From contig NZ_LGTB01000011.1 in NCBI RefSeq assembly GCF_001238275.1, forward strand, positions 124,001-188,000: a stretch of 64,000 nt of DNA, written 5' to 3'. The first letter of the stretch is position 1. The number at the start of each line of letters is the position of its first letter. Below, piece after piece: positions 1 to 64,000 of this stretch. The notes beneath the pieces were generated by a model. The model was not told the origin of the DNA and searched no databases. It saw only the letters and a program-made list of their open reading frames with translations. This stretch comes from Bradyrhizobium viridifuturi (GTDB lineage Bacteria; Pseudomonadota; Alphaproteobacteria; Rhizobiales; Xanthobacteraceae). The position numbers were made by a program, and so were the translations under genes.

Positions 1-1380
1 CGCGAGGCCAAGCGCCTCGGCTCCGGCTATCTGGCGCTCGCCAGGGCGCGCATCGCCGCCAACCGCAAGGGCTCGAACCTGCGCGCGCTGCTCGAAGCGG
101 TGCCGAGCGAACTGACCGGCGACACCGGCTATCTGTTCGCCAAGATCCAGCTGCTCCGCCGCGAGGAGAAGTTCACGGACGCCGCGCGGCTGATGCTGAG
201 CGCGCCGAAGGACCCCGCGCGGCTCTACAATGCCGACGAATGGTGGGTCGAGCGCCGCCTGCTGGCGCGCAAGATGATCGACGTCAACGAGTTTCGTACC
301 GCCTATCTGATCGCGCGCGACGCGGCGCTGCCGGCCCGCGACATCTACAAAACCGAGCAGGAGTTCACCTCGGGCTGGATCGCGCTGCGCTTCCTCAACG
401 ATCCCGCCCTCGCCTCCCAGCATTTCGCGCGGATCGGCGTCGGCAGCACCAACCCGACGGCGCTCGCGCGTGCCGGCTATTGGCAGGGCCGCGCCGCGGA
501 AGCCGCCGGCCGCGGCCAGGAGGCGCGCGCGGCCTATGCACGCGCGGCCGAGCAATCCACTAGCTATTACGGCCAGCTCGCCCGCGCAAAACTCGGCCTG
601 CCGCAGATCGAGCTGAACAGCGCGCCGCGCGGCCGCGGCGCCGACCGGCTGGAAATCGTGCGTGCGGTCGGACTGCTCTATGAAATCGACGCGCGCGAGC
701 TCGCGATCCCGATCTTCGGCGACATGGGCGATAATGGCGATCCGGAAGCGCTGGCCGGTCTCGGCGAGCTCACCGCACGCCATGGCGATGCGCGCGGCAT
801 GCTGCTGATGGGCAAGTCGGCGCTCAACCGCGGGCTGCCGTTCGACCACTATGCTTATCCGGTGAATGGCATTCCGTCGTTCCGCCAGGTCGGGCCGGAA
901 GTCGAACAGAGCGTCGTCTACGCGATCGCGCGCCAGGAAAGCGCGTTCAATCCGGCCGTGGTGTCGCCGGCGCAGGCCTACGGCCTGATGCAGGTGACGC
1001 CCGACGCCGGGCGCTATGTCTGCAAGCGCGCCGGCATCGGCTTCGACCTCAACCGGATGAAGACCGACCCGGTCTACAATGCGATGCTCGGCGCGGCCGA
1101 GCTCGGCGGCCTGCTCGAGGACTATCGCGGCTCCTACATCCTGACCTTCGCCGCCTACAATGCCGGCCGCGGCAGCGTGAAGAAGTGGATCGAGCGCTAC
1201 GGCGACCCGCGCGACCCCAAGGTCGACGCGGTCGACTGGGTCGAGCTGATTCCGTTCTCGGAGACGCGGAACTACGTCCAGCGGATCATGGAGAACCTGC
1301 AGGTCTACCGCGCCCGCTTCGGCGGCGGCACCAGGTTGCAGATCGAGGCCGACCTGCACCGCGGCACCAGCGCGGAGTGA
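1..1380 (+). CDS. Soluble lytic murein transglycosylase, C-terminal part (5' end outside window)
   Basis: Periplasmic enzyme that cleaves the MurNAc-GlcNAc bond of peptidoglycan. The frame is open from base 1, so the gene begins upstream; the GTG at 100 is only an internal codon. The first ~300 visible residues are alpha-helical and superhelical, like the Slt U/L domains. The last ~150 residues form the SLT goose-lysozyme domain: RQESAFNP with the catalytic Glu codon at 937-939, then AYGLMQVTP and FAAYNAGRG. About 460 residues remain of a family usually 650-750 long. The family assignment is firm; the substrate role is inferred from the family. Confidence 0.93.
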   Translation, partial: REAKRLGSGYLALARARIAANRKGSNLRALLEAVPSELTGDTGYLFAKIQLLRREEKFTDAARLMLSAPKDPARLYNADEWWVERRLLARKMIDVNEFRTAYLIARDAALPARDIYKTEQEFTSGWIALRFLNDPALASQHFARIGVGSTNPTALARAGYWQGRAAEAAGRGQEARAAYARAAEQSTSYYGQLARAKLGLPQIELNSAPRGRGADRLEIVRAVGLLYEIDARELAIPIFGDMGDNGDPEALAGLGELTARHGDARGMLLMGKSALNRGLPFDHYAYPVNGIPSFRQVGPEVEQSVVYAIARQESAFNPAVVSPAQAYGLMQVTPDAGRYVCKRAGIGFDLNRMKTDPVYNAMLGAAELGGLLEDYRGSYILTFAAYNAGRGSVKKWIERYGDPRDPKVDAVDWVELIPFSETRNYVQRIMENLQVYRARFGGGTRLQIEADLHRGTSAE

Positions 1381-1629
1381 GCCGGCGCGGCCGGTTTTCA
1401 ACAGCCTTGCGACCAGCAGCATGCAGGCTCCGCTAAATTCAACCTAACCCATTGTTATGTCTTCGATTTATTCCACTCAGGCGGACCTACACCGCCAAAT
1501 CGCGGCTCTATATAGAGGCTCTGCGCCCGCTCCGGGCTGACTGGCGGCCGAGTTGCCCCTAAATCACCTTGTCGCAATCTGAATCTGCCGCTTGCGGCTC
1601 AGCGCCCAGTCGGGCATATCGGCGCGACC
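1381..1629. other. Intergenic, transglycosylase to tRNA-Ser
   Basis: No credible coding sequence was seen. It should hold the transglycosylase 3' end and the tRNA promoter, but no promoter hexamers could be assigned with confidence. Confidence 0.5.
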
Positions 1630-1719
1630 GGAGAGGTGGCCGAGTGGCTGAAGGCAACGCTTTGCTAAAGCGTCATACGGTCTCAAGCTGTATCGAGGGT
1701 TCGAATCCCTCCCTCTCCG
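1630..1719 (+). tRNA. tRNA-Ser (anticodon GCU)
   Basis: A complete class II tRNA. The acceptor arms GGAGAGG (1630-1636) and CCTCTCC (1712-1718) pair. The anticodon arm ACGCT-TTGCTAA-AGCGT presents GCT, which reads AGC/AGU serine codons. A long variable arm follows, then the T arm GAGGGTTCGAATCCCTC. The discriminator base is G1719 and CCA is encoded at 1720-1722. Confidence 0.97.
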
Positions 1720-1757
1720 CCAGCCACACAACCGGCTGCCCAACGAGGGTGTCCAAG

Positions 1758-1790
1758 TATCTCCGTGGAGATATGCGGGCTTCGGCCCGC
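1758..1790 (+). terminator. Paired hairpins after tRNA-Ser, likely terminator
   Basis: Two perfect stems follow the tRNA: TATCTCC-GT-GGAGATA (1758-1773) and GCGGGC-TTCG-GCCCGC (1775-1790) with a stable UUCG-type loop. There is no T-run, so intrinsic termination is plausible but not certain. Confidence 0.5.
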
Positions 1791-1918
1791 CGGGTGTGAG
1801 CCGGCAGTCACCTCCGCGTGAATGAAACATCATTCCCGGCGCCGCGAAGCGAGCACGCAACAAATCGCGCCCAGCATCGTCGCACTGTTTTTCACCTGAA
1901 CATTTCCGGGGTAAAGCC

Positions 1919-2200
1919 ATGCAGCACCACGATGGCATTCAATTCCAGGATCTCGACCAGGTTTTGCGTAACGCCCAGCTTCGGCGCTCCGCCGACTTGA
2001 GCCCGCTGCTGGGACAGCGCTTCGCATCCAAGGCAGGCAGGTTCCTCATCGCAACTTCGCTGGCTTGCATGGTTGTTGTGCTGGCGATCATTGCTGCTCC
2101 ACGGCAAGTCTCCAGCGCTGCGCTTGGCAGCGAGTGGCAATGCAGCAAGGCGGCGTTTGTATTGACGACCTGTCGTCAATACGGCTCTGCGCGCTCGTAG
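1919..2200 (+). CDS. Small single-pass membrane protein, function unknown
   Basis: A 93-residue protein not recognised as a named family. Residues 1-40 are polar. Residues 41-60 form one hydrophobic segment (FLIATSLACMVVVLAIIAAP). The short C-terminal tail holds two cysteines (WQCSK, TTCRQ), which could form a disulfide if the tail is periplasmic. The ATG follows a moderate G-rich stretch (CCGGGGTAAAGCC). This is an orphan between tRNA-Ser and the secreted protein at 2474. Coding status is probable, not certain. Confidence 0.5.
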   Translation: MQHHDGIQFQDLDQVLRNAQLRRSADLSPLLGQRFASKAGRFLIATSLACMVVVLAIIAAPRQVSSAALGSEWQCSKAAFVLTTCRQYGSARS

Positions 2201-2473
2201 CAAGCGGCCGCTTCCTTCAGGGAACGTCGCCCGTGAAACCACGAGCCCTGCAGCTCCGTAGCTGGAGCGCCGGCCCATTTCTTCCATTTTGGTCCTACGG
2301 GCCGGCTGGGGCCGTTCGGTCTTTCCCAGTCTCGGACGGCCTCATCTTTGAGTAACGCCCAGGTAGCAAGCAGCAGGCTTCCCCTCGAGTCGATTATTTG
2401 GCATCAAATCGTCACGGAGCCTGTACGAAGAAGCCACCGGCTAGCGAGATCGGGCTGAAGGCGAAGAAACAAG
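2201..2473. other. Intergenic, nothing identified
   Basis: Short open frames overlap here in several registers but none has a good ribosome binding site or protein-like composition. Confidence 0.4.
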
Positions 2474-3154
2474 ATGGATGGCCGAACTCGCAGTCTCAGG
2501 TTGGCGATCTGCTGCGCACTGGTGATCGTCCTGCCTGCTGCGCAGACGCCGCCAAAGCTGCATTCACGGGACGAGTGGCGCGTCGTTGACAAGGAATGTC
2601 GCGATGTGTTGCCTGCGCAAGCAAAGATACGTGCGTGCCTCAACCTGCTGAGCGATCAACGGCTCTCGACCGCCTACCTTGCGCCGATCAACGGCGAGAT
2701 ATCGAGCACGTTCCAGAGCTTGCGGGACTACGACAACGCCATCAAGTACAAAAAGATCGAGATCGAACGCGCGAACAGCGCGGCGAAGCAACCTTCATCG
2801 TCGGACGAAGCACTGCCTGCAAGTTTTGGCGCGATGTCTCTGCGTTACATGGAGCTCGGATCACTCCAGTCGCTCAATCGCCTCGCCAACTTCAACAGCC
2901 AGTCGGATGAGGCCCGCCAGGTGGCCACTGAGGAGCAGAACAACTACAATCTGGCGCTCTCCTATAACCCGATGAACTACAGGGCCTATCGATACCGGGC
3001 TGAAATTCACAGCCTGTTCTGCGACAGCGCGTCCGCCGCGCAAGACATGGACGCCGCAGTCAGGTTTGCCGAGCAGACCGGAGATCAGGATGCGGCCCGC
3101 GACTACAAGCGCGCCACGCTCGGCGCCTGCATTCCGGCGTGGCGGAAAGACTAG
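2474..3154 (+). CDS. Secreted helical-repeat (TPR-like) protein, function unknown
   Basis: A 226-residue protein. The N-terminus has an Arg-rich start followed by a hydrophobic signal segment (LAICCALVIVLPAAQ). The rest is helical and resembles TPR repeats: DYDNAIKYKKIEIE, then NYNLALSYNPMNYRAYRYRAEIHSLF, then AQDMDAAVRFAEQTGD. Cysteines near residues 41, 52 and 173 may pair after export. It is followed by a small gene at 3316 on the same strand. A periplasmic scaffold role is only an inference from the repeats. Confidence 0.72.
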   Translation: MDGRTRSLRLAICCALVIVLPAAQTPPKLHSRDEWRVVDKECRDVLPAQAKIRACLNLLSDQRLSTAYLAPINGEISSTFQSLRDYDNAIKYKKIEIERANSAAKQPSSSDEALPASFGAMSLRYMELGSLQSLNRLANFNSQSDEARQVATEEQNNYNLALSYNPMNYRAYRYRAEIHSLFCDSASAAQDMDAAVRFAEQTGDQDAARDYKRATLGACIPAWRKD

Positions 3155-3315
3155 TCTACGGCCCGTCAGACCGACGCCACCCGGCAGCGGCTCCCGTGCC
3201 AGACCCAACCGTATTGTTACGGGGCCGCGATTGGCAGGCTATTTGCGATGCATCCGTCAATGGTTCGGCGCCGGCTGTTCCCGGTGTGCCGAACTCAGAC
3301 ATTCGGAGCACGCAC

Positions 3316-3597
3316 ATGAACATGCACCATCGTTATGAGACAGTTCGCGGACGCGCGGGACGGGAGTCGACGATCAGCAAGATGCTGTCCGATCTTGTCC
3401 TCGCTTGCCGGCAGATCGAAACCGACATCGCGACCGAAGAGGCGCGCGCGGGAATTCATGACCGCTCGGACGCCAGGTACCCGATTTTGGCAAGGTCGCT
3501 CAATGAGCGGTACGCCAATCTCAAGGGGACCATCGCCACGCTCGAGCAGCGTGTCACCGGGAGTTCTCAGCACATGCCGGTCACCGACGCAGCATAG
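3316..3597 (+). CDS. Small hypothetical helical protein
   Basis: A 93-residue, charged and mostly helical protein without signal or membrane segment. The frame is open further upstream, to a codon inside the previous gene, but the ATG at 3316 has GGAG at the right distance and starts the compositionally normal part, so it was chosen. It is not a family I recognise. A terminator hairpin lies 80 bases downstream. Confidence 0.6.
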   Translation: MNMHHRYETVRGRAGRESTISKMLSDLVLACRQIETDIATEEARAGIHDRSDARYPILARSLNERYANLKGTIATLEQRVTGSSQHMPVTDAA

Positions 3598-3679
3598 CCG
3601 ATCCTTTGACTGCGTCCTGCTCGACGGAGAAGGTATTCCACCATCTCCGCCGGCCGCGGCACCGAGTCTTGGAAACGAA

Positions 3680-3709
3680 GGGGCCCGCTGCAAGCAGGCC
3701 CCTGTTTCC
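3680..3709. terminator. Bidirectional intrinsic terminator
   Basis: GGGGCC-CGCTGCAAGCA-GGCCCC (3680-3702), extended by GCTGCAAGC, followed by TGTTTCCTT. It sits between convergent genes ending at 3597 (+) and 3710 (-) and can serve both. Confidence 0.7.
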
Positions 3710-3934
3710 TTACTGGATCCCGATGCACTGCCGCTTGCCGTCATTGGGGCAGTAGAAGCAGGCCTTCGAAGAGCAACCCGACAAGTCTCCAGCCTTGTTC
3801 AGGGTGTAGTTGCACCCTGCGGTTCTGTCGCACGCCTTCACGACTGCCCCGATCGGGGCGGCAGACGCCGACTGACCGAACGTGAACAGAGCAATCGCAG
3901 TTGCAACGGCGAAGCTCAGTGTAATTGAACGCAT
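3710..3934 (-). CDS. Small secreted cysteine-rich protein
   Basis: A 74-residue protein. Residues 1-25 are a clean Sec signal (SFAVATAIALFTFGQ, then SASA-A cleavage). The mature ~49 residues contain six cysteines (KAC, AGC, SGC, KAC, FYC, RQC), enough for three disulfides. It lies on the minus strand next to another small exported protein (4071-4307) and the heptad-repeat membrane protein. Function is unknown; a periplasmic or extracellular disulfide-stabilised peptide is the natural reading. Confidence 0.75.
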   Translation of the reverse strand: MRSITLSFAVATAIALFTFGQSASAAPIGAVVKACDRTAGCNYTLNKAGDLSGCSSKACFYCPNDGKRQCIGIQ

Positions 3935-4070
3935 GATTTACCCTCCTCCACATTGGGCCGACACACCATTGCATCGCCCTAGCCGGAACTCTCGTCGAAC
4001 TGTTCCTCAACCGATGTGAGGCGGGTCACTCAGGCCTTCAGCTGGATGCGTCGGTGCAGCGCTGACCACG

Positions 4071-4307
4071 TCAGCCGCTGCCGCGGGTCGATGGATCGAG
4101 ATTCCTGTTCTCGCCCGGCGGGATCGGCCCGAAGCCTGGATAGACGTAGCGGTCCGGCGGCACGACCTGTTCGCTTGGATGGAAGATGAGGTGCTGTCGC
4201 ACGCGCCGGTGATGCCCGGTTGCGGCGTCAGCCGCACTGCACAGGGTCACGAGGGGTAGCATCAAGGCCAGGGAAATAGGTAACGAAATTCGCAAGGCAA
4301 CACGCAT
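4071..4307 (-). CDS. Small exported His/Arg/Pro-rich protein
   Basis: A 78-residue protein. The ATG at 4307 is preceded by GGAGTGATCGCC and opens directly into a signal peptide (MRVALRISLPISLALMLPL, then SAADA), so it is preferred to the longer frame starting at 4376. The mature part is basic and proline-rich (HHRRVRQHLIFHP, YVYPGFGPIPPGENR). Small Bradyrhizobium exported proteins of this style are common and uncharacterised. No function is assigned. Confidence 0.65.
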   Translation of the reverse strand: MRVALRISLPISLALMLPLVTLCSAADAATGHHRRVRQHLIFHPSEQVVPPDRYVYPGFGPIPPGENRNLDPSTRGSG

Positions 4308-4460
4308 GGCGATCACTCCGTTTCCGCGAACAAGTGATCGCGGACCGCGGCACCCTATTCTCGTCCGACCTTTCACACGGGATCAAAACCACGAGATCAG
4401 CAAGGTATCGCCTGCGAGTGATCACGCGCAGCTCCTGCGAGCCGGCAGTGCGAGCGATGT

Positions 4461-6308
4461 CTAATGATTTGCCTTAGCCGGGCGAGCCGGTGTCCATTCC
4501 GCCCAGTACTTCAGGAGCGGGATCGCACTTCCAACCCAACCTCCCGCCATCTTAGCCTCTTCCTCCTGATCCAGCATGCCGCCGGCAGCAGAGAGTTCGC
4601 CGATCGAATAGCGCCGCGATGGACACAGGATTTCACTCGCTTGCGCCCAGCAGTCCCACTCGCCAATCGTGACGCCTCCGAGCGCACCCGTCTTGCGGTT
4701 ATAGAGAATTGCATTAGGTGATGAATTGGAGACGATGACAAGCCAATTTGGATCGCTGGCTATGCCGGTCGCGTAGAACGGCCACTCGCCGCCGAACAGG
4801 TCTCCGCGGCCAGGCATCATCAGCAGCGTGCCATCGCTCGCCGCCAACGCACCATAGGCAGCACGCACCGTCTTATCGAACATCTGGTAACTCGGCGCAT
4901 CGAACCGGACGGATCCGTGCGAGGCAACGAAGGGATATCGAAACCTCGATTGATCAGCGATGTATTTCCATCGCGGCAACCCGAACTCGAAAGACGTCGT
5001 AGCCGCGTTGCCGATGGCGACGATCCTGTCCTGGTAAGTTGACAAGACATAAGCTGCGTCTTTGTCCCGATAGGCGCAGAACGGCGCCGACAGATTGGCA
5101 AACGTCGGACCGTTCGCGCCGTATATGTCCTTCAACTGAAGGCCCTTCGTCATCGTGAAAACGACGCCGGCCATTGGATCAGAACCTATCAGATCGCCCG
5201 AGCTCTCGTCTTCGTTGATGCAAGTGGCGAATTGAATCGATTCAGTGCCGATATTCGCAATCCTGGCGAGCTCTTGCCCGGTTTCAATTGACAGCTTGAC
5301 GATGCTCCCCTGGCCCGAGGCGAAGACCTCTTCTCCGATGATCGTGATGCCGTGAGAGGCCAGCAGATCCCGCTTCCAGCGCGGAACCCATTTATCATCC
5401 ACTCGTTCGAACATGGAGACCACGTTGCCGTCGTAGTCCGCCACGCCCATAAATCGACCTCCTCGCGAAATCGCCACTCCCTCCGCGCCCTTGATTCCGA
5501 TATCCGCAATGCGCTCGGTGACCCGAAGCCTCGCACCGGTCGCGGTATGCTCAAGCTGCGCGACGATGATGTCGCCTCCGGCGTAGTTCGCGATGAAGAT
5601 CCGATCATAGAAGGCCGAGTAGAACACGGCCGTCGGATTCCAGACGGGGAGCTCGAGGTCGATCTCGAGCGGGACCGCGGTGCGCTGATCCTGGTCAAAC
5701 AGATAAACGTCCCGATAATTGGCGATGAGAAACTCTCGCGCTGAGATTTTCGTCATGGAGACCGGCGTCATCGGTCCATCTTCGCTCTTGAGCAGCGAAA
5801 CGCGAATTGAGTTGCCCTGCAGATCGGGCGCGGGCCGACCGCGCTTCTGCCGATCGATCGCCACACCAAGGTCCGCCCGTAGCCTCTTTGCGGTCTCCTC
5901 GAGCTGACTTGCAGTCTGCTCCAGCCTGTTTGCAGCCTCCCCCTGCTTGCCTGCGGTCTGCTCCTGCTTGCTAGCAATCTGTTCTTGCCGACTTGCAGTC
6001 TGCTCAAGCCTGCCCGCGGCCTGCTCCTGCCTGCCCACAGCCTGCTCTTGCCTGCTTGCAGCTTGCTCCTGTCTGCCCACAGCTTGCTCTTGCCTGCCTG
6101 CAGCCTGCTCCTGCTTGCTTGCAATCTGCTCTTGCTTGCTCGCGGTTTGCTCCTGCGCGTCCAGGCGGTTGATGATCATAGCCGTGCGTTGACCGCTGAA
6201 CAGCAGTGTCTCCGTCAGGAGATTCGCGGCGGTTCTGATCTTGTGCGCGAACAAGACCAGGACGATCGCGCCAACCAGAAGCGTGCCATATGCGATCTTC
6301 TTGTTCAT
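4461..6308 (-). CDS. Membrane-anchored protein with 13 tandem heptads and a propeller-like C-terminal domain
   Basis: A 615-residue protein. Residues 7-21 are a membrane anchor (YGTLLVGAIVLVLFA). Residues 52-142 are 13 uninterrupted heptads on the theme QEQ-x-A-(S/G)-(K/R), expected to form a long helix or coiled coil. From about residue 170 the sequence is beta-rich with repeated short motifs (FLIANYRDVYLFD, RIFIANYAGGDI, MGVADYDGNVVSMF, EVFASGQGSIVKL), as in NHL- or WD-like propellers. The topology suggests a periplasmic propeller held off the membrane by a stalk. Two small exported proteins lie just downstream on the same strand. Family and function are not recognised. Confidence 0.8.
   Translation of the reverse strand: MNKKIAYGTLLVGAIVLVLFAHKIRTAANLLTETLLFSGQRTAMIINRLDAQEQTASKQEQIASKQEQAAGRQEQAVGRQEQAASRQEQAVGRQEQAAGRLEQTASRQEQIASKQEQTAGKQGEAANRLEQTASQLEETAKRLRADLGVAIDRQKRGRPAPDLQGNSIRVSLLKSEDGPMTPVSMTKISAREFLIANYRDVYLFDQDQRTAVPLEIDLELPVWNPTAVFYSAFYDRIFIANYAGGDIIVAQLEHTATGARLRVTERIADIGIKGAEGVAISRGGRFMGVADYDGNVVSMFERVDDKWVPRWKRDLLASHGITIIGEEVFASGQGSIVKLSIETGQELARIANIGTESIQFATCINEDESSGDLIGSDPMAGVVFTMTKGLQLKDIYGANGPTFANLSAPFCAYRDKDAAYVLSTYQDRIVAIGNAATTSFEFGLPRWKYIADQSRFRYPFVASHGSVRFDAPSYQMFDKTVRAAYGALAASDGTLLMMPGRGDLFGGEWPFYATGIASDPNWLVIVSNSSPNAILYNRKTGALGGVTIGEWDCWAQASEILCPSRRYSIGELSAAGGMLDQEEEAKMAGGWVGSAIPLLKYWAEWTPARPAKANH
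5883..6155 (-). repeat. 21-bp tandem repeats encoding heptads
   Basis: Thirteen consecutive 21-bp units encode residues 52-142 of the 615-residue protein. Units 3-7 are the most alike (QEQAAGR, QEQAVGR, QEQAASR, QEQAVGR, QEQAAGR); the edge units are more diverged, as expected for an array grown from the middle by slippage. Confidence 0.85.
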
Positions 6309-6568
6309 GCCTCGCTCGAGACGACCACCGATGAAACCAGGAAACCCTCACGACTCGAAGTGAGAAGCTAGATATCCTTTAGTTTGATCGCGCTCGACGC
6401 AGAGCTCATCATCCAAGCGAGCTATGGGCACGCCGATTCGTCGGTGATCGAACATCAATCAGCAATGATTAGAAACATTCCCGCGTCTGGAACCGGTGAG
6501 TTGGGCCGGCACGATCAGTCATTGCTGTGACGATCGGTCACATCGACGGGAGAATCGTTCCATCGCGC
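6309..6568. other. Intergenic, nothing identified
   Basis: Lies upstream of the heptad-repeat gene. No coding sequence, dyad or clear promoter was recognised. Confidence 0.4.
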
Positions 6569-7474
6569 TCAAGCACGCTCCGCTCGCAACAGCGGTCGGG
6601 GAAACGCCTGTGCGCAGGCGACACCGAGCAACGCTAGGCCGCCGCCGATGACATGGAATGACCTCACCGGCTCGCCCAGCATCACGATCGCGGCCGCGGC
6701 GGTCAGCACTGGCAGCAGGTTCATGAAAATCGCGCAGCGGTTCGGACCGAGCTGGGCGACACCGCGAATCCACAGGAACGGCAGCACCACCGACGCCAGC
6801 GCGCCGGCATAGACGATCAGCGGCCACGTCTCGGCGTTGATCTGACGTAGCGGCGCCGGCGTCGCAAGGAAGGCGGGAAACATCACGGCCAGCGCGCACA
6901 GCGCCTGCATGTAGGTGGACTGCCAGCCGGTGATCGGCAGATTCCAGCGCTTCAGCAGCACGCCGTACAGCGCGTAGACGATCGCGGCCAGCAGCATCAG
7001 GGCGTCGCCCGCATGCACGCCGTTTTGCAGCAACGACGACAAGTCGCCGCCGCTGACGAGATAGACGAGGCCCGCAAACGACAGGGGAGCGCCGCAAATC
7101 ATGCCGAGCGTCGGCCGCTCGCCGAGCAGCGCTGCACTGAGGCCGACGGTCAGGAGCGGCGTCAGCGCGGTGAAGACAGCCATGTTGGTTGCAGTCGTGG
7201 TCTCCGCCGCCAGATACGACAGGCTCTGGAACAGGCACATCGCCAGGAAGCCGAGGATCGCGAGCGGCCCGAGATGGGGCCAGATCGCGCCGCGATCGTG
7301 CCAGGCGGCGCGCGCCACGAACGGAGACATCAGGAGGACCGCGACCAACAGACGATAGAAGGTGATCGCCTGCGGACCGATGGTGTGCGCCGACAGACGG
7401 GAGACGATGACGTTGCCCGCCCACAGCACGATGGCAACGAAGGGATAGAGAAGTGCGGCATTCTTCTTGAGCAT
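6569..7474 (-). CDS. EamA/DMT-family transporter
   Basis: Inner-membrane drug/metabolite exporter of the ten-helix EamA type. The 301 residues contain two tandem repeats of about five helices, beginning LLYPFVAIVLWAGNVIVSRL and, in the second half, PITGWQSTYMQALCALAVMF. Both start as EamA halves do, and the C-terminus has the usual GEPVRSFHVIGGGLALLGV motif. The ATG at 7474 was chosen over the TTG at 7510. It is divergent from the AraC gene at 7586, which may regulate it. Substrate unknown. Confidence 0.88.
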   Translation of the reverse strand: MLKKNAALLYPFVAIVLWAGNVIVSRLSAHTIGPQAITFYRLLVAVLLMSPFVARAAWHDRGAIWPHLGPLAILGFLAMCLFQSLSYLAAETTTATNMAVFTALTPLLTVGLSAALLGERPTLGMICGAPLSFAGLVYLVSGGDLSSLLQNGVHAGDALMLLAAIVYALYGVLLKRWNLPITGWQSTYMQALCALAVMFPAFLATPAPLRQINAETWPLIVYAGALASVVLPFLWIRGVAQLGPNRCAIFMNLLPVLTAAAAIVMLGEPVRSFHVIGGGLALLGVACAQAFPRPLLRAERA

Positions 7475-7585
7475 GACCTGACGGAGCGTTGGTGAAGGAG
7501 GCTCCAGCAACTACCCGTCGCGCCGTGGTCCGTCTCACGCTAGAATGACCACACCTAGCGAGATTGGGACATGCGAGATTAAGAC

Positions 7586-8359
7586 GTGTTGGACGAGCTC
7601 ATCACACGGCACCTCGACTATCACGCCACGGCCCGGCCGATGGCGGCGATGGAGATCGACTACCCGAGCGGCGCGTCGACCGGCCTGCATGCGCATCCGC
7701 GCGGCCAGCTGCTCTACGCGATCGAGGGCGTGATGATCGTCCGCTGCGCCGAGGGCACCTGGGTGGTGCCGCCCAATCGCGCGGTGTGGCTGGTGGCCGA
7801 TCTCGAGCACGAGGTCCGCATGTGCGGCGCGGTCAAGATCCGCACCGTGTTCGTCGACGCGGCCGTGGCGCCCAACCTGCCGCAGACCAGTTGCGTGTTC
7901 ACGGTCTCGCCGCTGCTGCGCGAATTGTTCGTCGCCGCGATGCGGGTGCCGCTGGACTATGCGCCCGGGACTTCAGACGAGCGTCTGATGCGGGTGCTGC
8001 TCGATCAGCTGCGCGAAGTCGACGTGCTGCCACTGCACCTGCCGATGCCGCGCGACCAAAGGCTCGCACGGGTCTGCGCGGCGCTGCTGGCCCGCCCGGA
8101 CGATGCCTCGACCGCCGAGCAGTGGGCACGCCGCTTGAGGTTGACGTCGAAGACGATCCACCGTCTGTTCGCCAGGGAAACCGGCATGACGTTCGGCGAA
8201 TGGCGTCAGCAGGCGCGCCTGCTGTTCGCGCTTGAACGGCTCGCACGCGGCGCGCGGGTGGTCGATGTCGCGCTCGATGCCGGCTATGCCAGCCAGAGCG
8301 CCTTCACCGCGATGTTCCGCAGGCATTTTGGCGTACCGCCCAACGCGTTCTATCGGTAG
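7586..8359 (+). CDS. AraC-family transcriptional regulator with cupin sensor
   Basis: A 257-residue protein. The N-terminal half is an AraC cupin (GLHAHPRGQLLYAIEGVM, WVVPPNRAVWL). The C-terminal ~100 residues are the two-HTH AraC domain (TAEQWARRLRLTSKTIHRLFARETG, then VVDVALDAGYASQSAFTAMFRRHFG). Start is GTG at 7586. It diverges from the EamA transporter with a 111-base gap, the usual arrangement for a local regulator of an efflux gene. That link is inferred. Confidence 0.9.
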   Translation: MLDELITRHLDYHATARPMAAMEIDYPSGASTGLHAHPRGQLLYAIEGVMIVRCAEGTWVVPPNRAVWLVADLEHEVRMCGAVKIRTVFVDAAVAPNLPQTSCVFTVSPLLRELFVAAMRVPLDYAPGTSDERLMRVLLDQLREVDVLPLHLPMPRDQRLARVCAALLARPDDASTAEQWARRLRLTSKTIHRLFARETGMTFGEWRQQARLLFALERLARGARVVDVALDAGYASQSAFTAMFRRHFGVPPNAFYR

Positions 8360-8376
8360 GGCATCGGGGCGAAGAG

Positions 8377-9279
8377 CTAGCGCTCCGCAAGCGCCGACTG
8401 CGCCATCGGCCCCAGGATCCACTCCCGGAATGCTGCGATCTTCGGCAGCCCCTGGCGGTTGTCGGGGCACACGAGATAGTAGGCGAACTCCTCCAGATGT
8501 GCGGTCGCCAGCAGCTGGACCAGCTCGCCGCTCTCGATCTCGTTGGCGACCATCGCCGCCGGCAGCAGCCCAGCGCCCTGCCCGGTCAGCACGGCCTTCA
8601 GCAGCAGACCGCTGTCGTCGAACGAGGGTCCGCGCGGCGTGCGCACCTCGGCAATCCCGTTGGCCTGAAACCACAGGCTCCAGCCCTTGCGATCGGCGTC
8701 ATGCACCTGCGGCCAGGTCGCAAGATCGCCGGGAGACGGCGGCCGCCCGAGACGCGCGACCAGCGAGGGCGATGCGACGGCCACCATCTCGACGGTGACG
8801 ACGCGGTCGCTGCGCAGTCCCGGATAACGGCCGAGGCCATGGCGCACCGCGACGTCGATGCCGCTGCGCGAGAAATCGACCAGCGTGTTGCTGGTGACGA
8901 TCTGCAGGTCGATCTCCGGATGCGTGCTCTGAAACGACGCCATGCGCGGCACCAGCCAGGCCGACGCAAAGAACGGCGTGACGCTGACCGTCAGCGTGCC
9001 GACATCAACGGATGCAGCGACGCGGCGCGATGCCTCCGCGATCTGGCGAAACGCGTTGCGGATCGACGGCAGATAGTCGCGTCCGGCGTCGGTGAGATAG
9101 ATGCCGCGTGGCACCCGCTCGAACAGCTTGACGCCGAGATGGGCCTCCAGCGTCTTGAGCATCTGGCTGACCGCGCCCGGCGTCACGTATAGCTCCTCGG
9201 CCGCGAGCTTCACCGAGAGATGGCGGGCCGCGGATTCGAACGCCTTGAGTGCGTTCAGGGGCGGAAGCCGGTTTTCCAT
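8377..9279 (-). CDS. LysR-family regulator, GcvA-like
   Basis: A 300-residue protein. Residues 6-65 are the winged HTH (LNALKAFESAARHLSVKLAAEEL, then VTPGAVSQMLKTLEAHLGVKLF) in the form typical of GcvA-type LysR proteins. The remainder is a substrate-binding effector domain. It is divergent from the thioesterase/MFS pair. A dyad (9283-9298) lies only four bases upstream of its ATG and no Shine-Dalgarno is visible, so its message may be leaderless or have a very short leader, and autoregulation is likely. Effector unknown. Confidence 0.92.
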   Translation of the reverse strand: MENRLPPLNALKAFESAARHLSVKLAAEELYVTPGAVSQMLKTLEAHLGVKLFERVPRGIYLTDAGRDYLPSIRNAFRQIAEASRRVAASVDVGTLTVSVTPFFASAWLVPRMASFQSTHPEIDLQIVTSNTLVDFSRSGIDVAVRHGLGRYPGLRSDRVVTVEMVAVASPSLVARLGRPPSPGDLATWPQVHDADRKGWSLWFQANGIAEVRTPRGPSFDDSGLLLKAVLTGQGAGLLPAAMVANEIESGELVQLLATAHLEEFAYYLVCPDNRQGLPKIAAFREWILGPMAQSALAER

Positions 9280-9282
9280 GAT

Positions 9283-9298
9283 TTAGATTTTCTAATCT
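9283..9298. promoter_or_regulatory. Dyad operator next to the LysR start
   Basis: TTAGA-TTT-TCTAA followed by TCT. It shares TTAGAT and TCTAATCT with the stronger dyad at 9401-9421. Being adjacent to the LysR start codon, it would block that gene's own transcription. Confidence 0.6.
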
Positions 9299-9348
9299 CG
9301 GTCGCGCAGCAAATCTGGTTTGCCAATCCGAGGGCCTAGGCGCTCAAT

Positions 9349-9366
9349 CAGCATAACTTAATGCTG
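9349..9366. promoter_or_regulatory. Dyad CAGCAT-N6-ATGCTG in the divergent promoter
   Basis: A six-base inverted repeat with spacer AACTTA, between the two TTAGA dyads. LysR proteins often bind a recognition site and an activation site; this could be one of these or a different regulator's site. Confidence 0.35.
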
Positions 9367-9400
9367 AAAGCCGCGTCAACGCAGAGAAAGTCGAACCAAG

Positions 9401-9421
9401 AAGATTAGATTATCTAATCTT
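9401..9421. promoter_or_regulatory. Perfect 10-bp dyad operator upstream of thioesterase/MFS
   Basis: AAGATTAGAT-T-ATCTAATCTT is a perfect inverted repeat with a one-base spacer, 64 bases before the thioesterase ATG. It is the likely primary site for the divergent LysR protein. Confidence 0.7.
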
Positions 9422-9485
9422 TCGTTCCGGCACCCGCCAGCGGCTTTCGGTTCCTTGATGAAGCCAGGACTGATGGAACCAGGAC

Positions 9486-9992
9486 ATGATTGAGGCCCCA
9501 AACACACTCGCTCTGCATGAGACCGGTGCAGACGGCCATCCCAACCAACTCGTCGATCGCATCAATGCATCGCAAGTCGGCAGCCTGCCCGGACTGCTCG
9601 ACTTCCGGTGGCTCGAAGCCGGACGCGGCCACATCAGCGGCCGCTTCGAGATTGCCGCGAAGCACTTCTCGCCGCACGGCCTGCTGCATGGCGCAAGCAT
9701 CGTCGCGTTGGCGGACACCGCATGCGGCTTCGGCTGCCTCGCCTCCTTGCCGGATGGCGCGATCGGCTTCGCCACCGGAGAGTTGAAGACGAACTTCATC
9801 GGCGCCGCGCGCGAAGGCGTCGTGAGCTGCGATGCGCACCTCGTTCACGCCGGCCGCACCACCCAGGTCTGGGATGCCGAGATCCGCAGCGAGGCGACGG
9901 GCAAGACCATCGCGCTGTTTCGCTGCACGCAGATGCTGCTCTATCCGCCCGCCAAGGCAGGCGGTCGCACACCAAAGGGAGAACGATCGTGA
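9486..9992 (+). CDS. PaaI-type hotdog-fold thioesterase
   Basis: A 168-residue hotdog thioesterase, expected to hydrolyse an acyl- or aryl-CoA. The signature region is HFSPHGLLHGASIVALADTACGFG, with His-Gly at 64-65/68-69 and the catalytic-type Asp near residue 77. Its stop overlaps the start of the following MFS gene (GTGA), so the two are translationally coupled and under the LysR dyads upstream. A joint role in uptake or export of a carboxylic acid and turnover of its CoA ester is an inference. Confidence 0.88.
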   Translation: MIEAPNTLALHETGADGHPNQLVDRINASQVGSLPGLLDFRWLEAGRGHISGRFEIAAKHFSPHGLLHGASIVALADTACGFGCLASLPDGAIGFATGELKTNFIGAAREGVVSCDAHLVHAGRTTQVWDAEIRSEATGKTIALFRCTQMLLYPPAKAGGRTPKGERS

Positions 9993-11250
9993 GGAACGCC
10001 GTCATGCACGCCGGTTATCAAAGAGCAAAGCCGTTCTACGGCTGGGTCGTCGTCGCAGCGGCTTTCGTCCTGACGTTCATCGGCTTCGGCAGCGCCTACA
10101 CGTTCTCGTCCTTTGTCGAGTCCCTGCAGCGGGAGTTCGGCGCTCGCGCGGCTCGGTGTCGCTGGTGTTCTCCTTCGCGGGCTTCCTGTATTTCGGTCTC
10201 GGCATCGTCTCCGGTCCGCTTGCGGATCGCTGGGGCGCACGCAGGCTCGCCGTCCTCGGAATGGCCCTCGTCGGTCTCGGCATGGTGCTGGCGGGACAGG
10301 CGCAGACCATCCTTCAGGTCTATGCCGCCTATAGCATCGGGATCGGCGCCGGGGTCGGCTGCGCCTATGTCCCGACGCTCGGCGCCGTGCAGCGCTGGTT
10401 CGTCAAGCGGCGCGGTTTTGCGTCGGGCCTCGCGGTCAGCGGGATCGGGGTCGGGACGCTGGTGATGCCGCCGCTCGCGACCTGGCTGATCACGAGCCTC
10501 GGCTGGCGCGATGCCTACGTGGTGCTGGGCGTGGTCGCCGCCGTCGCCGGGATCGGTGCATCGCTGCTGATCGCCGACGACCCGCGCCGCTACGGCACCG
10601 GACCGGACGGCGATCCGCTTGAGGCAGTCTCCGGCGCGCCGCTTCGTCACGGCGTCTCGATCCGCGGCGCGGTCAAGACCGCGCGCTTCGCCGGGCTCTA
10701 TGCGGCCTGCCTGATCAGCGCGTTCGGGGTGTTCGTGCCGTTCGTGCACCTGGTGCCGTTTGCGGTTGATCATCGGGTGGCGCCGGCACTCGCCGTGCTG
10801 CTGCTTGGGATGATCGGCGTCGGCAGCACCGCCGGCCGCTTCTTCCTGGGCGGCATCGCCGACCGGGTCGGCCGCGATGCGTTCCTGATCGCGATGTATC
10901 TCGGCATGGCGGTCTCGCTGGCGATCTGGGCGATGGCCGGCAGCTTCTGGTCGCTCACGGTGTTCGCGCTGCTGTTCGGCGTGTTCTATGGCGGCTGGGT
11001 GGCGATCCTGCCCGCCGTGGTCACCGACCATTTCGGCGGCCGCAATGTCGGCGGCATCATCGGCATCCTCTACACCAGCGTCGCGTTCGGGACGCTGCTC
11101 GGTCCGAGCGCCGCGGGCTTCGCGTTCGACATCAGCCACAGCTATTTCATTCCGGTGGTGATCAGCGCCGCGGCCAACATCGTCGCCGCCTTGATCGCTG
11201 CCGCGACGATGCGAACGGCCTCGCCGATCGCCTCGATCGCACGGCCGTGA
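9989..11250 (+). CDS. MFS transporter (OFA/MCT-like), frame broken by an apparent 1-base deletion
   Basis: A ~420-residue twelve-helix major facilitator. The GTG at 9989 overlaps the thioesterase stop and has AGGGAG upstream. The first ~50 residues (FYGWVVVAAAFVLTFIGFGS, then YTFSSFVESLQREFG) are in one frame, the rest (SVSLVFSFAGFLYFGLGIVSGPLADRWG onward) in the next. Adding one G near 10143 joins them as EFGASRGSVSLVFS. The reading FYGWVV-N-termini and 12 helices fit monocarboxylate/oxalate-formate transporters. Likely a consensus error. Confidence 0.85.
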
Positions 11251-11336
11251 CGCCTCATGACGGTCGGTGACATCAGTGCTAGGCTTGGGGATCACCGCCT
11301 CCTCGGTTCGAGACCCCCCGCGACCCCCGCTTCGCC

Positions 11337-12041
11337 ATGACCAATGCCTGGAACTATCGGCGAGCAGATCGTGACGACATCGTCGAGCTGGCTTCGTGGC
11401 GCGGCGCCGGCTCGCTCGGCCTCAGGCCGCACTTCCATGATGAAAGCCAAATCGTGCTGGTGCTGTCGGGGTCACGCGCCTTTCGCATCGATGGCGCAAC
11501 GGTGACGGTACCGGCCGGCCATGCGGCGCTCATCCCGGCGGGCATGTTGCACGCACCGCTGCCGATGCCGGACGAGGAGACGGTTTGCCTGAACGCCTAT
11601 GTTCCGGCGAGCCGCGCCTGCTCGTCACTCCGGGTCATCGGCATCGGAGCGCGCTGGCAGCGCGTCGGCGAGATATCGCCCGAGCACATCCTCGAGATCG
11701 CCGACGACATGCTTTCGCGCACGCCGTCTCCATCAGCCGGGCTCGTCAACCGGTCCAGGCTCGGCGCCGCCCTGACGCAGAGCCTCGAGCCGATCGGCGC
11801 GGTTGCCGCAGGCTTCGGGCGAAGCCGCGAAGGGTTCAGCCGCATGGTGAGGCGCGAACTCGGCGTCGCGCCGCATGCGTTCCGCCTGCTCGCCCGGCTC
11901 AATCTTGCCCGGCAGTTGCTGCGCGCGGGCGAGCCGATCGCTGCGGTTGCGGCCGATGCGGGCTTCTCCGACCAGAGCCACCTCACCCGGCTGTTCCGCC
12001 GCACCTTTGGCACGACACCGGGCGTCTATTGGCGCGACTGA
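11337..12041 (+). CDS. AraC-family transcriptional regulator
   Basis: A 234-residue protein. An N-terminal cupin (LRPHFHDESQIVLVLSGSRAF, TVPAGHAALIPAGMLHAPLP) is followed by the AraC double HTH (GAVAAGFGRSREGFSRMVRRELG, AAVAADAGFSDQSHLTRLFRRTFG). It precedes the TSUP permease by 73 bases on the same strand. Regulators of this ARD-like cupin type often control adjacent LysE or TSUP exporters, so control of the next gene is likely. No operator was identified. Confidence 0.9.
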   Translation: MTNAWNYRRADRDDIVELASWRGAGSLGLRPHFHDESQIVLVLSGSRAFRIDGATVTVPAGHAALIPAGMLHAPLPMPDEETVCLNAYVPASRACSSLRVIGIGARWQRVGEISPEHILEIADDMLSRTPSPSAGLVNRSRLGAALTQSLEPIGAVAAGFGRSREGFSRMVRRELGVAPHAFRLLARLNLARQLLRAGEPIAAVAADAGFSDQSHLTRLFRRTFGTTPGVYWRD

Positions 12042-12114
12042 AGCGGCGTCACAGACGTTCCAGACGGACCGCGGCTCCGCCCGCTAGCCTGCTCACCCTC
12101 GAATTGGGTGACGC

Positions 12115-12879
12115 ATGGATATCCAGACAAGTCTTCTGCTGCTCGCCGCCGGTATCGCCGGAGGCATCATCAACGCCCTGGCGGGCGGCGCGACGCTGAT
12201 CACGTTTCCGGCGATGCTCGCGGCGGGCTTGCCGGCCGTCATCGCCAACGCATCGAATGCGGTGGCGATCTCGCCGGGGCATCTGATCGCAGCGCTCGCC
12301 GATCGCGGCAAGCTGCCGCCGCCGACACCGCGCACGATCAGCTTCGTCCTCGTCTCGACGCTCGGCGGCGCGATCGGCGCCGGCGTCCTGCTGCTGCTTC
12401 CCGAGCGGCTATTCGTGCTGCCGGTGCCGGCCCTGATCGGCTTCGCGACGCTGTTGTTTGCCTTCGCGCCGCAGATCCAGAGCCGGACCATCGGGCAGCA
12501 GAAGACCGCGACCCTGCCCTCGACCCGCGCGAGCGCGGCCGTGCTGGGACTGGCATGTGTCTATGGAGGGTTCTTCGGCGCCGGGCTCGGCGTCATCCTG
12601 ACCGCGGTGCTGTCGGTCACGGAGCCCAACGACATCAGGGCGATCAAGGCGTTGAAGAACCTGCTCGCGACCTGCGTGTCGCTCGCCGCCACATTGATCT
12701 TCATCGTGCAGGGAGCGGTGTGGTGGCCGGAGACGTCGGCGATGCTGCTCGGCGCCATGGCCGGCGGCTATGCGGGAGGTCACCTGATCCGGGTTCTTCC
12801 CGCCAATATCGTCCGGCAGTTCGTGATCGTGGCCGGAGCGGTGATGACCGTGATCTACGCCGCGCGATACTGGTTCTAG
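12115..12879 (+). CDS. TSUP (TauE/SafE) family permease
   Basis: A 254-residue inner-membrane permease of the sulfite exporter TauE/SafE family, with about eight helices. The first repeat has GIAGGIINALAGGATLITFPAML and the second GLACVYGGFFGAGLGVILTAVLS, the two glycine-rich signatures of the family. It exports or imports sulfur-containing or organic anions; the substrate cannot be told here. The AraC gene upstream is its probable regulator. Confidence 0.9.
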   Translation: MDIQTSLLLLAAGIAGGIINALAGGATLITFPAMLAAGLPAVIANASNAVAISPGHLIAALADRGKLPPPTPRTISFVLVSTLGGAIGAGVLLLLPERLFVLPVPALIGFATLLFAFAPQIQSRTIGQQKTATLPSTRASAAVLGLACVYGGFFGAGLGVILTAVLSVTEPNDIRAIKALKNLLATCVSLAATLIFIVQGAVWWPETSAMLLGAMAGGYAGGHLIRVLPANIVRQFVIVAGAVMTVIYAARYWF

Positions 12880-12903
12880 ATGGAGCGAGGGGAGCCGAGG
12901 CTC

Positions 12904-12984
12904 CCGGCTCGACAGCTGTTGAGCTTGAGCGTTTTCGCGCGAAGCGGTTACCGGTTCGCGGGGAGAAAGCGCGCCAAACGAAAC
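12904..12984. repeat. Interspersed element (CGTTTTCGCGCGAAG ... GTTACCGGTTCGCG type)
   Basis: The segment with GAGCGTTTTCGCGCGAAGCG, GGTTACCGGTTCGCG and GAGAAAGCGCG is a diverged copy of the element at 40402-40447. It lies between convergent genes (TSUP + and Sel1-like -). Confidence 0.5.
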
Positions 12985-13260
12985 CTAATGCGTCGTCATC
13001 CAGGCGCGGGCTTCGCGCTGGGCAGCCGCGATCTCGACATCGGACATCTGCTCGGCGACTTCGCGGCGGTGCGCGATCGCGTCGGTACGTCCCTTGAGCG
13101 CCGCCAGGTTGAACCATTTGTGCGCCGCGACGAGGTTGACCACGCCGGAGCGGCCGCTCGCCCAATACATGCCGCGCTCGAACAGCACGTCCTGGATTGC
13201 AGTCGCAGCAACCGGGACCGCGCTATCCTGATCGATGACCCCCTGAAACATTGTCGTCAT
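12985..13260 (-). CDS. Small Sel1-repeat-like protein
   Basis: A 91-residue protein with a single Sel1/TPR-like unit: FERGMYWASGRSGVVNLVAAHKWFNLAALKGRTDA, then AHRREVAEQMSDVEIAAAQREARAW. This short Sel1-type protein is recognised from many Rhizobiales genomes. It is cytoplasmic with no signal peptide. Sel1 motifs mediate protein contacts; partner unknown. Confidence 0.82.
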   Translation of the reverse strand: MTTMFQGVIDQDSAVPVAATAIQDVLFERGMYWASGRSGVVNLVAAHKWFNLAALKGRTDAIAHRREVAEQMSDVEIAAAQREARAWMTTH

Positions 13261-13336
13261 TCCCCTTTTTTTGTTGGCCGCCGCTCCCCCGAGCGCGGCC
13301 CCCGTCCACTGTTCAACTACCCTGATATCCCCGCGC

Positions 13337-13400
13337 TGATCCTTGGATCATGCGCCGGGCTGATCTCTTGATCATGCCCCGCGCTGATCCCGAGGGATCA
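13337..13400. repeat. Three palindromes at exact 24-bp spacing
   Basis: TGATCC-TT-GGATCA (13337-13350), TGATC-TCTT-GATCA (13361-13374) and TGATCCC-GA-GGGATCA (13385-13400) start 24 bases apart. Each is a perfect inverted repeat with arms of six, five and seven bases. They lie upstream of the Sel1-like gene, which reads away from them. Confidence 0.75.
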
Positions 13401-14100
13401 CCGCTCGCCGGTTGCCGGCTTGTTGGGATGATCATGGCCCATCAAATTTGAAGAGCGGTTTAAGTATCGCGATGAACGGGATGTAAACCGGCGCCGCCGG
13501 GGGCGCCCGGCGAAATCGCAGAAGTGCCTGTGCCGCAGGCACTTCTGCGTATTCGTGAACGCCGGTTTACCCTGGTGCTTCGGACAACGATAACCATGGC
13601 GGACAATGGCCCGCGGGCGCGCGACGGCCCTGGCGCGCAGTCAGTCTCGAGAATGACGGACGGGTAGCACGACCGCGAGCGATCCACCGAACGGCGCGCA
13701 GCCGGGTGCACGCACACATGCAACGCGAGGCCGTAAAGCCTGACGTCGGTCCAGAACTGGAAATGGGAAAATGGTTGGCGGGGCGCGGACTGCGCAGGCC
13801 GCCGGAACGAGGGGGTCGGCGAACACGTCAGGACCAGATTTCAGTCGGCATTCTCGCCGGTGAAATTGCGGAACCAAGCCGGTCCCGCACCGAACGAAGA
13901 AATCTCTGTTTCTTCTGCCGGACCGGTTTTGGGAAGGTTGCCCTCTCCGAAATTCGATCCAGCCGTTTGACCTGATGTCTCGCCGACACCCTCTTTCGTC
14001 AGCCAGAGCCTTGGGTGGGATGTGCCTCTCAGCAGTCCGTCCGCTGGCTCTCGCGACGTGCCGGCGTCAAGCCGCCGGCAATCCTCTCAAGGCGAGAGGC
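13401..14100. other. Long intergenic region without a convincing gene
   Basis: Holds the nested inverted repeat at 13483-13570 and further hairpin-forming sequence. Frames at 13460-13723 (-) and 13706-13975 (+) are open but have arginine/proline-rich, unstructured translations and were not accepted. Confidence 0.5.
13483..13570. repeat. Nested inverted repeat (cruciform-type element)
   Basis: Outer arms GTAAACCGGCG (13483-13493) and CGCCGGTTTAC (13560-13570) are perfect. Inside is a perfect 14-bp hairpin, CGCAGAAGTGCCTG-TGCCG-CAGGCACTTCTGCG (13517-13549). The structure resembles an interspersed palindromic repeat rather than a simple terminator. Confidence 0.75.
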
Positions 14101-14199
14101 TTACTTCTTCTTGGCGACCTTGCGGGTCTTCTTCGCAGTCTTCTTCACTGCGCTCTTCGCCTTCTTAACCTTCTTCGCCTTCTTTGCCTTCTTAGCCAT
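14101..14199 (-). CDS. 32-residue lysine-rich peptide (histone H1 tail-like)
   Basis: Seventeen of 32 residues are lysine, one is arginine, and the rest are mainly alanine, valine and threonine in KKA/KKV/KKT steps. There is no acidic residue and no signal peptide. The ATG at 14199 is preceded by the strong site GGAGGGCAAC, which decides the start. Composition resembles the basic tails of alphaproteobacterial HU/H1-like proteins, so nucleic-acid binding is likely but inferred. It stands alone, with repeat-rich DNA downstream. Confidence 0.75.
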   Translation of the reverse strand: MAKKAKKAKKVKKAKSAVKKTAKKTRKVAKKK

Positions 14200-14748
14200 G
14201 TTGCCCTCCAGTATGTGAGATGGCTCTACTTCGCTGCGTGCACTCGGGAATCGATATGCACTACTTCCCGAATACACCAACAGATCGAAAAAAACAGTGT
14301 CCCGCTTAAGGAAGTGTTGACGCAGCGGTGGCAGTGCGCACAGCGCGCGCCGCCGTTCAAATCGACGACGCATTCGCGCGACGATGCAAGAAGTGCAACA
14401 GCTGTCGACATCGGCATTTGTCAACGTTGCGGGAAATGCCTTGTATTGTAGGCTTTCATTGAATTCGCATTGAAGCGATCGATGCGCGATCGTCGTTGCG
14501 TTGAGTCGCGGGCGGCGACGAAAAGCGGCGCGTGGCCGACGCCGAGTCGTAATTTTTGGCAACGAAAAAATTTTCGTGGGAAAGACGGCTTTTGCCTCGT
14601 TTGCGGTCATCCGAGCCGGTTTCGCGAACGAATCGCAGCTTCGCCGATTCGGCGCCGAGGGCGTCAGTGCGACCGTCGAGGGAGGCTGTGAGCTGGGATC
14701 ACGCCGCGTTCACGCGCGCGCGACGAGGCGAAAGGCGATCGCGCGAGA
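14200..14748. other. Intergenic, upstream of the lysine-rich peptide
   Basis: No acceptable gene on either strand. The part next to 14200 must hold the peptide's promoter; no consensus was assigned. Confidence 0.4.
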
Positions 14749-14793
14749 GCATGATCCGGTTGGATCATGCGCCAAGGACAACATCATTGTCCT
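14749..14793. repeat. Palindromic repeat plus hairpin after gatB
   Basis: GCATGATCC-GGTT-GGATCATGC (14749-14770) belongs to the GATCATGC repeat family seen elsewhere in the window. It is followed by AGGACAA-CATCA-TTGTCCT (14775-14793), seven bases beyond the gatB stop on the minus strand, a possible weak terminator without a T-run. Confidence 0.6.
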
Positions 14794-14799
14794 GTTCGG

Positions 14800-16287
14800 T
14801 CAGATGCCGAGCTTCGACTTCAAGAGGTCGTTGACCGCCTGCGGGTTCGCCTTGCCGCCCGACGACTTCATCACCTGGCCGACGAACCAGCCGACCAGTT
14901 GCGGCTTCGCCTTGGCCTGCTCGACCTTGTCGGGATTGGCGGCGATGATGTCGTCGACCACCTTCTCGATCGCGCCGAGGTCGGTGACCTGCTTCATGCC
15001 GCGCGTCTCGACGAGCGCGCGCGGATCGCCGCCCTCCTGCCAGACGATCTCGAACAAGTCCTTGGCGATCTTGCCGGAAATCGTTCCCTCGCCGATCAGA
15101 TCGACGATCGCGGCGAGCTGCTGTGCCGACACCGGCGAGGCCGCGATCGCAACGCTCTCCTTGTTCAGCCGGCCGAACAGCTCGTTGATCACCCAGTTGG
15201 CGGCGAGCTTGCCGTCGCGCGCCTTGTCGGCAAGACCCGACAGCACCGTCTCGTAGAACTCCGCGCTCTCGCGCTCGGCGACCAGCACGCTCGCATCATA
15301 GGGCGACAGGCCAAAGCCCGTAATAAAACGGGACCGCTTCTGATCAGGCAGTTCCGGCAGCTGCGCCTTGAGGCCGTCGACGAAGGACCGGGTGAACTCA
15401 AGCGGCAGGAGATCGGGATCCGGGAAGTAACGGTAGTCGTGCGCCTCTTCCTTGGAGCGCATCGAGCGCGTCTCGCCCTTGTTCGGATCGAACAGCCGGG
15501 TTTCCTGGTCGATGGTGCCGCCGTCCTCGATGATCTCGATCTGACGCCGCGCCTCGTACTCGATCGCCTGGCCGATGAAGTTGACCGAGTTCATGTTCTT
15601 GATTTCGCAGCGGGTACCGAACGCGGTCTCGCCGTAGCGGCGCACCGAGACGTTGACGTCGGCGCGCAGATTGCCCTTCTCCATGTCGCCGTCGCACGTG
15701 CCGAGGTAGCGCAGGATCGAGCGCAGCTTGGTGACGTAGGCCTTGGCCTGCTCGGCATCGCGGATGTCGGGCTTGGAGACGATCTCCATCAGCGCGACGC
15801 CGCACCGGTTGAGGTCGACATAGGACATCGTCGGCGACTGATCGTGCAGCAACTTGCCGGCGTCCTGTTCCAGATGCAGCCGCTCGATCCCGATGGTGAC
15901 GCTGCGGCCGCCGTCGAGCTCGAGCGATACCTCGCCCTCGCCCACGATCGGCGACTTGTACTGGCTGATCTGGTAGCCCTGTGGCGAGTCCGGATAGAAA
16001 TAGTTCTTGCGGTCGAACACCGAGCGCAGGTTGATCTTCGCATTCAGCCCGAGACCGGTGAGCACCGCCTGGCGGACACACTCCTCGTTGATCACAGGCA
16101 GCATGCCCGGCATCGCGGCATCGACCAGCGAGACATGGGAGTTGGGCTCGCCGCCGAACGCAGTCGACGCGCCGGAGAACAGCTTTGAGTTCGAGGTGAC
16201 CTGGGCATGGACTTCCATGCCGATCACGACCTCCCAATCGCCGGTGGCGCTCTTGATCAGTTTATGCGGGGCGGCAGCTGCGGTCAT
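14800..16287 (-). CDS. gatB: Aspartyl/glutamyl-tRNA amidotransferase subunit B
   Basis: GatB binds mischarged Glu-tRNA-Gln or Asp-tRNA-Asn, phosphorylates the acyl group and receives ammonia from GatA. The 495 residues match family length. Recognisable parts are [63 protein letters not shown] and the C-terminal YqeY-like tail domain. The start at 16287 ([10 protein letters not shown]) was chosen over the upstream ATG at 16356. It is the last gene of the minus-strand gatC-gatA-gatB block. Confidence 0.97.
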
Positions 16288-16415
16288 GGATCTCGGTTTC
16301 CGGATAAGTGATATCTGGGATGGATTGGGCTTCGCGCAACCAACCGCGCCAGTCAAGCCGGCTTCCTATCCCCCTTGCAGTCCCTCGGGGCCCGGCGCCA
16401 GCGCATGAACGCGGA

Positions 16416-17830
16416 TCAGAGCCCGCGCCGGAACTGCTGGTAGGCCTTGCTCGAGCGCAGCGCGTCCGCGCCGCCCGCGATCAGCTGATCGACCTGCTCC
16501 GGCGGCAGCGACAGCCGGGTCGGGATGGCGTTCAGGATCCCGGCGCGTTCCGGTCCCAGCCGGTCGAAGCCGAGCCGCTCGACATAGATCGCGACGTCGC
16601 CGCACTTCCAGCCGGGGCCGACGCCGAGCCGGCTCCGATCCGCCGCCGACAGGCCGCAGCGCCAGCGCTTCAGCTTGCCCGACCAGTCGCCGGCGAGCGA
16701 CGTGAAGGCGGCGTAGCTCGAGCGCACGCTGGAATCGATCGCGGTGTCGGCGGCCGCGGACACCAGCTCGACGCCGTTCGGTCCTTCGAGCGTCTGCACG
16801 AAATCGCCGGAGACGCCGCGGCCGGCATCGACCACCAGGAACAGGATGCGCTTCAGCTTGGCCGCCTGTCGCTCGTCGAGCGGCTCGTAAGGACGCTGCG
16901 CGGCGAGCAGACCGATGCTGAGCGCAGACAGCCCGTAATTGTCGACGAGTCCGCCATCGAGCAGCTTGACGTAGCGCATCGAGCCGTCGCGGTAGCGGGC
17001 CTGGGCCTCGGCATAGGATCGCAGCAACGGTTGCGCGTTCGGATCGTTGCGCACCCGATCGTACCAGGGCGGCAGCGGCGCGGCGCAGCCGCCGGGATAG
17101 TTTGCAGCACGATCGGGGCGAATGCCAGCGGCACCGCGGCGGATGCCGCCACCGCTTCGGCGACACGATAGGAGCGGATGTCGCTGCACAGCGCGTCGAA
17201 CGAGGCCTTGCCGAACACGAACGGCGTGCGGTTGTAGATGTCGGAGGCGTTGATCCACACCCGCGGCCGGCGGTCGTCGGGCAATGCCTCGAACCGCGCG
17301 CCGTCGAACAGGTTCTGGTCGAGCCAGTCGGTGAACTGGCTGTCGTTGACGCCGCCGCCCAGCGCCCGCCCGATATTACCGAGCGAGATCTTGGTCTTCA
17401 GTCCCTCCTCGGCATTGCGCAGCAGGAAGCGTTCGCGGAAATCGGCGAGCGCCGCACGCCGCTTCAATCCGAAATAGGCGGCGGTGACCGAGCCGCCGGA
17501 GACGCCGGAGACGAAGTCGACGCGATCGAGCAGCGTCTTGGTGCCGGCGGCGCTGGAGCGCACCCGGTCGAGTTCTTCCAGCACGCCGAACGAGAACGCA
17601 GCGGCGCGCGTGCCGCCGCCGGAGAACGACAGCGCGAGCAGCAGATCATCTTCATAAGGCGGGATTTCGCGGGCGCTGCTGTTGTCGTCGAGCGCGGCAC
17701 CGAGCGGCACATTGCCGGGCAGATTGTAGACGGAGGCGCAGCCGGCAAGGCCCGCTGCCACCACGGCCACCAGCAGTGCTGACAGCCATCCCCCTATGCC
17801 CGACCCACGCACGAATACTCTCTTTGCCAC
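16416..17830 (-). CDS. Patatin-like phospholipase lipoprotein, frame broken by an apparent 1-base deletion
   Basis: A ~470-residue lipoprotein. The lipobox LAGC places the acylated Cys at residue 31. The oxyanion motif is FSGGGTRAAA near 70, the nucleophile is Ser111 in GVSGGS, and the catalytic Asp is in DGGLVDNYG in the second frame. N-terminal residues up to FAPIVLQT read in one frame; NYPGGCAAPLPPWYDRV onward reads in another. One extra base at 17100 restores QTYPGGC. Probably a membrane-attached lipid hydrolase. Its place inside the gat block is probably co-location only. Confidence 0.88.
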
Positions 17831-17934
17831 TGGCCCCCGCCCGGTTCCACCAGCCTATCACGGCCAATCTGGGCGGCGGCATGGCGGCCGAAACACGGTT
17901 AATGCTCGCGGTGCCTCAGCACCGCGCCTCGCGC

Positions 17935-18219
17935 TCACGAGGCCGAAAGCGCGGAAACAATCCGCTCCCACTCGGCCTCGAGCGTGTCCTTTGCGACCGG
18001 CTGGCCGGCCTGGCGATACCAATAGCCGGCATTGCCGAGGTCGCCCTCGACGCGATGCAGATAGGCATGCACCCAGGCCGAATTGGCGTCGCTCTCATTC
18101 ATCACGATGCGGTGCGCCTGGTCCCAATCGCCCTTCTTCGCCCACCACAGCGCCGCGAGCGGTGGCGGCAACGCGTCGTCAGGCGCAGCGTCAGCGAGAC
18201 TGGCGCGGAAATCCGCCAT
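17935..18219 (-). CDS. Conserved small hypothetical protein between gatA and the patatin gene
   Basis: A 94-residue soluble protein rich in Trp, Ala and Asp: PPPLAALWWAKKGDWDQAHRIV, then AWVHAYLHRVEGDLGNAGYWYRQAG. The pattern is a pair of short helical repeats like a tetratricopeptide unit. It lies three bases after the gatA stop, so it is co-transcribed and probably translationally coupled. The gene is familiar next to gatA in Bradyrhizobium-like genomes but has no known function. Confidence 0.75.
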   Translation of the reverse strand: MADFRASLADAAPDDALPPPLAALWWAKKGDWDQAHRIVMNESDANSAWVHAYLHRVEGDLGNAGYWYRQAGQPVAKDTLEAEWERIVSALSAS

Positions 18220-18222
18220 CGC

Positions 18223-19697
18223 TCACCACCATTTGGGCGCCGTGAACCGGCCGGCCGCCTGCTCGATCACCTCGCCGAGCGAGAACAGCGTCTCCTCGTC
18301 GAACGGACGGCCGATCAGTTGCAGGCCGAGCGGCAAACCTTGGCTGTCCTTACCGGCGGGCACAGCGATGCCGGGCAGGCCCGCCATGTTCACGGTCACC
18401 GTGAAGATGTCGTTGAGATACATCTCGACCGGATCGGCCCCGCCCTTCTCGCCGATGCCGAACGCCGCCGACGGCGTCGCCGGCGTCAGGATCGCATTCA
18501 CGCCCTTGGCGAAGCAGTCCTCGAAATCCTTCTTGATCAGCGTCCGCACCTTCTGCGCACGCAGATAATAGGCATCGTAATAGCCGGCCGAGAGCACATA
18601 GGTGCCGATCAGCACGCGGCGGCGGACCTCGTCGCCAAAGCCGTCGGCGCGAGTGTTCTCGTACATCTCGATGATGTTCTTGCCGGGATCGCGCAGTCCG
18701 TAGCGCACGCCATCATAGCGCGCGAGGTTCGACGAAGCCTCCGCCGGCGCCACGATGTAGTAGGCCGGCAGCGCGTATTTGGTGTGCGGCAGCGACACCT
18801 CGACGAGCTCGGCGCCGGCCGCCTTCAGCCATTGCGCGCCGTCGCTCCAGAGCTTTTCGATCTCGGCAGGCATGCCGTCGAGCCGATACTCCCTGGGAAT
18901 GCCGATCTTCATGCCCTTCACGGACTTGCCGATCGCGGCTCGTAGTCCGGCACCGCGATGTCGACCGACGTGGTGTCCTTCGGATCGTGCCCGGCCATCG
19001 AGCGCATCAGGATCGCGGCGTCGCGCGTGGTGCGCGCGATCGGGCCGGCCTGGTCGAGCGAAGACGCAAACGCCACGATGCCCCAGCGCGAGCAGCGGCC
19101 GTAGGTCGGCTTGATGCCGACGGTCGCAGTAAACGCGGCCGGTTGGCGGATCGAGCCGCCGGTGTCGGTCGCCGTCGCGCCCATGCAGAGCAGCGCCGCC
19201 ACCGCCGAGGCCGAACCGCCGGACGAGCCGCCCGGCACCAGCGTGGTGTTGCTGCCTTCACGGCGCCACGGATTGGTGACCGGTCCGAAGCACGAGGTTT
19301 CGTTCGACGAGCCCATCGCGAACTCGTCATTGTTGAGCTTGCCGAGCAGCACCGCGCCGTCGCGCCAGAGCTGCGAGGTCACCGTCGACTCGTAGGGCGG
19401 GATGAAGTTGCCGAGGATCTTCGAGCACGCCGTGGTCCTGATATCGCGGGTCGCGAACAGGTCCTTGATGCCGAGCGGGATGCCGGCCAGCGGTCCGCCC
19501 TCGCCCTTGGCGATCTTCTCGTCGGCGGCCCTCGCCATCTCGCGGGCACGGTCAGGCGTTTCGAGCACATAGGCATTGAGCACCCGCGCGGCCTCGATGG
19601 CGGCGAGATGCGCATCGGTCAGCTCAGCGGCGGTGAAGGACTTGCTCGCCAGGCCCTCGCGGGCCTCGGCGATCGTCAGCGATGTCAAATCGGTCAT
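18223..19697 (-). CDS. gatA: Aspartyl/glutamyl-tRNA amidotransferase subunit A, frame broken by an apparent 1-base deletion
   Basis: GatA is the amidase that frees ammonia from glutamine for GatB. The Ser-cisSer-Lys triad is visible: Lys78 ([10 protein letters not shown]), Ser158 ([12 protein letters not shown]) and Ser182 (DTGGSIRQP). The first 250 residues end in one frame at [21 protein letters not shown] continues in the next. One missing C near 18939 explains it, giving the normal ~490 residues. Its ATG overlaps the preceding gene's stop (ATGA). Because Gat is essential where GlnRS is absent, a real loss is unlikely. Confidence 0.93.
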
Positions 19698-19930
19698 TTA
19701 TTGATCGGGCTGCAGAAGAACGGAGACAGGGTTTTGTCGTTGGCGGGGTCGTCTTGGCGCGCCCGGTTGTTGGCATTTTCCTTGGCGCGGGCGGCATCGA
19801 GCGCCTCGAGATGGTCGAGCACGGCGTCCATCGCCGCATTGGGATCGGCGACCTTCCCCTTGCGCTCCATCGCATCGAGGAAGTCCATATAGGCCTTGTA
19901 GGCCTTCTCATCGTCGCAGAGCAGACACAT
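19694..19930 (-). CDS. Small conserved protein between gatC and gatA
   Basis: A 78-residue protein starting [25 protein letters not shown], with a CxxC pair at the N-terminus and another Cys near the C-terminus (SPFFCSP). The rest is helical and charged. It overlaps gatA by four bases (ATGA) and is thus part of the operon. The CxxC...C arrangement could bind a metal. The gene is recognised as a usual neighbour of gatCA in this group; function unknown. Confidence 0.78.
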
Positions 19931-19952
19931 TGGACTTATCCGATCGGGCTGT

Positions 19953-20240
19953 TTACTCGACCACCTTCGGCACCAGGAAGAAGTCGTTCACGGCATCGGG
20001 CGCATTGCGGACGATGACATCGGCGATCTCGCCGTCATTGACCACGTCGGCGCGCTTCTTCATCTCCATCGGCGTCACCGAGGTCATCGGCTCGACGCCC
20101 TCGATATTCACCTCCGACAGCTGCTCGACAAAGGCCAGCATCGCGTTCAGCTCGCCCTGGAGATGGGGAACTTCGGCGTCGCTGACCGCGATCCGCGCCA
20201 GATGCGCGATGCGGCGGACGGTCGTGGCATCTACGGACAT
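19953..20240 (-). CDS. gatC: Aspartyl/glutamyl-tRNA amidotransferase subunit C
   Basis: A 95-residue GatC, which wraps and stabilises the GatA-GatB complex. It has the family pattern [20 protein letters not shown], then [22 protein letters not shown] and the C-terminal [15 protein letters not shown] at 20240 gives the normal length; the frame upstream is non-coding. First gene of the minus-strand gat operon. Confidence 0.96.
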
Positions 20241-20260
20241 TATATAGGGCCTCGGGTGGT

Positions 20261-20280
20261 CAGGCTGAAAGGTCAGCCTG
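20261..20280 (-). promoter_or_regulatory. Leader hairpin upstream of gatC
   Basis: CAGGCTGA-AAGG-TCAGCCTG is a perfect 8-bp stem 20 bases before the gatC start codon. No T-box or riboswitch core was recognised. It could modulate translation or mark the promoter region. Confidence 0.4.
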
Positions 20281-20488
20281 CCGTATAGCAGAGGCCGGTT
20301 TTGCGCCGCAACCGCGCCAATTCCGCGCCTTCTGGGCTTCCGCCCCCCGGCTGTCCCCGTCGAGACATTTCCGGGCGGGCATTGGGGCTGCAAAACCCCG
20401 CGACGAAACCACTTCGTGCCCGCCACGAAGTTGTCCGGAAACATTGCCGGCGCCTACTCCCTCCAAACAGAAAAGTTCGGAGCGCGTC

Positions 20489-20596
20489 ATGTCAATGCTC
20501 GAAAGCCGCCCCCGGTCGGAGGGCTGGGACCCCGCTCTGTGGTCGATCGGCACAGTGCTCGGGATCGCAATCGTATACGTGGCCTGCCTGGTCTGA
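20489..20596 (+). CDS. 35-residue single-pass membrane peptide
   Basis: MSMLESRPRSEGWDPALW, then the membrane segment SIGTVLGIAIVYVACLV, which ends the protein. A GGAG site eight bases upstream supports the start. A 56-residue gene follows 18 bases later on the same strand. Function unknown. Confidence 0.6.
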   Translation: MSMLESRPRSEGWDPALWSIGTVLGIAIVYVACLV

Positions 20597-20614
20597 GCGG
20601 GGCGAGCAATAGCC

Positions 20615-20785
20615 ATGTCCCAGGCAAAGGCTCTGCAGGAAAAGGCCGAGATGTTCGAACGCCGCGCCGAAAGCGCCGCGGATCCGATTTCCCGGCAGCA
20701 TTACAAGGAAATGGCCGCGCATTATCGCAGGCTCGCGACCGAGCACCTGGACATCAGCCGGGACGAGGCCGCGCGTCAGGCCTGA
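20615..20785 (+). CDS. 56-residue amphipathic helical protein
   Basis: The product reads ALQEKAEMFERRAESAADPI, then SRQHYKEMAAHYRRLATEHL. It is almost entirely helical and highly charged, without a membrane segment. Short proteins of this pattern recur in Bradyrhizobium-type genomes with no assigned role. Its last ten bases overlap the 3' end of the convergent oxidoreductase gene. It probably forms a unit with the 35-residue gene just upstream. Confidence 0.65.
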   Translation: MSQAKALQEKAEMFERRAESAADPISRQHYKEMAAHYRRLATEHLDISRDEAARQA

Positions 20786-21855
20786 GACAGCGCCCCCATC
20801 CGCGCCAGCGCCGCGCCCGCCAGTGCGCGGGTCAGCTCGGCGGCCGGCATCTCCTTGCCCATCCGAACCGCCTGCCCGGCCCACAGATTGGTGAAATCGA
20901 CCTTGCCCTGTTTTTCGGCAGCCGCCTTGATCGGCCCGAGCGCAGTGGCCGCGTGCGGGAACGCCGGCGCGTCAGGCGAGATCGGGCCGACTTCGCGCAT
21001 CACACGATTGGCGACGCCGCGTGCAGGACGGCCGGTCATCACATTGGTGATGACGGTCGATTCATCGCTGGCCTGCGCCAGCGCAACACGGCCCTGCGCG
21101 CTCACCTTGGATTCCGGGCAGCGTAGATAGGCTGTGCCGACCTGCACGGCCGAGGCGCCAAGCGCGAAGGCCGCCGCGATCCCACGCCCATCGGCGATGC
21201 CGCCGGCCGCGACGACCGGCACCTTCACCGCATCCACCACCTGCGGCAGCAGCGAGAATGTCCCCGGCTGCTCGGCAATATCATCGGTCAGGAACATGGC
21301 GCGATGGCCGCCGGCGTCGGCGCCCTGCGCAATGACGACGTCGGCGCCGTTCTCCTCGAGCCAGATCGCCTCCTTCACGGTCGTCGCCGACGACATCACG
21401 ATGGCGCCGGTCCCCTTCACCCGTTGCAACAGTGTTGGCTCGGGCAGGCCGAAATGGAAGCTGACGACCTCGGGCTTCAGCTCCTCGACCACGGCGCAGA
21501 ATGCTGCATCGAACGGCGCGCGGTTCGCCGCGTTGACCGGTGCGTTAGGATCGAGGCCATGCTCGCGGTAGTAAGGCGCGAGCCGCTGCCGCCATTGTGC
21601 CTCGCGCGCCGGATCGGCATCGACCGCCTTGTGGCAGAAGAAGTTGAGGTTGACCGGCGCAGACACGCGCTGGCGGATGATGTTGACCTGCTCGCGCGCC
21701 TTCTCGGCCGACAGCATCGCGCATGGCAGCGAGCCGAGCCCGCCGCCCTGCGCCACCGCGATCACCAGTTCCGCGTCCATCACGCCGGCCATCGGTGCCA
21801 GCACGATCGGGAATTCGGTCTTGAAGCGATCGATCAATCGACGGTCCGGCCACAT
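20776..21855 (-). CDS. NAD(P)H-dependent flavin oxidoreductase / nitronate monooxygenase-like
   Basis: A 359-residue TIM-barrel FMN enzyme of the 2-nitropropane dioxygenase family. Motifs are FPIVLAPMAGVMDAELVIAV at the start, the ADVVIAQGADAGGHRAMF loop carrying the conserved His, and VPVVAAGGIADGRGIAAAFALGASAVQVGTAY for phosphate binding. It lies 18 bases upstream of a paralogue (21874-22853), with which it forms a minus-strand pair. Substrate could be alkyl nitronates or an enone-type compound; not resolvable here. Confidence 0.9.
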   Translation of the reverse strand: MWPDRRLIDRFKTEFPIVLAPMAGVMDAELVIAVAQGGGLGSLPCAMLSAEKAREQVNIIRQRVSAPVNLNFFCHKAVDADPAREAQWRQRLAPYYREHGLDPNAPVNAANRAPFDAAFCAVVEELKPEVVSFHFGLPEPTLLQRVKGTGAIVMSSATTVKEAIWLEENGADVVIAQGADAGGHRAMFLTDDIAEQPGTFSLLPQVVDAVKVPVVAAGGIADGRGIAAAFALGASAVQVGTAYLRCPESKVSAQGRVALAQASDESTVITNVMTGRPARGVANRVMREVGPISPDAPAFPHAATALGPIKAAAEKQGKVDFTNLWAGQAVRMGKEMPAAELTRALAGAALARMGALSQA

Positions 21856-21873
21856 GGTGTGTCTCGCGTTTGT

Positions 21874-22853
21874 TCAGGTCAAAGAGGAGAGAAAGTTGCG
21901 CCGCCCCTGCAGCGACTGCTCGGCTTCGGCGACGATGCGGCCGACGATCTCGGCCGCGGGAACGATATCATGGATCAGGCCGACGGACTCGCCGGCAAAC
22001 ACCGCGGCAGTGTCGAAATTGCCTGCTTCCCTCGCGGCGGCATACTCCACCGCGATCTCGTCCGCGCGCTGCATCAGCTCGATCTCGCGACCGGACCAGC
22101 GCCGCAAATGATCGTTGGCAAGTGAACGCGCGGTGAACGGCGCCGGCCACATCAGCTTGCGCGACCAGTCCATCACCACGCCGCGCACCGTCTCGCCGCT
22201 CTTGGCCGCGCGGATCAACTGCTTCGCCTGCTCGGGCGCGTCGGCCTCGACGCTGGCATAGAAGCGCGTGCCCATCAGCACGCCGGAGGCGCCGAGCATC
22301 ATCATCGCAGCCAAGCCGCGGCCATCAGCGATGCCGCCGGCCGCGACCACAGGCACAGTCCTGCCGCGAAATCGATGATCGCAGGCACGATGTCGAGCGT
22401 GGTGCGCGACGCGCCGTGACCACCCGCCTCCGTTCCCTGCGCGATCAGGATATCGGCGCCGCAATCGAGCGCCGCTTGCGCCATCTCCTCATTCTGCACC
22501 TGGCAGATCAGCAGCGCGCCGGCGGCTTTGATATCAGGCGCGAACGGCGCGGGATCGCCGAACGACAGCATCACCGCGCGCGGCCGCGCCTCCAGCGCGA
22601 TGTCCATCAGCTCGGGTTGCTTGGCGAGACTCCAGGTGATGAAGCCGATGCCGAACGGACGGCGAAATCCCCTGAGCGCCGCGGTCTCCGCCGCGAGCCA
22701 GGCCTTGTCTCCGTAACCGCCGCCCAGAATGCCGAAGCCCCCCGCCTCGCTCACCGCCTTCACCAACCGGCTCCCCGTGATCATCGCCATCGGCGCCGCC
22801 AGGATCGGATGTTCGGTGCCCAGACGCGCCGTCAATTCGGTGCTGATCGGCAT
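21874..22853 (-). CDS. Nitronate monooxygenase-family protein, frame broken by an apparent 1-base deletion
   Basis: A second 2-nitropropane dioxygenase-like enzyme, about 325 residues. The start at 22853 gives MPISTELTARLG and the LAAPMAMITGSRLVKAV FMN region. ADILIAQGTEAGGHGASRT is in the first frame. VPVVAAGGIADGRGLAAMMMLGASGV is in the second. One extra G/C at 22360 gives IIDFAAGTVPVVAAGG. It is a diverged paralogue of the adjacent gene and divergent from a LysR regulator that probably controls both. Confidence 0.88.
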
Positions 22854-22911
22854 GCGCTTGCTCCCTGTTCTGGACTTGCTGTTCTGGACTCCAAGCCTAA
22901 GCGGGCCTAAC

Positions 22912-22928
22912 ATTCTGTCAAAATGAAT
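22912..22928. promoter_or_regulatory. Possible LysR-type site between divergent genes
   Basis: ATTC-TGTCAAAAT-GAAT is a short interrupted dyad midway between the oxidoreductase start (22853) and the LysR start (22972), with spacing near the T-N11-A pattern of LysR sites. Confidence 0.35.
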
Positions 22929-22971
22929 ACTAGAGAACGCTGCCATCTCTAAATTGAAACGGTGGTCCCAG

Positions 22972-23862
22972 ATGGAATTGACCGACCTGCTCACCTTTTC
23001 CACGGTCGCCCGGCTCGGCGGCATCACCCGGGCCGCCGAAGAGCTGAATACCGTGCAGTCCAACGTCACCCAGCGCATCAAGGCGCTGGAGGCCGAGATC
23101 GGCACAGCGCTGTTCGAGCGTCACAGCCGCGGCATGTCGCTGACCGGCGCCGGCCGCCGGCTGTTGCCGTATGCGCAGCGCATGGCGGCGCTGTCGCGCG
23201 AAGCCGTGCTCGCCGCGCGCGACGACGGCGAGCCGAAGGGCCCGCTGTCGATCGGGTCGATGGAGACCACCGCAGCGGTGCGGCTGCCGACGCTGCTTGC
23301 CGAGTTTCACCGCCGCTATCCGGCGGTGCGCCTGACCTTGCGCACCGCGCCGACCGCCGATCTCGTGGCCGCCGTGCTTGACGGCTCGCTCGATGGCGCC
23401 TTCGTCGCCGGTCCGATCGAGCATGCCGAGCTGTCCGCAACATCGGCCTTCACCGAGGAACTGGTGCTCGTCACCGCGCAACGCTGGAAATCGCTTGCCG
23501 CGTTGCGCGCCGGCACATCGGAATCGGGCCCGACCGCACTGGTGTTCCGCACCGGCTGCACCTACCGGCAGCGCCTCGAACAGGTGTTCACCGAGTTCGG
23601 CTGGCCGTCCGCCGCGCGTTTCGAACTCGGCACGCTCGACGGCATGGTCGGCTGCGTCGCCGCCGACATGGGCGTGACGCTGTTGCCGCGCGCGGTCGTC
23701 GAACGCGACCACGTCCAGCGCGACATCAATATCCACAAGCTCAATCCGAAGCATGCACAGGTCGAGACGCTGTTCATCCAGCGCCGCTCCGCGCACCAGT
23801 ACAGTCCGTTGCAGGGCCTTGTCGCGTGCCTCGGCGGCGACGATCGGGTGATCGCCGCCTGA
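22972..23862 (+). CDS. LysR-family transcriptional regulator
   Basis: A 296-residue LysR protein. The HTH is residues 1-60 (LTDLLTFSTVARLGGITRAAEEL, then TVQSNVTQRIKALEAEIGTALF). The effector domain follows (PLSIGSMETTAAVRLPTLLAEFHRRYPAV), in a form seen in subgroups close to YofA/CbbR-like regulators of uncertain ligand. The ATG at 22972 is preferred to the TTG at 22954. It is divergent from the two nitronate monooxygenase-like genes, its likely targets. Confidence 0.9.
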   Translation: MELTDLLTFSTVARLGGITRAAEELNTVQSNVTQRIKALEAEIGTALFERHSRGMSLTGAGRRLLPYAQRMAALSREAVLAARDDGEPKGPLSIGSMETTAAVRLPTLLAEFHRRYPAVRLTLRTAPTADLVAAVLDGSLDGAFVAGPIEHAELSATSAFTEELVLVTAQRWKSLAALRAGTSESGPTALVFRTGCTYRQRLEQVFTEFGWPSAARFELGTLDGMVGCVAADMGVTLLPRAVVERDHVQRDINIHKLNPKHAQVETLFIQRRSAHQYSPLQGLVACLGGDDRVIAA

Positions 23863-23937
23863 TCGGCATTTTCGCATGGAGGCCCGCCCGCCGGCGGGCT
23901 TTGCCTCGGCGCGCGGCTGCGTGCTAAGCGCAGGGCC

Positions 23938-24420
23938 ATGCCCGCCCCTATCCTTCCCCTGATCGAAGCCGCGCCGCATTGGCCCGACCGCGGCGCGCTG
24001 GTCGGCCTCGACCTCGGCACCAAGACCATCGGCGTTGCCGTCTCCGATCCGGACCGGCGGCTCGCGACCGGCGTCGAGACCATCCAGCGCAAGCAGTTCA
24101 AGGCCGACGCAGCGCGGCTGCTCGCGATCGCGGCCGAGCGCAACGCGGTCGGTTTCGTGCTGGGCCTGCCGATCAACATGGACGGCAGCGAAGGCCCGCG
24201 CGCACAATCGACCCGGGCTTTTGCCCGCAATCTCGCCGGGCTCACCGCGCTTGCGATCGGGCTGTGGGACGAGCGGCTGTCGACCGCGGCGGTCGAGCGC
24301 GAGTTGATCGGGATGGACGTCAGCCGCGCCCGGCGCGCTGAGGTGATCGACGAGCATGCCGCGATCTTCATCCTGCAAGGTGCACTCGACCGGCTCGCAA
24401 AGCTGCGCGGAGAGCGCTGA
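23938..24420 (+). CDS. ruvX: Holliday junction resolvase-like RuvX/YqgF
   Basis: A 160-residue RNase H-fold protein of the RuvX/YqgF family, linked to resolution of junctions and to 16S rRNA maturation. It shows [17 protein letters not shown] with the first acidic residue, [32 protein letters not shown], and [15 protein letters not shown] carrying the last acidic cluster. Two bases separate its stop from the AEC transporter gene, so they are probably co-transcribed. Confidence 0.93.
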
Positions 24421-24422
24421 CG

Positions 24423-25349
24423 ATGGCCGTGGTGATCGCGGCGCTGTTGCCGGTTTTCTTGCTGATCGTGCTCGGCTTCATCCTGAAGCGGACGCTGATG
24501 CGGCTCGACAGCCAATGGCATGGACTGGAGCAGCTCACTTACTACGTGCTGTTCCCGGTGCTGCTGGTGCAGACGCTGGTCAAGGCCGATTTGACCAAGG
24601 TGCCGGTCGCCGGCGTCGGCGGCGCGCTGCTGCTGGCGGCGCTCGTGATGTGCCTGCTCTGTCTTGCCCTGCGGGCCCCGCTGGCCCGCGCCGGCGTCGA
24701 CGGCCCCGCCTTCAGCTCGATCTTCCAGGGCGCGACACGCTGGCAGACCTATGTCGCGCTGTCGGTGTCGCGCAATCTCTATGGCAGCACGGGGCTCGCG
24801 CTCGCCTCGGTCGCGATGGTCGCCATCATCCCGCTGGTCAATGTCTTCAGCGTCGCCGTGCTGGCCAAATATGCCTCCTCGGAGAAGCGGTCCGTGAGCG
24901 CCATCGTGATGACCGTGCTGAAGAACCCGCTGATCTGGGCCTGCGTGATCGGGCTCGTCATCAACGTCGCGCACATCCCGCTGCCGCAGATCTGGCACGA
25001 TGTCGCCGACGCGCTCGGCGGCTCGTCGCTGGCGATCGGCCTGCTGGTGACCGGCGCCGGGCTGCATCTGGAAGGCATCTTCCGCCCCAGCCTCGCCGCC
25101 AGCATCGCACTGGTGCTGAAGCTGGTCCTGATGCCGGTATTCACGGTCGCGCTCGCGGTGTGGTTCGGCGTCACCGGCGCCAATCTCGCCATCGTCGCCG
25201 CCTGCGCCGCGGTGCCGACCTCACCGTCAGCCTATGTGCTGGCGCGCCAGATGGGCGGCGACGCCCCCCTGCTCGCCCAGATCATCACGCTGCAGACGAT
25301 CCTGGCTGCGATCACCATGCCGATCGTGATCGCCGCGGTCGGGCCGTAA
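24423..25349 (+). CDS. AEC-family transporter
   Basis: A 308-residue auxin efflux carrier-family permease with two five-helix halves. It begins VVIAALLPVFLLIVLGFILKR as AEC proteins do. Central features are TRWQTYVALSVSRNLYG and the conserved polar break before the second half, and it ends TLQTILAAITMPIVIAAV. Substrates of bacterial AEC proteins include malate and other organic acids; none can be deduced here. It follows ruvX by two bases. Confidence 0.9.
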   Translation: MAVVIAALLPVFLLIVLGFILKRTLMRLDSQWHGLEQLTYYVLFPVLLVQTLVKADLTKVPVAGVGGALLLAALVMCLLCLALRAPLARAGVDGPAFSSIFQGATRWQTYVALSVSRNLYGSTGLALASVAMVAIIPLVNVFSVAVLAKYASSEKRSVSAIVMTVLKNPLIWACVIGLVINVAHIPLPQIWHDVADALGGSSLAIGLLVTGAGLHLEGIFRPSLAASIALVLKLVLMPVFTVALAVWFGVTGANLAIVAACAAVPTSPSAYVLARQMGGDAPLLAQIITLQTILAAITMPIVIAAVGP

Positions 25350-25388
25350 GGCGCTTGATGTTGTGACCGAGCGAGCGAAGCGTCGTCG

Positions 25389-26614
25389 CTACTTTCCGGA
25401 CGAACCAGTGAACGCCGTATCGAGCACATCGCCGATCGGCTGCCAGCTGCGGCCATCGAATTGAAGCAACCGCAATTGCTCGACCGGTCGAAAGTGATCG
25501 GTGTTGATCTTGATGCCCGGGAGCAAGGCCGATGCCTGATAGTCCCTGAGCGCGGCGGCCTGCTTCATGACGTTTTCGCGCGACAGATCGTTGCCGCATT
25601 GCCTGAGCACCTGGACCATCGTTTCGGCGGCCGCATAGCCATAGACGGCAGCAGCGTCGTCCTTGCCGCCGGCTTTGGTATATTTGTCCAGGAAGCTGTG
25701 CCAGGCGCCCTGATCTTCCCTCCAGGCCGGATCGCTCGCATCCTTCAGGAAGGCGGCGGTGATGACGCCGGTCGCGTTCTCCGTGCCGGCCGCCTTCAGC
25801 ACCGTCTCAATCGATGACGCCATCTGGTTCACGACAAACACCGGCCGCCAGCCATGGTCGGCCGCCGCCCGGATCACCTTGGCGGCATTTTCCGGCACGC
25901 CCGCAAACACGAAGACCTCGGCGCCCGATTGCTTCAGGATCGAGATGTGGCCGTCCAGATGCTGATCGTCGACATCATAGGCGATGTCGACCCTGATGTT
26001 GTGGGCGACGTCGCCCAGCCCTTGCACCAGCCCCTTGAACAATTCACGCCGAACTGGTCGTTCTCCCAGAGCGCCACGATCTTCTTTCCAGGATAGAAAG
26101 CCTGGATATAGTTGGCGTAGATCCGCCCCTCCTCGCGGTATGATGGCTGCCAGCCCATGGTCCACGGAAAGGCCGACGGCTCGCCGAAGTCCTGATCGCC
26201 GGAGGCAACGAAAAGCTGGGGGACTTGCCGTTCGTTGAGATACTTCCGCACGGCGAGATTATCCGGCGTCCCGAACGAACCGAACATCAGGAGCACATTG
26301 TCGGTCTCGACGAGAATGCGCGTGAGGTCCATCGCATTGGAGGCGTCGGACAGATCGTCGTAGGACATGAAGCGGATCTTGCGGCCGTTGATCCCGCCGC
26401 GTTCGTTGATCATGTCGAAATAGGCGGCTTCGGCCTTGCCGATCTGGCCGAAGATTTCCAGCGTGCCGCTATACGGCATCAGATTGCCGATCCGGATTTC
26501 GGTATCGGTCGCACCCTGGTCGCGCACCTGCTGCGTGATGGCGCCGAGCGACACCAGCGCGACGACGCTGGCCAGAACAGTTCGGAACAACGTAGCCATG
26601 GCAAGAGCTCGCAC
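25389..26614 (-). CDS. ABC transporter substrate-binding protein (branched-chain amino acid type), frame broken by an apparent 1-base deletion
   Basis: A periplasmic Leu/Ile/Val-type binding protein (PF13458-like), ~408 residues. It has a signal peptide (VVALVSLGAITQQVRDQG start region), TDTEIRIGNLMPYSGTLEIFG, and FGSFGTPDNLAVRKYLNERQVPQLF. The frame changes after ALWENDQFG; RELFKGLVQGLGDVAHNIRVD continues in the next. One missing C/G near 26048 restores it. No permease or ATPase gene is adjacent, so it is an orphan that must use a transporter encoded elsewhere. Ligand unknown. Confidence 0.88.
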
Positions 26615-26993
26615 GACGGCAGCCGCCGCTGCCTGTTTTCGATCCGGCCCGCGCTCGTTCGTAGATTTGGATCATAGCACTATGACGGAGGCGCTTGCAT
26701 CCTCTTCGTCAGGTTCCCGACGCGCTGCTGCTCGTCCGGCCCACCTCGCTGCAGACGATTTTGGCGCCGATCGGTACAGGTCGTGATCGGCGCGGTGGGG
26801 CATTGGAGGCGCACTTACAGAATCATCACGTCCGCTCTGCCTCGCGTGGCGACGTCAAGGCGCACGCGTCTATGCGTCGGCCCTGGGCCAAAAGCCATCG
26901 TTCGCGGAAAATGCACACAAATCGACTTTTTGCCTTTACCGTCATTTCAAGTCTACGTTGCTAGACCCATGATGCAACCAGCGGGCCGCATGC
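26615..26993. other. Intergenic, nothing identified
   Basis: Divergent promoter region between the binding-protein gene (-) and the hypothetical gene at 26994 (+). It is more AT-rich near 26930-26960, but no dyad or defined promoter was recognised. Confidence 0.4.
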
Positions 26994-27668
26994 GTGAACA
27001 ACAATTCCAATTCGTCGGCCTTTGACTCCCGTCAGCTCTGCCTCTGGCTCGCGACCCTTTCGCCCGGCGATCTGTCCGTAAATGAAGGCGCGGCGGCACG
27101 CCCCGGTAGCGCGATGATCACATCGGTGGGGAGCCACAATGATGTGCTGTGGTCGCAGATGGAACGCGCAGACTGGACACAACGGATCGCAGTCGACGAC
27201 GTGCCCATGGCGCACCTGGCAAGCAGTTACACCTTCACTGAGGCGGGCGCGCGCGCCGTGCGGACCGCACTTGCCGAGCTTGTCAGCCGAAAAGTGCAGC
27301 TCATGAGGAACGTCAAGGGCTTCGACGCTAGCGCGCCGGAACGCGTGAGGCAGCTGTGCGGTGTCTTCAGTTGGCTGGGCCTGAGAACAATTTCCCAACT
27401 AACGCTTGCGCAGGAAGCGAAGCCCAGGACCAGTGAAGCCCAGGCTCGGCAGCGCGACTGCATCCTGGCACTGGAAGATATCCGTAAGGGTGTTTCAATG
27501 GCTGGACTGTACATCGCCGAGGCCATTTCGCGTGGTCCCGACAGCGATGTTGGCCAGGACTGCCTCGAGCGGACTACCAAAGGCCTGCGCTATGCAGAGC
27601 AATGTCTGATGGAATGGACGGCCGAGATGTATGCCGAGCGTCCCGGCAAACCCTCACTGCTGTCCTGA
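26994..27668 (+). CDS. Hypothetical protein, possible winged-helix segment
   Basis: A 224-residue soluble protein starting with GTG. Around residues 45-95 the run TSVGSHNDVLWSQMERADW, followed by SSYTFTEAGARAVRTALAEL, resembles the recognition helix and wing of a small winged-helix domain. The second half is helical (RQRDCILALEDIRKGVSMAGLY). Not a named family. It ends a few bases before the convergent CPBP protease gene. A DNA-binding role is a weak inference. Confidence 0.6.
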   Translation: MNNNSNSSAFDSRQLCLWLATLSPGDLSVNEGAAARPGSAMITSVGSHNDVLWSQMERADWTQRIAVDDVPMAHLASSYTFTEAGARAVRTALAELVSRKVQLMRNVKGFDASAPERVRQLCGVFSWLGLRTISQLTLAQEAKPRTSEAQARQRDCILALEDIRKGVSMAGLYIAEAISRGPDSDVGQDCLERTTKGLRYAEQCLMEWTAEMYAERPGKPSLLS

Positions 27669-27673
27669 GCCGA

Positions 27674-28465
27674 TCAGCCCGCCAGCCACCAGGTCTGGAT
27701 CGTCGCGGCAAAATTGTTCAGCCCGTGCAGCAGGATGGTCAGCCAGGTCGAGCCGGTGCGGAAGCGCAGATAGCCGAACAGGAGCCCGATCGTCAGCACC
27801 TGGCAGAGGAAGAACCAGTCGTACTGCAGGTGCATCACCGTCCACACGAGCGACGACAACAGGATCGCGCCATACGGGCCGAGCCTGGATTCCGACCAGC
27901 CGCGATAGAGCCAGCCGCGCGCGAACAGTTCCTCCCAAAGCGGCGCGGCCACGGCGAAAGCGATCACCAGGAGCCACAGCGCGCTGTGCTCCTGTGCCGA
28001 TTTCAACACGTCGCCCATGAAGCCAGGCGTCACCTCGCGGCCTGCGGCGCGGGACACCATGTCCCAGGCGCCGACCAGCACGACGAGCGCGACGATGCCG
28101 ATGATCACGTTCCTCCACGACGTACCGCGCAGCCCGAGATAATCGGCGAACGAAATCCGGGTCCGGCGGATCGCGAACCACAGCACCAGCAGCACCATCG
28201 GCAGGCCGGCGAGGACCGAGAGCGAGATCGTCAGGCCGTCGGCGACCACATGGGTGATGCCGGCCGCCGACAATTCGCCGCCCTGCGCGATGATGCGCCA
28301 GACGATGACGGCGACCTGGCCGACGAACATCGCGGCGAAGATCAAAAAGCCCCACACCGCGGTGCCCCAGAACTTCCAGACCCGCGGGGGACGCGGCGGT
28401 GGCTCGAGGGAGGCCGGCGGATTATCGGGATTGAGAGCGTCCATCGGCAAACCTTCATGGTTCAT
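27674..28465 (-). CDS. CPBP-family intramembrane metalloprotease
   Basis: A 263-residue Rce1/CAAX-like membrane protein. Several helices are followed by the family motifs: APLWEELFARGWLYRGW (motif 1, EExxxR), WTVMHLQYDW (motif 2, with His) and LLHGLNNFAA (motif 3, HxxxN). The N-terminus is proline-rich and cytosolic. Its ATG overlaps the acyl-CoA dehydrogenase stop by four bases, indicating co-translation. Bacterial CPBP members often handle peptides or toxins; the substrate here is unknown. Confidence 0.9.
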   Translation of the reverse strand: MNHEGLPMDALNPDNPPASLEPPPRPPRVWKFWGTAVWGFLIFAAMFVGQVAVIVWRIIAQGGELSAAGITHVVADGLTISLSVLAGLPMVLLVLWFAIRRTRISFADYLGLRGTSWRNVIIGIVALVVLVGAWDMVSRAAGREVTPGFMGDVLKSAQEHSALWLLVIAFAVAAPLWEELFARGWLYRGWSESRLGPYGAILLSSLVWTVMHLQYDWFFLCQVLTIGLLFGYLRFRTGSTWLTILLHGLNNFAATIQTWWLAG

Positions 28466-30105
28466 GGCAACGCCCGCGCCAGCAGCGCGCGCTGATCGGC
28501 ATCGGATAGGTCCACCGCGCCGTACATGCCGGCGTGGCGTTCGGCAAGCCTTGTCGCCGCAAACAATTCGGCATTGTCAGGCGAAACCTGGTTGAGCGCC
28601 GCTGACGCCGCCAGCAGCGCCAACTGCTCGACCGCAAGCCGCGCGATGCGCTCGCTGTCCGGGCGGCGGAACGCTCGACCGATCGACGCAACGGCCTCTG
28701 TGGCACCCGGCAGACCCTTGGTCTCATCGGCGAGCGCACGCAACACGGCGAGCGCGGCATCGGCCTCGCGGCCGAGTGCGCGCAGCACGTCGAGGCACAT
28801 CACATTCCCCGAGCCTTCCCAGATCGCGTTGACCGGCGATTCCCGATAGTGCCGCGCCAGAATGCCCTCCTCGACATAGCCATTGCCGCCGAGGCACTCC
28901 ATCGCCTCATAGAGGAAGCCGGGCGCGCTCTTGCAGGTCCAGTATTTGATCGCCGGCGTCAGCAGCCGCATATAGGCGGCCTCGCCCGCATCGGCTCCTG
29001 CGCGGTCGAAGGCGCGGCAGAGCCGCATCACCAGCGCGACCGACGCCTCGACATGCAGCGCCATGTCGGACAGCACCGCCTGCATCAACGGCTGGTCGGC
29101 GAGATGCTTCTGGAACACGCTGCGGTGCCGCGCATGATTGAGCGCATGCGCAAGCCCCGAGCGCATCAGGCCTGCGGATGCGATCGCGCAATCCTGCCGC
29201 GTCAGCTGCACCATCTGGATGATGGTGCGGATGCCCTTGCCCTCCTCGCCGATCAACTCGGCATGAGCGCCGTGGAATTCGACCTCGGACGAGGCGTTGG
29301 AGCGGTTGCCGAGCTTGTCCTTCAGGCGCTGGAAGTGGATCGCGTTGACGGTGCCGTCGGGCGCAAAGCGCGGCATGAAGAAACAGCTCAGACCGTCGTT
29401 CGCTTGCGCCAGCACCAGGAACGCGTCGCACATCGGCGCCGACATGAACCATTTGTGCCCGGTGATGCGCCAGGCGTCGCCATCGCGCTCGGCGCGCGTC
29501 ATGTTGGCGCGCACATCGGTGCCGCCCTGCTTCTCCGTCATGCCCATGCCGAGCGTCATGCCGCGCTTGGTCCACCACGGCGCGAAGCTCGGGTCATACG
29601 CGCGCGTGCCGATCACCGGCATCGTCTTCGCCAGAATGTCCGGCTGCGAAGCCAGCGCCGCGACCGAAGCGCGCGTCATCGTGATCGGACAAAGGTGGCC
29701 AGTCTCGACCTGGGAAGCGATGTAGAATCTCGCCGCGCGCACTACCTCGGCCGCGCCGCCGGCCGGCTTGCCGTCCGCAGCCCAGGTCGAATTGTGCACC
29801 CCGGCATGGGCGGAATGCGCCATCAGCTCGTGATAGGCCGGATGAAACTCAACCTCGTCGCGGCGATTACCCCTGGCATCGAAGGTGCGCAGCTTCGGCG
29901 TGCTCTCGTTGGCGACGCGGCCGCGCTCGGCCATGACAGCGGAGCCCCAATGCTTGCCGAAATCGGAGAGCTCAGCTGACGCCGACGCCCCGCCATTGGC
30001 GGCCACCGCGGCCAAGAGCGGCGCATCGGTCGAGAACAGGTCGATGTTCTCAAACGGCGGCGATTGGTTCAGCACGTCGTGGGTGGCGAACGGAGCCTGC
30101 GTCAT
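28462..30105 (-). CDS. Acyl-CoA dehydrogenase, AidB-like subfamily
   Basis: A 547-residue flavoprotein, longer than the usual ~390-residue acyl-CoA dehydrogenase. It has the extra N-terminal region seen in AidB (VLNQSPPFENIDLFSTDAPL). Core motifs are CPITMTRASVAALASQPD, MGMTEKQGGTDVRANMTRAE for FAD contact, HKWFMSAPMCDAFLVLAQ, and YEAMECLGGNGYVEEGILARHYRE near the active site. Could act in fatty-acid oxidation or, like AidB, in the alkylation response. It starts the operon that continues into the CPBP gene. Confidence 0.93.
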   Translation of the reverse strand: MTQAPFATHDVLNQSPPFENIDLFSTDAPLLAAVAANGGASASAELSDFGKHWGSAVMAERGRVANESTPKLRTFDARGNRRDEVEFHPAYHELMAHSAHAGVHNSTWAADGKPAGGAAEVVRAARFYIASQVETGHLCPITMTRASVAALASQPDILAKTMPVIGTRAYDPSFAPWWTKRGMTLGMGMTEKQGGTDVRANMTRAERDGDAWRITGHKWFMSAPMCDAFLVLAQANDGLSCFFMPRFAPDGTVNAIHFQRLKDKLGNRSNASSEVEFHGAHAELIGEEGKGIRTIIQMVQLTRQDCAIASAGLMRSGLAHALNHARHRSVFQKHLADQPLMQAVLSDMALHVEASVALVMRLCRAFDRAGADAGEAAYMRLLTPAIKYWTCKSAPGFLYEAMECLGGNGYVEEGILARHYRESPVNAIWEGSGNVMCLDVLRALGREADAALAVLRALADETKGLPGATEAVASIGRAFRRPDSERIARLAVEQLALLAASAALNQVSPDNAELFAATRLAERHAGMYGAVDLSDADQRALLARALP

Positions 30106-30240
30106 GGTCTCCTCGGGATGGTCTTTCTGCGCGCATAGTACCCGGACAACTGGCCTGCTCCGGTCGGGGATCGCGGCAGCTGGAATCGTGGAATAATAAG
30201 CCCGCGCGCCGGCGCGGGGCAGCGAAAAATGCGCACTCGG

Positions 30241-30693
30241 CTAGATGCTTCCGTGGCTCGGCGCGTGGCGGCCGAGCTTAAGATCCAGCCAGTCGTTGGC
30301 GCGGGTCTTGTTGGCGTCGTTGCGGGACGCCTGGACGGGGAAGATGTCGCCGGCGTGCAGCGGCCGGTCGTCGGGATAGGCCGCCATCTGCAGATTCGAC
30401 TCATGCGTCGCCCCGTCCGCCGGGGAGATATAGGCAAACCGGATCTCGATCTTGTGCTTGATGTCGTAGCCCTGCCATTTCGGATGGTTGCGCGCCAGAA
30501 GCTCGGTTAGTTCGCACGGCAGCAGATCGGACGTCGAGCTCCGATTTCCCTCCGTCTTTTCCAGATAGCATTGCTCCTTGACGCTGCTGACGCGGGCGTC
30601 GATCGGGCGGAAGTTCACCCGCTTGTCGAACTCGCGATAGGCATAGAAGCCGGCAAGGCTGATGGCGATCATCCCGTAGACGCCGATACGCAT
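30241..30693 (-). CDS. Small single-pass membrane protein, member 1 of a tandem paralogue pair
   Basis: A 150-residue protein with a short N-terminal membrane anchor (MRIGVYGMIAISLAGFYAY). The soluble domain has VKEQCYLEKTEGNRSSTSDLLPCELTELL, HPKWQGYDIKHKIEIRFAYISP and AYPDDRPLHAGDIFPVQAS. The next gene upstream (30720-31133) shares the whole plan, including QCYLEK, HPKWQGYD, HKIE and AGD-FPV. The two conserved cysteines suggest a disulfide in the periplasm. The frame upstream of 30693 is non-coding. Function unknown. Confidence 0.72.
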   Translation of the reverse strand: MRIGVYGMIAISLAGFYAYREFDKRVNFRPIDARVSSVKEQCYLEKTEGNRSSTSDLLPCELTELLARNHPKWQGYDIKHKIEIRFAYISPADGATHESNLQMAAYPDDRPLHAGDIFPVQASRNDANKTRANDWLDLKLGRHAPSHGSI

Positions 30694-30719
30694 GACGAGC
30701 TCCCAAACCGCCGCGATGA

Positions 30720-31133
30720 TCAGATCATGCGCGTCTTGTCCGCCTTGGTCTTGGAGGCCAGGACCGGAAACATGTCGCCGGCGCGCAGCGGCTTGCCGTT
30801 CGGGAAGTAGGACATCTGCAGGCTCGACTGATGCGAGACGCCGTCGACCGGCGAGACGTAGACCACGCGAACCTCGATCTTGTGCCTCAGGTCGTAGCCC
30901 TGCCACTTCGGATGCTCCTTGCGGAGCAACTCGGCAACCTCACAACGGGTCAGGTCAGAGGTCCACGTCGTCTTGGTGATGACGCCGCGCTCGACCTTTT
31001 CCAGATAGCATTGCTCGTTGACGGCACTGATGCGTGCATCGACACGCTGATAATTCGCGCCCTTGTCGTATTGATCGTAGATCGCGATGCCGGCGGCGCC
31101 GACGGCAATAAGTGCAAAGGCTGCTAAACGCAT
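30720..31133 (-). CDS. Small single-pass membrane protein, member 2 of a tandem paralogue pair
   Basis: A 137-residue paralogue of the downstream gene: N-terminal anchor MRLAAFALIAVGAAGIAIYDQY, then INEQCYLEK-like (VNEQCYLEKVERG), TRCEVAELLRKEHPKWQGYDLRHKIEVRVVYVSP and GKPLRAGDMFPVLAS. It ends about 17 residues earlier than its partner. The 26-base gap and shared strand imply an operon made by duplication. Function unknown; a periplasmic domain on a membrane stalk is the visible design. Confidence 0.75.
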   Translation of the reverse strand: MRLAAFALIAVGAAGIAIYDQYDKGANYQRVDARISAVNEQCYLEKVERGVITKTTWTSDLTRCEVAELLRKEHPKWQGYDLRHKIEVRVVYVSPVDGVSHQSSLQMSYFPNGKPLRAGDMFPVLASKTKADKTRMI

Positions 31134-31261
31134 GCTTCGTGCTCCCGCAATGCCCGCACCTCACACGGCCACAATTAAAGAGTGTTGAAACGGCATTCAG
31201 CCACTTATGCGATGGCAAGCTTTGTCTTGCCGGAATGCCTCGGATTTGAGGAAAACCGGCG

Positions 31262-32029
31262 CTAGTGCCCGCGTGTGATCGGGAAATCGTAGGCCGAGCC
31301 ACCGGTCCCCGGCAGCGAAAAGTGCCACCACTCCTTTGAATAATTCACAAATCCCTGCCCGGCCATCGCCGCGACCAGCCTCGCCCGCCAGCGCTTCTGC
31401 GCCGGCGTGATCGAGCCGGTGGCGGTGTGGGCCTTGATATCGGAACAGTCATAGCCGGTGCCCATGTCGACGCTGCCCTCCGGGGCACGAGCTGTGGCCG
31501 GCGCAGTGCAGTCGGCATAGTCCTTGACCGGATCGAACTTGCGCGAATTGTCGGCGCCAAGATCGACCAGCGTGAGATCGACGGCAGACCCGGTCGAATG
31601 ACCGGAATGGGTGGCGATATAGCCGAGGCGGAACAAATTCACCTTCGAGAATGCTGGGTTGTAGCGCCGTTCGGCGGCGGTCTCCTTGCCGTTCCGCGAC
31701 CACGCCACCATGTCGGCGACCGCGCGGGCGGGCCGGTAGCAGTCGAACATCTTCAGCGACAGTCGTTGCCGCGCCAACTCCTGCTGCACGGCCTTGAGGC
31801 GCAACCCCACCTCCCGCTTCACCACGCATTCCGCGGCGCCGTAGCCCGCGATCGGCCGCCCCATGAAGTTGTTCGCACCGGCGTAGCGGATGTCCTGGAT
31901 GATGGTCGGGTCGATGTCGCGGAGAAATACGAAGTCGCCCGGCAGGCCCTGAGCGAGCGCCGGCCAGATCAGGCCCGCAACAGCGACGGCGATCACGACA
32001 ATTTTCACGAGCGCACGCTCCGGCGTCAT
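31262..32029 (-). CDS. D-alanyl-D-alanine dipeptidase-like protein (M15, VanX/DdpX type)
   Basis: A 255-residue exported zinc peptidase. The signal segment is VVIAVAVAGLIWPALA. The metal and active-site motif is SGHSTGSAVD at residues 142-151 (His144, Asp151), and the third zinc ligand plus catalytic Glu come from KEWWHF near the C-terminus. FDCYRPARAVADM carries the conserved Arg. It would cleave D-Ala-D-Ala from peptidoglycan precursors or turnover products. It is not next to vancomycin-resistance genes, so recycling is more likely than resistance. Confidence 0.9.
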   Translation of the reverse strand: MTPERALVKIVVIAVAVAGLIWPALAQGLPGDFVFLRDIDPTIIQDIRYAGANNFMGRPIAGYGAAECVVKREVGLRLKAVQQELARQRLSLKMFDCYRPARAVADMVAWSRNGKETAAERRYNPAFSKVNLFRLGYIATHSGHSTGSAVDLTLVDLGADNSRKFDPVKDYADCTAPATARAPEGSVDMGTGYDCSDIKAHTATGSITPAQKRWRARLVAAMAGQGFVNYSKEWWHFSLPGTGGSAYDFPITRGH

Positions 32030-32215
32030 CGCCGGGTTGATCCCCGGCCCTCCAGTTCTTGTTCCGGAAACACCTGCAAAAGCAAGGCGCGGATGCCCCG
32101 CGGAAGCCCGGTCGTGGCGGCCGGGAAACCCTGCCGCATCTTACTCGGGGAAAACTCCTGAGGGCCCTCTTCGCGCTTGCCCCACCGGCCATCCGCGCCT
32201 ATAGCTCTGGCTTTA

Positions 32216-33169
32216 ATGACCCCATCATTGAAATCGACTTTTGTCCTTGGTCACCGGCATCTGCTGGGCATCGAGGGCCTTTCCGCCGACGACATCACGG
32301 GCCTGCTCGACCTCTCCGAGGAGTACGTCGAGCTCAACCGCCAGGTCGACAAGAAACGCGCCAGTCTGCGCGGCCGCACCCAGGTCAATCTGTTCTTCGA
32401 GGCCTCGACCCGGACCCAGTCCTCGTTCGAGATCGCCGGAAAACGCCTGGGCGCCGACGTCATGAACATGTCGGTGTCATCGATGTCGACCCGCAAGGGC
32501 GAGACCTTGATGGACACCGCGGTGACCTTGAACGCGATGCATCCCGACATCCTGGTGGTGCGCCACCATGCCTCCGGCGCGGTCGAGCTCTTGGCGCGCA
32601 AGGTTGACGGTTCCGTGATCAATGCCGGCGACGGCAGCCACGAGCACCCGACCCAGGCCCTGCTCGATGCACTGACCATCCGCCGCAACAAGGGCCGGCT
32701 CGAGGGGCTCACGATCGCGATCTGCGGCGACGTGCTGCATTCGCGCGTGGCGCGCTCCAACATCTTCCTGCTCAACACGATGGGCGCCCGCGTCCGCGTG
32801 GTGGCGCCTTCCACATTGCTGCCGCCCGGCATCGAGCGGATGGGCGTCGAGGTCGCTCGCGACATGCGCGAGGGGCTGAACGGCGCCGACATCGTGATGA
32901 TGCTGCGGCTGCAGCGCGAGCGCATGAACGGCTCCTTCGTGCCGTCGTCGGGCGAATATTTCCACTATTTCGGCCTCGACCAGAAGAAGCTCGGCTATGC
33001 CAAGCCGGACGCGCTGGTGATGCATCCGGGCCCGATGAACCGCGGTGTCGAGATCGACACCTTCGTCGCCGACGGCGCGCAGTCGCTGATCCGTGAACAA
33101 GTTGAAATGGGTGTGGCAGTGCGCATGGCGGTGCTGGAAGCGCTCGCCCGCAACCTGCCGAACGCGTGA
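32216..33169 (+). CDS. pyrB: Aspartate carbamoyltransferase catalytic subunit
   Basis: Second step of pyrimidine synthesis, carbamoyl phosphate plus aspartate to carbamoyl aspartate. The 317 residues contain [13 protein letters not shown] (carbamoyl-phosphate loop, residues 61-73), [23 protein letters not shown] and [14 protein letters not shown] 32216 gives the usual length; the longer frame starting at 32177 is not favoured. It is followed within a few bases by the dihydroorotase-like gene, a pairing known to form a complex in many bacteria. Confidence 0.96.
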
Positions 33170-33174
33170 GACCG

Positions 33175-34475
33175 ATGCTGACCGATCGCCGCCCCATCCT
33201 GCTCGCCAACGCCCGTGTCATCGATCCGTCGCGCGACTTCGACGGTCCGGGCGACGTCCTGATCGCCGACGGCGTGATCCGTGACGCCAAGCGCGGCATC
33301 GGTGCCGCCGGTGTCCCCGAAGGCACCGACATCGTCAACTGCGCCGGCAAGATCGTGGCCCCGGGCCTGATCGACATGCGCGCCTTCGTCGGCGAACCCG
33401 GCGCCAGTCATCGCGAGACCTTCGCCTCCGCCAGCCAGGCCGCGGCCGCCGGCGGCATCACCACCATCATCTGCCAGCCCGACACCTCGCCGGTGATCGA
33501 CAATTCGGCGACCGTCGACTTCGTGCTGCGCCGCGCCCGCGACACCGCGATCGTCAACATCCATCCGATGGCGGCGCTGACCAAGGGCATGCAGGGCCAC
33601 GAGATGACCGAGATCGGCCTGCTCAAGGCCGCTGGTGCCGTGGCCTTCACCGACGGCGACCGCAGCGTCACCAACGCCCAGGTGATGCGGCGCGCGCTGA
33701 CCTATGCCCGCGATTTCGATGCGCTGATCGTGCATCACACCGAGACCCGCATCTGGTCGGCGAAGGCGTCATGAACGAAGGCGAGTTCGCCACCCGGCTC
33801 GGCCTCGCCGGCATCCCGACCGCCGCCGAGTCGATCATGCTCGAGCGCGACATGCGGCTCGCAGGCCTGACCGGCGGGCGCTATCACGCGGCGTCGCTGA
33901 CCTCGACCGAGTCGCTGGAGATCCTCAAGCGCGCCCGCGACGCCGGCCACAACGTCTCGGCCTCGGTCTCGATCAACCATGTGACGCTGAACGAGAACGA
34001 CATCGGCCCCTACCGCACCTTCCTCAAGCTGGCGCCGCCGCTGCGCACCGAGGACGACCGCCGGGCGCTGGTCGCGGCGCTGGCCTCCGGGCTGATCGAC
34101 GTCGTGATGAGCGATCACAATCCGCAGGACGTCGAGGTCAAGCGGCTGCCGTTCGCGGAAGCGGCCAGCGGCGCGGTCGGCCTGCAGACCATGCTGCCGG
34201 CGGCGCTCCGGCTGATCCACAATGGCGAGATGGAGTTCAAGACGCTGATCCGGGCGATGTCGACCCGGCCGGCGGAACTGCTTGGCCTGCCCGGCGGCAC
34301 GCTGCGCGCCGGCGCCCCGGCCGACGTGATCGTGATCGACGCCGACACCCCCTGGGTGCTCGACCGCGACGACCTCAAATCACTGTGCAAGAACACGCCG
34401 TTCGACGACGCCCGCTTCTCGGGCCGCGTGACGCGGACGATCGTCGGTGGTCGGACGGTTTACGAACACGTCTGA
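33175..34475 (+). CDS. pyrC: Dihydroorotase-like protein lacking the HxH metal motif (PyrC' type), frame broken by an apparent 1-base deletion
   Basis: An amidohydrolase-fold protein of ~430 residues directly after pyrB. The place where active dihydroorotases have DxHxH reads PGLIDMRAFVGEPGASHRET, so two metal-binding histidines are absent. This matches the inactive PyrC' partners that serve as scaffold for PyrB. HHTE...MNEGEFATRLGLAGIP and SDHNPQDVEVKRLPF are otherwise typical. The frame changes after HHTE; one extra G at 33744 gives HHTEDPHLVGEGVMNEGE. A true dihydroorotase should exist elsewhere. Confidence 0.9.
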
Positions 34476-34494
34476 AGCGTTTTCGGAGTGGAAC

Positions 34495-34602
34495 CTAGCG
34501 CGCCGCGAGTTGCGACATCGCCTCCATCGTCGTCCCGACGACGATGGCTGCAACGTAAACGACAAAGAAAACCTGCTCCAGCCGCCTGCGAACAGAAGCC
34601 AT
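34495..34602 (-). CDS. 35-residue single-pass membrane peptide
   Basis: MASVRRRLEQ followed by the hydrophobic span VFFVVYVAAIVVG and a short polar tail. The ATG at 34602 is preceded by GAGGGAGC, a strong ribosome site. It sits on the minus strand between the dihydroorotase-like gene and plsY. Positive-inside charge suggests a cytosolic N-terminus. No known family. Confidence 0.6.
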   Translation of the reverse strand: MASVRRRLEQVFFVVYVAAIVVGTTMEAMSQLAAR

Positions 34603-34707
34603 GATAAGCTCCCTCATTTTCACGGCCATGGTGCGGATTGATGGTTAATATTTCGTTGACGGATTCGTCCAAATTGGATCGGACCGACCGTCCGGGGAGC
34701 CACCGCG

Positions 34708-35304
34708 ATGTCTGCTGACGCGTTCCTGCCGGCCGCCTTGCTGATCGGCTATCTCCTGGGCTCGATCCCGTTCGGCATGATCCTGACGAGGCTCGCCGGT
34801 ACCCAGGATCTGCGCACCGTCGGCTCCGGCAATATCGGCGCCACCAACGTGCTGCGCACCGGCCGCAAGGGCCTCGCCGCGGCGACGCTGATCGGCGACA
34901 TGCTGAAGGGCACAGTTGCCGTCATCATCGCAGGGACGATCGACGGCCCGAATGCGGCCATGCTGGCGGCGCTCGGTGCATTCCTCGGCCACCTCTTCCC
35001 GGTCTGGCTGAAATTCCGCGGCGGCAAGGGTGTCGCGACTTATCTCGGCGTGCTGCTCGGCCTGTTCTGGCCGGCCGCGCTGATCTTTGCTGTGATCTGG
35101 CTCGGCACCGCCTACACCACACGCTACTCGTCGCTGTCGGCGCTGATCGCCGCCTTCGTGACGCCGCTGTTCCTGTGGTTCTTCGGCCACAACGCGCTCG
35201 CCTCGCTGTTCGCCGTGCTGACGCTGTTCTTGTTCTACATGCACCGCGAGAACATCAAGCGCCTGCAGGCCGGCACCGAAGGCAAGATCGGCGAGAAGAA
35301 ATAA
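34708..35304 (+). CDS. plsY: Glycerol-3-phosphate acyltransferase PlsY
   Basis: Inner-membrane enzyme transferring acyl groups from acyl phosphate to glycerol 3-phosphate, the first step of phospholipid synthesis. The 198 residues have the three PlsY motifs: [19 protein letters not shown] with [18 protein letters not shown], then [23 protein letters not shown], and [18 protein letters not shown]. The five-helix pattern and length are normal. It follows pyrBC on the same strand, an arrangement familiar in this family. Confidence 0.96.
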
Positions 35305-35307
35305 CCC

Positions 35308-35441
35308 ACTCCGTCATTCCCCGGTGCGCAATTGCGCATCTGAGGGCGATGCGTAGCATCGAACCCGGAATCCATTGGACCGCATGTCTTGCGGAGCGAT
35401 GGATTCCGGGTTCTCGCTTCGCGAGCCCCGGAATGACGAGG
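35308..35441. repeat. REP/BIME-type intergenic palindrome
   Basis: Outer arms GTCATTCCCCGG and CCCCGGAATGAC bracket inner pairs GAACCCGGAATCCATTGG and GATGGATTCCGGGTTC. Located between convergent plsY (+) and amidase (-). The structure is typical of alphaproteobacterial repetitive palindromes. Confidence 0.75.
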
Positions 35442-35443
35442 TC

Positions 35444-36682
35444 CTAGACTCCTAACGCGTCCTCGACAAAGCTCGCCGCCGCCAGCGCCTTGGCGTCGTC
35501 GCCGAAGCCCGCAATGACGGTCACGCCAACCGGCAATCCGCCCTCGGCAACCAGCGTCGGCACGTTGACGCAGGGCACGCCCATCAAGGTCCAGAGCCGG
35601 TTGTAACGGGGATCGCCGGTCGAGGTCAGGCCCTTCGGCGCGGCGCCCGGCGCGGACAGCGTCAGCAGTACGTCGACCTCGGTGAGAACAGCGGCGAGCG
35701 CCTGCCGCGCGCGCAGCGTGACGCCCATCGCCGCGTCGTATTCCGCCGGCGTGCCGCCCTTGCTCTCGTCGAGCCGGCCGCGCAGCAGCGGCGGCATCGC
35801 ATCGTAGTTCTGCCGGTATTCCCAGGCGAGCGACTGATGCGCCTCGAACTCCTGCACGTCAGGATGGATCCGCCACGCCTCCGCGATGACGTCAGGCACG
35901 GCAATCTCGCGGACGTTGGCGCCCGCCCGCTCCGCCGCGCGCGCGGCCCGCTGCAGCGCCTCCGCGCCGGACGGTTCAGGCGCGCCGGCGAAAGCCTGCA
36001 TCACCACGCCGATGCGCGGCGCTGCGAGCCCCGATGGCACCACCAGGTCGGGCCGCCTCGTCATCGCAGCCAACCCCAGCGCGACATCGCGCACGCCGGC
36101 GCCGAACAGCCCGACAGTATCGAGCGTCCATGAAAAACACTTCACGCCGACGGTCGGCAGCAACCGGTAGCTCGGCTTGATTGCGGCGACACCGCAGAAC
36201 GAGGCCGGCCGGATCACCGAGCCGCCGGTCTGCGTGCCCAGCGCCAGCGGGATCATTCCGGCGGCGACCGCGGCCGCCGAGCCAGACGACGAGCCGCCGG
36301 GCGTGTGCCCATGATTGTGCGGATTGACCGTCGCGGTCGGATCGTTCGCCGCGAATGCGGTCGTCGTGGTCTTGCCGATGATGGTCGCACCGGCCTGCTT
36401 CAGCGCCATCACCACAGGCGCATCGGCGCGCGGCCGATGGCCGCGGTAGATCACAGCGCCCATCTCGGTCGGGAAGTCAGCGGTATCGATGATGTCCTTG
36501 ATGCCGACCGCGATCCCGCGCAACGGCCCGGCAGCTTGCGTGCGCGCCGACGCGTCATGGCAGACAAAGGCGCCGATCGCCTTGTCCTGCGCAGCAATCG
36601 CCTGCAGCGATTGGCGCACGGCCGTTTCAGGCGACAGCGCGCCCTGCTCGATACGCGTTGTGAGGTCGGCAAGTGAGATCAT
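35444..36682 (-). CDS. Amidase-signature family hydrolase
   Basis: A 412-residue amidase. The triad motifs are GIKDIIDTADFPTEMG (Lys), TPGGSSSGSAAAVAAGM (cis-Ser) and GTQTGGSVIRPASFCG (nucleophile Ser), as in GatA but with a shorter, unrelated C-terminal half. Substrate unknown; family members hydrolyse amides, allophanate or carbamates. Minus strand, flanked by REP DNA and divergent from dprA. Confidence 0.92.
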   Translation of the reverse strand: MISLADLTTRIEQGALSPETAVRQSLQAIAAQDKAIGAFVCHDASARTQAAGPLRGIAVGIKDIIDTADFPTEMGAVIYRGHRPRADAPVVMALKQAGATIIGKTTTTAFAANDPTATVNPHNHGHTPGGSSSGSAAAVAAGMIPLALGTQTGGSVIRPASFCGVAAIKPSYRLLPTVGVKCFSWTLDTVGLFGAGVRDVALGLAAMTRRPDLVVPSGLAAPRIGVVMQAFAGAPEPSGAEALQRAARAAERAGANVREIAVPDVIAEAWRIHPDVQEFEAHQSLAWEYRQNYDAMPPLLRGRLDESKGGTPAEYDAAMGVTLRARQALAAVLTEVDVLLTLSAPGAAPKGLTSTGDPRYNRLWTLMGVPCVNVPTLVAEGGLPVGVTVIAGFGDDAKALAAASFVEDALGV

Positions 36683-36785
36683 GGGCGGCTTCCCTGAAAT
36701 TGGCGGCTGCTTTTAGCGCGTTGTACCGAGCTGCGCCAATGTCGCAGTTGATCACAATCTCAGGTTGGGCGAAGCTGCACCCCTC

Positions 36786-37901
36786 ATGCATGACCGATCC
36801 CCCAACGCCGCAGAACTCACCGAGGCCGAACGGCTCAACCGGCTGCGGCTGATCCGTTCCGACAATGTCGGCCCGCGCACCTTTGCATCGCTGCTCCGCC
36901 ATTTTGGCGATGCGGCGCATGCGCTGGAGCGCCTGCCCGATCTTGCGCGGCGCGGCGGCGCATCGGGCTCCTCGCGGATCTGTAGCGAGGCCGACGCCGC
37001 CGCAGAGCTCGCGGCCTGCCGCAGGTTCGGCGTCGATCTCGTCGCGCCCGAAGAGGCGCATTATCCGGCGCGGCTCGCCACCATCGACGACGCGCCGCCG
37101 CTGCTCGGCGTGCGCGGTGACCGCGACACCTTGATGCGGCCGATGATCGCGATCGTCGGCTCGCGCAATGCTTCCGGCGCCGGGCTGAAATTTGCAGGCG
37201 CGCTGGCGCGCGATCTCGGCGACGCCGGTTTTGTCGTGATCTCGGGCCTTGCCCGCGGCATCGACCAGGCGGCGCATCGCGCAACGGTCGCAAGCGGCAC
37301 GGTCGCGGTGCTCGCCGGTGGCCACGACCGCATCTACCCGCCGGAGCACGAGGATCTGCTGGCCGCCTTGCTCGAACGGGGAGCGGCGATCTCGGAGATG
37401 CCACTCGGCCACGTGCCGCGGGCGCGCGACTTCCCCCGCCGCAACCGGCTGATCTCGGGCGCTTCGCTCGGCGTCGTGATCGTGGAAGCTGCGCATCGCT
37501 CCGGCTCGCTGATCACGGCGCGGATGGCGGCCGAGCAGGGCCGCGAGGTGTTCGCGGTACCGGGCTCGCCGATCGATCCGCGCGCCGCCGGCGCCAACGA
37601 TCTGATCAAGCAAGGCGCCACGCTGGTGACCGAAGCCGCCGACGTCATCAACGCGGTCACGCCGATCATGGAGCGGCCCATCATGCTCGGCGCGCGCGAA
37701 GACGACGAGCCGCTGGATTTTGCCACTGATGGCGGTGATCGCGCCCGCATCATCAACCTGCTCGGGCCGAGCCCGATCAGCCTCGACGATCTGATCCGCA
37801 TGGCGGACGTGTCACCGGCCATTGTCCGTGCCGTGCTGCTCGAGCTTGAATTGGCGGGCAAGCTCGAGCGTCATGGCGGCGGGCTGGTGTCGATGATCTA
37901 G
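36786..37901 (+). CDS. dprA: DNA-processing protein DprA
   Basis: Binds incoming single-stranded DNA and loads RecA during transformation. The 371 residues from ATG 36786 (a TTG lies at 36765) have an N-terminal helical domain ([24 protein letters not shown]), the Rossmann-fold core ([50 protein letters not shown]) and a C-terminal winged helix ([36 protein letters not shown]). In many alphaproteobacteria topA follows directly; here 3.6 kb intervenes. Confidence 0.95.
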
Positions 37902-37931
37902 CGACGACTAGACGGTTTGCTCTAAACCCGC

Positions 37932-38041
37932 ACCGTCATCCTGAGGTGCGAGCAGAGCTCGCCTCGAAGGATGTACGGCCCCGCCGCTGGCCGTCGACCC
38001 TTCGAGACGCGCGCAAGGGCGCGCTCCTCAGGGTGACGGAT
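37932..38041. repeat. REP-type palindrome CCGTCATCCTGAGG ... CCTCAGGGTGACGG
   Basis: Outer arms CGTCATCCTGAGG and CCTCAGGGTGACG with inner GCCTCGAAGG and CCTTCGAGACG segments. Lies between convergent dprA (+) and an HxlR gene (-). Confidence 0.75.
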
Positions 38042-38439
38042 CACTCCGCATTGCGCGCGTCAAAATCGTTCCGTGCGCCCTCGATCTCCGGCAGATGCGC
38101 GAACGCCCATTCGCCGAGCGCCATCACCGGCACCGCGAGCCCGCGCCCGAGATCGGTCAACTCGTAATCGACCCGCGGCGGAATGGTTGGAAACACCGTG
38201 CGCGTCACCAGCCCGTCGCGCTCCAGCCCGCGCAGAGTCAGGGTCAGCATGCGCTGCGAGATGCCGTTGATCATGCGCTTCAGTTCGTTGAAGCGGCGCG
38301 GTCCGTCACGCAACAGCATGATGACCAGCACGCTCCATTTGTCGCCGACGCGCGACAGCACCGAGGCCACGCCGCGGCAGTCCTGATGCTCCGCCGGATT
38401 GGGCGGCGGGCCGGTTACATGGATGTGCTCAGGTCTCAT
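38041..38439 (-). CDS. HxlR-family transcriptional regulator
   Basis: A 132-residue winged-helix protein with the HxlR core: CRGVASVLSRVGDKWSVLVIMLLRDGPRRFNELKRMINGISQRMLTLTLRGLERDGLVTR is continuous and diagnostic. An N-terminal Cys (QDCRGV) is the position used for redox or electrophile sensing in this family. It is divergent from the FMN azoreductase gene (start 38539), the same pairing as YodB/HypR with their reductases. Likely represses azoR until thiol stress. Confidence 0.93.
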   Translation of the reverse strand: MRPEHIHVTGPPPNPAEHQDCRGVASVLSRVGDKWSVLVIMLLRDGPRRFNELKRMINGISQRMLTLTLRGLERDGLVTRTVFPTIPPRVDYELTDLGRGLAVPVMALGEWAFAHLPEIEGARNDFDARNAE

Positions 38440-38538
38440 CGGTGTGCTCGGGTTTCAAAAATGTGCGTTCTTGCGGAGATTTAGGGCGGTCACTCATATA
38501 GCGCCAGTTACAAACCTATACCAAAGGTGACTTCAGCC

Positions 38539-39147
38539 ATGAAACTTCTGCATATCGACTCCTCGGTCCTCGGCCCCCACTCCGTCAGCCGCCAGGTCTC
38601 CGCCGCTGCCGTCGAGCGGCTGCGCCAGGCCAATCCCGGCCTGGTCGTGAGCTACCGTGACCTCAGCCAGACCCCGCTCGCCCACCTCTCCGGCCTGCAC
38701 CTTGCGGCCAGCCAGGGCGCGGCGCCCGACCCGTCGGTGCGCGACGACATCGCGACCGGCCAGGCGGTGCTGGACGAGTTCCTCGCCGCAGACATCGTCG
38801 TGATCGGTGCTCCCATGTACAATTTCACCATCCCGAGCCAGCTGAAGGCCTGGATCGATCGCATCGTGGTCGCGGGAAAGACCTTCAAATATGGCGCCGG
38901 CGGCGTCGAGGGACTGGCCGGCAACAAACGCGTCATCATCGCGATCTCGCGCGGCGGCTATTACGGCGCCGACACACCGATGGCCGCGCTCGAGCACCTC
39001 GAGACCTATCTGCGCGGGGTGTTCGGCTTCATCGGTGTCAGGAATCTCGAATTCATCCCGGCCGACGGCATCCAGGTCGGCCCCGAGCATCGCGAGAAGG
39101 CGGTCGCGGGCGCGCTGCAAGCCGCTGGTAGTTTGAACGCGGCCTGA
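38539..39147 (+). CDS. azoR: FMN-dependent NADH azoreductase
   Basis: A 202-residue flavodoxin-fold enzyme reducing azo dyes and quinones with NADH. Motifs: [19 protein letters not shown] for FMN phosphate, [33 protein letters not shown] for flavin and quinone contact, and [15 protein letters not shown] 38539 was chosen over the upstream start at 38527. Divergent from an HxlR gene, which probably regulates it. Confidence 0.95.
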
Positions 39148-39203
39148 TGTGATCGAACACCTGCCGTCACCCCTGGCGGCGGCAGGCCTTCAGTTGATGG
39201 AAC

Positions 39204-39374
39204 TCAGAACCAGACGCCTTGAATGCCGCAGATGACGGCGACGAGCGAAATCAACAAGCCGATGCCGGAAAACAGCGCGACGGTCACCAACTGTGCCGTG
39301 TCTGAATTGTCTGAACTCTGGGACGCTGACGAAACGGGGATCGACGTCGAAATGCGAGCTGCTGCTTTCGGCAT
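39204..39374 (-). CDS. 56-residue single-pass membrane protein
   Basis: A Ser/Ala-rich N-terminus (MPKAAARISTSIPVSSASQS) and polar linker precede the membrane span LVTVALFSGIGLLISLVAVICG, ending IQGVWF. The ATG at 39374 has GGAG eight bases upstream. It is too short to be caught by a 60-codon cutoff. It sits downstream of azoR on the opposite strand. No known family. Confidence 0.6.
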   Translation of the reverse strand: MPKAAARISTSIPVSSASQSSDNSDTAQLVTVALFSGIGLLISLVAVICGIQGVWF

Positions 39375-39481
39375 GACGGCACTCCAAAATGATTCCGTGG
39401 TGAAAAAATTCCCCGCCCTCTTCAGGAGTCCCGGGAGTACGACAAAGGTTCAATGCGCGCGATGATAGTCGCAGACGAACT

Positions 39482-39511
39482 CGGCCGGTGTGATCGGTTT
39501 CACACCGGCCG
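39482..39511. terminator. Strong hairpin after the SDR gene
   Basis: CGGCCGGTGTGA-TCGGTT-TCACACCGGCCG is a perfect 12-bp stem with a 6-base loop, just beyond the SDR stop on the minus strand. No T-run follows on that side, so it may be a terminator or an mRNA 3' stabiliser. Confidence 0.6.
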
Positions 39512-39515
39512 TTGC

Positions 39516-40307
39516 TTACAATGAGAAACAAACTTTATCCGCGATAGATCGGCGCGCGGCGGGCGACGCCGTTGCGCCGCCATCGATGAAGAGTTCCTGG
39601 CCCTGCACATGCGCTGCGTCGTCGGATGCAAGGAACAGCACGGTCTTCGAGATGTGTTCAGGTTCACCGATTCGGCCGAGCGGCGTGGACTTGCCGATCC
39701 GCTGCTCGAATGCCTTCTCGGCTTCGGGCGTTGCGATCGCCGCACCCCAGATCGGCGTTCGCACCGCGCCCGGCGCCACCACGTTGACGCGGATGTTGCG
39801 GGGCGACAGTTCTGACGCCATCACCCGCGCCATCGCGCGCACGCCGGCCTTGCTCGCGGCATAGGCCGAGTAGCCGGGATTGCCGAGCACCGAAATCACC
39901 GAGCCGTTGAGAATGATCGACGCGCCGTCATTGAGATAGGGCGCGACCGCCTGCACGGTGAAGAACACGCCGGTGAGATTGGTGCGGATCACGTTCTCGA
40001 ATGCCGCTAGCGTGGTGCCGCCGATCGGCGTCTGGCCGGGAATGCCGGCATTGGCGAACAGCACGTCGTATTTGCCGAATTTCTCCGCGCCCTGCTTCAC
40101 CGCGGCTTCCAGCGCCGCGACATCGGTGGCATCGGCCACGACAGCGAGCGCGTTCGGCCCAAGCTCCTTGGCCGCCGCCGCGAGCGTCTCCTTGTTGCGC
40201 CCGGTGATAACGACCTTGGCGCCTTCGGCGACGAACAGCTTTGCTGTCGCAAGCCCGATGCCGCTGTTGCCGCCGGTGATCAGTGCCGTCTTGTTTGCCA
40301 GTCTCAT
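39516..40307 (-). CDS. SDR-family NAD(P) oxidoreductase
   Basis: A classical short-chain dehydrogenase: TALITGGNSGIGLATAKLF for the cofactor, LFANAGIPGQ, ILNGSVISVLGNPGYSAYAASKAG with catalytic Ser-Tyr-Lys, and GQELFIDGGAT near the end. ATG 40307 has GGAGG upstream. The last residues (ARRSIADKVCFSL) are atypical. One added base at ~39557 would give PAGAPIYRG with a stop at 39535, a normal family ending, so another 1-base deletion is possible. Divergent from an HxlR regulator with a large dyad between them. Confidence 0.92.
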   Translation of the reverse strand: MRLANKTALITGGNSGIGLATAKLFVAEGAKVVITGRNKETLAAAAKELGPNALAVVADATDVAALEAAVKQGAEKFGKYDVLFANAGIPGQTPIGGTTLAAFENVIRTNLTGVFFTVQAVAPYLNDGASIILNGSVISVLGNPGYSAYAASKAGVRAMARVMASELSPRNIRVNVVAPGAVRTPIWGAAIATPEAEKAFEQRIGKSTPLGRIGEPEHISKTVLFLASDDAAHVQGQELFIDGGATASPAARRSIADKVCFSL

Positions 40308-40320
40308 GTCCGCCTCCAAT

Positions 40321-40378
40321 TGGTTGCATTATTAAACTTCGTTGCATACCTAGGGCATCAGGTTTAATATTGCAACCA
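40321..40378. promoter_or_regulatory. Long dyad operator between SDR and HxlR genes
   Basis: TGGTTGCATTATTAAAC (40321-40337) is repeated in inverted form as GTTTAATATTGCAACCA (40362-40378), matching at 16 of 17 positions with a 24-base spacer. The left arm is 14 bases from the SDR start. HxlR dimers bind such AT-rich dyads, so this is the probable operator. Confidence 0.75.
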
Positions 40379-40401
40379 CACAAGGTCGTGATGGCCCATC
40401 A

Positions 40402-40452
40402 AAGCGTTTTCGAGCGTGGATACCGGTTCGCGTGAAGAAAACGCGTCAACAC
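40402..40452. repeat. Interspersed element inside the SDR/HxlR promoter
   Basis: AAGCGTTTTCGAGCGTGGATACCGGTTCGCGTGAAGAAAACGCGTC: GCGTTTTC pairs with GAAAACGC. Same family as 12904-12984. It lies between the dyad and the HxlR start, so it may have inserted there. Confidence 0.6.
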
Positions 40453-40468
40453 AAGATTCCGGAGATGC

Positions 40469-40948
40469 GTGGTGAAACGAACCAGCCTTGCAGGCGACAG
40501 CTGCCCGGTGGCGCGCGCGCTCGACGTATTCGGCGACTGGTGGTCGCTTTTGATCATCCGTGACGCCAGCCTCGGCCGGCGCCGTTTCGGCGAATTCCAG
40601 GCGAGCCTCGGTCTTGCAAAGAACATCCTCGCCACGCGGCTGCGCACGCTGGTCGAGCGCGGCATCCTGAAGACGGTCCCCGCCTCCGACGGCAGCGCCT
40701 ATCAGGAATATGTCCTGACGCCGAAGGGCCACGGCATCTTCCCGATCCTGGTCGCGCTCCGGCAATGGACCGAGGAGTTCGACGAGCATCCGGACGAGAT
40801 CGCGACCATCATGGTCGACCGCGCCAACGGCAAACCGGTGAAGAAGCTTGCGCTGTTGTCGCAGGACGGCCGCGTGCTGGGTGCCGCGGACACGACACTG
40901 AAGCCGCGGCCTGCACCAAAGCGCGCGCGGCGCCTCGCGACTGCGTGA
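40469..40948 (+). CDS. HxlR-family transcriptional regulator
   Basis: A 159-residue HxlR protein, longer than the 132-residue one at 38041 because of a C-terminal extension (IMVDRANGKPVKKLALLSQDG onward) like that of larger HxlR members. Core: CPVARALDVFGDWWSLLIIRDASLGRRRFGEFQ, then NILATRLRTLVERGILKTV. An N-terminal Cys12 (GDSCPVARAL) is in the sensing position. Start is GTG with GGAGATGC upstream. Divergent from the SDR gene and probably its repressor. Confidence 0.92.
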   Translation: MVKRTSLAGDSCPVARALDVFGDWWSLLIIRDASLGRRRFGEFQASLGLAKNILATRLRTLVERGILKTVPASDGSAYQEYVLTPKGHGIFPILVALRQWTEEFDEHPDEIATIMVDRANGKPVKKLALLSQDGRVLGAADTTLKPRPAPKRARRLATA

Positions 40949-41007
40949 GTTGGGTGAAGCGCAGGCGCTCCACTGCCGTCGTCCTGGCGAGAGCCAGGAG
41001 ACGAATG

Positions 41008-41039
41008 GAGGGAGCCTTGCGCAAAAGGCCGGCTCCCTC
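41008..41039. terminator. Hairpin between convergent HxlR and small gene
   Basis: GAGGGAGCC (41008-41016) and GGCTCCCTC (41031-41039) form a perfect 9-bp stem with a 14-base loop. It lies between convergent genes ending at 40948 and 41045. No T-run. Confidence 0.5.
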
Positions 41040-41044
41040 ATCCT

Positions 41045-41218
41045 TCACGACAGCTTCCGCCGGCTGCGCGCCCGCAACTGCTCGTCAGCCTCGAGGCGCG
41101 TCATGGCGAGCAGATGATCCAGGACTTCGAATTTGTGGCGCTGGGTGAGTTTGGTGAGTTCGGTCGCGGCGGCTGCGATCAGGACCAGGGCGTCGTCGGA
41201 TCCGCCCTCCCCAGCCAT
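41045..41218 (-). CDS. Small hypothetical helical protein
   Basis: A 57-residue form starts at ATG 41218 with GAGGA upstream: DDALVLIAAAATELTKLTQRHKFEVLDHLLAMTRLEADEQLRARSRRKLS is its helical body. The frame stays open to 41341 and the added stretch GGGRKRKPPSRRRPASED is basic and protein-like, so a longer form starting at a non-ATG codon is possible. Seen in this neighbourhood in related genomes; function unknown. Confidence 0.55.
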   Translation of the reverse strand: MAGEGGSDDALVLIAAAATELTKLTQRHKFEVLDHLLAMTRLEADEQLRARSRRKLS

Positions 41219-41513
41219 GTCCTCGCTCGCCGGTCGTCGCCGGCTGGGCGGCTTGCGCTTCCGGCCGCCCCCTATGCTGCTCAAAAGGCCTAATCCGATT
41301 CCCACCCTATATATAAAGAGATACGCCCTTTCCGACCGCAACTCTAGGACGCATTTTTCAACCTTTGAGATAGGAACTCCACAGTTTGAGCCCTGCTTTC
41401 AATATCTGGCGATTTGACACCGACCGCCCCAGCACCCATGTTCGCCCCGACACGGCGGGCCGCGAGTCTAGCAGAACCCGCCTTCAAGTTTTCCCGTAAG
41501 CTATTGGAATGAC
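41219..41513. other. Promoter region between the small gene and topA
   Basis: No other gene. Contains AT-rich stretches (CCTATATATAAAG near 41310) that may be a promoter for the minus-strand small gene or topA. Not resolvable by eye. Confidence 0.35.
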
Positions 41514-44288
41514 ATGAATATCGTCATTGTGGAGTCGCCGGCCAAGGCCAAGACGATCAACAAATATCTGGGGTCCTCCTACGAGGTCCTGGCGTCGTTC
41601 GGCCATGTTCGCGACCTCCCGGCCAAGAACGGTTCCGTCGATCCGGACGCCAATTTCCAGATGATCTGGGAGGTCGATGCCAAGGCCGCGAGCCGGCTCA
41701 ACGACATCGCGAAGGCACTGAAAGGCGCCGACCGCCTGATCCTCGCAACCGACCCTGATCGCGAGGGCGAGGCGATCTCCTGGCACGTGCTGGAGGTGAT
41801 GAAGGAGAAGCGCGCGCTGAAGGACCAGAAGGTCGAGCGCGTGGTGTTCAACGCCATCACCAAGCAGGCCGTCTCCGAGGCCATGAAGGCGCCGCGCCAG
41901 ATCGACGGCGCGCTGGTCGACGCCTACATGGCGCGCCGCGCGCTGGATTATCTGGTCGGCTTCACCCTCTCCCCGGTGCTGTGGCGCAAGCTGCCCGGCG
42001 CCCGCTCGGCCGGCCGCGTGCAATCGGTCGCACTGCGGCTGGTCTGCGACCGCGAGCTCGAGATCGAGAAGTTCGTGCCGCGGGAGTACTGGTCGCTGGT
42101 CGCGACGCTGCTGACGCCGCGCGGCGAAGCCTTCGAGGCGCGCCTCGTCGGCGCCGACGGCAAGAAGATCGCGCGACTCGACATCGGGTCCGGCGCGGAA
42201 GCCGAGGACCTCAAGAAGGCGATCGAGGCCGCGCTGTTCAAGGTTGCGACCGTCGAGGCCAAGCCGGCACGGCGCAATCCGCAGGCGCCCTTCACCACCT
42301 CGACCCTGCAGCAGGAAGCCAGCCGCAAGCTCGGCTTCGCGCCGGCGCACACCATGCGCATCGCACAGCGGCTCTATGAGGGCATCGACATCGGCGGCGA
42401 GACCACCGGCCTCATTACCTATATGCGAACCGACGGCGTGCAGATTGCGCCCGAGGCAATCACGCAGGCCCGCAAGGTGATCGGCGAGGACTACGGCAAT
42501 GCCTACGTGCCGGATGCGCCGCGCCAGTACCAGGCCAAGGCCAAGAACGCCCAGGAAGCCCACGAAGCGATCCGCCCGACCGATCTCTCACGTCGCCCCG
42601 CCACCATTGGCCGCCGGCTCGATGCCGATCAGGCGCGGCTCTATGAACTGATCTGGAAGCGCACCATCGCGAGCCAGATGGAGTCGGCCGAGCTCGAACG
42701 CACCACGGTCGACATCGAGGCCAAGGCCGGCTCCCGCGTGCTGGAGCTGCGCGCCTCCGGCCAGGTCATCAAGTTCGACGGCTTCCTCGCGCTCTACCAG
42801 GAAAGCCGCGACGACGAGGAGGACGAGGATTCGCGCCGCCTGCCCGCGATGAGCGAGGGCGAGGCCGTGAAGCGCCAGAGCCTCGCCGTCACCCAGCATT
42901 TCACCGAGCCGCCGCCGCGCTTCTCGGAAGCATCGCTGGTGAAGCGGATGGAAGAGCTCGGCATCGGCCGCCCCTCGACCTACGCCTCGATCCTGCAGGT
43001 GCTGAAGGACCGCGGCTACGTCAAGCTCGAGAAGAAGCGGCTGCACGGCGAGGACAAGGGCCGCGTCGTGGTCGCGTTCCTGGAGAACTTCTTCTCGCGC
43101 TACGTCGAATACGACTTCACCGCCGATCTCGAGGAGCAGCTCGACCGCATCTCCAACAACGAGATCGCCTGGCAGCAGGTGCTGCAGGATTTCTGGCGCG
43201 GCTTCATCGGCGCGGTCAACGACATCAAGGACCTCCGCGTCGCCGAAGTGCTCGACGCGCTCGACGAGATGCTCGGCCCGCACATCTATCCGCCGCGCGC
43301 GGATGGCGGCGACGTCCGGCAGTGCCCGACCTGCGGCACCGGCCGGCTCAACCTCAAGGCCGGCAAGTTCGGCGCCTTCGTCGGCTGCTCGAACTATCCG
43401 GAATGCCGCTACACCCGTCCGCTCGCGGCCGACAGCGCCGAGAGCGCCGATCGCGTGCTCGGCACCGATCCCGACACCGGGTTCGACGTCACCGTGAAGG
43501 CCGGCCGCTTCGGCCCCTACATCCAGCTCGGCGAGCAGAAGGATTATGCCGAAGGCGAGAAGCCGAAGCGCGCAGGCATTCCGAAGGGCACCTCGCCTGC
43601 CGATGTCGATCTCGAACTGGCGCTGAAGCTGCTGTCGCTGCCGCGCGAGATCGGCAAGCATCCGGAAACCGGACAGCCGATCACCGCCGGCCTCGGCCGG
43701 TTCGGGCCGTTCGTGAAGCACGAGAAGACCTATGCCAGCCTCGAGGCCGGCGACGAGGTGTTCGACATCGGCTTGAACCGCGCCGTCACGCTGATCGCGG
43801 AGAAGATCGCGAAGGGCCCGAGCGGCCGCCGCTTCGGCGCCGATCCCGGCAAGCCGCTCGGCGATCACCCGACGCTCGGCGCGGTCGCGCTAAAGAACGG
43901 CCGCTACGGCGCCTATGTCGCGGCCGGCGGCGTCAACGCGACGATCCCAAGCGACCGCACGCCCGACGAGGTCACGCTTGCGGAGGCGATCGCGCTGATC
44001 GACGAGCGCGCGGCCAAGGGCGGCGGCAAGAAGGCCAAGAAGGCGGCGAAGCCTGCCAAGGTGGCCAAGGCCAAGCCTGAGAAAGCCAAGGCCGAAGCGG
44101 CTGACGGCGACGCCGAGGCCAAGCCCGCGAAGCAGGCTGGGTCGAAGAAGGCCGCGGCGAAACCGAAAGCGGATGCGACCAGCAAGGCGCGCGCGCCGGT
44201 CGCTTCCGGTGCCAAGACGTCGCCTTCAAAATCATCGGCACCAGCGAAAGCGCCCGCGAAGAAAAGCGCCGGCAAGGCACGAGGATAA
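41514..44288 (+). CDS. topA: DNA topoisomerase I
   Basis: Type IA topoisomerase that relaxes negative supercoils. Of 924 residues, 1-115 are the Toprim domain (VESPAKAKTINKYLG; DPDREGEA with Asp80 and Asp82). The catalytic tyrosine is Tyr303 in ITYMRTDGVQI. A single C4 zinc finger follows (CPTCGTGRLNLKAGKFGAFVGCSNYPEC), then four GRFGPYIQLG / GRFGPFVKH-type C-terminal repeats. The tail of ~100 residues is Lys/Ala/Pro-rich, as in many alphaproteobacteria. rnr follows with no gap. Confidence 0.97.
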   Translation: MNIVIVESPAKAKTINKYLGSSYEVLASFGHVRDLPAKNGSVDPDANFQMIWEVDAKAASRLNDIAKALKGADRLILATDPDREGEAISWHVLEVMKEKRALKDQKVERVVFNAITKQAVSEAMKAPRQIDGALVDAYMARRALDYLVGFTLSPVLWRKLPGARSAGRVQSVALRLVCDRELEIEKFVPREYWSLVATLLTPRGEAFEARLVGADGKKIARLDIGSGAEAEDLKKAIEAALFKVATVEAKPARRNPQAPFTTSTLQQEASRKLGFAPAHTMRIAQRLYEGIDIGGETTGLITYMRTDGVQIAPEAITQARKVIGEDYGNAYVPDAPRQYQAKAKNAQEAHEAIRPTDLSRRPATIGRRLDADQARLYELIWKRTIASQMESAELERTTVDIEAKAGSRVLELRASGQVIKFDGFLALYQESRDDEEDEDSRRLPAMSEGEAVKRQSLAVTQHFTEPPPRFSEASLVKRMEELGIGRPSTYASILQVLKDRGYVKLEKKRLHGEDKGRVVVAFLENFFSRYVEYDFTADLEEQLDRISNNEIAWQQVLQDFWRGFIGAVNDIKDLRVAEVLDALDEMLGPHIYPPRADGGDVRQCPTCGTGRLNLKAGKFGAFVGCSNYPECRYTRPLAADSAESADRVLGTDPDTGFDVTVKAGRFGPYIQLGEQKDYAEGEKPKRAGIPKGTSPADVDLELALKLLSLPREIGKHPETGQPITAGLGRFGPFVKHEKTYASLEAGDEVFDIGLNRAVTLIAEKIAKGPSGRRFGADPGKPLGDHPTLGAVALKNGRYGAYVAAGGVNATIPSDRTPDEVTLAEAIALIDERAAKGGGKKAKKAAKPAKVAKAKPEKAKAEAADGDAEAKPAKQAGSKKAAAKPKADATSKARAPVASGAKTSPSKSSAPAKAPAKKSAGKARG

Positions 44289-46650
44289 GTGAAACGAAAA
44301 CCCGACCATGGCTTTCCGGGCCGGGACGCCATCGTCGCCTTCATCCGCGCCAATCCAGGCAAGGTCGGCACCCGCGAGATCGCACGCGAGTTCGGCCTGA
44401 AGAACGCCGACCGCATCGAGCTGAAGCGGATCCTCCGCGAGCTCGCCGACGACGGCACGGTCGCCAAGCGCGGCCGCAGGATCCACGAGCCGGCGGCGCT
44501 GCCGCCGACCGTACTCGCCGACATCACCGGCCGTGACAGCGACGGCGAATTGATCGCCACCCCCGCCGAGTGGGACTCCGAGGAAAACGGCACCGCGCCG
44601 AAAATCCGTATCGAGACGCCGCGGCGGCCGAAGCCCGGCACCACCGCCGGCGTCGGCGACCGCGCGCTGCTGCGGGTCGAGGTGACCGACGAGCAGGACG
44701 GCACGCCCTATCGCGGCCGCGTCATCAAGGTGATCGATCACGGACGCACCCGCATCCTCGGCATTTTCCGCCGCAATCCGGATGGCGGCGGAAGGCTGAT
44801 CCCGGTCGACAAGAAGCAGGCCGGCCGCGAGCTCAACATCGCCAAGCCAGATACCGGCGGCGCCGAGGACGGCGACCTGATCAGCGTCGACCTGATCCGC
44901 ACCCGCGGCTATGGGCTCGCCTCCGCCCGCGTCAAGGAGCGGCTCGGCTCCATTGCCAGCGAGAAGGCGATCAGCCTGATCGCGATCAACACCCACGACA
45001 TCCCGCAGGTGTTCTCGTCATCCGCGCTCCGCGAGGCCGAAGAGGCAAGACCCGCGACCTTGCAGGGCCGCGAAGACTGGCGCGACGTGCCGCTCGTCAC
45101 CATCGATCCGCCCGATGCCAAGGATCACGACGACGCCGTGCATGCCGAGGTCGACCCCGATCCCAACAACAAGGGCGGCTTCATCGTCCATGTCGCGATC
45201 GCCGACGTCGCCTACTATGTGCGGCCCGGCTCGGCGCTCGACCGCGACGCGCTGCAACGTGGCAACTCGGTGTATTTTCCCGATCGCGTGGTGCCGATGC
45301 TGCCCGAGCGGATCTCCAACAATCTCTGCTCGCTGGTGCCGGGCGAGCCGCGCGGCGCGCTCGCGGTGCGAATGGTGATCGGCGCCGACGGCCGCAAGCG
45401 CTCGCATACGTTCCACCGCGTGCTGATGCGCTCGGCTGCGAAGCTCGCTTACGCGCAGGCGCAGGCCGCGATCGACGGCAGGCCCGACGACACGACGGGT
45501 CCCCTGCTCGATCCGATCCTCAAGCCGCTGTGGGCGGCCTATGAACTGGTCAAGCTCGCGCGCAACGAGCGCGACCCGCTCGATCTCGATCTGCCCGAGC
45601 GCAAGATCCTGCTGAAGCCGGACGGCACCGTCGATCGGGTGATCGTGCCGCAGCGGCTCGACGCGCACCGGCTGATCGAGGAATTCATGATCCTCGCCAA
45701 CGTCGCCGCGGCCGAGATGCTGGAGAAGAAGGCGCTGCCGCTGATCTATCGCGTGCATGACGAGCCGAGCCAGGAGAAGGTGCACAATCTCCAGGAATTC
45801 CTGAAGACGCTCGACCTGCCCTTCACCAAGCAGGGCGCGCTGCGTCCCTCGCAGTTCAACCGCGTGCTGGCGCAGGTTGCCGGCGAGGACTATGAGCCGC
45901 TGGTCAACGAGGTGGTGCTGCGCTCGCAGGCGCAGGCCGAATACTCCGCCGAGAACTACGGCCATTTCGGCTTGAACCTGCGCCGCTACGCGCATTTCAC
46001 CTCGCCAATCCGCCGCTACGCCGATCTGATCGTGCACCGCGCGCTGATCCGCGCGCTCGGTCTTGGCGAAGGCGCCTTGCGACCGACGAGAGCGTGGAGA
46101 CGCTGGCCGAAATTGCTGCGCAGATTTCCGTCACCGAACGCCGCGCTATGAAGGCGGAGCGCGAGACCACCGACCGGCTGATCGCGCATTTCCTTGCCGA
46201 CAAGGTCGGCGCCTCGTTCCAGGGCCGCATCTCCGGCGTGACGCGCGCCGGCCTGTTCGTCAAGCTCGACGACACCGGCGCGACGGCCTGATCCCGATCC
46301 GCACCATCGGCAGCGAGTATTTCAACTACGATGAGACGCGCCACGCGCTGATCGGCACGCGCAGCGGCGCCATGTATCGGCTCGGCGACGTCGTCGACGT
46401 GCGGCTGGTCGAGGCGGCACCAGTGGCGGGCGCGCTGCGCTTTGAGCTATTATCCGAGGGCCAGGCAATTCCGCGTGACAGAAAACGCGACGGCAAGAGA
46501 GCCGATCGCCGCGCCGCGGGATTTGGCAAGGGGCCTGGTAAAGGGTCCGGCAAGAAGGCGCACAAGGAAGGGAAGAAGCGCAGCAAGAAGGACCGCAAGC
46601 CGGCAAAGTCGAAGCCCGGCAAATCGAAGCGAGGCAAGTCATGGACGTGA
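44289..46650 (+). CDS. rnr: Ribonuclease R, frame broken by two apparent 1-base deletions
   Basis: 3'-5' exoribonuclease degrading structured RNA, ~787 residues. It has an N-terminal winged helix (NPGKVGTREIAREFGLKNADR), cold-shock domain, the RNB catalytic core (TIDPPDAKDHDDAVHAE with active-site Asp residues, VHVAIADVAYYV, RYAHFTSPIRRYADLIVHR), an S1 domain (FQGRISGVTRAGLFVKL) and a Lys-rich tail. The core is intact to 46080; the S1 start is in a second frame and its end in a third (LIPIRTIGSEYFNYDE). Missing bases near 46080 and 46281 explain both. GTG start abuts the topA stop. Confidence 0.94.
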
Positions 46651-46654
46651 AGTC

Positions 46655-47092
46655 ATGGACGTGACACCGCCAACGGTGGTCTGGACTCGCGATGCGGCCG
46701 AGCCTGAAAAGCGCGACGTGTGGAGCGCGATGAAGCGCGGGTTCCGCGGCCGTTGTCCGCGCTGCGGAAATGGCAGACTGTTCCGCAAGTTTCTCAAATG
46801 CGACGGCCACTGCCCAGTCTGCGATCTCGACTTCTCACCGCATCGCGCCGACGATCTGCCCGCCTATCTCGTCATCGTCATTGTCGGCCATATCGTGGTA
46901 CCGACCGCGCTGTGGATCGAGACCAACTATTCGCCGCCGGTGTGGCTGCAACTTGCGATCTATCTGCCGTTCACGCTGTTCGCGTCGCTGGCGCTGTTGC
47001 AGCCGGTGAAAGGAGCCGTGATCGGCTTGCAATGGGCTCTGCGCATGCATGGCTTTGACGAGAATCCCCCTAGCGACATCCCGCCGGTCTAG
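46655..47092 (+). CDS. DUF983 membrane protein with N-terminal zinc-ribbon
   Basis: A 145-residue protein. A four-cysteine ribbon (RCPRCGNGRLFRKFLKCDGHCPVCDLDF) precedes two membrane helices (LVIVIVGHIVVPTALWIET and LAIYLPFTLFASLALLQPV). DUF983 proteins regularly follow rnr in alphaproteobacteria. A 14-base direct repeat (AAGTCATGGACGTG) spans the junction, so the preferred ATG at 46655 is the second copy; the first ATG (46641) is in another frame and stops at once. Confidence 0.9.
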   Translation: MDVTPPTVVWTRDAAEPEKRDVWSAMKRGFRGRCPRCGNGRLFRKFLKCDGHCPVCDLDFSPHRADDLPAYLVIVIVGHIVVPTALWIETNYSPPVWLQLAIYLPFTLFASLALLQPVKGAVIGLQWALRMHGFDENPPSDIPPV

Positions 47093-47129
47093 CTAAACCG
47101 GGCCGCAAAGAAGAAATGGAAGGGATGAA

Positions 47130-47879
47130 ATGACTGAAGCTGCCGCACCCGCCGCCGTCGTCCACCAGGGCGAAAAAGAAGCCGATCATCACGCGTATTT
47201 CCGGCCGAAGGACGCCGCGACGCTGATCCTGATCGATCGCTCCGGCGCCAAGCCGAAGGTGCTGGTCGGCAAGCGCCACGACAAGGTCGTGTTCATGCCC
47301 GGCAAGTTCGTCTTCCCCGGCGGCCGTGTCGACAAGGCCGACAACCGCGTGCCGGTCGCGGCCCCGATCACGCCCGAGCTCGAAGCCAATCTGTTGAAGG
47401 GCAGCCCGAAGATCACGCCCGGCCGCGCGCGTGCGCTCGCCAATGCCGCGATCCGCGAAGCCTGCGAAGAAACCGGGCTCTGCCTCGGCCGCAAGGTCGA
47501 GAAGACAGCGAAGCTCGACGGCCCGTGGGCGCCATTCGCCGACGCAGGCCTGCTGCCGGATCCGTCCGGGCTGTTCCTGATCGCGCGTGCGATCACTCCG
47601 CCCGGCCGCGTCCGCCGCTTCGACACCCGCTTCTTCACCGCCGATGCGTCGACCATCGCGCATCGCGTCGAGGGCGTGGTGCATGCCGATGCCGAACTGG
47701 TCGAGCTGGTCTGGGTCGAGATCGGCTCCGAGCCGCTCGCCGACGCGCACGCCATGACCAAGAACGTGCTCGCCGAGCTCGACCGCCGTCTCGCCACCGG
47801 CCCGCTCCGCCACGACGCGCCGGTGCCGTTCTTCCATTTCTACGGCGGCAAGATGCAGAAGGACGTGCTGGGGGCGTAA
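47130..47879 (+). CDS. NUDIX hydrolase
   Basis: A 249-residue nucleoside-diphosphate-linked pyrophosphatase. VFMPGKFVFPGGRVDKAD opens the fold and AAIREACEETGLCLG is the Nudix helix (REACEE-x-G). The insert between them is longer than in MutT, as in CoA- or fatty-acyl-CoA-type Nudix proteins. Last gene of the topA-rnr-DUF983-NUDIX run. Substrate not determined. Confidence 0.92.
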   Translation: MTEAAAPAAVVHQGEKEADHHAYFRPKDAATLILIDRSGAKPKVLVGKRHDKVVFMPGKFVFPGGRVDKADNRVPVAAPITPELEANLLKGSPKITPGRARALANAAIREACEETGLCLGRKVEKTAKLDGPWAPFADAGLLPDPSGLFLIARAITPPGRVRRFDTRFFTADASTIAHRVEGVVHADAELVELVWVEIGSEPLADAHAMTKNVLAELDRRLATGPLRHDAPVPFFHFYGGKMQKDVLGA

Positions 47880-47906
47880 GCTCCGAGCGCCGCGATAGAG
47901 TGTCAG

Positions 47907-48422
47907 TCAGCGCACCGCGCCCACCACTGCGGGCAGCATGTGGGCGGCGACCACCCTGTGTCCCTCCGGCGTGAAGTGAATGTGATCCGGCTGCACGTAA
48001 TTGCGCAGGACCGCATTCCACCACATCGGGATTACGCGAATGTGCCGGCTGCGCAGCTTGGCTTCGATCGCAGCAAGCTCGGCGTTCTGATCCCCTCGGC
48101 CCAATCGCCTGGCGTTCCAGCCGCCACCGAAGCGGTCGAGCAGCACGATCCTGGTCCCTTCGGGGACCGCGGAATCGAGCCGGGCGAGCATGCCGGCATT
48201 GGTATCGCCGTTGATTCCGGCGTTGGTCACGTGCACATTGCGGCCCTTGGCGGCGAGCATGACCTCCAGCTGCGCCGGCCAGGCGTCCGAACTGCTCACA
48301 CCCCTGCCCGCGACATTGCTCGCGCCGATCGCAACGATCTGGGCCCGTGCTTGGCTGCCAAAACAGAACACCAGCGCGAGCAGGACGGCAAAGATCGGCA
48401 AAGGCCTCGCCGGATGATTCAT
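47907..48422 (-). CDS. Secreted SGNH/GDSL-family hydrolase
   Basis: A 171-residue periplasmic esterase-like protein. The signal peptide is PIFAVLLALVFCFGSQARA. Block I is IVAIGASNVAGRGV with Ser in the G-x-S position. Block III is NAGINGDTNAGM with the oxyanion Gly and Asn-like position. Block V is PDHIHFTPEGHRVVAAHML with the Asp-x-x-His pair. ATG 48422 has GGAGCGGGAC upstream. Resembles TesA/arylesterase; natural substrate unknown. Confidence 0.88.
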   Translation of the reverse strand: MNHPARPLPIFAVLLALVFCFGSQARAQIVAIGASNVAGRGVSSSDAWPAQLEVMLAAKGRNVHVTNAGINGDTNAGMLARLDSAVPEGTRIVLLDRFGGGWNARRLGRGDQNAELAAIEAKLRSRHIRVIPMWWNAVLRNYVQPDHIHFTPEGHRVVAAHMLPAVVGAVR

Positions 48423-48569
48423 GTCCCGCTCCCCAATAACGACGGCATCGGGTTGAAAATATCCTCCGCTCGTCGCCCAGATTGCAAGATTCTTCTTGGC
48501 CGCCCTCATGGCGTTACCCGCCGGCCTCCCTATCTGTTCCGCTAACGACATCAAGAACGGAACGGGGCA

Positions 48570-49895
48570 ATGGCGAAGCGTCAACTCAAGCTCGGCGCGT
48601 TCATGCGGCCGATCAGCATCCACACCGGCGCCTGGCGCTATCCGGGGGCGTGGCCCGACGCCAATTTCAACTTCGACCATATCAAGACGCTGATCCGCAA
48701 GCTCGAGGCCGGCAAGTTCGACGCCTTCTTCATGGCCGACCATCTGGCCGTGCTGAACATGCCGACCAATGCGCTGAAGCGCAGCCACACGGTCACATCG
48801 TTCGAGCCGTTCACCCTGCTCTCGGCGCTCGCGGCAGTGACCGAGAATATCGGCCTGATCGCGACCGGCTCGACCACGTTCGACGAACCCTACCACGTCG
48901 CCCGGCGCTTTGCCTCGCTCGATCACATCTCCGGCGGCCGCGCCGGCTGGAATATCGTCACCACGTCCAACCCGGACGCGGCGCTGAATTTCGGCCTCGA
49001 CGATCACATGGAGCACGCCGAGCGCTACAAGCGCGCCCGCGAATTCTACGACGTCGTCACCGGTCTGTGGGATTCCTTTGCCGACGACGCCTTCGTGCGC
49101 GACGTCGAGTCCGGGCTGTTCGTCGATCCCGACAAGATGCATGTGCTCAACCACAAGGGCAAATATCTCTCGGTGCGCGGGCCGCTCAACATCGCCCGTC
49201 CCGTGCAGGGCTGGCCGCTGATCGTGCAGGCCGGCGCCTCCGACGACGGCAGGCAGCTTGCGGCCGAGACGGCGGAGGCCGTGTTCACCGGTGGCGGCAG
49301 CCTTGCGGACGGGCAGAAGCTCTACGCCGACATCAAGGGCCGCATGGAGAAGATCGGGCGCGATCCCGATCATCTGAAAATCCTGCCCGGCGCGTTCGTG
49401 GTGGTCGGCGACAGCGTCGAGGAAGCCAAGGAGAAGCGCGCACTGCTCGACAGCCGCGTGCATTACGACAGCGCGATTGCCTCGCTGTCCGTGATCCTCG
49501 GCACCGATGCCTCAGGCTTCGATCCCGACGGGCAATTGCCGCCGATCCCTGAGACCAACGCCAGCAAGAGCGGGCGGCAGCGCCTCGTCGACGTCGCCGC
49601 GCGCGACAAGCTCACGGTACGCCAGCTCGCCCAGCGCGTCGGCGGCTATGGCGGGCTCGCTTTCGTCGGCACGGCGCAGACCATTGCCGACCAGATGGAG
49701 GAATGGCTGACCGGTCGCGGCAGCGACGGCTTCAACATCATGTTCCCCTATCTGCCGCAGGGGCTGTTCGAGTTCGTCGACAAGGTCGTCCCGGAGTTGC
49801 AGAAGCGCGGGATCTTCCGGACAGAGTACGAGGGCAAGACCCTGCGCGAAAATCTGGGCCTGCCGCGGCCGAAGAACCAGTTCTTCGAAGGCTGA
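48570..49895 (+). CDS. LLM-class flavin-dependent monooxygenase (NtaA/SnaA/DszA type)
   Basis: A 441-residue luciferase-like FMNH2-dependent monooxygenase. Features include RPISIHTGAWRYPGAWPDANFNFDH, DHLAVLNMPTNALKRSHTVTSFEPFTLLSALAAVTENIGLIATGSTTFDEPYHVARRFASLDHISGGRAGWNIVTTSNPDAALNFG in separate segments. These are the signature strands of the NtaA group, which oxidises compounds such as nitrilotriacetate or dibenzothiophene sulfone. No flavin reductase gene is adjacent. Substrate unknown. Confidence 0.93.
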   Translation: MAKRQLKLGAFMRPISIHTGAWRYPGAWPDANFNFDHIKTLIRKLEAGKFDAFFMADHLAVLNMPTNALKRSHTVTSFEPFTLLSALAAVTENIGLIATGSTTFDEPYHVARRFASLDHISGGRAGWNIVTTSNPDAALNFGLDDHMEHAERYKRAREFYDVVTGLWDSFADDAFVRDVESGLFVDPDKMHVLNHKGKYLSVRGPLNIARPVQGWPLIVQAGASDDGRQLAAETAEAVFTGGGSLADGQKLYADIKGRMEKIGRDPDHLKILPGAFVVVGDSVEEAKEKRALLDSRVHYDSAIASLSVILGTDASGFDPDGQLPPIPETNASKSGRQRLVDVAARDKLTVRQLAQRVGGYGGLAFVGTAQTIADQMEEWLTGRGSDGFNIMFPYLPQGLFEFVDKVVPELQKRGIFRTEYEGKTLRENLGLPRPKNQFFEG

Positions 49896-49916
49896 TGATG
49901 AGGCGGCGGGTTCAAA

Positions 49917-50465
49917 CTAGTCCGCGTCCGGCTCGGTGCCGACATAATCCTTGGCCGGCAGCTTCAGCTCGGCGCCGAGCGTGCGCGCGAACGCGTTCGC
50001 TTCGTCGCGCTTGGTGAATGAGGACACCTGGATCGGCGTCACGCCGCGACCGCCGCAGAGATTCACGTCGTACATCACGAGGCTGCAATCGGGATCGCTA
50101 TCGTCGGTGATGCTGATGAACTTGAATTCGGTGAGTTGTCGCAGGCTGCGAAACCTGAGCGGACCGAACTGCTTGGTGACGACCAGCCGGCGCGTGATCG
50201 GATCGACCTCGATGAAGTAGCGCAGCGTCGCCAGGATCAGCCCGGGCAGGCCAATCACCAGCGCAAAGCCGGTCAGGAACAGCAGCCCGACCCAGTCCTC
50301 GCTCCAGTAGCCCGCCCCCGTCAGATCGGCCTTGAGGATCAGGCCGACGTAGTAGGCGAAGTAGAGGCCGCCCGCGAGGAACGGCAGCGAAGCGAGGCGG
50401 AAGTACCACTCCTTGAGCCACTCGACTCGCAGCCCCTGTTCGTCATGGGTGATCGCTACCGACAT
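49917..50465 (-). CDS. Hypothetical protein with two membrane helices
   Basis: A 182-residue protein. Two helices (FRLASLPFLAGGLYFAYYVGLIL; VGLLFLTGFALVIGLPGLILA) are followed by a beta-rich domain with RYFIEVDPITRRLVVTKQFGPLRFRSLRQLTEF. That is the layout of PH-like/YdbT-type or photosynthetic-complex-type membrane proteins, as in the gene at 50963. ATG 50465 with GAGGACAGG upstream was chosen. Function unknown. Confidence 0.72.
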   Translation of the reverse strand: MSVAITHDEQGLRVEWLKEWYFRLASLPFLAGGLYFAYYVGLILKADLTGAGYWSEDWVGLLFLTGFALVIGLPGLILATLRYFIEVDPITRRLVVTKQFGPLRFRSLRQLTEFKFISITDDSDPDCSLVMYDVNLCGGRGVTPIQVSSFTKRDEANAFARTLGAELKLPAKDYVGTEPDAD

Positions 50466-50685
50466 CCTGTCCTCTGCCATCAGTTGAAACTGGAACAGGC
50501 GGTAGTCGGCAGTCCGGGGCGCGAGGTTCGACGAGAATCGCCCCCTTTTGCGGCGAAACACCCCGAAATCGGGCCCGTTTCGGCCGGGAAATCCTTGACT
50601 TCTCACGGTTTGTGGCTAGTTTCCGGGCCAAACGCGGGCCGATTTGGCCGGCTCCCGATACCCCTTCATTTTCGAGGATTTGCAC

Positions 50686-50853
50686 ATGGCCAAAGCGGTC
50701 ACCATCAAGGTCAAGCTCGTGTCGACGGCCGATACCGGCTTCTATTACGTCGCCAAGAAGAATTCGCGCACCATGACCGACAAGCTGGTCAAGAAGAAGT
50801 ACGACCCGGTCGCGCGCAAGCACGTCGAGTTCAAGGAAGCCAAGATCAAGTAA
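50686..50853 (+). CDS. rpmG: 50S ribosomal protein L33
   Basis: A 55-residue L33 of the cysteine-free type: [21 protein letters not shown], then [32 protein letters not shown]. Lack of the CxxC pairs marks it as the zinc-independent C- form. ATG 50686 is preceded by GAGGATTTGCAC. It has its own terminator immediately downstream. Confidence 0.97.
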
Positions 50854-50875
50854 GATCGCCTGCTTCTGACGTTTC

Positions 50876-50902
50876 AAACGGGGCCCTCGCGGCCCCGTTT
50901 TT
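50876..50902 (+). terminator. Intrinsic terminator of rpmG
   Basis: AAACGGGGCC-CTCGC-GGCCCCGTTTTT: a 10-bp stem with a run of five T. The best classical terminator in the window. Confidence 0.9.
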
Positions 50903-50962
50903 GCTTTGTGGCCTAGCGTCATCCCTCATGTCTTTCGGGCAGGTCCCGGGCGCAGGGCTCAC

Positions 50963-51493
50963 ATGGTCGCAGGCTTGGACGAGGGCAATGTCGGCGGCTA
51001 CTCGGTCGCCTACGGCCGCGAGGACACCTACTTTCCCGTCTATGTCACGGCCGCCCTCGCCGCGGTCTTCCTGACCGCGACGTGGATCACGGGCGCGATC
51101 TGGTGGCTGGCGCTGGCGGCGGCCGCCACCGGCTTCACCTATTACAACATCCCCCTGCTGGAGGCCGGTCGTCCGACCATCGGGGCCAACCAGTACGGCA
51201 TCTTCATCCAGGCCTTCGGGCTGATCCGCTGGCGCGCCATCGCGCAGATCGATCTCGTCGAGATCGCAGAGCGGGCGATGAGCGTCCACGAATTGCAGAT
51301 CGCGCTCAATGTGCCACTCGGCAGCGCACTGGTGGCCGACTGGCGCAAGCGGCCAGCCTATCGACTGCTGATGCGCCTGCCATGGCGCATGGACCATCGC
51401 GGCGTGGTGCGCATCAATCTCGAGCCGTTCGACCGGACGCCCGACGAGATCCACCGGACGTTCCTCAGGATGTGGCGCTACTATCGCAGCTAG
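50963..51493 (+). CDS. Hypothetical membrane protein with PH-like C-terminal domain
   Basis: A 176-residue protein with two helices (FPVYVTAALAAVFLTATWITGA; WWLALAAAATGFTYY) and a C-terminal segment (YGIFIQAFGLIRWRAIAQIDLVEI) like bacterial PH-like membrane domains. ATG 50963 is preceded by GCAGGG; the frame upstream overlaps the rpmG terminator and was not used. Similar in layout to the protein at 49917-50465, but not an obvious paralogue. Function unknown. Confidence 0.7.
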   Translation: MVAGLDEGNVGGYSVAYGREDTYFPVYVTAALAAVFLTATWITGAIWWLALAAAATGFTYYNIPLLEAGRPTIGANQYGIFIQAFGLIRWRAIAQIDLVEIAERAMSVHELQIALNVPLGSALVADWRKRPAYRLLMRLPWRMDHRGVVRINLEPFDRTPDEIHRTFLRMWRYYRS

Positions 51494-51595
51494 AGCGCGA
51501 TGAGATCTGGTTGAATCGTCATCGCGCTCTGGCTCATTGTCGGGGGCATGATCTCTTCGGAAAACTGCTTCGCACTTTTCCGGATCATGCTCTAG
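51493..51595. repeat. Composite palindromic repeat
   Basis: GAGCGCGATGA (51493-51503) pairs with TCATCGCGCTC (51519-51529); GCATGATC near 51546 pairs with GGATCATGC (51582-51590), with GGAAAA...TTTTCC between. Same GATCATGC family as 14749 and 63937. Its right edge supplies the stop codon of the 43-residue gene. Confidence 0.75.
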
Positions 51596-51723
51596 CGGCC
51601 GCCAAACGCCTCATCAGGCAGATGCGCATCCGCGATGCGTGCATCCGGATTGTGCGTGATGGTCATGAACCAAATGAGGCTGAAGAACAGCGACCACGCT
51701 GTGTTCCAATAGAACCAGTTCAT
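51592..51723 (-). CDS. 43-residue single-pass membrane protein downstream of amt
   Basis: MNWFYWNTAWSLFFSLIWFM is an N-terminal aromatic membrane span; the tail THNPDARIADAHLPDEAFGGR is polar. The ATG at 51723 has GAGGTGATCC upstream. It is on the same strand as amt, 72 bases after the amt stop, so it may be in the same transcript. Its stop codon lies in a repeat element. Not a known family. Confidence 0.65.
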   Translation of the reverse strand: MNWFYWNTAWSLFFSLIWFMTITHNPDARIADAHLPDEAFGGR

Positions 51724-51795
51724 CGGATCACCTCGAACAGCTTTGATCCGTGCCAGCCGGCAACGATCGCCGGCCGGCGCGGAATGCCGCCAAGT

Positions 51796-53193
51796 CTACT
51801 GCACGACCTCGCCGTGCAGCGCCAGATCCAACCCTTCGCGCTCGATATCCCGCGTCACGCGAAGCCCGACGAAGAGATTGATCACGAACAGGATGATCAG
51901 GCTCACGACCGCATCATACACGAAAACCGTCGCGACGCCGATGCATTGATTGAGGAACTGCCCGGGATTTCCCTCCAGAACGCCTGCCGTTCCGCCATAC
52001 TGCTCGACCGCGAACACGCCGGTCAGCAGCGCCCCGACGATGCCGCCGAGAGCATGGACACCGAAGCAGTCCAGCGCGTCATCATAGCTGAACATGCGCT
52101 TCAAGCCGGTGCATCCCCAGTAGCAGCAGACGCCGGCGGCGATGCCGATGGCGAAGGCACCGACCGGCCCGACGAAACCCGAGGCCGGCGTGATCGCGAC
52201 GAGGCCCGCGACGGCGCCCGAGCAGATGCCGACGACGGTGGGCTTGCCCTTCAATGCCCATTCCACCAGCATCCAAGTGAAGCCCGCCACCGCGGTGGCG
52301 ATCTGGGTCACCAGCATGGCCATGCCGGCCTGCATTCCGGCCGTGACGGCGGAGCCGGCATTGAAGCCGAACCAGCCGACCCACAGCAGCGAGGCGCCGA
52401 TGAAGGTCAGCACCATGTTGTGCGCCGGCCCGGTCTCGACGCGCTTGCCGAGCATGATCGCACACATCAGGCCGGCGACGCCGGCATTGATGTGCACCAC
52501 GGTGCCGCCGGCGAAATCGAGAACCTTGACATAGGCGGCGTCGTTGCCCGCGGAGAATATGCCGTCCGGCCCCCAGACCCAGTGCGCGATCGGCGCATAG
52601 ACGAGGATCGCCCACAGCCCGATGAACCAGAGCATCGCCGAGAACTTCATCCGCTCGGCAAACGCGCCGGCAATCAAGGCCGGCGTGATGATGGCGAACG
52701 TCATCTGGAAGCAGATGTAGACGGACTCAGGAATGGTCGCGGCGAGCGGATTGGGATTGCCGATGCCGCCCTTGCCGATGTCGCTCAGGATGTCCTTGAG
52801 GAACATGCGATCCAGGCCGCCGATAAACGGCGTGCCGGCACGGAACGCCAGGCTGTAGGTGAGGACGGCAAACAGGATCGTGACCAGGCAGGTGACGGCG
52901 AAGCTGGTCATCACGGTGTCGCCGACGTTCTTCTTGCGCACCATGCCGCCATAGAACAGGCCGAGCCCTGGAACCGTCATCATCAGGACCAGCGCGACCG
53001 ATGTGAGCATCCAGGCGGTGTCGCCGGAATTCGGCGTGCACTTCTCGAGAATCTTGCCGCCGCAGGCAGGTGGCGCCACCGCATCTTCAGCCAGCGCAAT
53101 GTCACTGAACAGCAGGCATAGAAACGCCACTCCCAGCAGAGCAATCACGATTCTCACGAGCTTCGGGCGCGTGTATGTCGCAGACTCCATCAT
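51796..53193 (-). CDS. amt: Ammonium transporter Amt
   Basis: A 465-residue Amt/MEP/Rh channel. An N-terminal signal-like helix (VRIVIALLGVAFLCLLFSDIALA) and an extra periplasmic loop with two cysteines (PACGGKILEKC) precede eleven helices. The first pore His is in FAGGTVVHINAGVAGLM, the second in CFGVHALGGIVGALLTG. GGAGG lies upstream of the start. There is no glnK next to it, although many amtB genes have one, so PII control would come from a distant gene. No sigma-54 promoter was recognised upstream. Confidence 0.95.
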   Translation of the reverse strand: MMESATYTRPKLVRIVIALLGVAFLCLLFSDIALAEDAVAPPACGGKILEKCTPNSGDTAWMLTSVALVLMMTVPGLGLFYGGMVRKKNVGDTVMTSFAVTCLVTILFAVLTYSLAFRAGTPFIGGLDRMFLKDILSDIGKGGIGNPNPLAATIPESVYICFQMTFAIITPALIAGAFAERMKFSAMLWFIGLWAILVYAPIAHWVWGPDGIFSAGNDAAYVKVLDFAGGTVVHINAGVAGLMCAIMLGKRVETGPAHNMVLTFIGASLLWVGWFGFNAGSAVTAGMQAGMAMLVTQIATAVAGFTWMLVEWALKGKPTVVGICSGAVAGLVAITPASGFVGPVGAFAIGIAAGVCCYWGCTGLKRMFSYDDALDCFGVHALGGIVGALLTGVFAVEQYGGTAGVLEGNPGQFLNQCIGVATVFVYDAVVSLIILFVINLFVGLRVTRDIEREGLDLALHGEVVQ

Positions 53194-53502
53194 CGTCCTC
53201 CCATCACAAGAAATGCTGGTGTTCGGAATGGGCGCGGCGCGTTCGGAGCGCGAACGCCGAAGACAGCGCGCTTTCGGTTATCGGGATCGCTCGAAGCGCC
53301 GCGGTACGACTGGCGGGATGCGGCGAAGGCGCAGCGGCATCAGGCCGGGCGCAAGGCACAAGCGCCTCCTGCTCGGCGGCGCGGCAAAGGCCGTGGTGCG
53401 CGGATGGCTGGAGAATGACGGCGACTAGCCTCATCGCGGCCAGCCCTTCCCATGGGTCCCCAGCCGGAACCTCAACGACGGTCCGGCATGATTTCTAGCC
53501 AT

Positions 53503-53569
53503 ATTCAATCAAGATTCGTGCCACCGGCGCGCACCGAGCAACGGATTGAATACGCAGTAAATTCAATCC
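53503..53569. promoter_or_regulatory. ATTCAATC repeat sites
   Basis: GGATTGAAT-N9-ATTCAATCC (53543-53569) is a perfect 9-bp dyad, and a third ATTCAATC half-site lies at 53503-53510. The nearest downstream genes run in the wrong direction or are 300 bases away, so the target is unclear. Confidence 0.45.
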
Positions 53570-53643
53570 GCGCGCGGAACGGCATCGCGCACTACTGCAC
53601 GTTCTCGCAGCAAGCGATCGATGGAAAAATAGGCAGTAATCGA

Positions 53644-53668
53644 CGACTGCCCTCGTATGGGGCAGTCG
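53644..53668 (-). terminator. Hairpin downstream of the MFS gene
   Basis: CGACTGCCC-TCGTATG-GGGCAGTCG, a perfect 9-bp stem with a 7-base loop, 23 bases beyond the minus-strand MFS stop. A T-rich stretch follows after about 15 bases. Confidence 0.55.
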
Positions 53669-53690
53669 CCGGTTTGGCGAGATCGGAAGC

Positions 53691-54922
53691 TCACACGGCC
53701 TTGAGCAGCGGCGGCTGCGCCGGCCGGATCAGCGCGAAGGCGAGCTGGATGATGCCGCCGGCAAGACCGAGCGCGACGCCGATACGCCAGGCCATGGTGT
53801 AGGAGCCGAGTGAATCGTAGATCACCCCTCCGCCGTAAGCACCGAGGAAGCTGCCAACCTGGTGGCTCATGAACGCAAGGCCCTGGATCATCGCCTGCCA
53901 GCGCAGCCCGAACATCTCGGCCACCGCGCCCGCGACCAGCGGCCCGACACCCATCCAGAGGAATCCCATGATCGCGCCGAACAACAGCGTCGAACCGGGC
54001 GTTGCCGGCAGCATGAAGTACCAGGCGAGCGCCAGCGAGCGCAGGATGTAGATGCCGCCGAGCAGCGCGAGCTTGTTCCAGCGCTGGCCGGCCCAGCCGA
54101 AGAACAGCGAACCCAGCACGTTGAAGCCGCCGATCATGCCGAGCGTCTGCGCGCTCAGCATCGGATCGAGCCCGCAGATCGCGAGATACGACGGCAGATG
54201 CGTGGTGAGGAAGACGAGCTGCATGCCGCAGACCATGTAGGCGCAGGTCATCACCACGAAGGACGCGTTGCCGAACGCGGTCTTCGCCGCGGTCGCCGCC
54301 GTCGCGTTGCCGATGTCGTCACCCGCGGGCTTCGGCAGCGGGATGTTGTCGACACGACCGGCATACAACGCCGCTGGGATCATGCCGATCGACAGGATGA
54401 CAAAGCCGGCGAGCCCGACGCGCCAGCCGAACCCCTCATTGAGGATCTGGCCGATCGCGCCGACAGCAGCGCGCCGAGCGAGCCCGCGGCAGAGACCATG
54501 CCGAGCACGGTCGAGCGCACCATCTCCGGCACGGCGCGCGCGGCGACCGACATCGCGATCGCATTCGCGGTACAGGCGAGCGAAATGCCGATCAGCACGC
54601 CGGCGCCGATCATGATGCTGACGAGGCCATGCGCCGTCGTCATCAGCACGAGGCCCGCGATGTAGGCCAGCGCGCCGACCACCATGATCGGGCGGAAACC
54701 GTAACGCACGGTCATCGCGCCCGCGAGCGGCTGCAGGAAGCCCCAGGCAAGGTTCTGCACCGCGAGCGCGAGCGTGAAATGCGACACCGTAATTCCGATG
54801 TCGTGCGTCAGCGGCTGCATGAAGATGCCGAGGCTCTGCCGCAGGCCCATGCTCAGCGTGAGCATGATGGAGGCGCCGATCAGAATGGGAAGTGTGGGAC
54901 GCAGGACCTGCAACAGGGGCAT
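53691..54922 (-). CDS. MFS transporter, frame broken by an apparent 1-base deletion
   Basis: A ~410-residue twelve-helix major facilitator. The start at 54922 follows GGGAGAACAAGAACA. The N-terminal half (ILIGASIMLTLSMGLRQSLGIFMQPLTHDIG) and the C-terminal half (VVMTCAYMVCGMQLVFLTTHLPSYLA) are in different frames. Adding one C near 54457 joins GALLSAPIGQILNEGFGWRVGLAGFV. Homologous in style to the OFA/NreB-like exporters. Divergent from a TetR gene, which probably controls it. Confidence 0.88.
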
Positions 54923-55055
54923 TGTTCTTGTTCTCCCAAAGGGGCGCGGCACGATAGCCGCAGCCTGCGATTCCCGCTTATTTTAGGTACACAGACCTGT
55001 GTAACTAGGCTATACAGAGCCGCTGTTGTCAAGCGAACAGGATCACCGCCGGCGC

Positions 55056-55657
55056 ATGGCTTCCCCGCCTCCCAAACAGACCATGAAAGAGCGGATCCTC
55101 GAGACCGCCGACAAATTGTTCTACCTGCAGGGCATTCGTGCGATCGGCGTCGACACCATCGCGGCCGAGATCGGCATCAGCAAGCGCACGCTCTACAATC
55201 ACTTCCCGTCGAAGGACGCGCTGATCGAAGCCTATCTGCAGCGCCGCTTCGTCCAGCCCCGCCCGTCCGACAAGCCGCCGGCCGAGCAGATTCTCGCAAC
55301 CTTCGATTCGCTGGAGCGGCGCTTCGCGGCAAAGGATTTTCGCGGCTGCCCGTTCGTGAATGCGGTGGCGAGCTCGGCCCGGAGGACGAGGACCGCAGCG
55401 TTCGCAACATCGCCGTCGCCTTCAAGGAAAGCCGCCGGGTCTGGTTTCGCGATCTGCTGCGGCAGCTCGGCGTCGCCGATGCGGAGGGACTTGCAACCCA
55501 GCTCACGCTGCTGGTCGACGGATCGATCGCCCAGGACCTGGTGCGCGACGATCCGGCCATGGCGCGCGCGGCCAGGGAAGCGGCGCGCGTGCTGCTGGCC
55601 AACGCCGGCGTCAAGGTCGGCGGCTCCGCGCCCGCGGACAAGAAACGCACTGGATAA
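55056..55657 (+). CDS. TetR-family regulator, frame broken by an apparent 1-base deletion
   Basis: A ~200-residue TetR/AcrR protein. The HTH is TMKERILETADKLFYLQGIRAIGVDTIAAEIGISKRTLYNHFPSKDALIEAYL, in one frame. The C-terminal ligand domain (ELGPEDEDRSVRNIAVAFKESRR, VWFRDLLRQLGVADAEGLATQLTLLVDGSIAQDL) is in another. One extra G at 55370 gives AVAELGPED. ATG 55056 is chosen over TTG 55026. Divergent from the MFS gene, suggesting drug- or metabolite-responsive control of it. Confidence 0.9.
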
Positions 55658-55790
55658 ATCCGGTTGCGTAGACAGGTCCGGTTTGGTTGTTAGCTGCGAC
55701 GGCATGCGACGGCATTCCCAGTTTGGATATTCCGTCCGGCGAGATTGACAGCGACCGCGCGACAACCTGCGGCACAACTGGGGAACAACC

Positions 55791-56996
55791 ATGGAAGATC
55801 TGAAGGTGACGGCCACCGGCTACGATTTCGCGCCGGCGCGCGCCGCCATGCAGCGCTACATCGACAACAATCTGCTGTCCGGCATCTCGTCCGCGGTCAT
55901 GGTCGGTCGCGATCTCGTCGATGTCTCCTGCGTCGGCTGGGCCGACAAGGAAGCGCAGATCCCGCTGCGCACCGACCACGTCTTCCGGGTGTTCTCCAAC
56001 ACCAAGCTGATCACCTCCTGCGCCGCGCTGCTGCTGTTCGAGGAAGGCCGATTCCGGCTCGACGATCCGATCGAAACCTACATCCCGCAGCTTGGAAACC
56101 GAAAGGTGCTGCGGCAGGGTGCAACGTCGATCGACGACACCGAGCCGGCGCGGAGCTCGATCACCATCCGCCAATTGCTGAGCCACAGCGCCGGCTTGAG
56201 CTACGGCTTCTTCGATCCCGGCACCGTGATCTTCAAGGCGCTCAACGAGCGCGGCGTGCACAATCCCAACGCGACCCTAGCCGAGATGGTCGATGTGCTG
56301 GCCGGTCTGCCGCTGATCTACCAGCCGGGCACGTCGTGGGAATACTCGCTCGCGATCGACGTGGTCGCGCGCCTGGTCGAGGTGGTCAGTGGCCAGCGCT
56401 TCGACGAATTCATCAAGGCGCGCATCCTCGATCCGCTCGGCATGGTCGATACCGGCTTTGTCGTTCCCGAGCAGGACCAGGGTCGCCTCGTCGCGTATTA
56501 CGCTGGCGCGGATCTGATGGAGCCGATGAAGCCGGGCCTCACTCGCACCGACAATGCGCCCTTCCCCGGCGCCTATCTGCGCCCGGTCGCACGGCTCAAT
56601 GGCGGCGGCGGCCTGGTGTCGACGCTGCCCGACATGGTCGCATTGATCCGCAGCCTGCTGCCCGGCGGTCCGACGCTGCTGAAGCCGGACACCATTGCAG
56701 CGATGATGTCCAACCAGTTGCCCGACGGCCAATGGATCCGCTTTGCGATGATGGGCGAGCAGCCCGGCAAGGCGCATGGACTGGCCGGCGGCCTGATCCT
56801 CAATCCCTCGCCGATCGATCATCCCGATGCGGCCGGCGAATTCTACTGGGGCGGCGTCGCCGGCACGCAGTGGTGGATTTCGCCCAGAAAGGGCATTGCC
56901 GGCGTGATGATGGCGCAGCGCCAAATGGCCTTCGTCCATCCGTTCTCGTTCGAGTTCAAGCGGATGGCGTATGACGCGGTGAAGCGCGGACGTTAG
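55791..56996 (+). CDS. Beta-lactamase-fold serine hydrolase (class C-like esterase)
   Basis: A 401-residue serine hydrolase of the PBP4*/EstB group. The nucleophile motif S-N-T-K is at 69-72 (VFSNTKLITSC). The Tyr motif is in LLSHSAGLSYGFFDPG, and the third motif near HPDAAGEFYWGGVAGTQWWISP is of the WGG type seen in esterases. No signal peptide, so cytosolic, unlike true beta-lactamases. Substrate is probably an ester or small amide; not determined. Confidence 0.9.
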   Translation: MEDLKVTATGYDFAPARAAMQRYIDNNLLSGISSAVMVGRDLVDVSCVGWADKEAQIPLRTDHVFRVFSNTKLITSCAALLLFEEGRFRLDDPIETYIPQLGNRKVLRQGATSIDDTEPARSSITIRQLLSHSAGLSYGFFDPGTVIFKALNERGVHNPNATLAEMVDVLAGLPLIYQPGTSWEYSLAIDVVARLVEVVSGQRFDEFIKARILDPLGMVDTGFVVPEQDQGRLVAYYAGADLMEPMKPGLTRTDNAPFPGAYLRPVARLNGGGGLVSTLPDMVALIRSLLPGGPTLLKPDTIAAMMSNQLPDGQWIRFAMMGEQPGKAHGLAGGLILNPSPIDHPDAAGEFYWGGVAGTQWWISPRKGIAGVMMAQRQMAFVHPFSFEFKRMAYDAVKRGR

Positions 56997-57015
56997 CAGA
57001 CTGCGTTTACGACAA

Positions 57016-57122
57016 TGCTGTCGTCACCCGCGAAAGCGGGTGACCCTGTATTCCAGAGACGGCTCAGCTTGAATCGAGAGGCCGCGGCGTACTGGATACC
57101 CCGCATTCGCGGGGTATGACGG
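57016..57122. repeat. REP-type intergenic element
   Basis: GTCGTCACCCGCGAAAGCGGGTGA is a hairpin at the left end and CCCCGCATTCGCGGGGTATGACGGC one at the right end, between serine hydrolase (+) and pleD (-). Confidence 0.7.
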
Positions 57123-57153
57123 CGAGTGTTGTGGATGTTGTGAAGCGCGGCCG

Positions 57154-58527
57154 TTAGGCCGCCGCGGAAACCACGCGGTTGCGGCCGTCGTGCTTGGCGC
57201 GATAGAGCGCGGTGTCGGCGCGCTTCAGCACGTCCGAGACCGGCTCGCCCTTGCGCTCCAGCGTGGTGAGACCGATCGAGATCGTCACCGTGATCCGCTT
57301 GCCGCCCTTGTCGACGGCGAACGGCTCGCCCGCGATCGAGCGGCGCAGCCGCTCGGCAACCATGCCGGCGACATGCAGATCGGTCTCGGGCATCACGATC
57401 ACGAACTCCTCGCCGCCATAGCGGCAGGCCAGATCGATGCCGCGGATCGACTTGCGGATGCGAACGGCGAATTCGCGCAGCACGTCGTCGCCGGCATCGT
57501 GGCCGTAGGTGTCGTTGATCGCCTTGAAGTAGTCGATGTCGAGGATCATCAGCGCCAGCGGCTTGCCGCGGACCGAGGCCTGCTCCGCCAGCGTCGCGAG
57601 GTGGCTCTCCATGTAGCGCCGGTTGTTGAGGCCGGTCAGCGCATCCGTGATCGCCATCTCGATCGAGTTCTGCACGTTGTCGCGCAGATGATCGGTGTAG
57701 CGGCGACGGCGGATCTGGGTGCGCGCCCGTGCCAGCAATTCATTCTTGTCGACGGGACGCAGCAGATAGTCGTTGACGCCGATCTCGAGCCCGCGCATCA
57801 GCCGCGTGTTGTTGTCGGCATCGGAGACGGCGAGAATCGGCACCTGCCGCGTGCGCTCCAGCGAGCGGGCCTGACTGCACAGCCGCAGGCCGTCGTAATT
57901 GTCGAGGCTGAGCGACACGATCAGGAGGTCGTAATTGCCCTCCGCGGCGTGGAACAAGGCTTCCGACGGATTAACCTCGACATCGACGGTATGCTCGGCG
58001 GCGAGGATCGGCGCCAGCTTCTCGTAGGACGATGGCCGGTCGTCCACCAAGAGGATGCGGCCGCCGGTGCCACGATCCGCAATCGCGCTGCGCTCGGGCG
58101 CCTGCATGCCGATCTCGAGCGAGGTGATGGCGCGCATGCGCAGCTCATCAGTCATCATCTTCAGCCGCGTCAGCGAGCGCACGCGCGCGATCAGCACGAC
58201 GTCGGACACCGGCTTGGTCAGAAAGTCGTCGGCGCCGGCTTCAAGCCCACGCACGCGGTCGGCGGGACTGTCGAGCGCGGTGACGATGACCACCGGAATG
58301 AAATGGGTCGCCGGATTCGACTTCAGCCGGCGGCAGACCTCGAAGCCATCCATATCAGGCATCATGACGTCGAGCAGGATGATGTCGCATTCGGCGCGCG
58401 CGCAGAGTTCCAGCGCCTCGGTCCCGTTGGAGGCGGTCAGCACATCGAAGTATTCGGCCGACAGGCGGGCTTCCAACAGCTTGACGTTCGCCGGAACGTC
58501 ATCGACGACGAGGATACGCGCGGACAT
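57154..58527 (-). CDS. pleD: Response regulator diguanylate cyclase PleD
   Basis: Makes cyclic di-GMP and controls the motile-to-sessile switch at the cell pole. Of 457 residues, 1-120 are a receiver with phosphoacceptor Asp53 (DIILLDVMMPDMDG). Residues ~155-275 are a second receiver that lacks the Asp (YDLLIVSLSLDNYDG), a degenerate adaptor as in Caulobacter PleD. The C-terminus is GGDEF with an active CRYGGEEF signature. SIRGID five residues ahead is the RxxD inhibitory site. divK lies 15 bases upstream on the same strand. Confidence 0.96.
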   Translation of the reverse strand: MSARILVVDDVPANVKLLEARLSAEYFDVLTASNGTEALELCARAECDIILLDVMMPDMDGFEVCRRLKSNPATHFIPVVIVTALDSPADRVRGLEAGADDFLTKPVSDVVLIARVRSLTRLKMMTDELRMRAITSLEIGMQAPERSAIADRGTGGRILLVDDRPSSYEKLAPILAAEHTVDVEVNPSEALFHAAEGNYDLLIVSLSLDNYDGLRLCSQARSLERTRQVPILAVSDADNNTRLMRGLEIGVNDYLLRPVDKNELLARARTQIRRRRYTDHLRDNVQNSIEMAITDALTGLNNRRYMESHLATLAEQASVRGKPLALMILDIDYFKAINDTYGHDAGDDVLREFAVRIRKSIRGIDLACRYGGEEFVIVMPETDLHVAGMVAERLRRSIAGEPFAVDKGGKRITVTISIGLTTLERKGEPVSDVLKRADTALYRAKHDGRNRVVSAAA

Positions 58528-58542
58528 TGCACCACAACTCCC

Positions 58543-58908
58543 CTATCCGATAAAGCGTCGGACAGTCTCAATAAATTTGCCGACCGAGATCGGCTTGGAC
58601 AAATAGGCTTCGCAGCCGCCCTCGCGGATGCGTTCTTCGTCGCCCTTCATGGCGAAGGCGGTGACCGCGACCACCGGAATCGCACGCAGATCGGGATCGT
58701 CCTTGATCCAGCGCGTGACCTCGAGGCCGGAAACCTGGGGTAGCTGAATATCCATCAAAATGAGATCGGGGCGCAGCTTGCGGACGAGATCAAGCGCTTC
58801 GAAGCCATTGCTGGTGCCCGAAGTCTGATAGCCATGCGCTTCCAACAGATCGCGAAAGAGCTTCATGTTGAGCTCATTGTCCTCCACGATCAGGACGGTT
58901 TTGGCCAT
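58543..58908 (-). CDS. divK: Cell-cycle single-domain response regulator DivK
   Basis: A 121-residue receiver-only protein of the PleC/DivJ-DivK system that controls polarity and CtrA activity. Acidic pocket [11 protein letters not shown], phosphoacceptor Asp53 ([14 protein letters not shown]), and LSKPIS with the conserved Lys. The ATG at 58908 matches DivK length; the frame upstream is not coding. divK-pleD is the classical alphaproteobacterial pair. Confidence 0.96.
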
Positions 58909-59136
58909 CCCGTCCCTCCCAAACCCAGGAGACGCGCCCGGCTGCGGCACCTCACGCACCGCGCTCGGGACGCGTCGAAAATGTGAATTCAAACTAGCGC
59001 CAGAATCGCTCTAACCCGTTAACCCGACATCCAACTTCCGCAGCGTGGTTTCCGTTGCTTGAACACACGCGGAAGACTCGGGCATGATGGGCTTCTCAAT
59101 AGAGACCATAAGTTAACGGAAAGGCAAACCGGCGCG

Positions 59137-59436
59137 TTGAAAAAGCCTGTTCACAACCCCCGGGAAGTTGCTGAAATCGTTGCGATTCAGGCGCTCGGCT
59201 TCATTGCCGGCGATCCCGAACGGCTGGGCTTGTTCCTGGCTGAGTCCGGAATCGGTCCGGAGACGCTGCGGAACGCTGCGTCCAATCCTCAATTTCTTGC
59301 GAGCGTGCTCGATTTCGTGATGCGCGACGACGCCACCGTGAAGGCGTTCGCCGCCGCCTCCGAACTGCACCCGACCAACATCGCTGCCGCCCACCAGGCG
59401 CTGGGCGACCCGAGATGGGAGCGCGACGTGCCGTGA
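59137..59436 (+). CDS. DUF3572-family protein
   Basis: A ~99-residue protein, KKPVHNPREVAEIVAIQALGFIAGDPERLGLFLAESGIGPETLRNAA, wholly helical, of the DUF3572 group that accompanies dinB and divK in alphaproteobacteria. A TTG at 59137 with GGAAAGG upstream is the likely start because the preceding in-frame residues look non-coding; the frame is open from 59059. Its stop overlaps the dinB start (GTGA). Function unknown. Confidence 0.8.
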   Translation: MKKPVHNPREVAEIVAIQALGFIAGDPERLGLFLAESGIGPETLRNAASNPQFLASVLDFVMRDDATVKAFAAASELHPTNIAAAHQALGDPRWERDVP

Positions 59437-60725
59437 CGACGGCGGCGGCAGCTCCCGACGGCCCCCTCAGTTTCTGCCGAGACTGCCTCGGCGATCTCGA
59501 TATCAAGGTGAAGCGATGCAGCCATTGCGGGTCGCCGCGACTGGTACGTCACCGCACCCTGCCCGCGCTGGCGCTGGCGCATATCGATTGCGACGCGTTC
59601 TACGCCACCGTCGAGAAACGCGACAATCCTGAGATCGCCGACCGCCCTGTCATCATCGGCGGCGGCAAACGCGGCGTCGTGTCGGCCGCCTGCTACATCG
59701 CCCGCACCTACGGTGTCCGCTCGGCGATGCCGATGTTCAAGGCGCGGGAACTCTGCCCCGACGCAACCGTGATTCCGCCCGACATGGCGAAATATGTCCG
59801 GGTCGGCCGCGAGGTGCGCCAGGCGATGCAGGCGCTGACGCCGCTGGTCGAGCCGCTGTCGATCGACGAGGCGTTCCTCGATCTCTCCGGCACGCAGCGC
59901 GTCCACGGCATGATCCCTGCCAAGGTGCTCGCCAAATTCGCCCGCGAGGTCGAGCGCGACATCGGCATCACGGTGTCAGTCGGGCTGTCCTGCAACAAGT
60001 TCCTCGCCAAGATCGCCTCCGATCTCGACAAGCCGAGGGGCTTTGCCGCGCTCGACCAGGACGAGGCACGCGAGATGCTGGCCGGCAAACCGGTCGGCTT
60101 CATTTATGGCGTTGGCCCGGCGACCCAGGAGAAGCTCGTGCAGCGCGGTTTCCGCGTCATCGCCGATTTGCAGCGCGCCGACGAGAACGAGTTGATGAAG
60201 CAGTTCGCGAGCGAAGGCCGCAGGCTGTGGCGGCTGGCGCGCGGCATCGACGACCGCAGCGTGGTGCCCGATCGCGGCGCCAAGACGATCTCGAGCGAAA
60301 CCACTTTCGAGACCGATATCCGCGATCTCGCAACGCTGGAAAAACTGCTCTGGAAGCTGTCGGAGAAGACCTCGGCGCGGCTGAAGAGCAGCGACCTCTC
60401 TGGCTGCACCATCACGCTGAAGCTGAAGACCGCGGACTTCCGCCAGCGCACCCGATCGCAATCGATCCAGACCCCGACCCAATTGGCCGCAAAGATCTTT
60501 GCGGTGACGCGCGAGATGCTGGCCAGGGAGATCGATGGCACCGCGTTCCGCCTGATGGGCGCCGGCGTCAGCGCGCTGCGCCCGGGCGCGCAGGCCAATG
60601 ATTCCGACATGCTCGACCGCCGCTCGGCGCACGCCGAACGCGCGATGGACAATCTGCGCAAGAAATTCGGCAACGCCGCCGTGATCCGGGGCATTGCCTA
60701 TGAGGGGCCGGGAAAGCCGGAATAG
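59433..60725 (+). CDS. dinB: DNA polymerase IV with N-terminal zinc ribbon
   Basis: Y-family translesion polymerase. Before the polymerase core there is a ~30-residue C4 ribbon (FCRDCLGDLDIKVKRCSHCGS). The core has HIDCDAFYATVEKRDNP (first metal Asp), RPVIIGGGKRGVVSAACYIARTYGVRSAMP, LSIDEAFLDLSG (catalytic Asp-Glu), the helix-hairpin-helix FIYGVGPATQEKL and the little finger. GTG 59433 overlaps the DUF3572 stop (GTGA) with GGGAG upstream; ATG 59415 is the alternative start. Confidence 0.95.
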   Translation: MTTAAAAPDGPLSFCRDCLGDLDIKVKRCSHCGSPRLVRHRTLPALALAHIDCDAFYATVEKRDNPEIADRPVIIGGGKRGVVSAACYIARTYGVRSAMPMFKARELCPDATVIPPDMAKYVRVGREVRQAMQALTPLVEPLSIDEAFLDLSGTQRVHGMIPAKVLAKFAREVERDIGITVSVGLSCNKFLAKIASDLDKPRGFAALDQDEAREMLAGKPVGFIYGVGPATQEKLVQRGFRVIADLQRADENELMKQFASEGRRLWRLARGIDDRSVVPDRGAKTISSETTFETDIRDLATLEKLLWKLSEKTSARLKSSDLSGCTITLKLKTADFRQRTRSQSIQTPTQLAAKIFAVTREMLAREIDGTAFRLMGAGVSALRPGAQANDSDMLDRRSAHAERAMDNLRKKFGNAAVIRGIAYEGPGKPE

Positions 60726-60744
60726 TCCGGGGCTCGACCGCGAC

Positions 60745-60842
60745 GCGAACTCCGTCATCGCGAGGAGCGCAGCGACGAAGCGATCCATCGCTCCGCACGC
60801 GCGGAGGTATGGATTGCTTAGCTGCGCTCGCAATGACGGAGA
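60745..60842. repeat. REP-type palindrome CTCCGTCATCGCGAGGAGCG ... CGCTCGCAATGACGGAG
   Basis: Outer arms CTCCGTCAT and ATGACGGAG with inner GAAGCGATCCAT / ATGGATTGCTTAGC. Between convergent dinB (+) and the RidA gene (-). Confidence 0.75.
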
Positions 60843-60852
60843 GCGTCTTCCC

Positions 60853-61254
60853 TCAATCCGTAACCGCAACAGCCTCGATCTCGATCAGCCATTCCGGCGC
60901 TGCGAGCGCGGTGACGCCGACGAGCGTAGAGGCCGGCGGCTCCATGCCCTCGAAGAACGCCGAGCGCGCCTTGCCGATGATCGGGCGGAGCTCCGGCTTG
61001 TAGCCGACCACGAAGGTCGTGATCTTGACGATGTTGGAATAGCTCGCACCGGCGGCCTTCAGCGCCATGCCGAGGTTCTGCATCACCTGCGTGGTCTGCG
61101 CGGCGAGATCGCCGGCACCGACCACCCGCCCCTCCTCGTCCGTGGACACCTGACCCGAAATGTAGATCGTGCGCGCGCCAGAGGCGACGACGACGTGGGA
61201 GTAAGCCGGATTGTGATGCAGGCCGCTGGGACGAAGGTGGTCGCGCTTGCTCAT
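60853..61254 (-). CDS. RidA family protein
   Basis: A 133-residue RidA/YjgF protein, of the group that hydrolyses reactive enamines and imines. Motifs: IYISGQVSTDEEGRVVGAGDLAAQTTQVMQNLGMALKAAGASYSNIVKITTFV and PASTLVGVTALAAPEWLIEIEAVA. The position of the catalytic Arg of true RidA (near residue 105) reads PPASTLVGV rather than P-x-R-x-x-V, so deaminase activity is doubtful. ATG 61254 was chosen. Confidence 0.9.
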   Translation of the reverse strand: MSKRDHLRPSGLHHNPAYSHVVVASGARTIYISGQVSTDEEGRVVGAGDLAAQTTQVMQNLGMALKAAGASYSNIVKITTFVVGYKPELRPIIGKARSAFFEGMEPPASTLVGVTALAAPEWLIEIEAVAVTD

Positions 61255-61339
61255 GATGTGCCTCCCTGACACGAATGTATCGGGAAGCGTACTCGTGTCG
61301 GATGGTTCCGGCCAGAGCAGTCTCGCGGGGGATTTTTTG

Positions 61340-61482
61340 CTCCGCTGTCGTCCCTGCGAAAGCAGGGACCCATAACCACCGAAGGTGATTATTGCGCGAC
61401 GCTGGAGCCACAGCCCCCTTAATAACTCAACGCGGTGGTTATGGGTCCCGGGTCGCGCTCCGCTTGCCCGGGACGACACTGA
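61340..61482. repeat. REP-type palindrome GTCGTCCCTGCG ... GGGACGAC
   Basis: GTCGTCCCTGCGAAAGCAGGGACCCATAACCACC at the left and GGTGGTTATGGGTCCCGG ... CCCGGGACGAC at the right are inverted copies over ~50 bases. Between the RidA gene and eipB, both on the minus strand. Confidence 0.8.
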
Positions 61483-61504
61483 ATGTGTGGCTACAGCCAG
61501 CCGC

Positions 61505-62368
61505 TCACTTGCAGGGCTTGGAATCCCTGACGTCGAACTTGTCCAGCGCGCCGGAGATCACGAAATCGTTGTAGTCCAGCACCAGCGCGCGGGAGACACC
61601 GTTCTCGTAGAGCTCGAACGACATCGCGTAGACCGGCGTCTGCTCGCCATCCTTGGCCCGCGCGTCGCTGTCATAATAGCTCACCGTCACCGGCCAGCGC
61701 GTCATGGTCTTCATCGCATCGCTCGCGGTCGACGGATCGGGCGACGACGGCGCGCGGTCGCCCGCGATCGGCCGGCCGATCACGGTCAGCGTGTTGTAGA
61801 TCTTCTCGCCATTGTCGGAGCCGTCATAGACGGTCTGTTCCAGCACCGATTTGCCGTCACGGGCCGCGGCGATGATGTGCTGGATCTGCTCGGTCGGGAA
61901 CACGATCTTGCCGTCGATATTGAATGTCTTCTTCACCGGCTGGGTCAGCTTCACGGTGATATGATCGCCGACCCGCTCGGCGATGCCGTCGACCGGCGAG
62001 GATGCACTGTCGTTCATCCGCGTGTCGATCTTGAAGCGGTAGCTCTTGCCCGACGCGTCCTCCCAGGACGAGGAGCGCAGGTCGGACAGCGTCACCTTGC
62101 CCTCACCGCTGTCGAGCTCCGACACCTGGCGGAATTCCGAGGTGTAGCCTTCGCAGGAGTTGCCGGAGAAATTGTACAGGATGCGCCCGCGTGCATCGCT
62201 GACCGAATTGGAGCCGCGTGATTTCACGAGGCTCAGATCGTACAGCGCCTGGTGCGCGAGAAACGGCCCGCTTGCCGCGGCGGCGGCCCCATGAACCGGA
62301 GCGGATCCTGCGGCAACGGCGATCGTAAGCACCAGGGCACGCGACGGATTCCGGAACGGCAAGATCAT
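61505..62368 (-). CDS. Cell-envelope integrity protein EipB (DUF1849)
   Basis: A 287-residue periplasmic protein of the DUF1849/EipB family, which in Brucella forms a spiral beta-sheet and supports envelope integrity. Signal segment ALVLTIAVAAGSAPVHGAAAA; then FLAHQALYDLSLVKSRGSNSV, LYNFSGNSCEGYTSEFRQ, and KFDVRDSKPCK at the end. The two cysteines, in NSCEGY and the C-terminal KPCK, match the conserved EipB disulfide. ATG 62368 has GAGGACAAACC upstream. Confidence 0.92.
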   Translation of the reverse strand: MILPFRNPSRALVLTIAVAAGSAPVHGAAAAASGPFLAHQALYDLSLVKSRGSNSVSDARGRILYNFSGNSCEGYTSEFRQVSELDSGEGKVTLSDLRSSSWEDASGKSYRFKIDTRMNDSASSPVDGIAERVGDHITVKLTQPVKKTFNIDGKIVFPTEQIQHIIAAARDGKSVLEQTVYDGSDNGEKIYNTLTVIGRPIAGDRAPSSPDPSTASDAMKTMTRWPVTVSYYDSDARAKDGEQTPVYAMSFELYENGVSRALVLDYNDFVISGALDKFDVRDSKPCK

Positions 62369-62631
62369 GGTTTGTCCTCGAGGAGGCAGGGATTCGGCAC
62401 AATAGTGACGGTGGTATTGCGCCGCAACTGGGGCAAGTCTGACAAAATTGCAATGTCGGCGGCGAAATTGCCGTGGTTTTCGGCAGTTCTCCCTGCAATT
62501 CCGCACGTCGCGGCCACCACGCCCTCACGTGACCGTCGCTTGCAACCGGCGGCACGATGCGCGAAACAATCGAAACAAACTTGGCCCTGACCGCGTTTCA
62601 GGCTTCGTGCAATCCAATTGGGGGACAAAAA

Positions 62632-63099
62632 ATGGCGGGTACCGTCGAACAGAAACTGGCGTCACAGGGCATCACACTTCCCGAGCCGACCTCCCCGGTC
62701 GCGAACTATGTCCCCTTCGTCCGCAGCGGAAACCTGCTGTTCATCTCCGGCCAGGTCTGTTTCAACGCCGAAGGCAAGCTGATCGCCAAGGGCAAGCTGG
62801 GGGCCGGCGTCACGCTCGAGCAAGGCGTCGCCGCGGCGCAGGGCTGCGCGATCAACCTGCTGGCGCAGATCAAGGCCGCGCTCGGCGATCTCGACAAGGT
62901 CGTGCGCGTGGTGCGATTGGGCGGCTTCATCAACTCCGCGCCCGACTTCTTCGACGGCCCGAAGGTGCTGAACGGCGCCTCCGATCTGATGGTCGCGGCG
63001 TTCGGCGACAAGGGCCGCCACGCCCGCACCACCGTCGGTGTCGCCTCGCTGCCCGCAGATGCCGCGGTCGAGGTCGAAGGCGTGTTCGAAGTCGCCTGA
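62632..63099 (+). CDS. RidA family protein
   Basis: A 155-residue RidA-like protein of the longer YjgF subgroup: LPEPTSPVANYVPFVRSGNLLFISGQVCFNAEGKLI, VAAAQGCAINLLAQIKAALGDLDKVVRVVRLGGF, GRHARTTVGVASLPADAAVEVEGVFEV. Here HARTTVGV contains the Arg-x-x-x-Val pattern expected of active RidA, unlike the protein at 60853. GGGGGAC precedes ATG 62632. Four bases separate it from the phosphodiesterase gene, which suggests an operon. Confidence 0.92.
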   Translation: MAGTVEQKLASQGITLPEPTSPVANYVPFVRSGNLLFISGQVCFNAEGKLIAKGKLGAGVTLEQGVAAAQGCAINLLAQIKAALGDLDKVVRVVRLGGFINSAPDFFDGPKVLNGASDLMVAAFGDKGRHARTTVGVASLPADAAVEVEGVFEVA

Positions 63100-63102
63100 T
63101 CG

Positions 63103-63854
63103 ATGCGCGCGCCTGATTGGCTGACGAAACGGCCGGTCGCCCATCGCGGCCTGCACGATGCCGCACGCGGTATCATCGAGAACATGCCGGCCGCGGCCAA
63201 TGCCGCGGTATCGGGCAACTTCGCGATCGAGTGCGACATCCAGCTCACCGCCGACGGCGAGGCCATGGTGCATCACGACGATGCGCTCGGCCGCCTCACC
63301 GAAGGTTCAGGCCTGTTGGCGAACAAGACCGCGGCCGAGCTGAAGGCTGTGAAGTTCAAGGGCACCCCCGAGCAGATGATGACGCTCGGGGAGCTCTGCG
63401 CGCTGGTCGCCGGCCGCGTGCCGCTGGTGGTCGAGGTGAAGAGCCATTTCGACGGCGACCGCAGGCTGCTGCGGCGGATGGCCGAGGTGCTGTCGTCCTA
63501 TTCCGGCCCTGTTGTCGGCATGTCCTTCGATCCCGACCAGGTGCTGGGATTGCGCGAGATCATGCCGAACCTGCCGCGCGGCATCACCGCCCAGCGCACC
63601 TATGACGACAGTTCCTGGACCAAGCTGACGCCGGCGCAGCGCGACGGCATGCTGTATCTGCGCCACGGCTTCAGGACCGAGCCGCATTTCGTCGCCTTCT
63701 GGGTCAACCAGCTCCCGGCGCCGCGCCCTGGATCGCCCGCAATGTGTTCGGCTGCCCGCTGCTGGCGTGGACCGTGCGGACGGCGGAACAGCGCGCGCGT
63801 GCGGCCCGCTATGCCGACCAGATGATCTTCGAGGGGTTTGTGCCGGGAACCTGA
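63103..63854 (+). CDS. Glycerophosphodiester phosphodiesterase family protein, frame broken by an apparent 1-base deletion
   Basis: A ~250-residue GDPD TIM-barrel enzyme hydrolysing glycerophosphodiesters to glycerol 3-phosphate. RPVAHRGLHDAARGIIENMPAA has the catalytic His-Arg and the Glu-Asn pair; FAIECDIQLTADGEAMVHHDDALGR adds Glu, Asp and the second His; VPLVVEVKSHFDG supplies another metal ligand. The C-terminus after FWVNQLPAP changes frame; one extra G near 63723 gives APWIARNVFGCPLLAWTVRT to EGFVPGT and a stop at 63852. No signal peptide. Confidence 0.88.
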
Positions 63855-63936
63855 CATGCCACCGGCAGTCTTGAACTCGTCGCTGCGACGCACGATGTTG
63901 TCGGGAGTTGGTCGTCATCGGCGATGGCGGAATGCG

Positions 63937-63983
63937 GAGCATGATCCGGAAGTGGAGCCAGCTGTTCCGGAAAGATCATGCTC
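63937..63983. repeat. Palindromic repeat GAGCATGATC ... GATCATGCTC
   Basis: Arms GAGCATGATC (63937-63946) and GATCATGCTC (63974-63983), with nested CCGGAA / TTCCGG. Same family as 14749-14770 and the right half of 51493-51595. Confidence 0.75.
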
Positions 63984-64000
63984 AAACGAGGCACCGGTCT

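Follow-up and report, generated by a model that had tools for sequence, protein, structure and literature searches.

The closest described counterpart of the protein considered here is TolA. As presented in PMC3477136, the E. coli tolA gene contains 13 imperfect repeats of 15 or 18 bp, which encode a helical domain lying between a membrane anchor and a periplasmic domain; the same source gives 8-16 copies among 234 isolates and describes synthetic copy-number variants that differ in stress tolerance. According to PMC12204202, species differ in the length of TolA domain II, from 110 residues up to 335, and a helical domain II is found mainly in gamma-proteobacteria and is anomalous elsewhere; an SHLS motif in the membrane helix marks the TolA/TonB force transducers. 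Another envelope protein, Lpp, has been lengthened experimentally by two or three heptads (PMC5736177). The second element of the comparison is the beta-propeller, in particular that of the NHL type. A membrane-anchored bacterial propeller of this kind is PknD, with its NHL sensor domain.

The window, i.e., the whole 64,000-nucleotide stretch of a Bradyrhizobium viridifuturi contig (NZ_LGTB01000011.1) that was analyzed, carries on its minus strand a gene with an ATG start (4461..6308) for a 615-residue protein, which has orthologues in four further genomes of the genus. From the N-terminus onward, this protein displays a single hydrophobic segment (residues about 5-23; 6240..6296, minus strand), a stalk of 13 heptads encoded by a 21-bp tandem repeat (residues 51-141; 5886..6158, minus strand) and a propeller region (residues 157-601; 4506..5840, minus strand). 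Within the latter can be distinguished a core matching six-bladed NHL propellers (residues about 158-432; 5013..5837, minus strand), a stretch of low confidence with pLDDT below 50 (residues 445-494; 4827..4976, minus strand) and a possible seventh blade (residues about 511-547; 4668..4778, minus strand). The hydrophobic segment, the heptads and a model with structural matches thus bear out the succession of an anchor-like segment, stalk and propeller proposed in the preliminary description. Its further statement that no named family has this architecture stands insofar as Pfam and NCBIfam return nothing at their curated cut-offs and no curated family covers the whole protein, but not with respect to the fold, which is a known one of the NHL type. 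Additionally, the best match in PHROGs, a collection with no cut-off, has an E-value of 0.12, and nothing on this propeller family was found among open-licence papers.

We consider it an evenly balanced proposition that this is an anchored periplasmic NHL-type propeller on a stalk, coming from a polysaccharide-associated family and binding a glycan or its export machinery. In such a scheme, it would be a bitopic inner-membrane protein with one N-terminal membrane helix as its anchor, the remainder being periplasmic, with a polar heptad helix carrying the NHL-type beta-propeller. The propeller would bind, or scaffold, a surface glycan or part of the export machinery of that glycan, and the stalk would fix its working distance from the membrane, in the manner of the repeat-variable helix of TolA.

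The best 19-residue Kyte-Doolittle mean of the window protein is 1.85, at residue 6, and from residue 81 on the values do not exceed 0.89; by the same measure, the hydrophobic maximum begins at residues 5-11 in the other four orthologues and in three paralogues. From this we infer that the N-terminal segment serves as a membrane anchor and not as a cleaved signal, although it could instead be a cleaved signal peptide. Further, the sole cysteines of the protein (Cys 363, 411, 553 and 562) are invariant in all eight Bradyrhizobium copies, which fits disulphides in the periplasm. The N-terminal segment and these four conserved residues together suggest an envelope location. The propellers of the five orthologues are free of gaps over all 445 codons, and dN/dS values of 0.12-0.21 in all ten orthologue pairs indicate purifying selection. 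The first 50 residues seem less constrained than the propeller, with dN/dS values of 0.34-0.72 (six pairs from four of the five orthologues, with few substitutions).

Orthologues are present in at least five of the 265 genomes of the genus, all at one syntenic place, the named carriers being B. macuxiense BR 10355, Bradyrhizobium sp. C9 and Bradyrhizobium sp. RD5-C2. Eight of the 265 genomes gave matches, namely the five orthologues, a remnant in genome G381 and two that are stalk-like only (G064, G450). To trace this locus, the 101-residue neighbor of the propeller gene was used: it is matched in 25 of 80 relatives, and five relatives without a match to the propeller gene were examined (G329, G376, G515, G024 and G309). 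Of these, G024 and G309 were dropped, as no other flanking gene was found in the stretches, and locus L071, which repeats L004, was counted once. The resulting nine syntenic loci comprise five with the gene, one with the remnant (G381) and three that are empty (G329, G376, G515). In the empty ones, the gene for an EamA-type transporter, which in the window lies upstream of the propeller gene (6569..7510, minus strand; PF00892, E 1.1e-38; nine of nine loci), and that for the 101-residue protein are side by side. The remnant in G381 (L070:4010-4162) retains 51 residues of the propeller gene between the same neighbors, and the gene is in the course of being lost in that genome. Within the phylogeny built on four flanking genes, a sister pair of G381 and G515 (99%) falls inside the carriers, the nodes above it having supports of 83, 100 and 98%; hence, the gene was lost at least once. 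The grouping of G329 and G376 has a support of 57%, and in these two the gene may have been lost or may never have been present. The losses imply that the protein is dispensable in the relatives concerned.

The persistence of the surrounding genes also bears on the two small proteins, exported by appearance, whose proximity the preliminary description had pointed out. The 101-residue protein (4071..4376, minus strand), which has no Pfam match, is found in nine of the nine syntenic loci, and the 74-residue protein (3710..3934, minus strand) in eight of nine, three of the loci lacking the propeller gene and one having a remnant. The implied link is thus not upheld; an obligate partnership is unlikely, given that the neighbors persist where the propeller gene is missing, and we place both proteins, like the EamA-type transporter, outside the system. 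The 74-residue protein, with its six cysteines, likewise lacks a Pfam match. A tRNA-Ser (gct) gene lies near the locus (1630-1722, plus strand); the gene order around it is common to the nine genomes, so that no island is evident. A promoter scan upstream of the propeller gene, covering one promoter type, found none.

The stalk consists of 13 consecutive heptads in an unbroken register. The first seven read AQEQTAS KQEQIAS KQEQAAG RQEQAVG RQEQAAS RQEQAVG RQEQAAG, and the last six RLEQTAS RQEQIAS KQEQTAG KQGEAAN RLEQTAS QLEETAK. The number of heptads given in the preliminary description is therefore correct, whereas its pattern QEQxA[SG][KR] fits only seven of them strictly, the others being variants. 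The lag-7 identity of the stalk is 0.62, a value reached by none of 20000 composition-preserving shuffles (best 0.30), and at the DNA level the array is recovered by TRF as a 21-bp unit with 11.9 copies and 72% matches. The stalk query matched only itself in its own genome at E<=0.001. Over the 57 heptads of the five orthologues, the Glu is preceded by Gln in 46 cases and by Leu in 11, and three positions beyond this preceding residue all 57 have Ala, Thr, Ile or Val, in agreement with the earlier remark that Gln and Ala take the place of Leu. If fully helical, the 13 heptads (91 residues) would measure about 13.5 nm, bringing the distance from membrane to propeller to about 20 nm. This length and the width of the periplasm are of similar magnitude. 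The stalk is helical in a full-length model, but the model is poor (pLDDT 48.9), and the helix and its register are consequently weakly supported by it; the loosely packed or surface-exposed helix bundle of the preliminary description would be a putative arrangement of the stalk.

The orthologous stalks have 7, 10, 12, 13 (the window) and 15 heptads, with no remainder; 13 and 15 are the counts of one pair of relatives, the remaining carriers having 12, 10 and 7. Any 21-bp repeat, irrespective of what it does, is expected to change in steps of seven residues by slippage or recombination, and the stalk in the lineage of the window copy would have grown and shrunk by gain and loss of such units. 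In alignment, the paralogue's short linker falls at the Leu-bearing end of the array, and the Leu is kept in the last two heptads of all five orthologues; together, these suggest that the array may have grown from that end. It is conceivable, if somewhat doubtful, that the array is a neutral product of slippage, for which any length would do and which has no adjustable role. The differing copy number in all five orthologues and the loss of the gene in some relatives speak for this view. Nevertheless, all five retain Leu in the two final heptads as well as the Gln/Ala pattern, even though neighboring repeat copies within one array have a DNA identity of 71-79%, and the shortest array still has seven heptads. 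A much stronger version of the preferred reading, in which species tune the height of a glycan-binding propeller by gain or loss of 21-bp units, the stalk following periplasmic geometry or the length of the glycan made by the strain, we regard as a long shot.

Beyond the orthologues, at least three of the 265 genomes of the genus, all among the five orthologue carriers, contain a short-stalked paralogue, which is 59% identical to the window protein. In the 289 genomes of the class, at least one other genome (G817) has two adjacent propeller homologues, and among 72,556 plasmid records one, from Pseudomonas frederiksbergensis, has a further homologue, with 22.8% identity. No further member was found among the candidates scored in 296 family, 347 order and 349 phylum genomes, the own genome apart. 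The presence counts at the levels of genus, family, order, class and phylum are lower bounds, with up to four candidates scored per genome. They leave out the stalk-only matches (Thermomicrobium plasmid H2, G064 and G450), and also outside them are the matches in G654 and G758, both with an E-value of about 5e-4, and that in G1134, where the open frame has 83 residues (E 2.7e-7).

The genomic context of these relatives is the source of the functional proposal. The paralogue adjoins a glycosyltransferase (PF00534, family-4 type) and a second gene without a curated match, the product of which weakly resembles glycosyltransferases. Its 19 kb also include genes for an Asn_synthase amidotransferase, NusG-type and winged-helix regulators, a hexapeptide transferase, a Gfo/Idh oxidoreductase and a methyltransferase. 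The cluster with the G817 homologues encodes a UDP-sugar dehydrogenase, a Gfo/Idh-hexapeptide fusion, a DegT aminotransferase, a glycosyltransferase, a UDP-GlcNAc 2-epimerase and, again, an Asn_synthase amidotransferase, and one of its genes is 49% identical over 305 residues to the unassigned glycosyltransferase-like neighbor of the paralogue. The two adjacent propeller homologues of G817 (L027:7808-11980) differ from each other, the second being extended by a long additional region at its C-terminus. On the Pseudomonas plasmid, the homologue adjoins an ABC transporter with a Wzt_C domain, asnB and glycosyltransferases. This homologue, which is encoded in a polysaccharide cluster (L017:5812-8931), has 1039 residues; we take its N-terminus to be lipobox-like, and its long C-terminal part has no Pfam match at E<=0.1. 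Across these three lineages, the propeller family thus appears to recur in surface-polysaccharide clusters together with asparagine-synthase-type genes. Within its cluster, the paralogue is an accessory gene: it was not found (matches above 40% identity) between the same two cluster genes in G516, G381 and G515 (L085, L086, L087), from which it follows that the cluster does not need it. By the same threshold, neither the paralogue nor the second flanking cluster gene was found in the G376 stretch. The unassigned neighbor of the paralogue has no match in two of nine genomes (G413 and G329).

A glycan or glycan-export partner as the ligand is suggested solely by this context of the relatives. 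Against a role in polysaccharide biology stands the position of the window copy itself, which is outside any polysaccharide cluster: its flanks encode EamA, AraC, LysR and SLT proteins, and no glycan genes adjoin. On the preferred scheme, the short-stalked paralogue would be nearer to the polysaccharide context and the window copy would be a relocated one. The same facts could be accommodated by a sensor or scaffold that serves a protein partner and has no polysaccharide link, the setting of the relatives not being transferable to the relocated copy; NHL propellers often bind proteins or RNA, and G413, which has no match to the neighbor gene of the cluster, does carry the window gene. However, relatives in three lineages are placed in polysaccharide clusters, and the three genomes with the cluster paralogue, related as they are, all have the window gene as well, as against at least five of 265 overall. 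We hence regard the sensor or scaffold as unlikely.

In a further alternative, the propeller is an enzyme (a lactonase, esterase or lyase) tethered in the periplasm, with the stalk as a mere spacer. As a single sequence, the propeller part has no match at E<=1 among PDB sequences, and the window protein has none at E<=1 to the Pfam NHL model PF01436; the Pseudomonas homologue scores 15.5 bits against PF01436, below its gathering score of 20. The search against propeller families that had been envisaged at the outset thus gave nothing in Pfam with one sequence, but profiles do reach NHL domains. A profile of nine sequences, distant members included, retrieves the NHL domains of TRIM2/TRIM3 with E 2.7e-10, one of ten sequences, with the Pseudomonas member omitted, retrieves them with E 4.9e-7, and the eight Bradyrhizobium copies alone reach NHL domains weakly (E 0.0029). 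These matches argue for a relationship by sequence to NHL domains. The AlphaFold2 model of residues 157-601 (pLDDT 74.2, pTM 0.74), which has a mean pLDDT above 80 in 23 of its first 28 ten-residue blocks, yields 1329 PDB matches at E<=0.001 with Foldseek, and the best superposition by VIA-align is on the NHL domain of Lin41/TRIM71 (6fq3_A; Z 27.5, rmsd 2.6, 250 aligned). Residues about 158-432 are accordingly predicted to form a six-bladed NHL-type core. Inspection by eye, followed by location in the sequence, gave seven blade-like motifs, at residues 193, 238, 287, 328, 373, 420 and 524, with spacings of 41-49 and then 104; a blade-motif pattern recovered two of the seven positions (238 and 373) in addition to N-terminal stretches. 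The last part of the model has four further strands of moderate confidence, coinciding with the motif at 524, so that a seven-bladed ring is possible.

The enzymatic reading draws on the Lactonase family PF10282, whose cut-off is passed by one of three distant homologues (26.9 versus 21.7 bits) and which is matched at E<=0.1 by four of the ten propellers scanned. Additionally, profiles match a bacterial 6-phosphogluconolactonase (3scy, E 1e-4) and PpgL (E 0.31), and the structural matches include streptogramin B and virginiamycin B lyases, paraoxonase, the lactonase RPA3624 and strictosidine synthase. However, the window propeller has no match to any Pfam family, PF10282 included, and the top Z values belong to the NHL domains of TRIM71, Thin and TRIM2, which bind rather than catalyze. 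A tethered enzyme is therefore improbable in our estimate. Two further ideas were rejected. For an origin from phages or other mobile elements, neither the window protein nor a distant homologue had a match in 50,697 phage records, and viral contigs gave 48 pattern-matching stretches, none of them confirmed; for a function in defence, the best PADLOC match has an E-value of 0.025, to the N-terminal and coiled region.

Returning to the described systems, the window protein would resemble TolA in a presumed N-terminal anchor, in imperfect repeats of variable number that are putatively helical, and in a C-terminal domain, the periplasmic location of which is presumed in the window protein. As helical TolA domain II is anomalous outside gamma-proteobacteria, the comparison is one of analogy. 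The window protein is distinct from TolA: a string search finds no SHLS motif in it, its C-terminal domain is a propeller, its repeats are of 21 bp and not of 15 or 18, and no tol gene is found among the flanking genes scanned around the window copy. With the NHL propellers (TRIM71/Lin41, TRIM2 and Thin), residues about 158-432 would share their fold (Z 24.6-27.5 for the model), in contrast to an identity of 12-17% and the lack of a Pfam NHL match, and the window protein adds the low-confidence stretch, the possible seventh blade and the heptad stalk. The seven-bladed Lactonase family PF10282 is matched by distant homologues, and the window protein has seven blade motifs by eye, but its own propeller does not match the family. 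The gene points to a propeller family without a curated model, which recurs beside asparagine-synthase-type amidotransferases in surface-polysaccharide clusters. The stalked propeller can be placed beside tolA as a further candidate for an envelope protein with an anchor and with a reach determined by the number of tandem repeats, and five species already range from 7 to 15 heptads.
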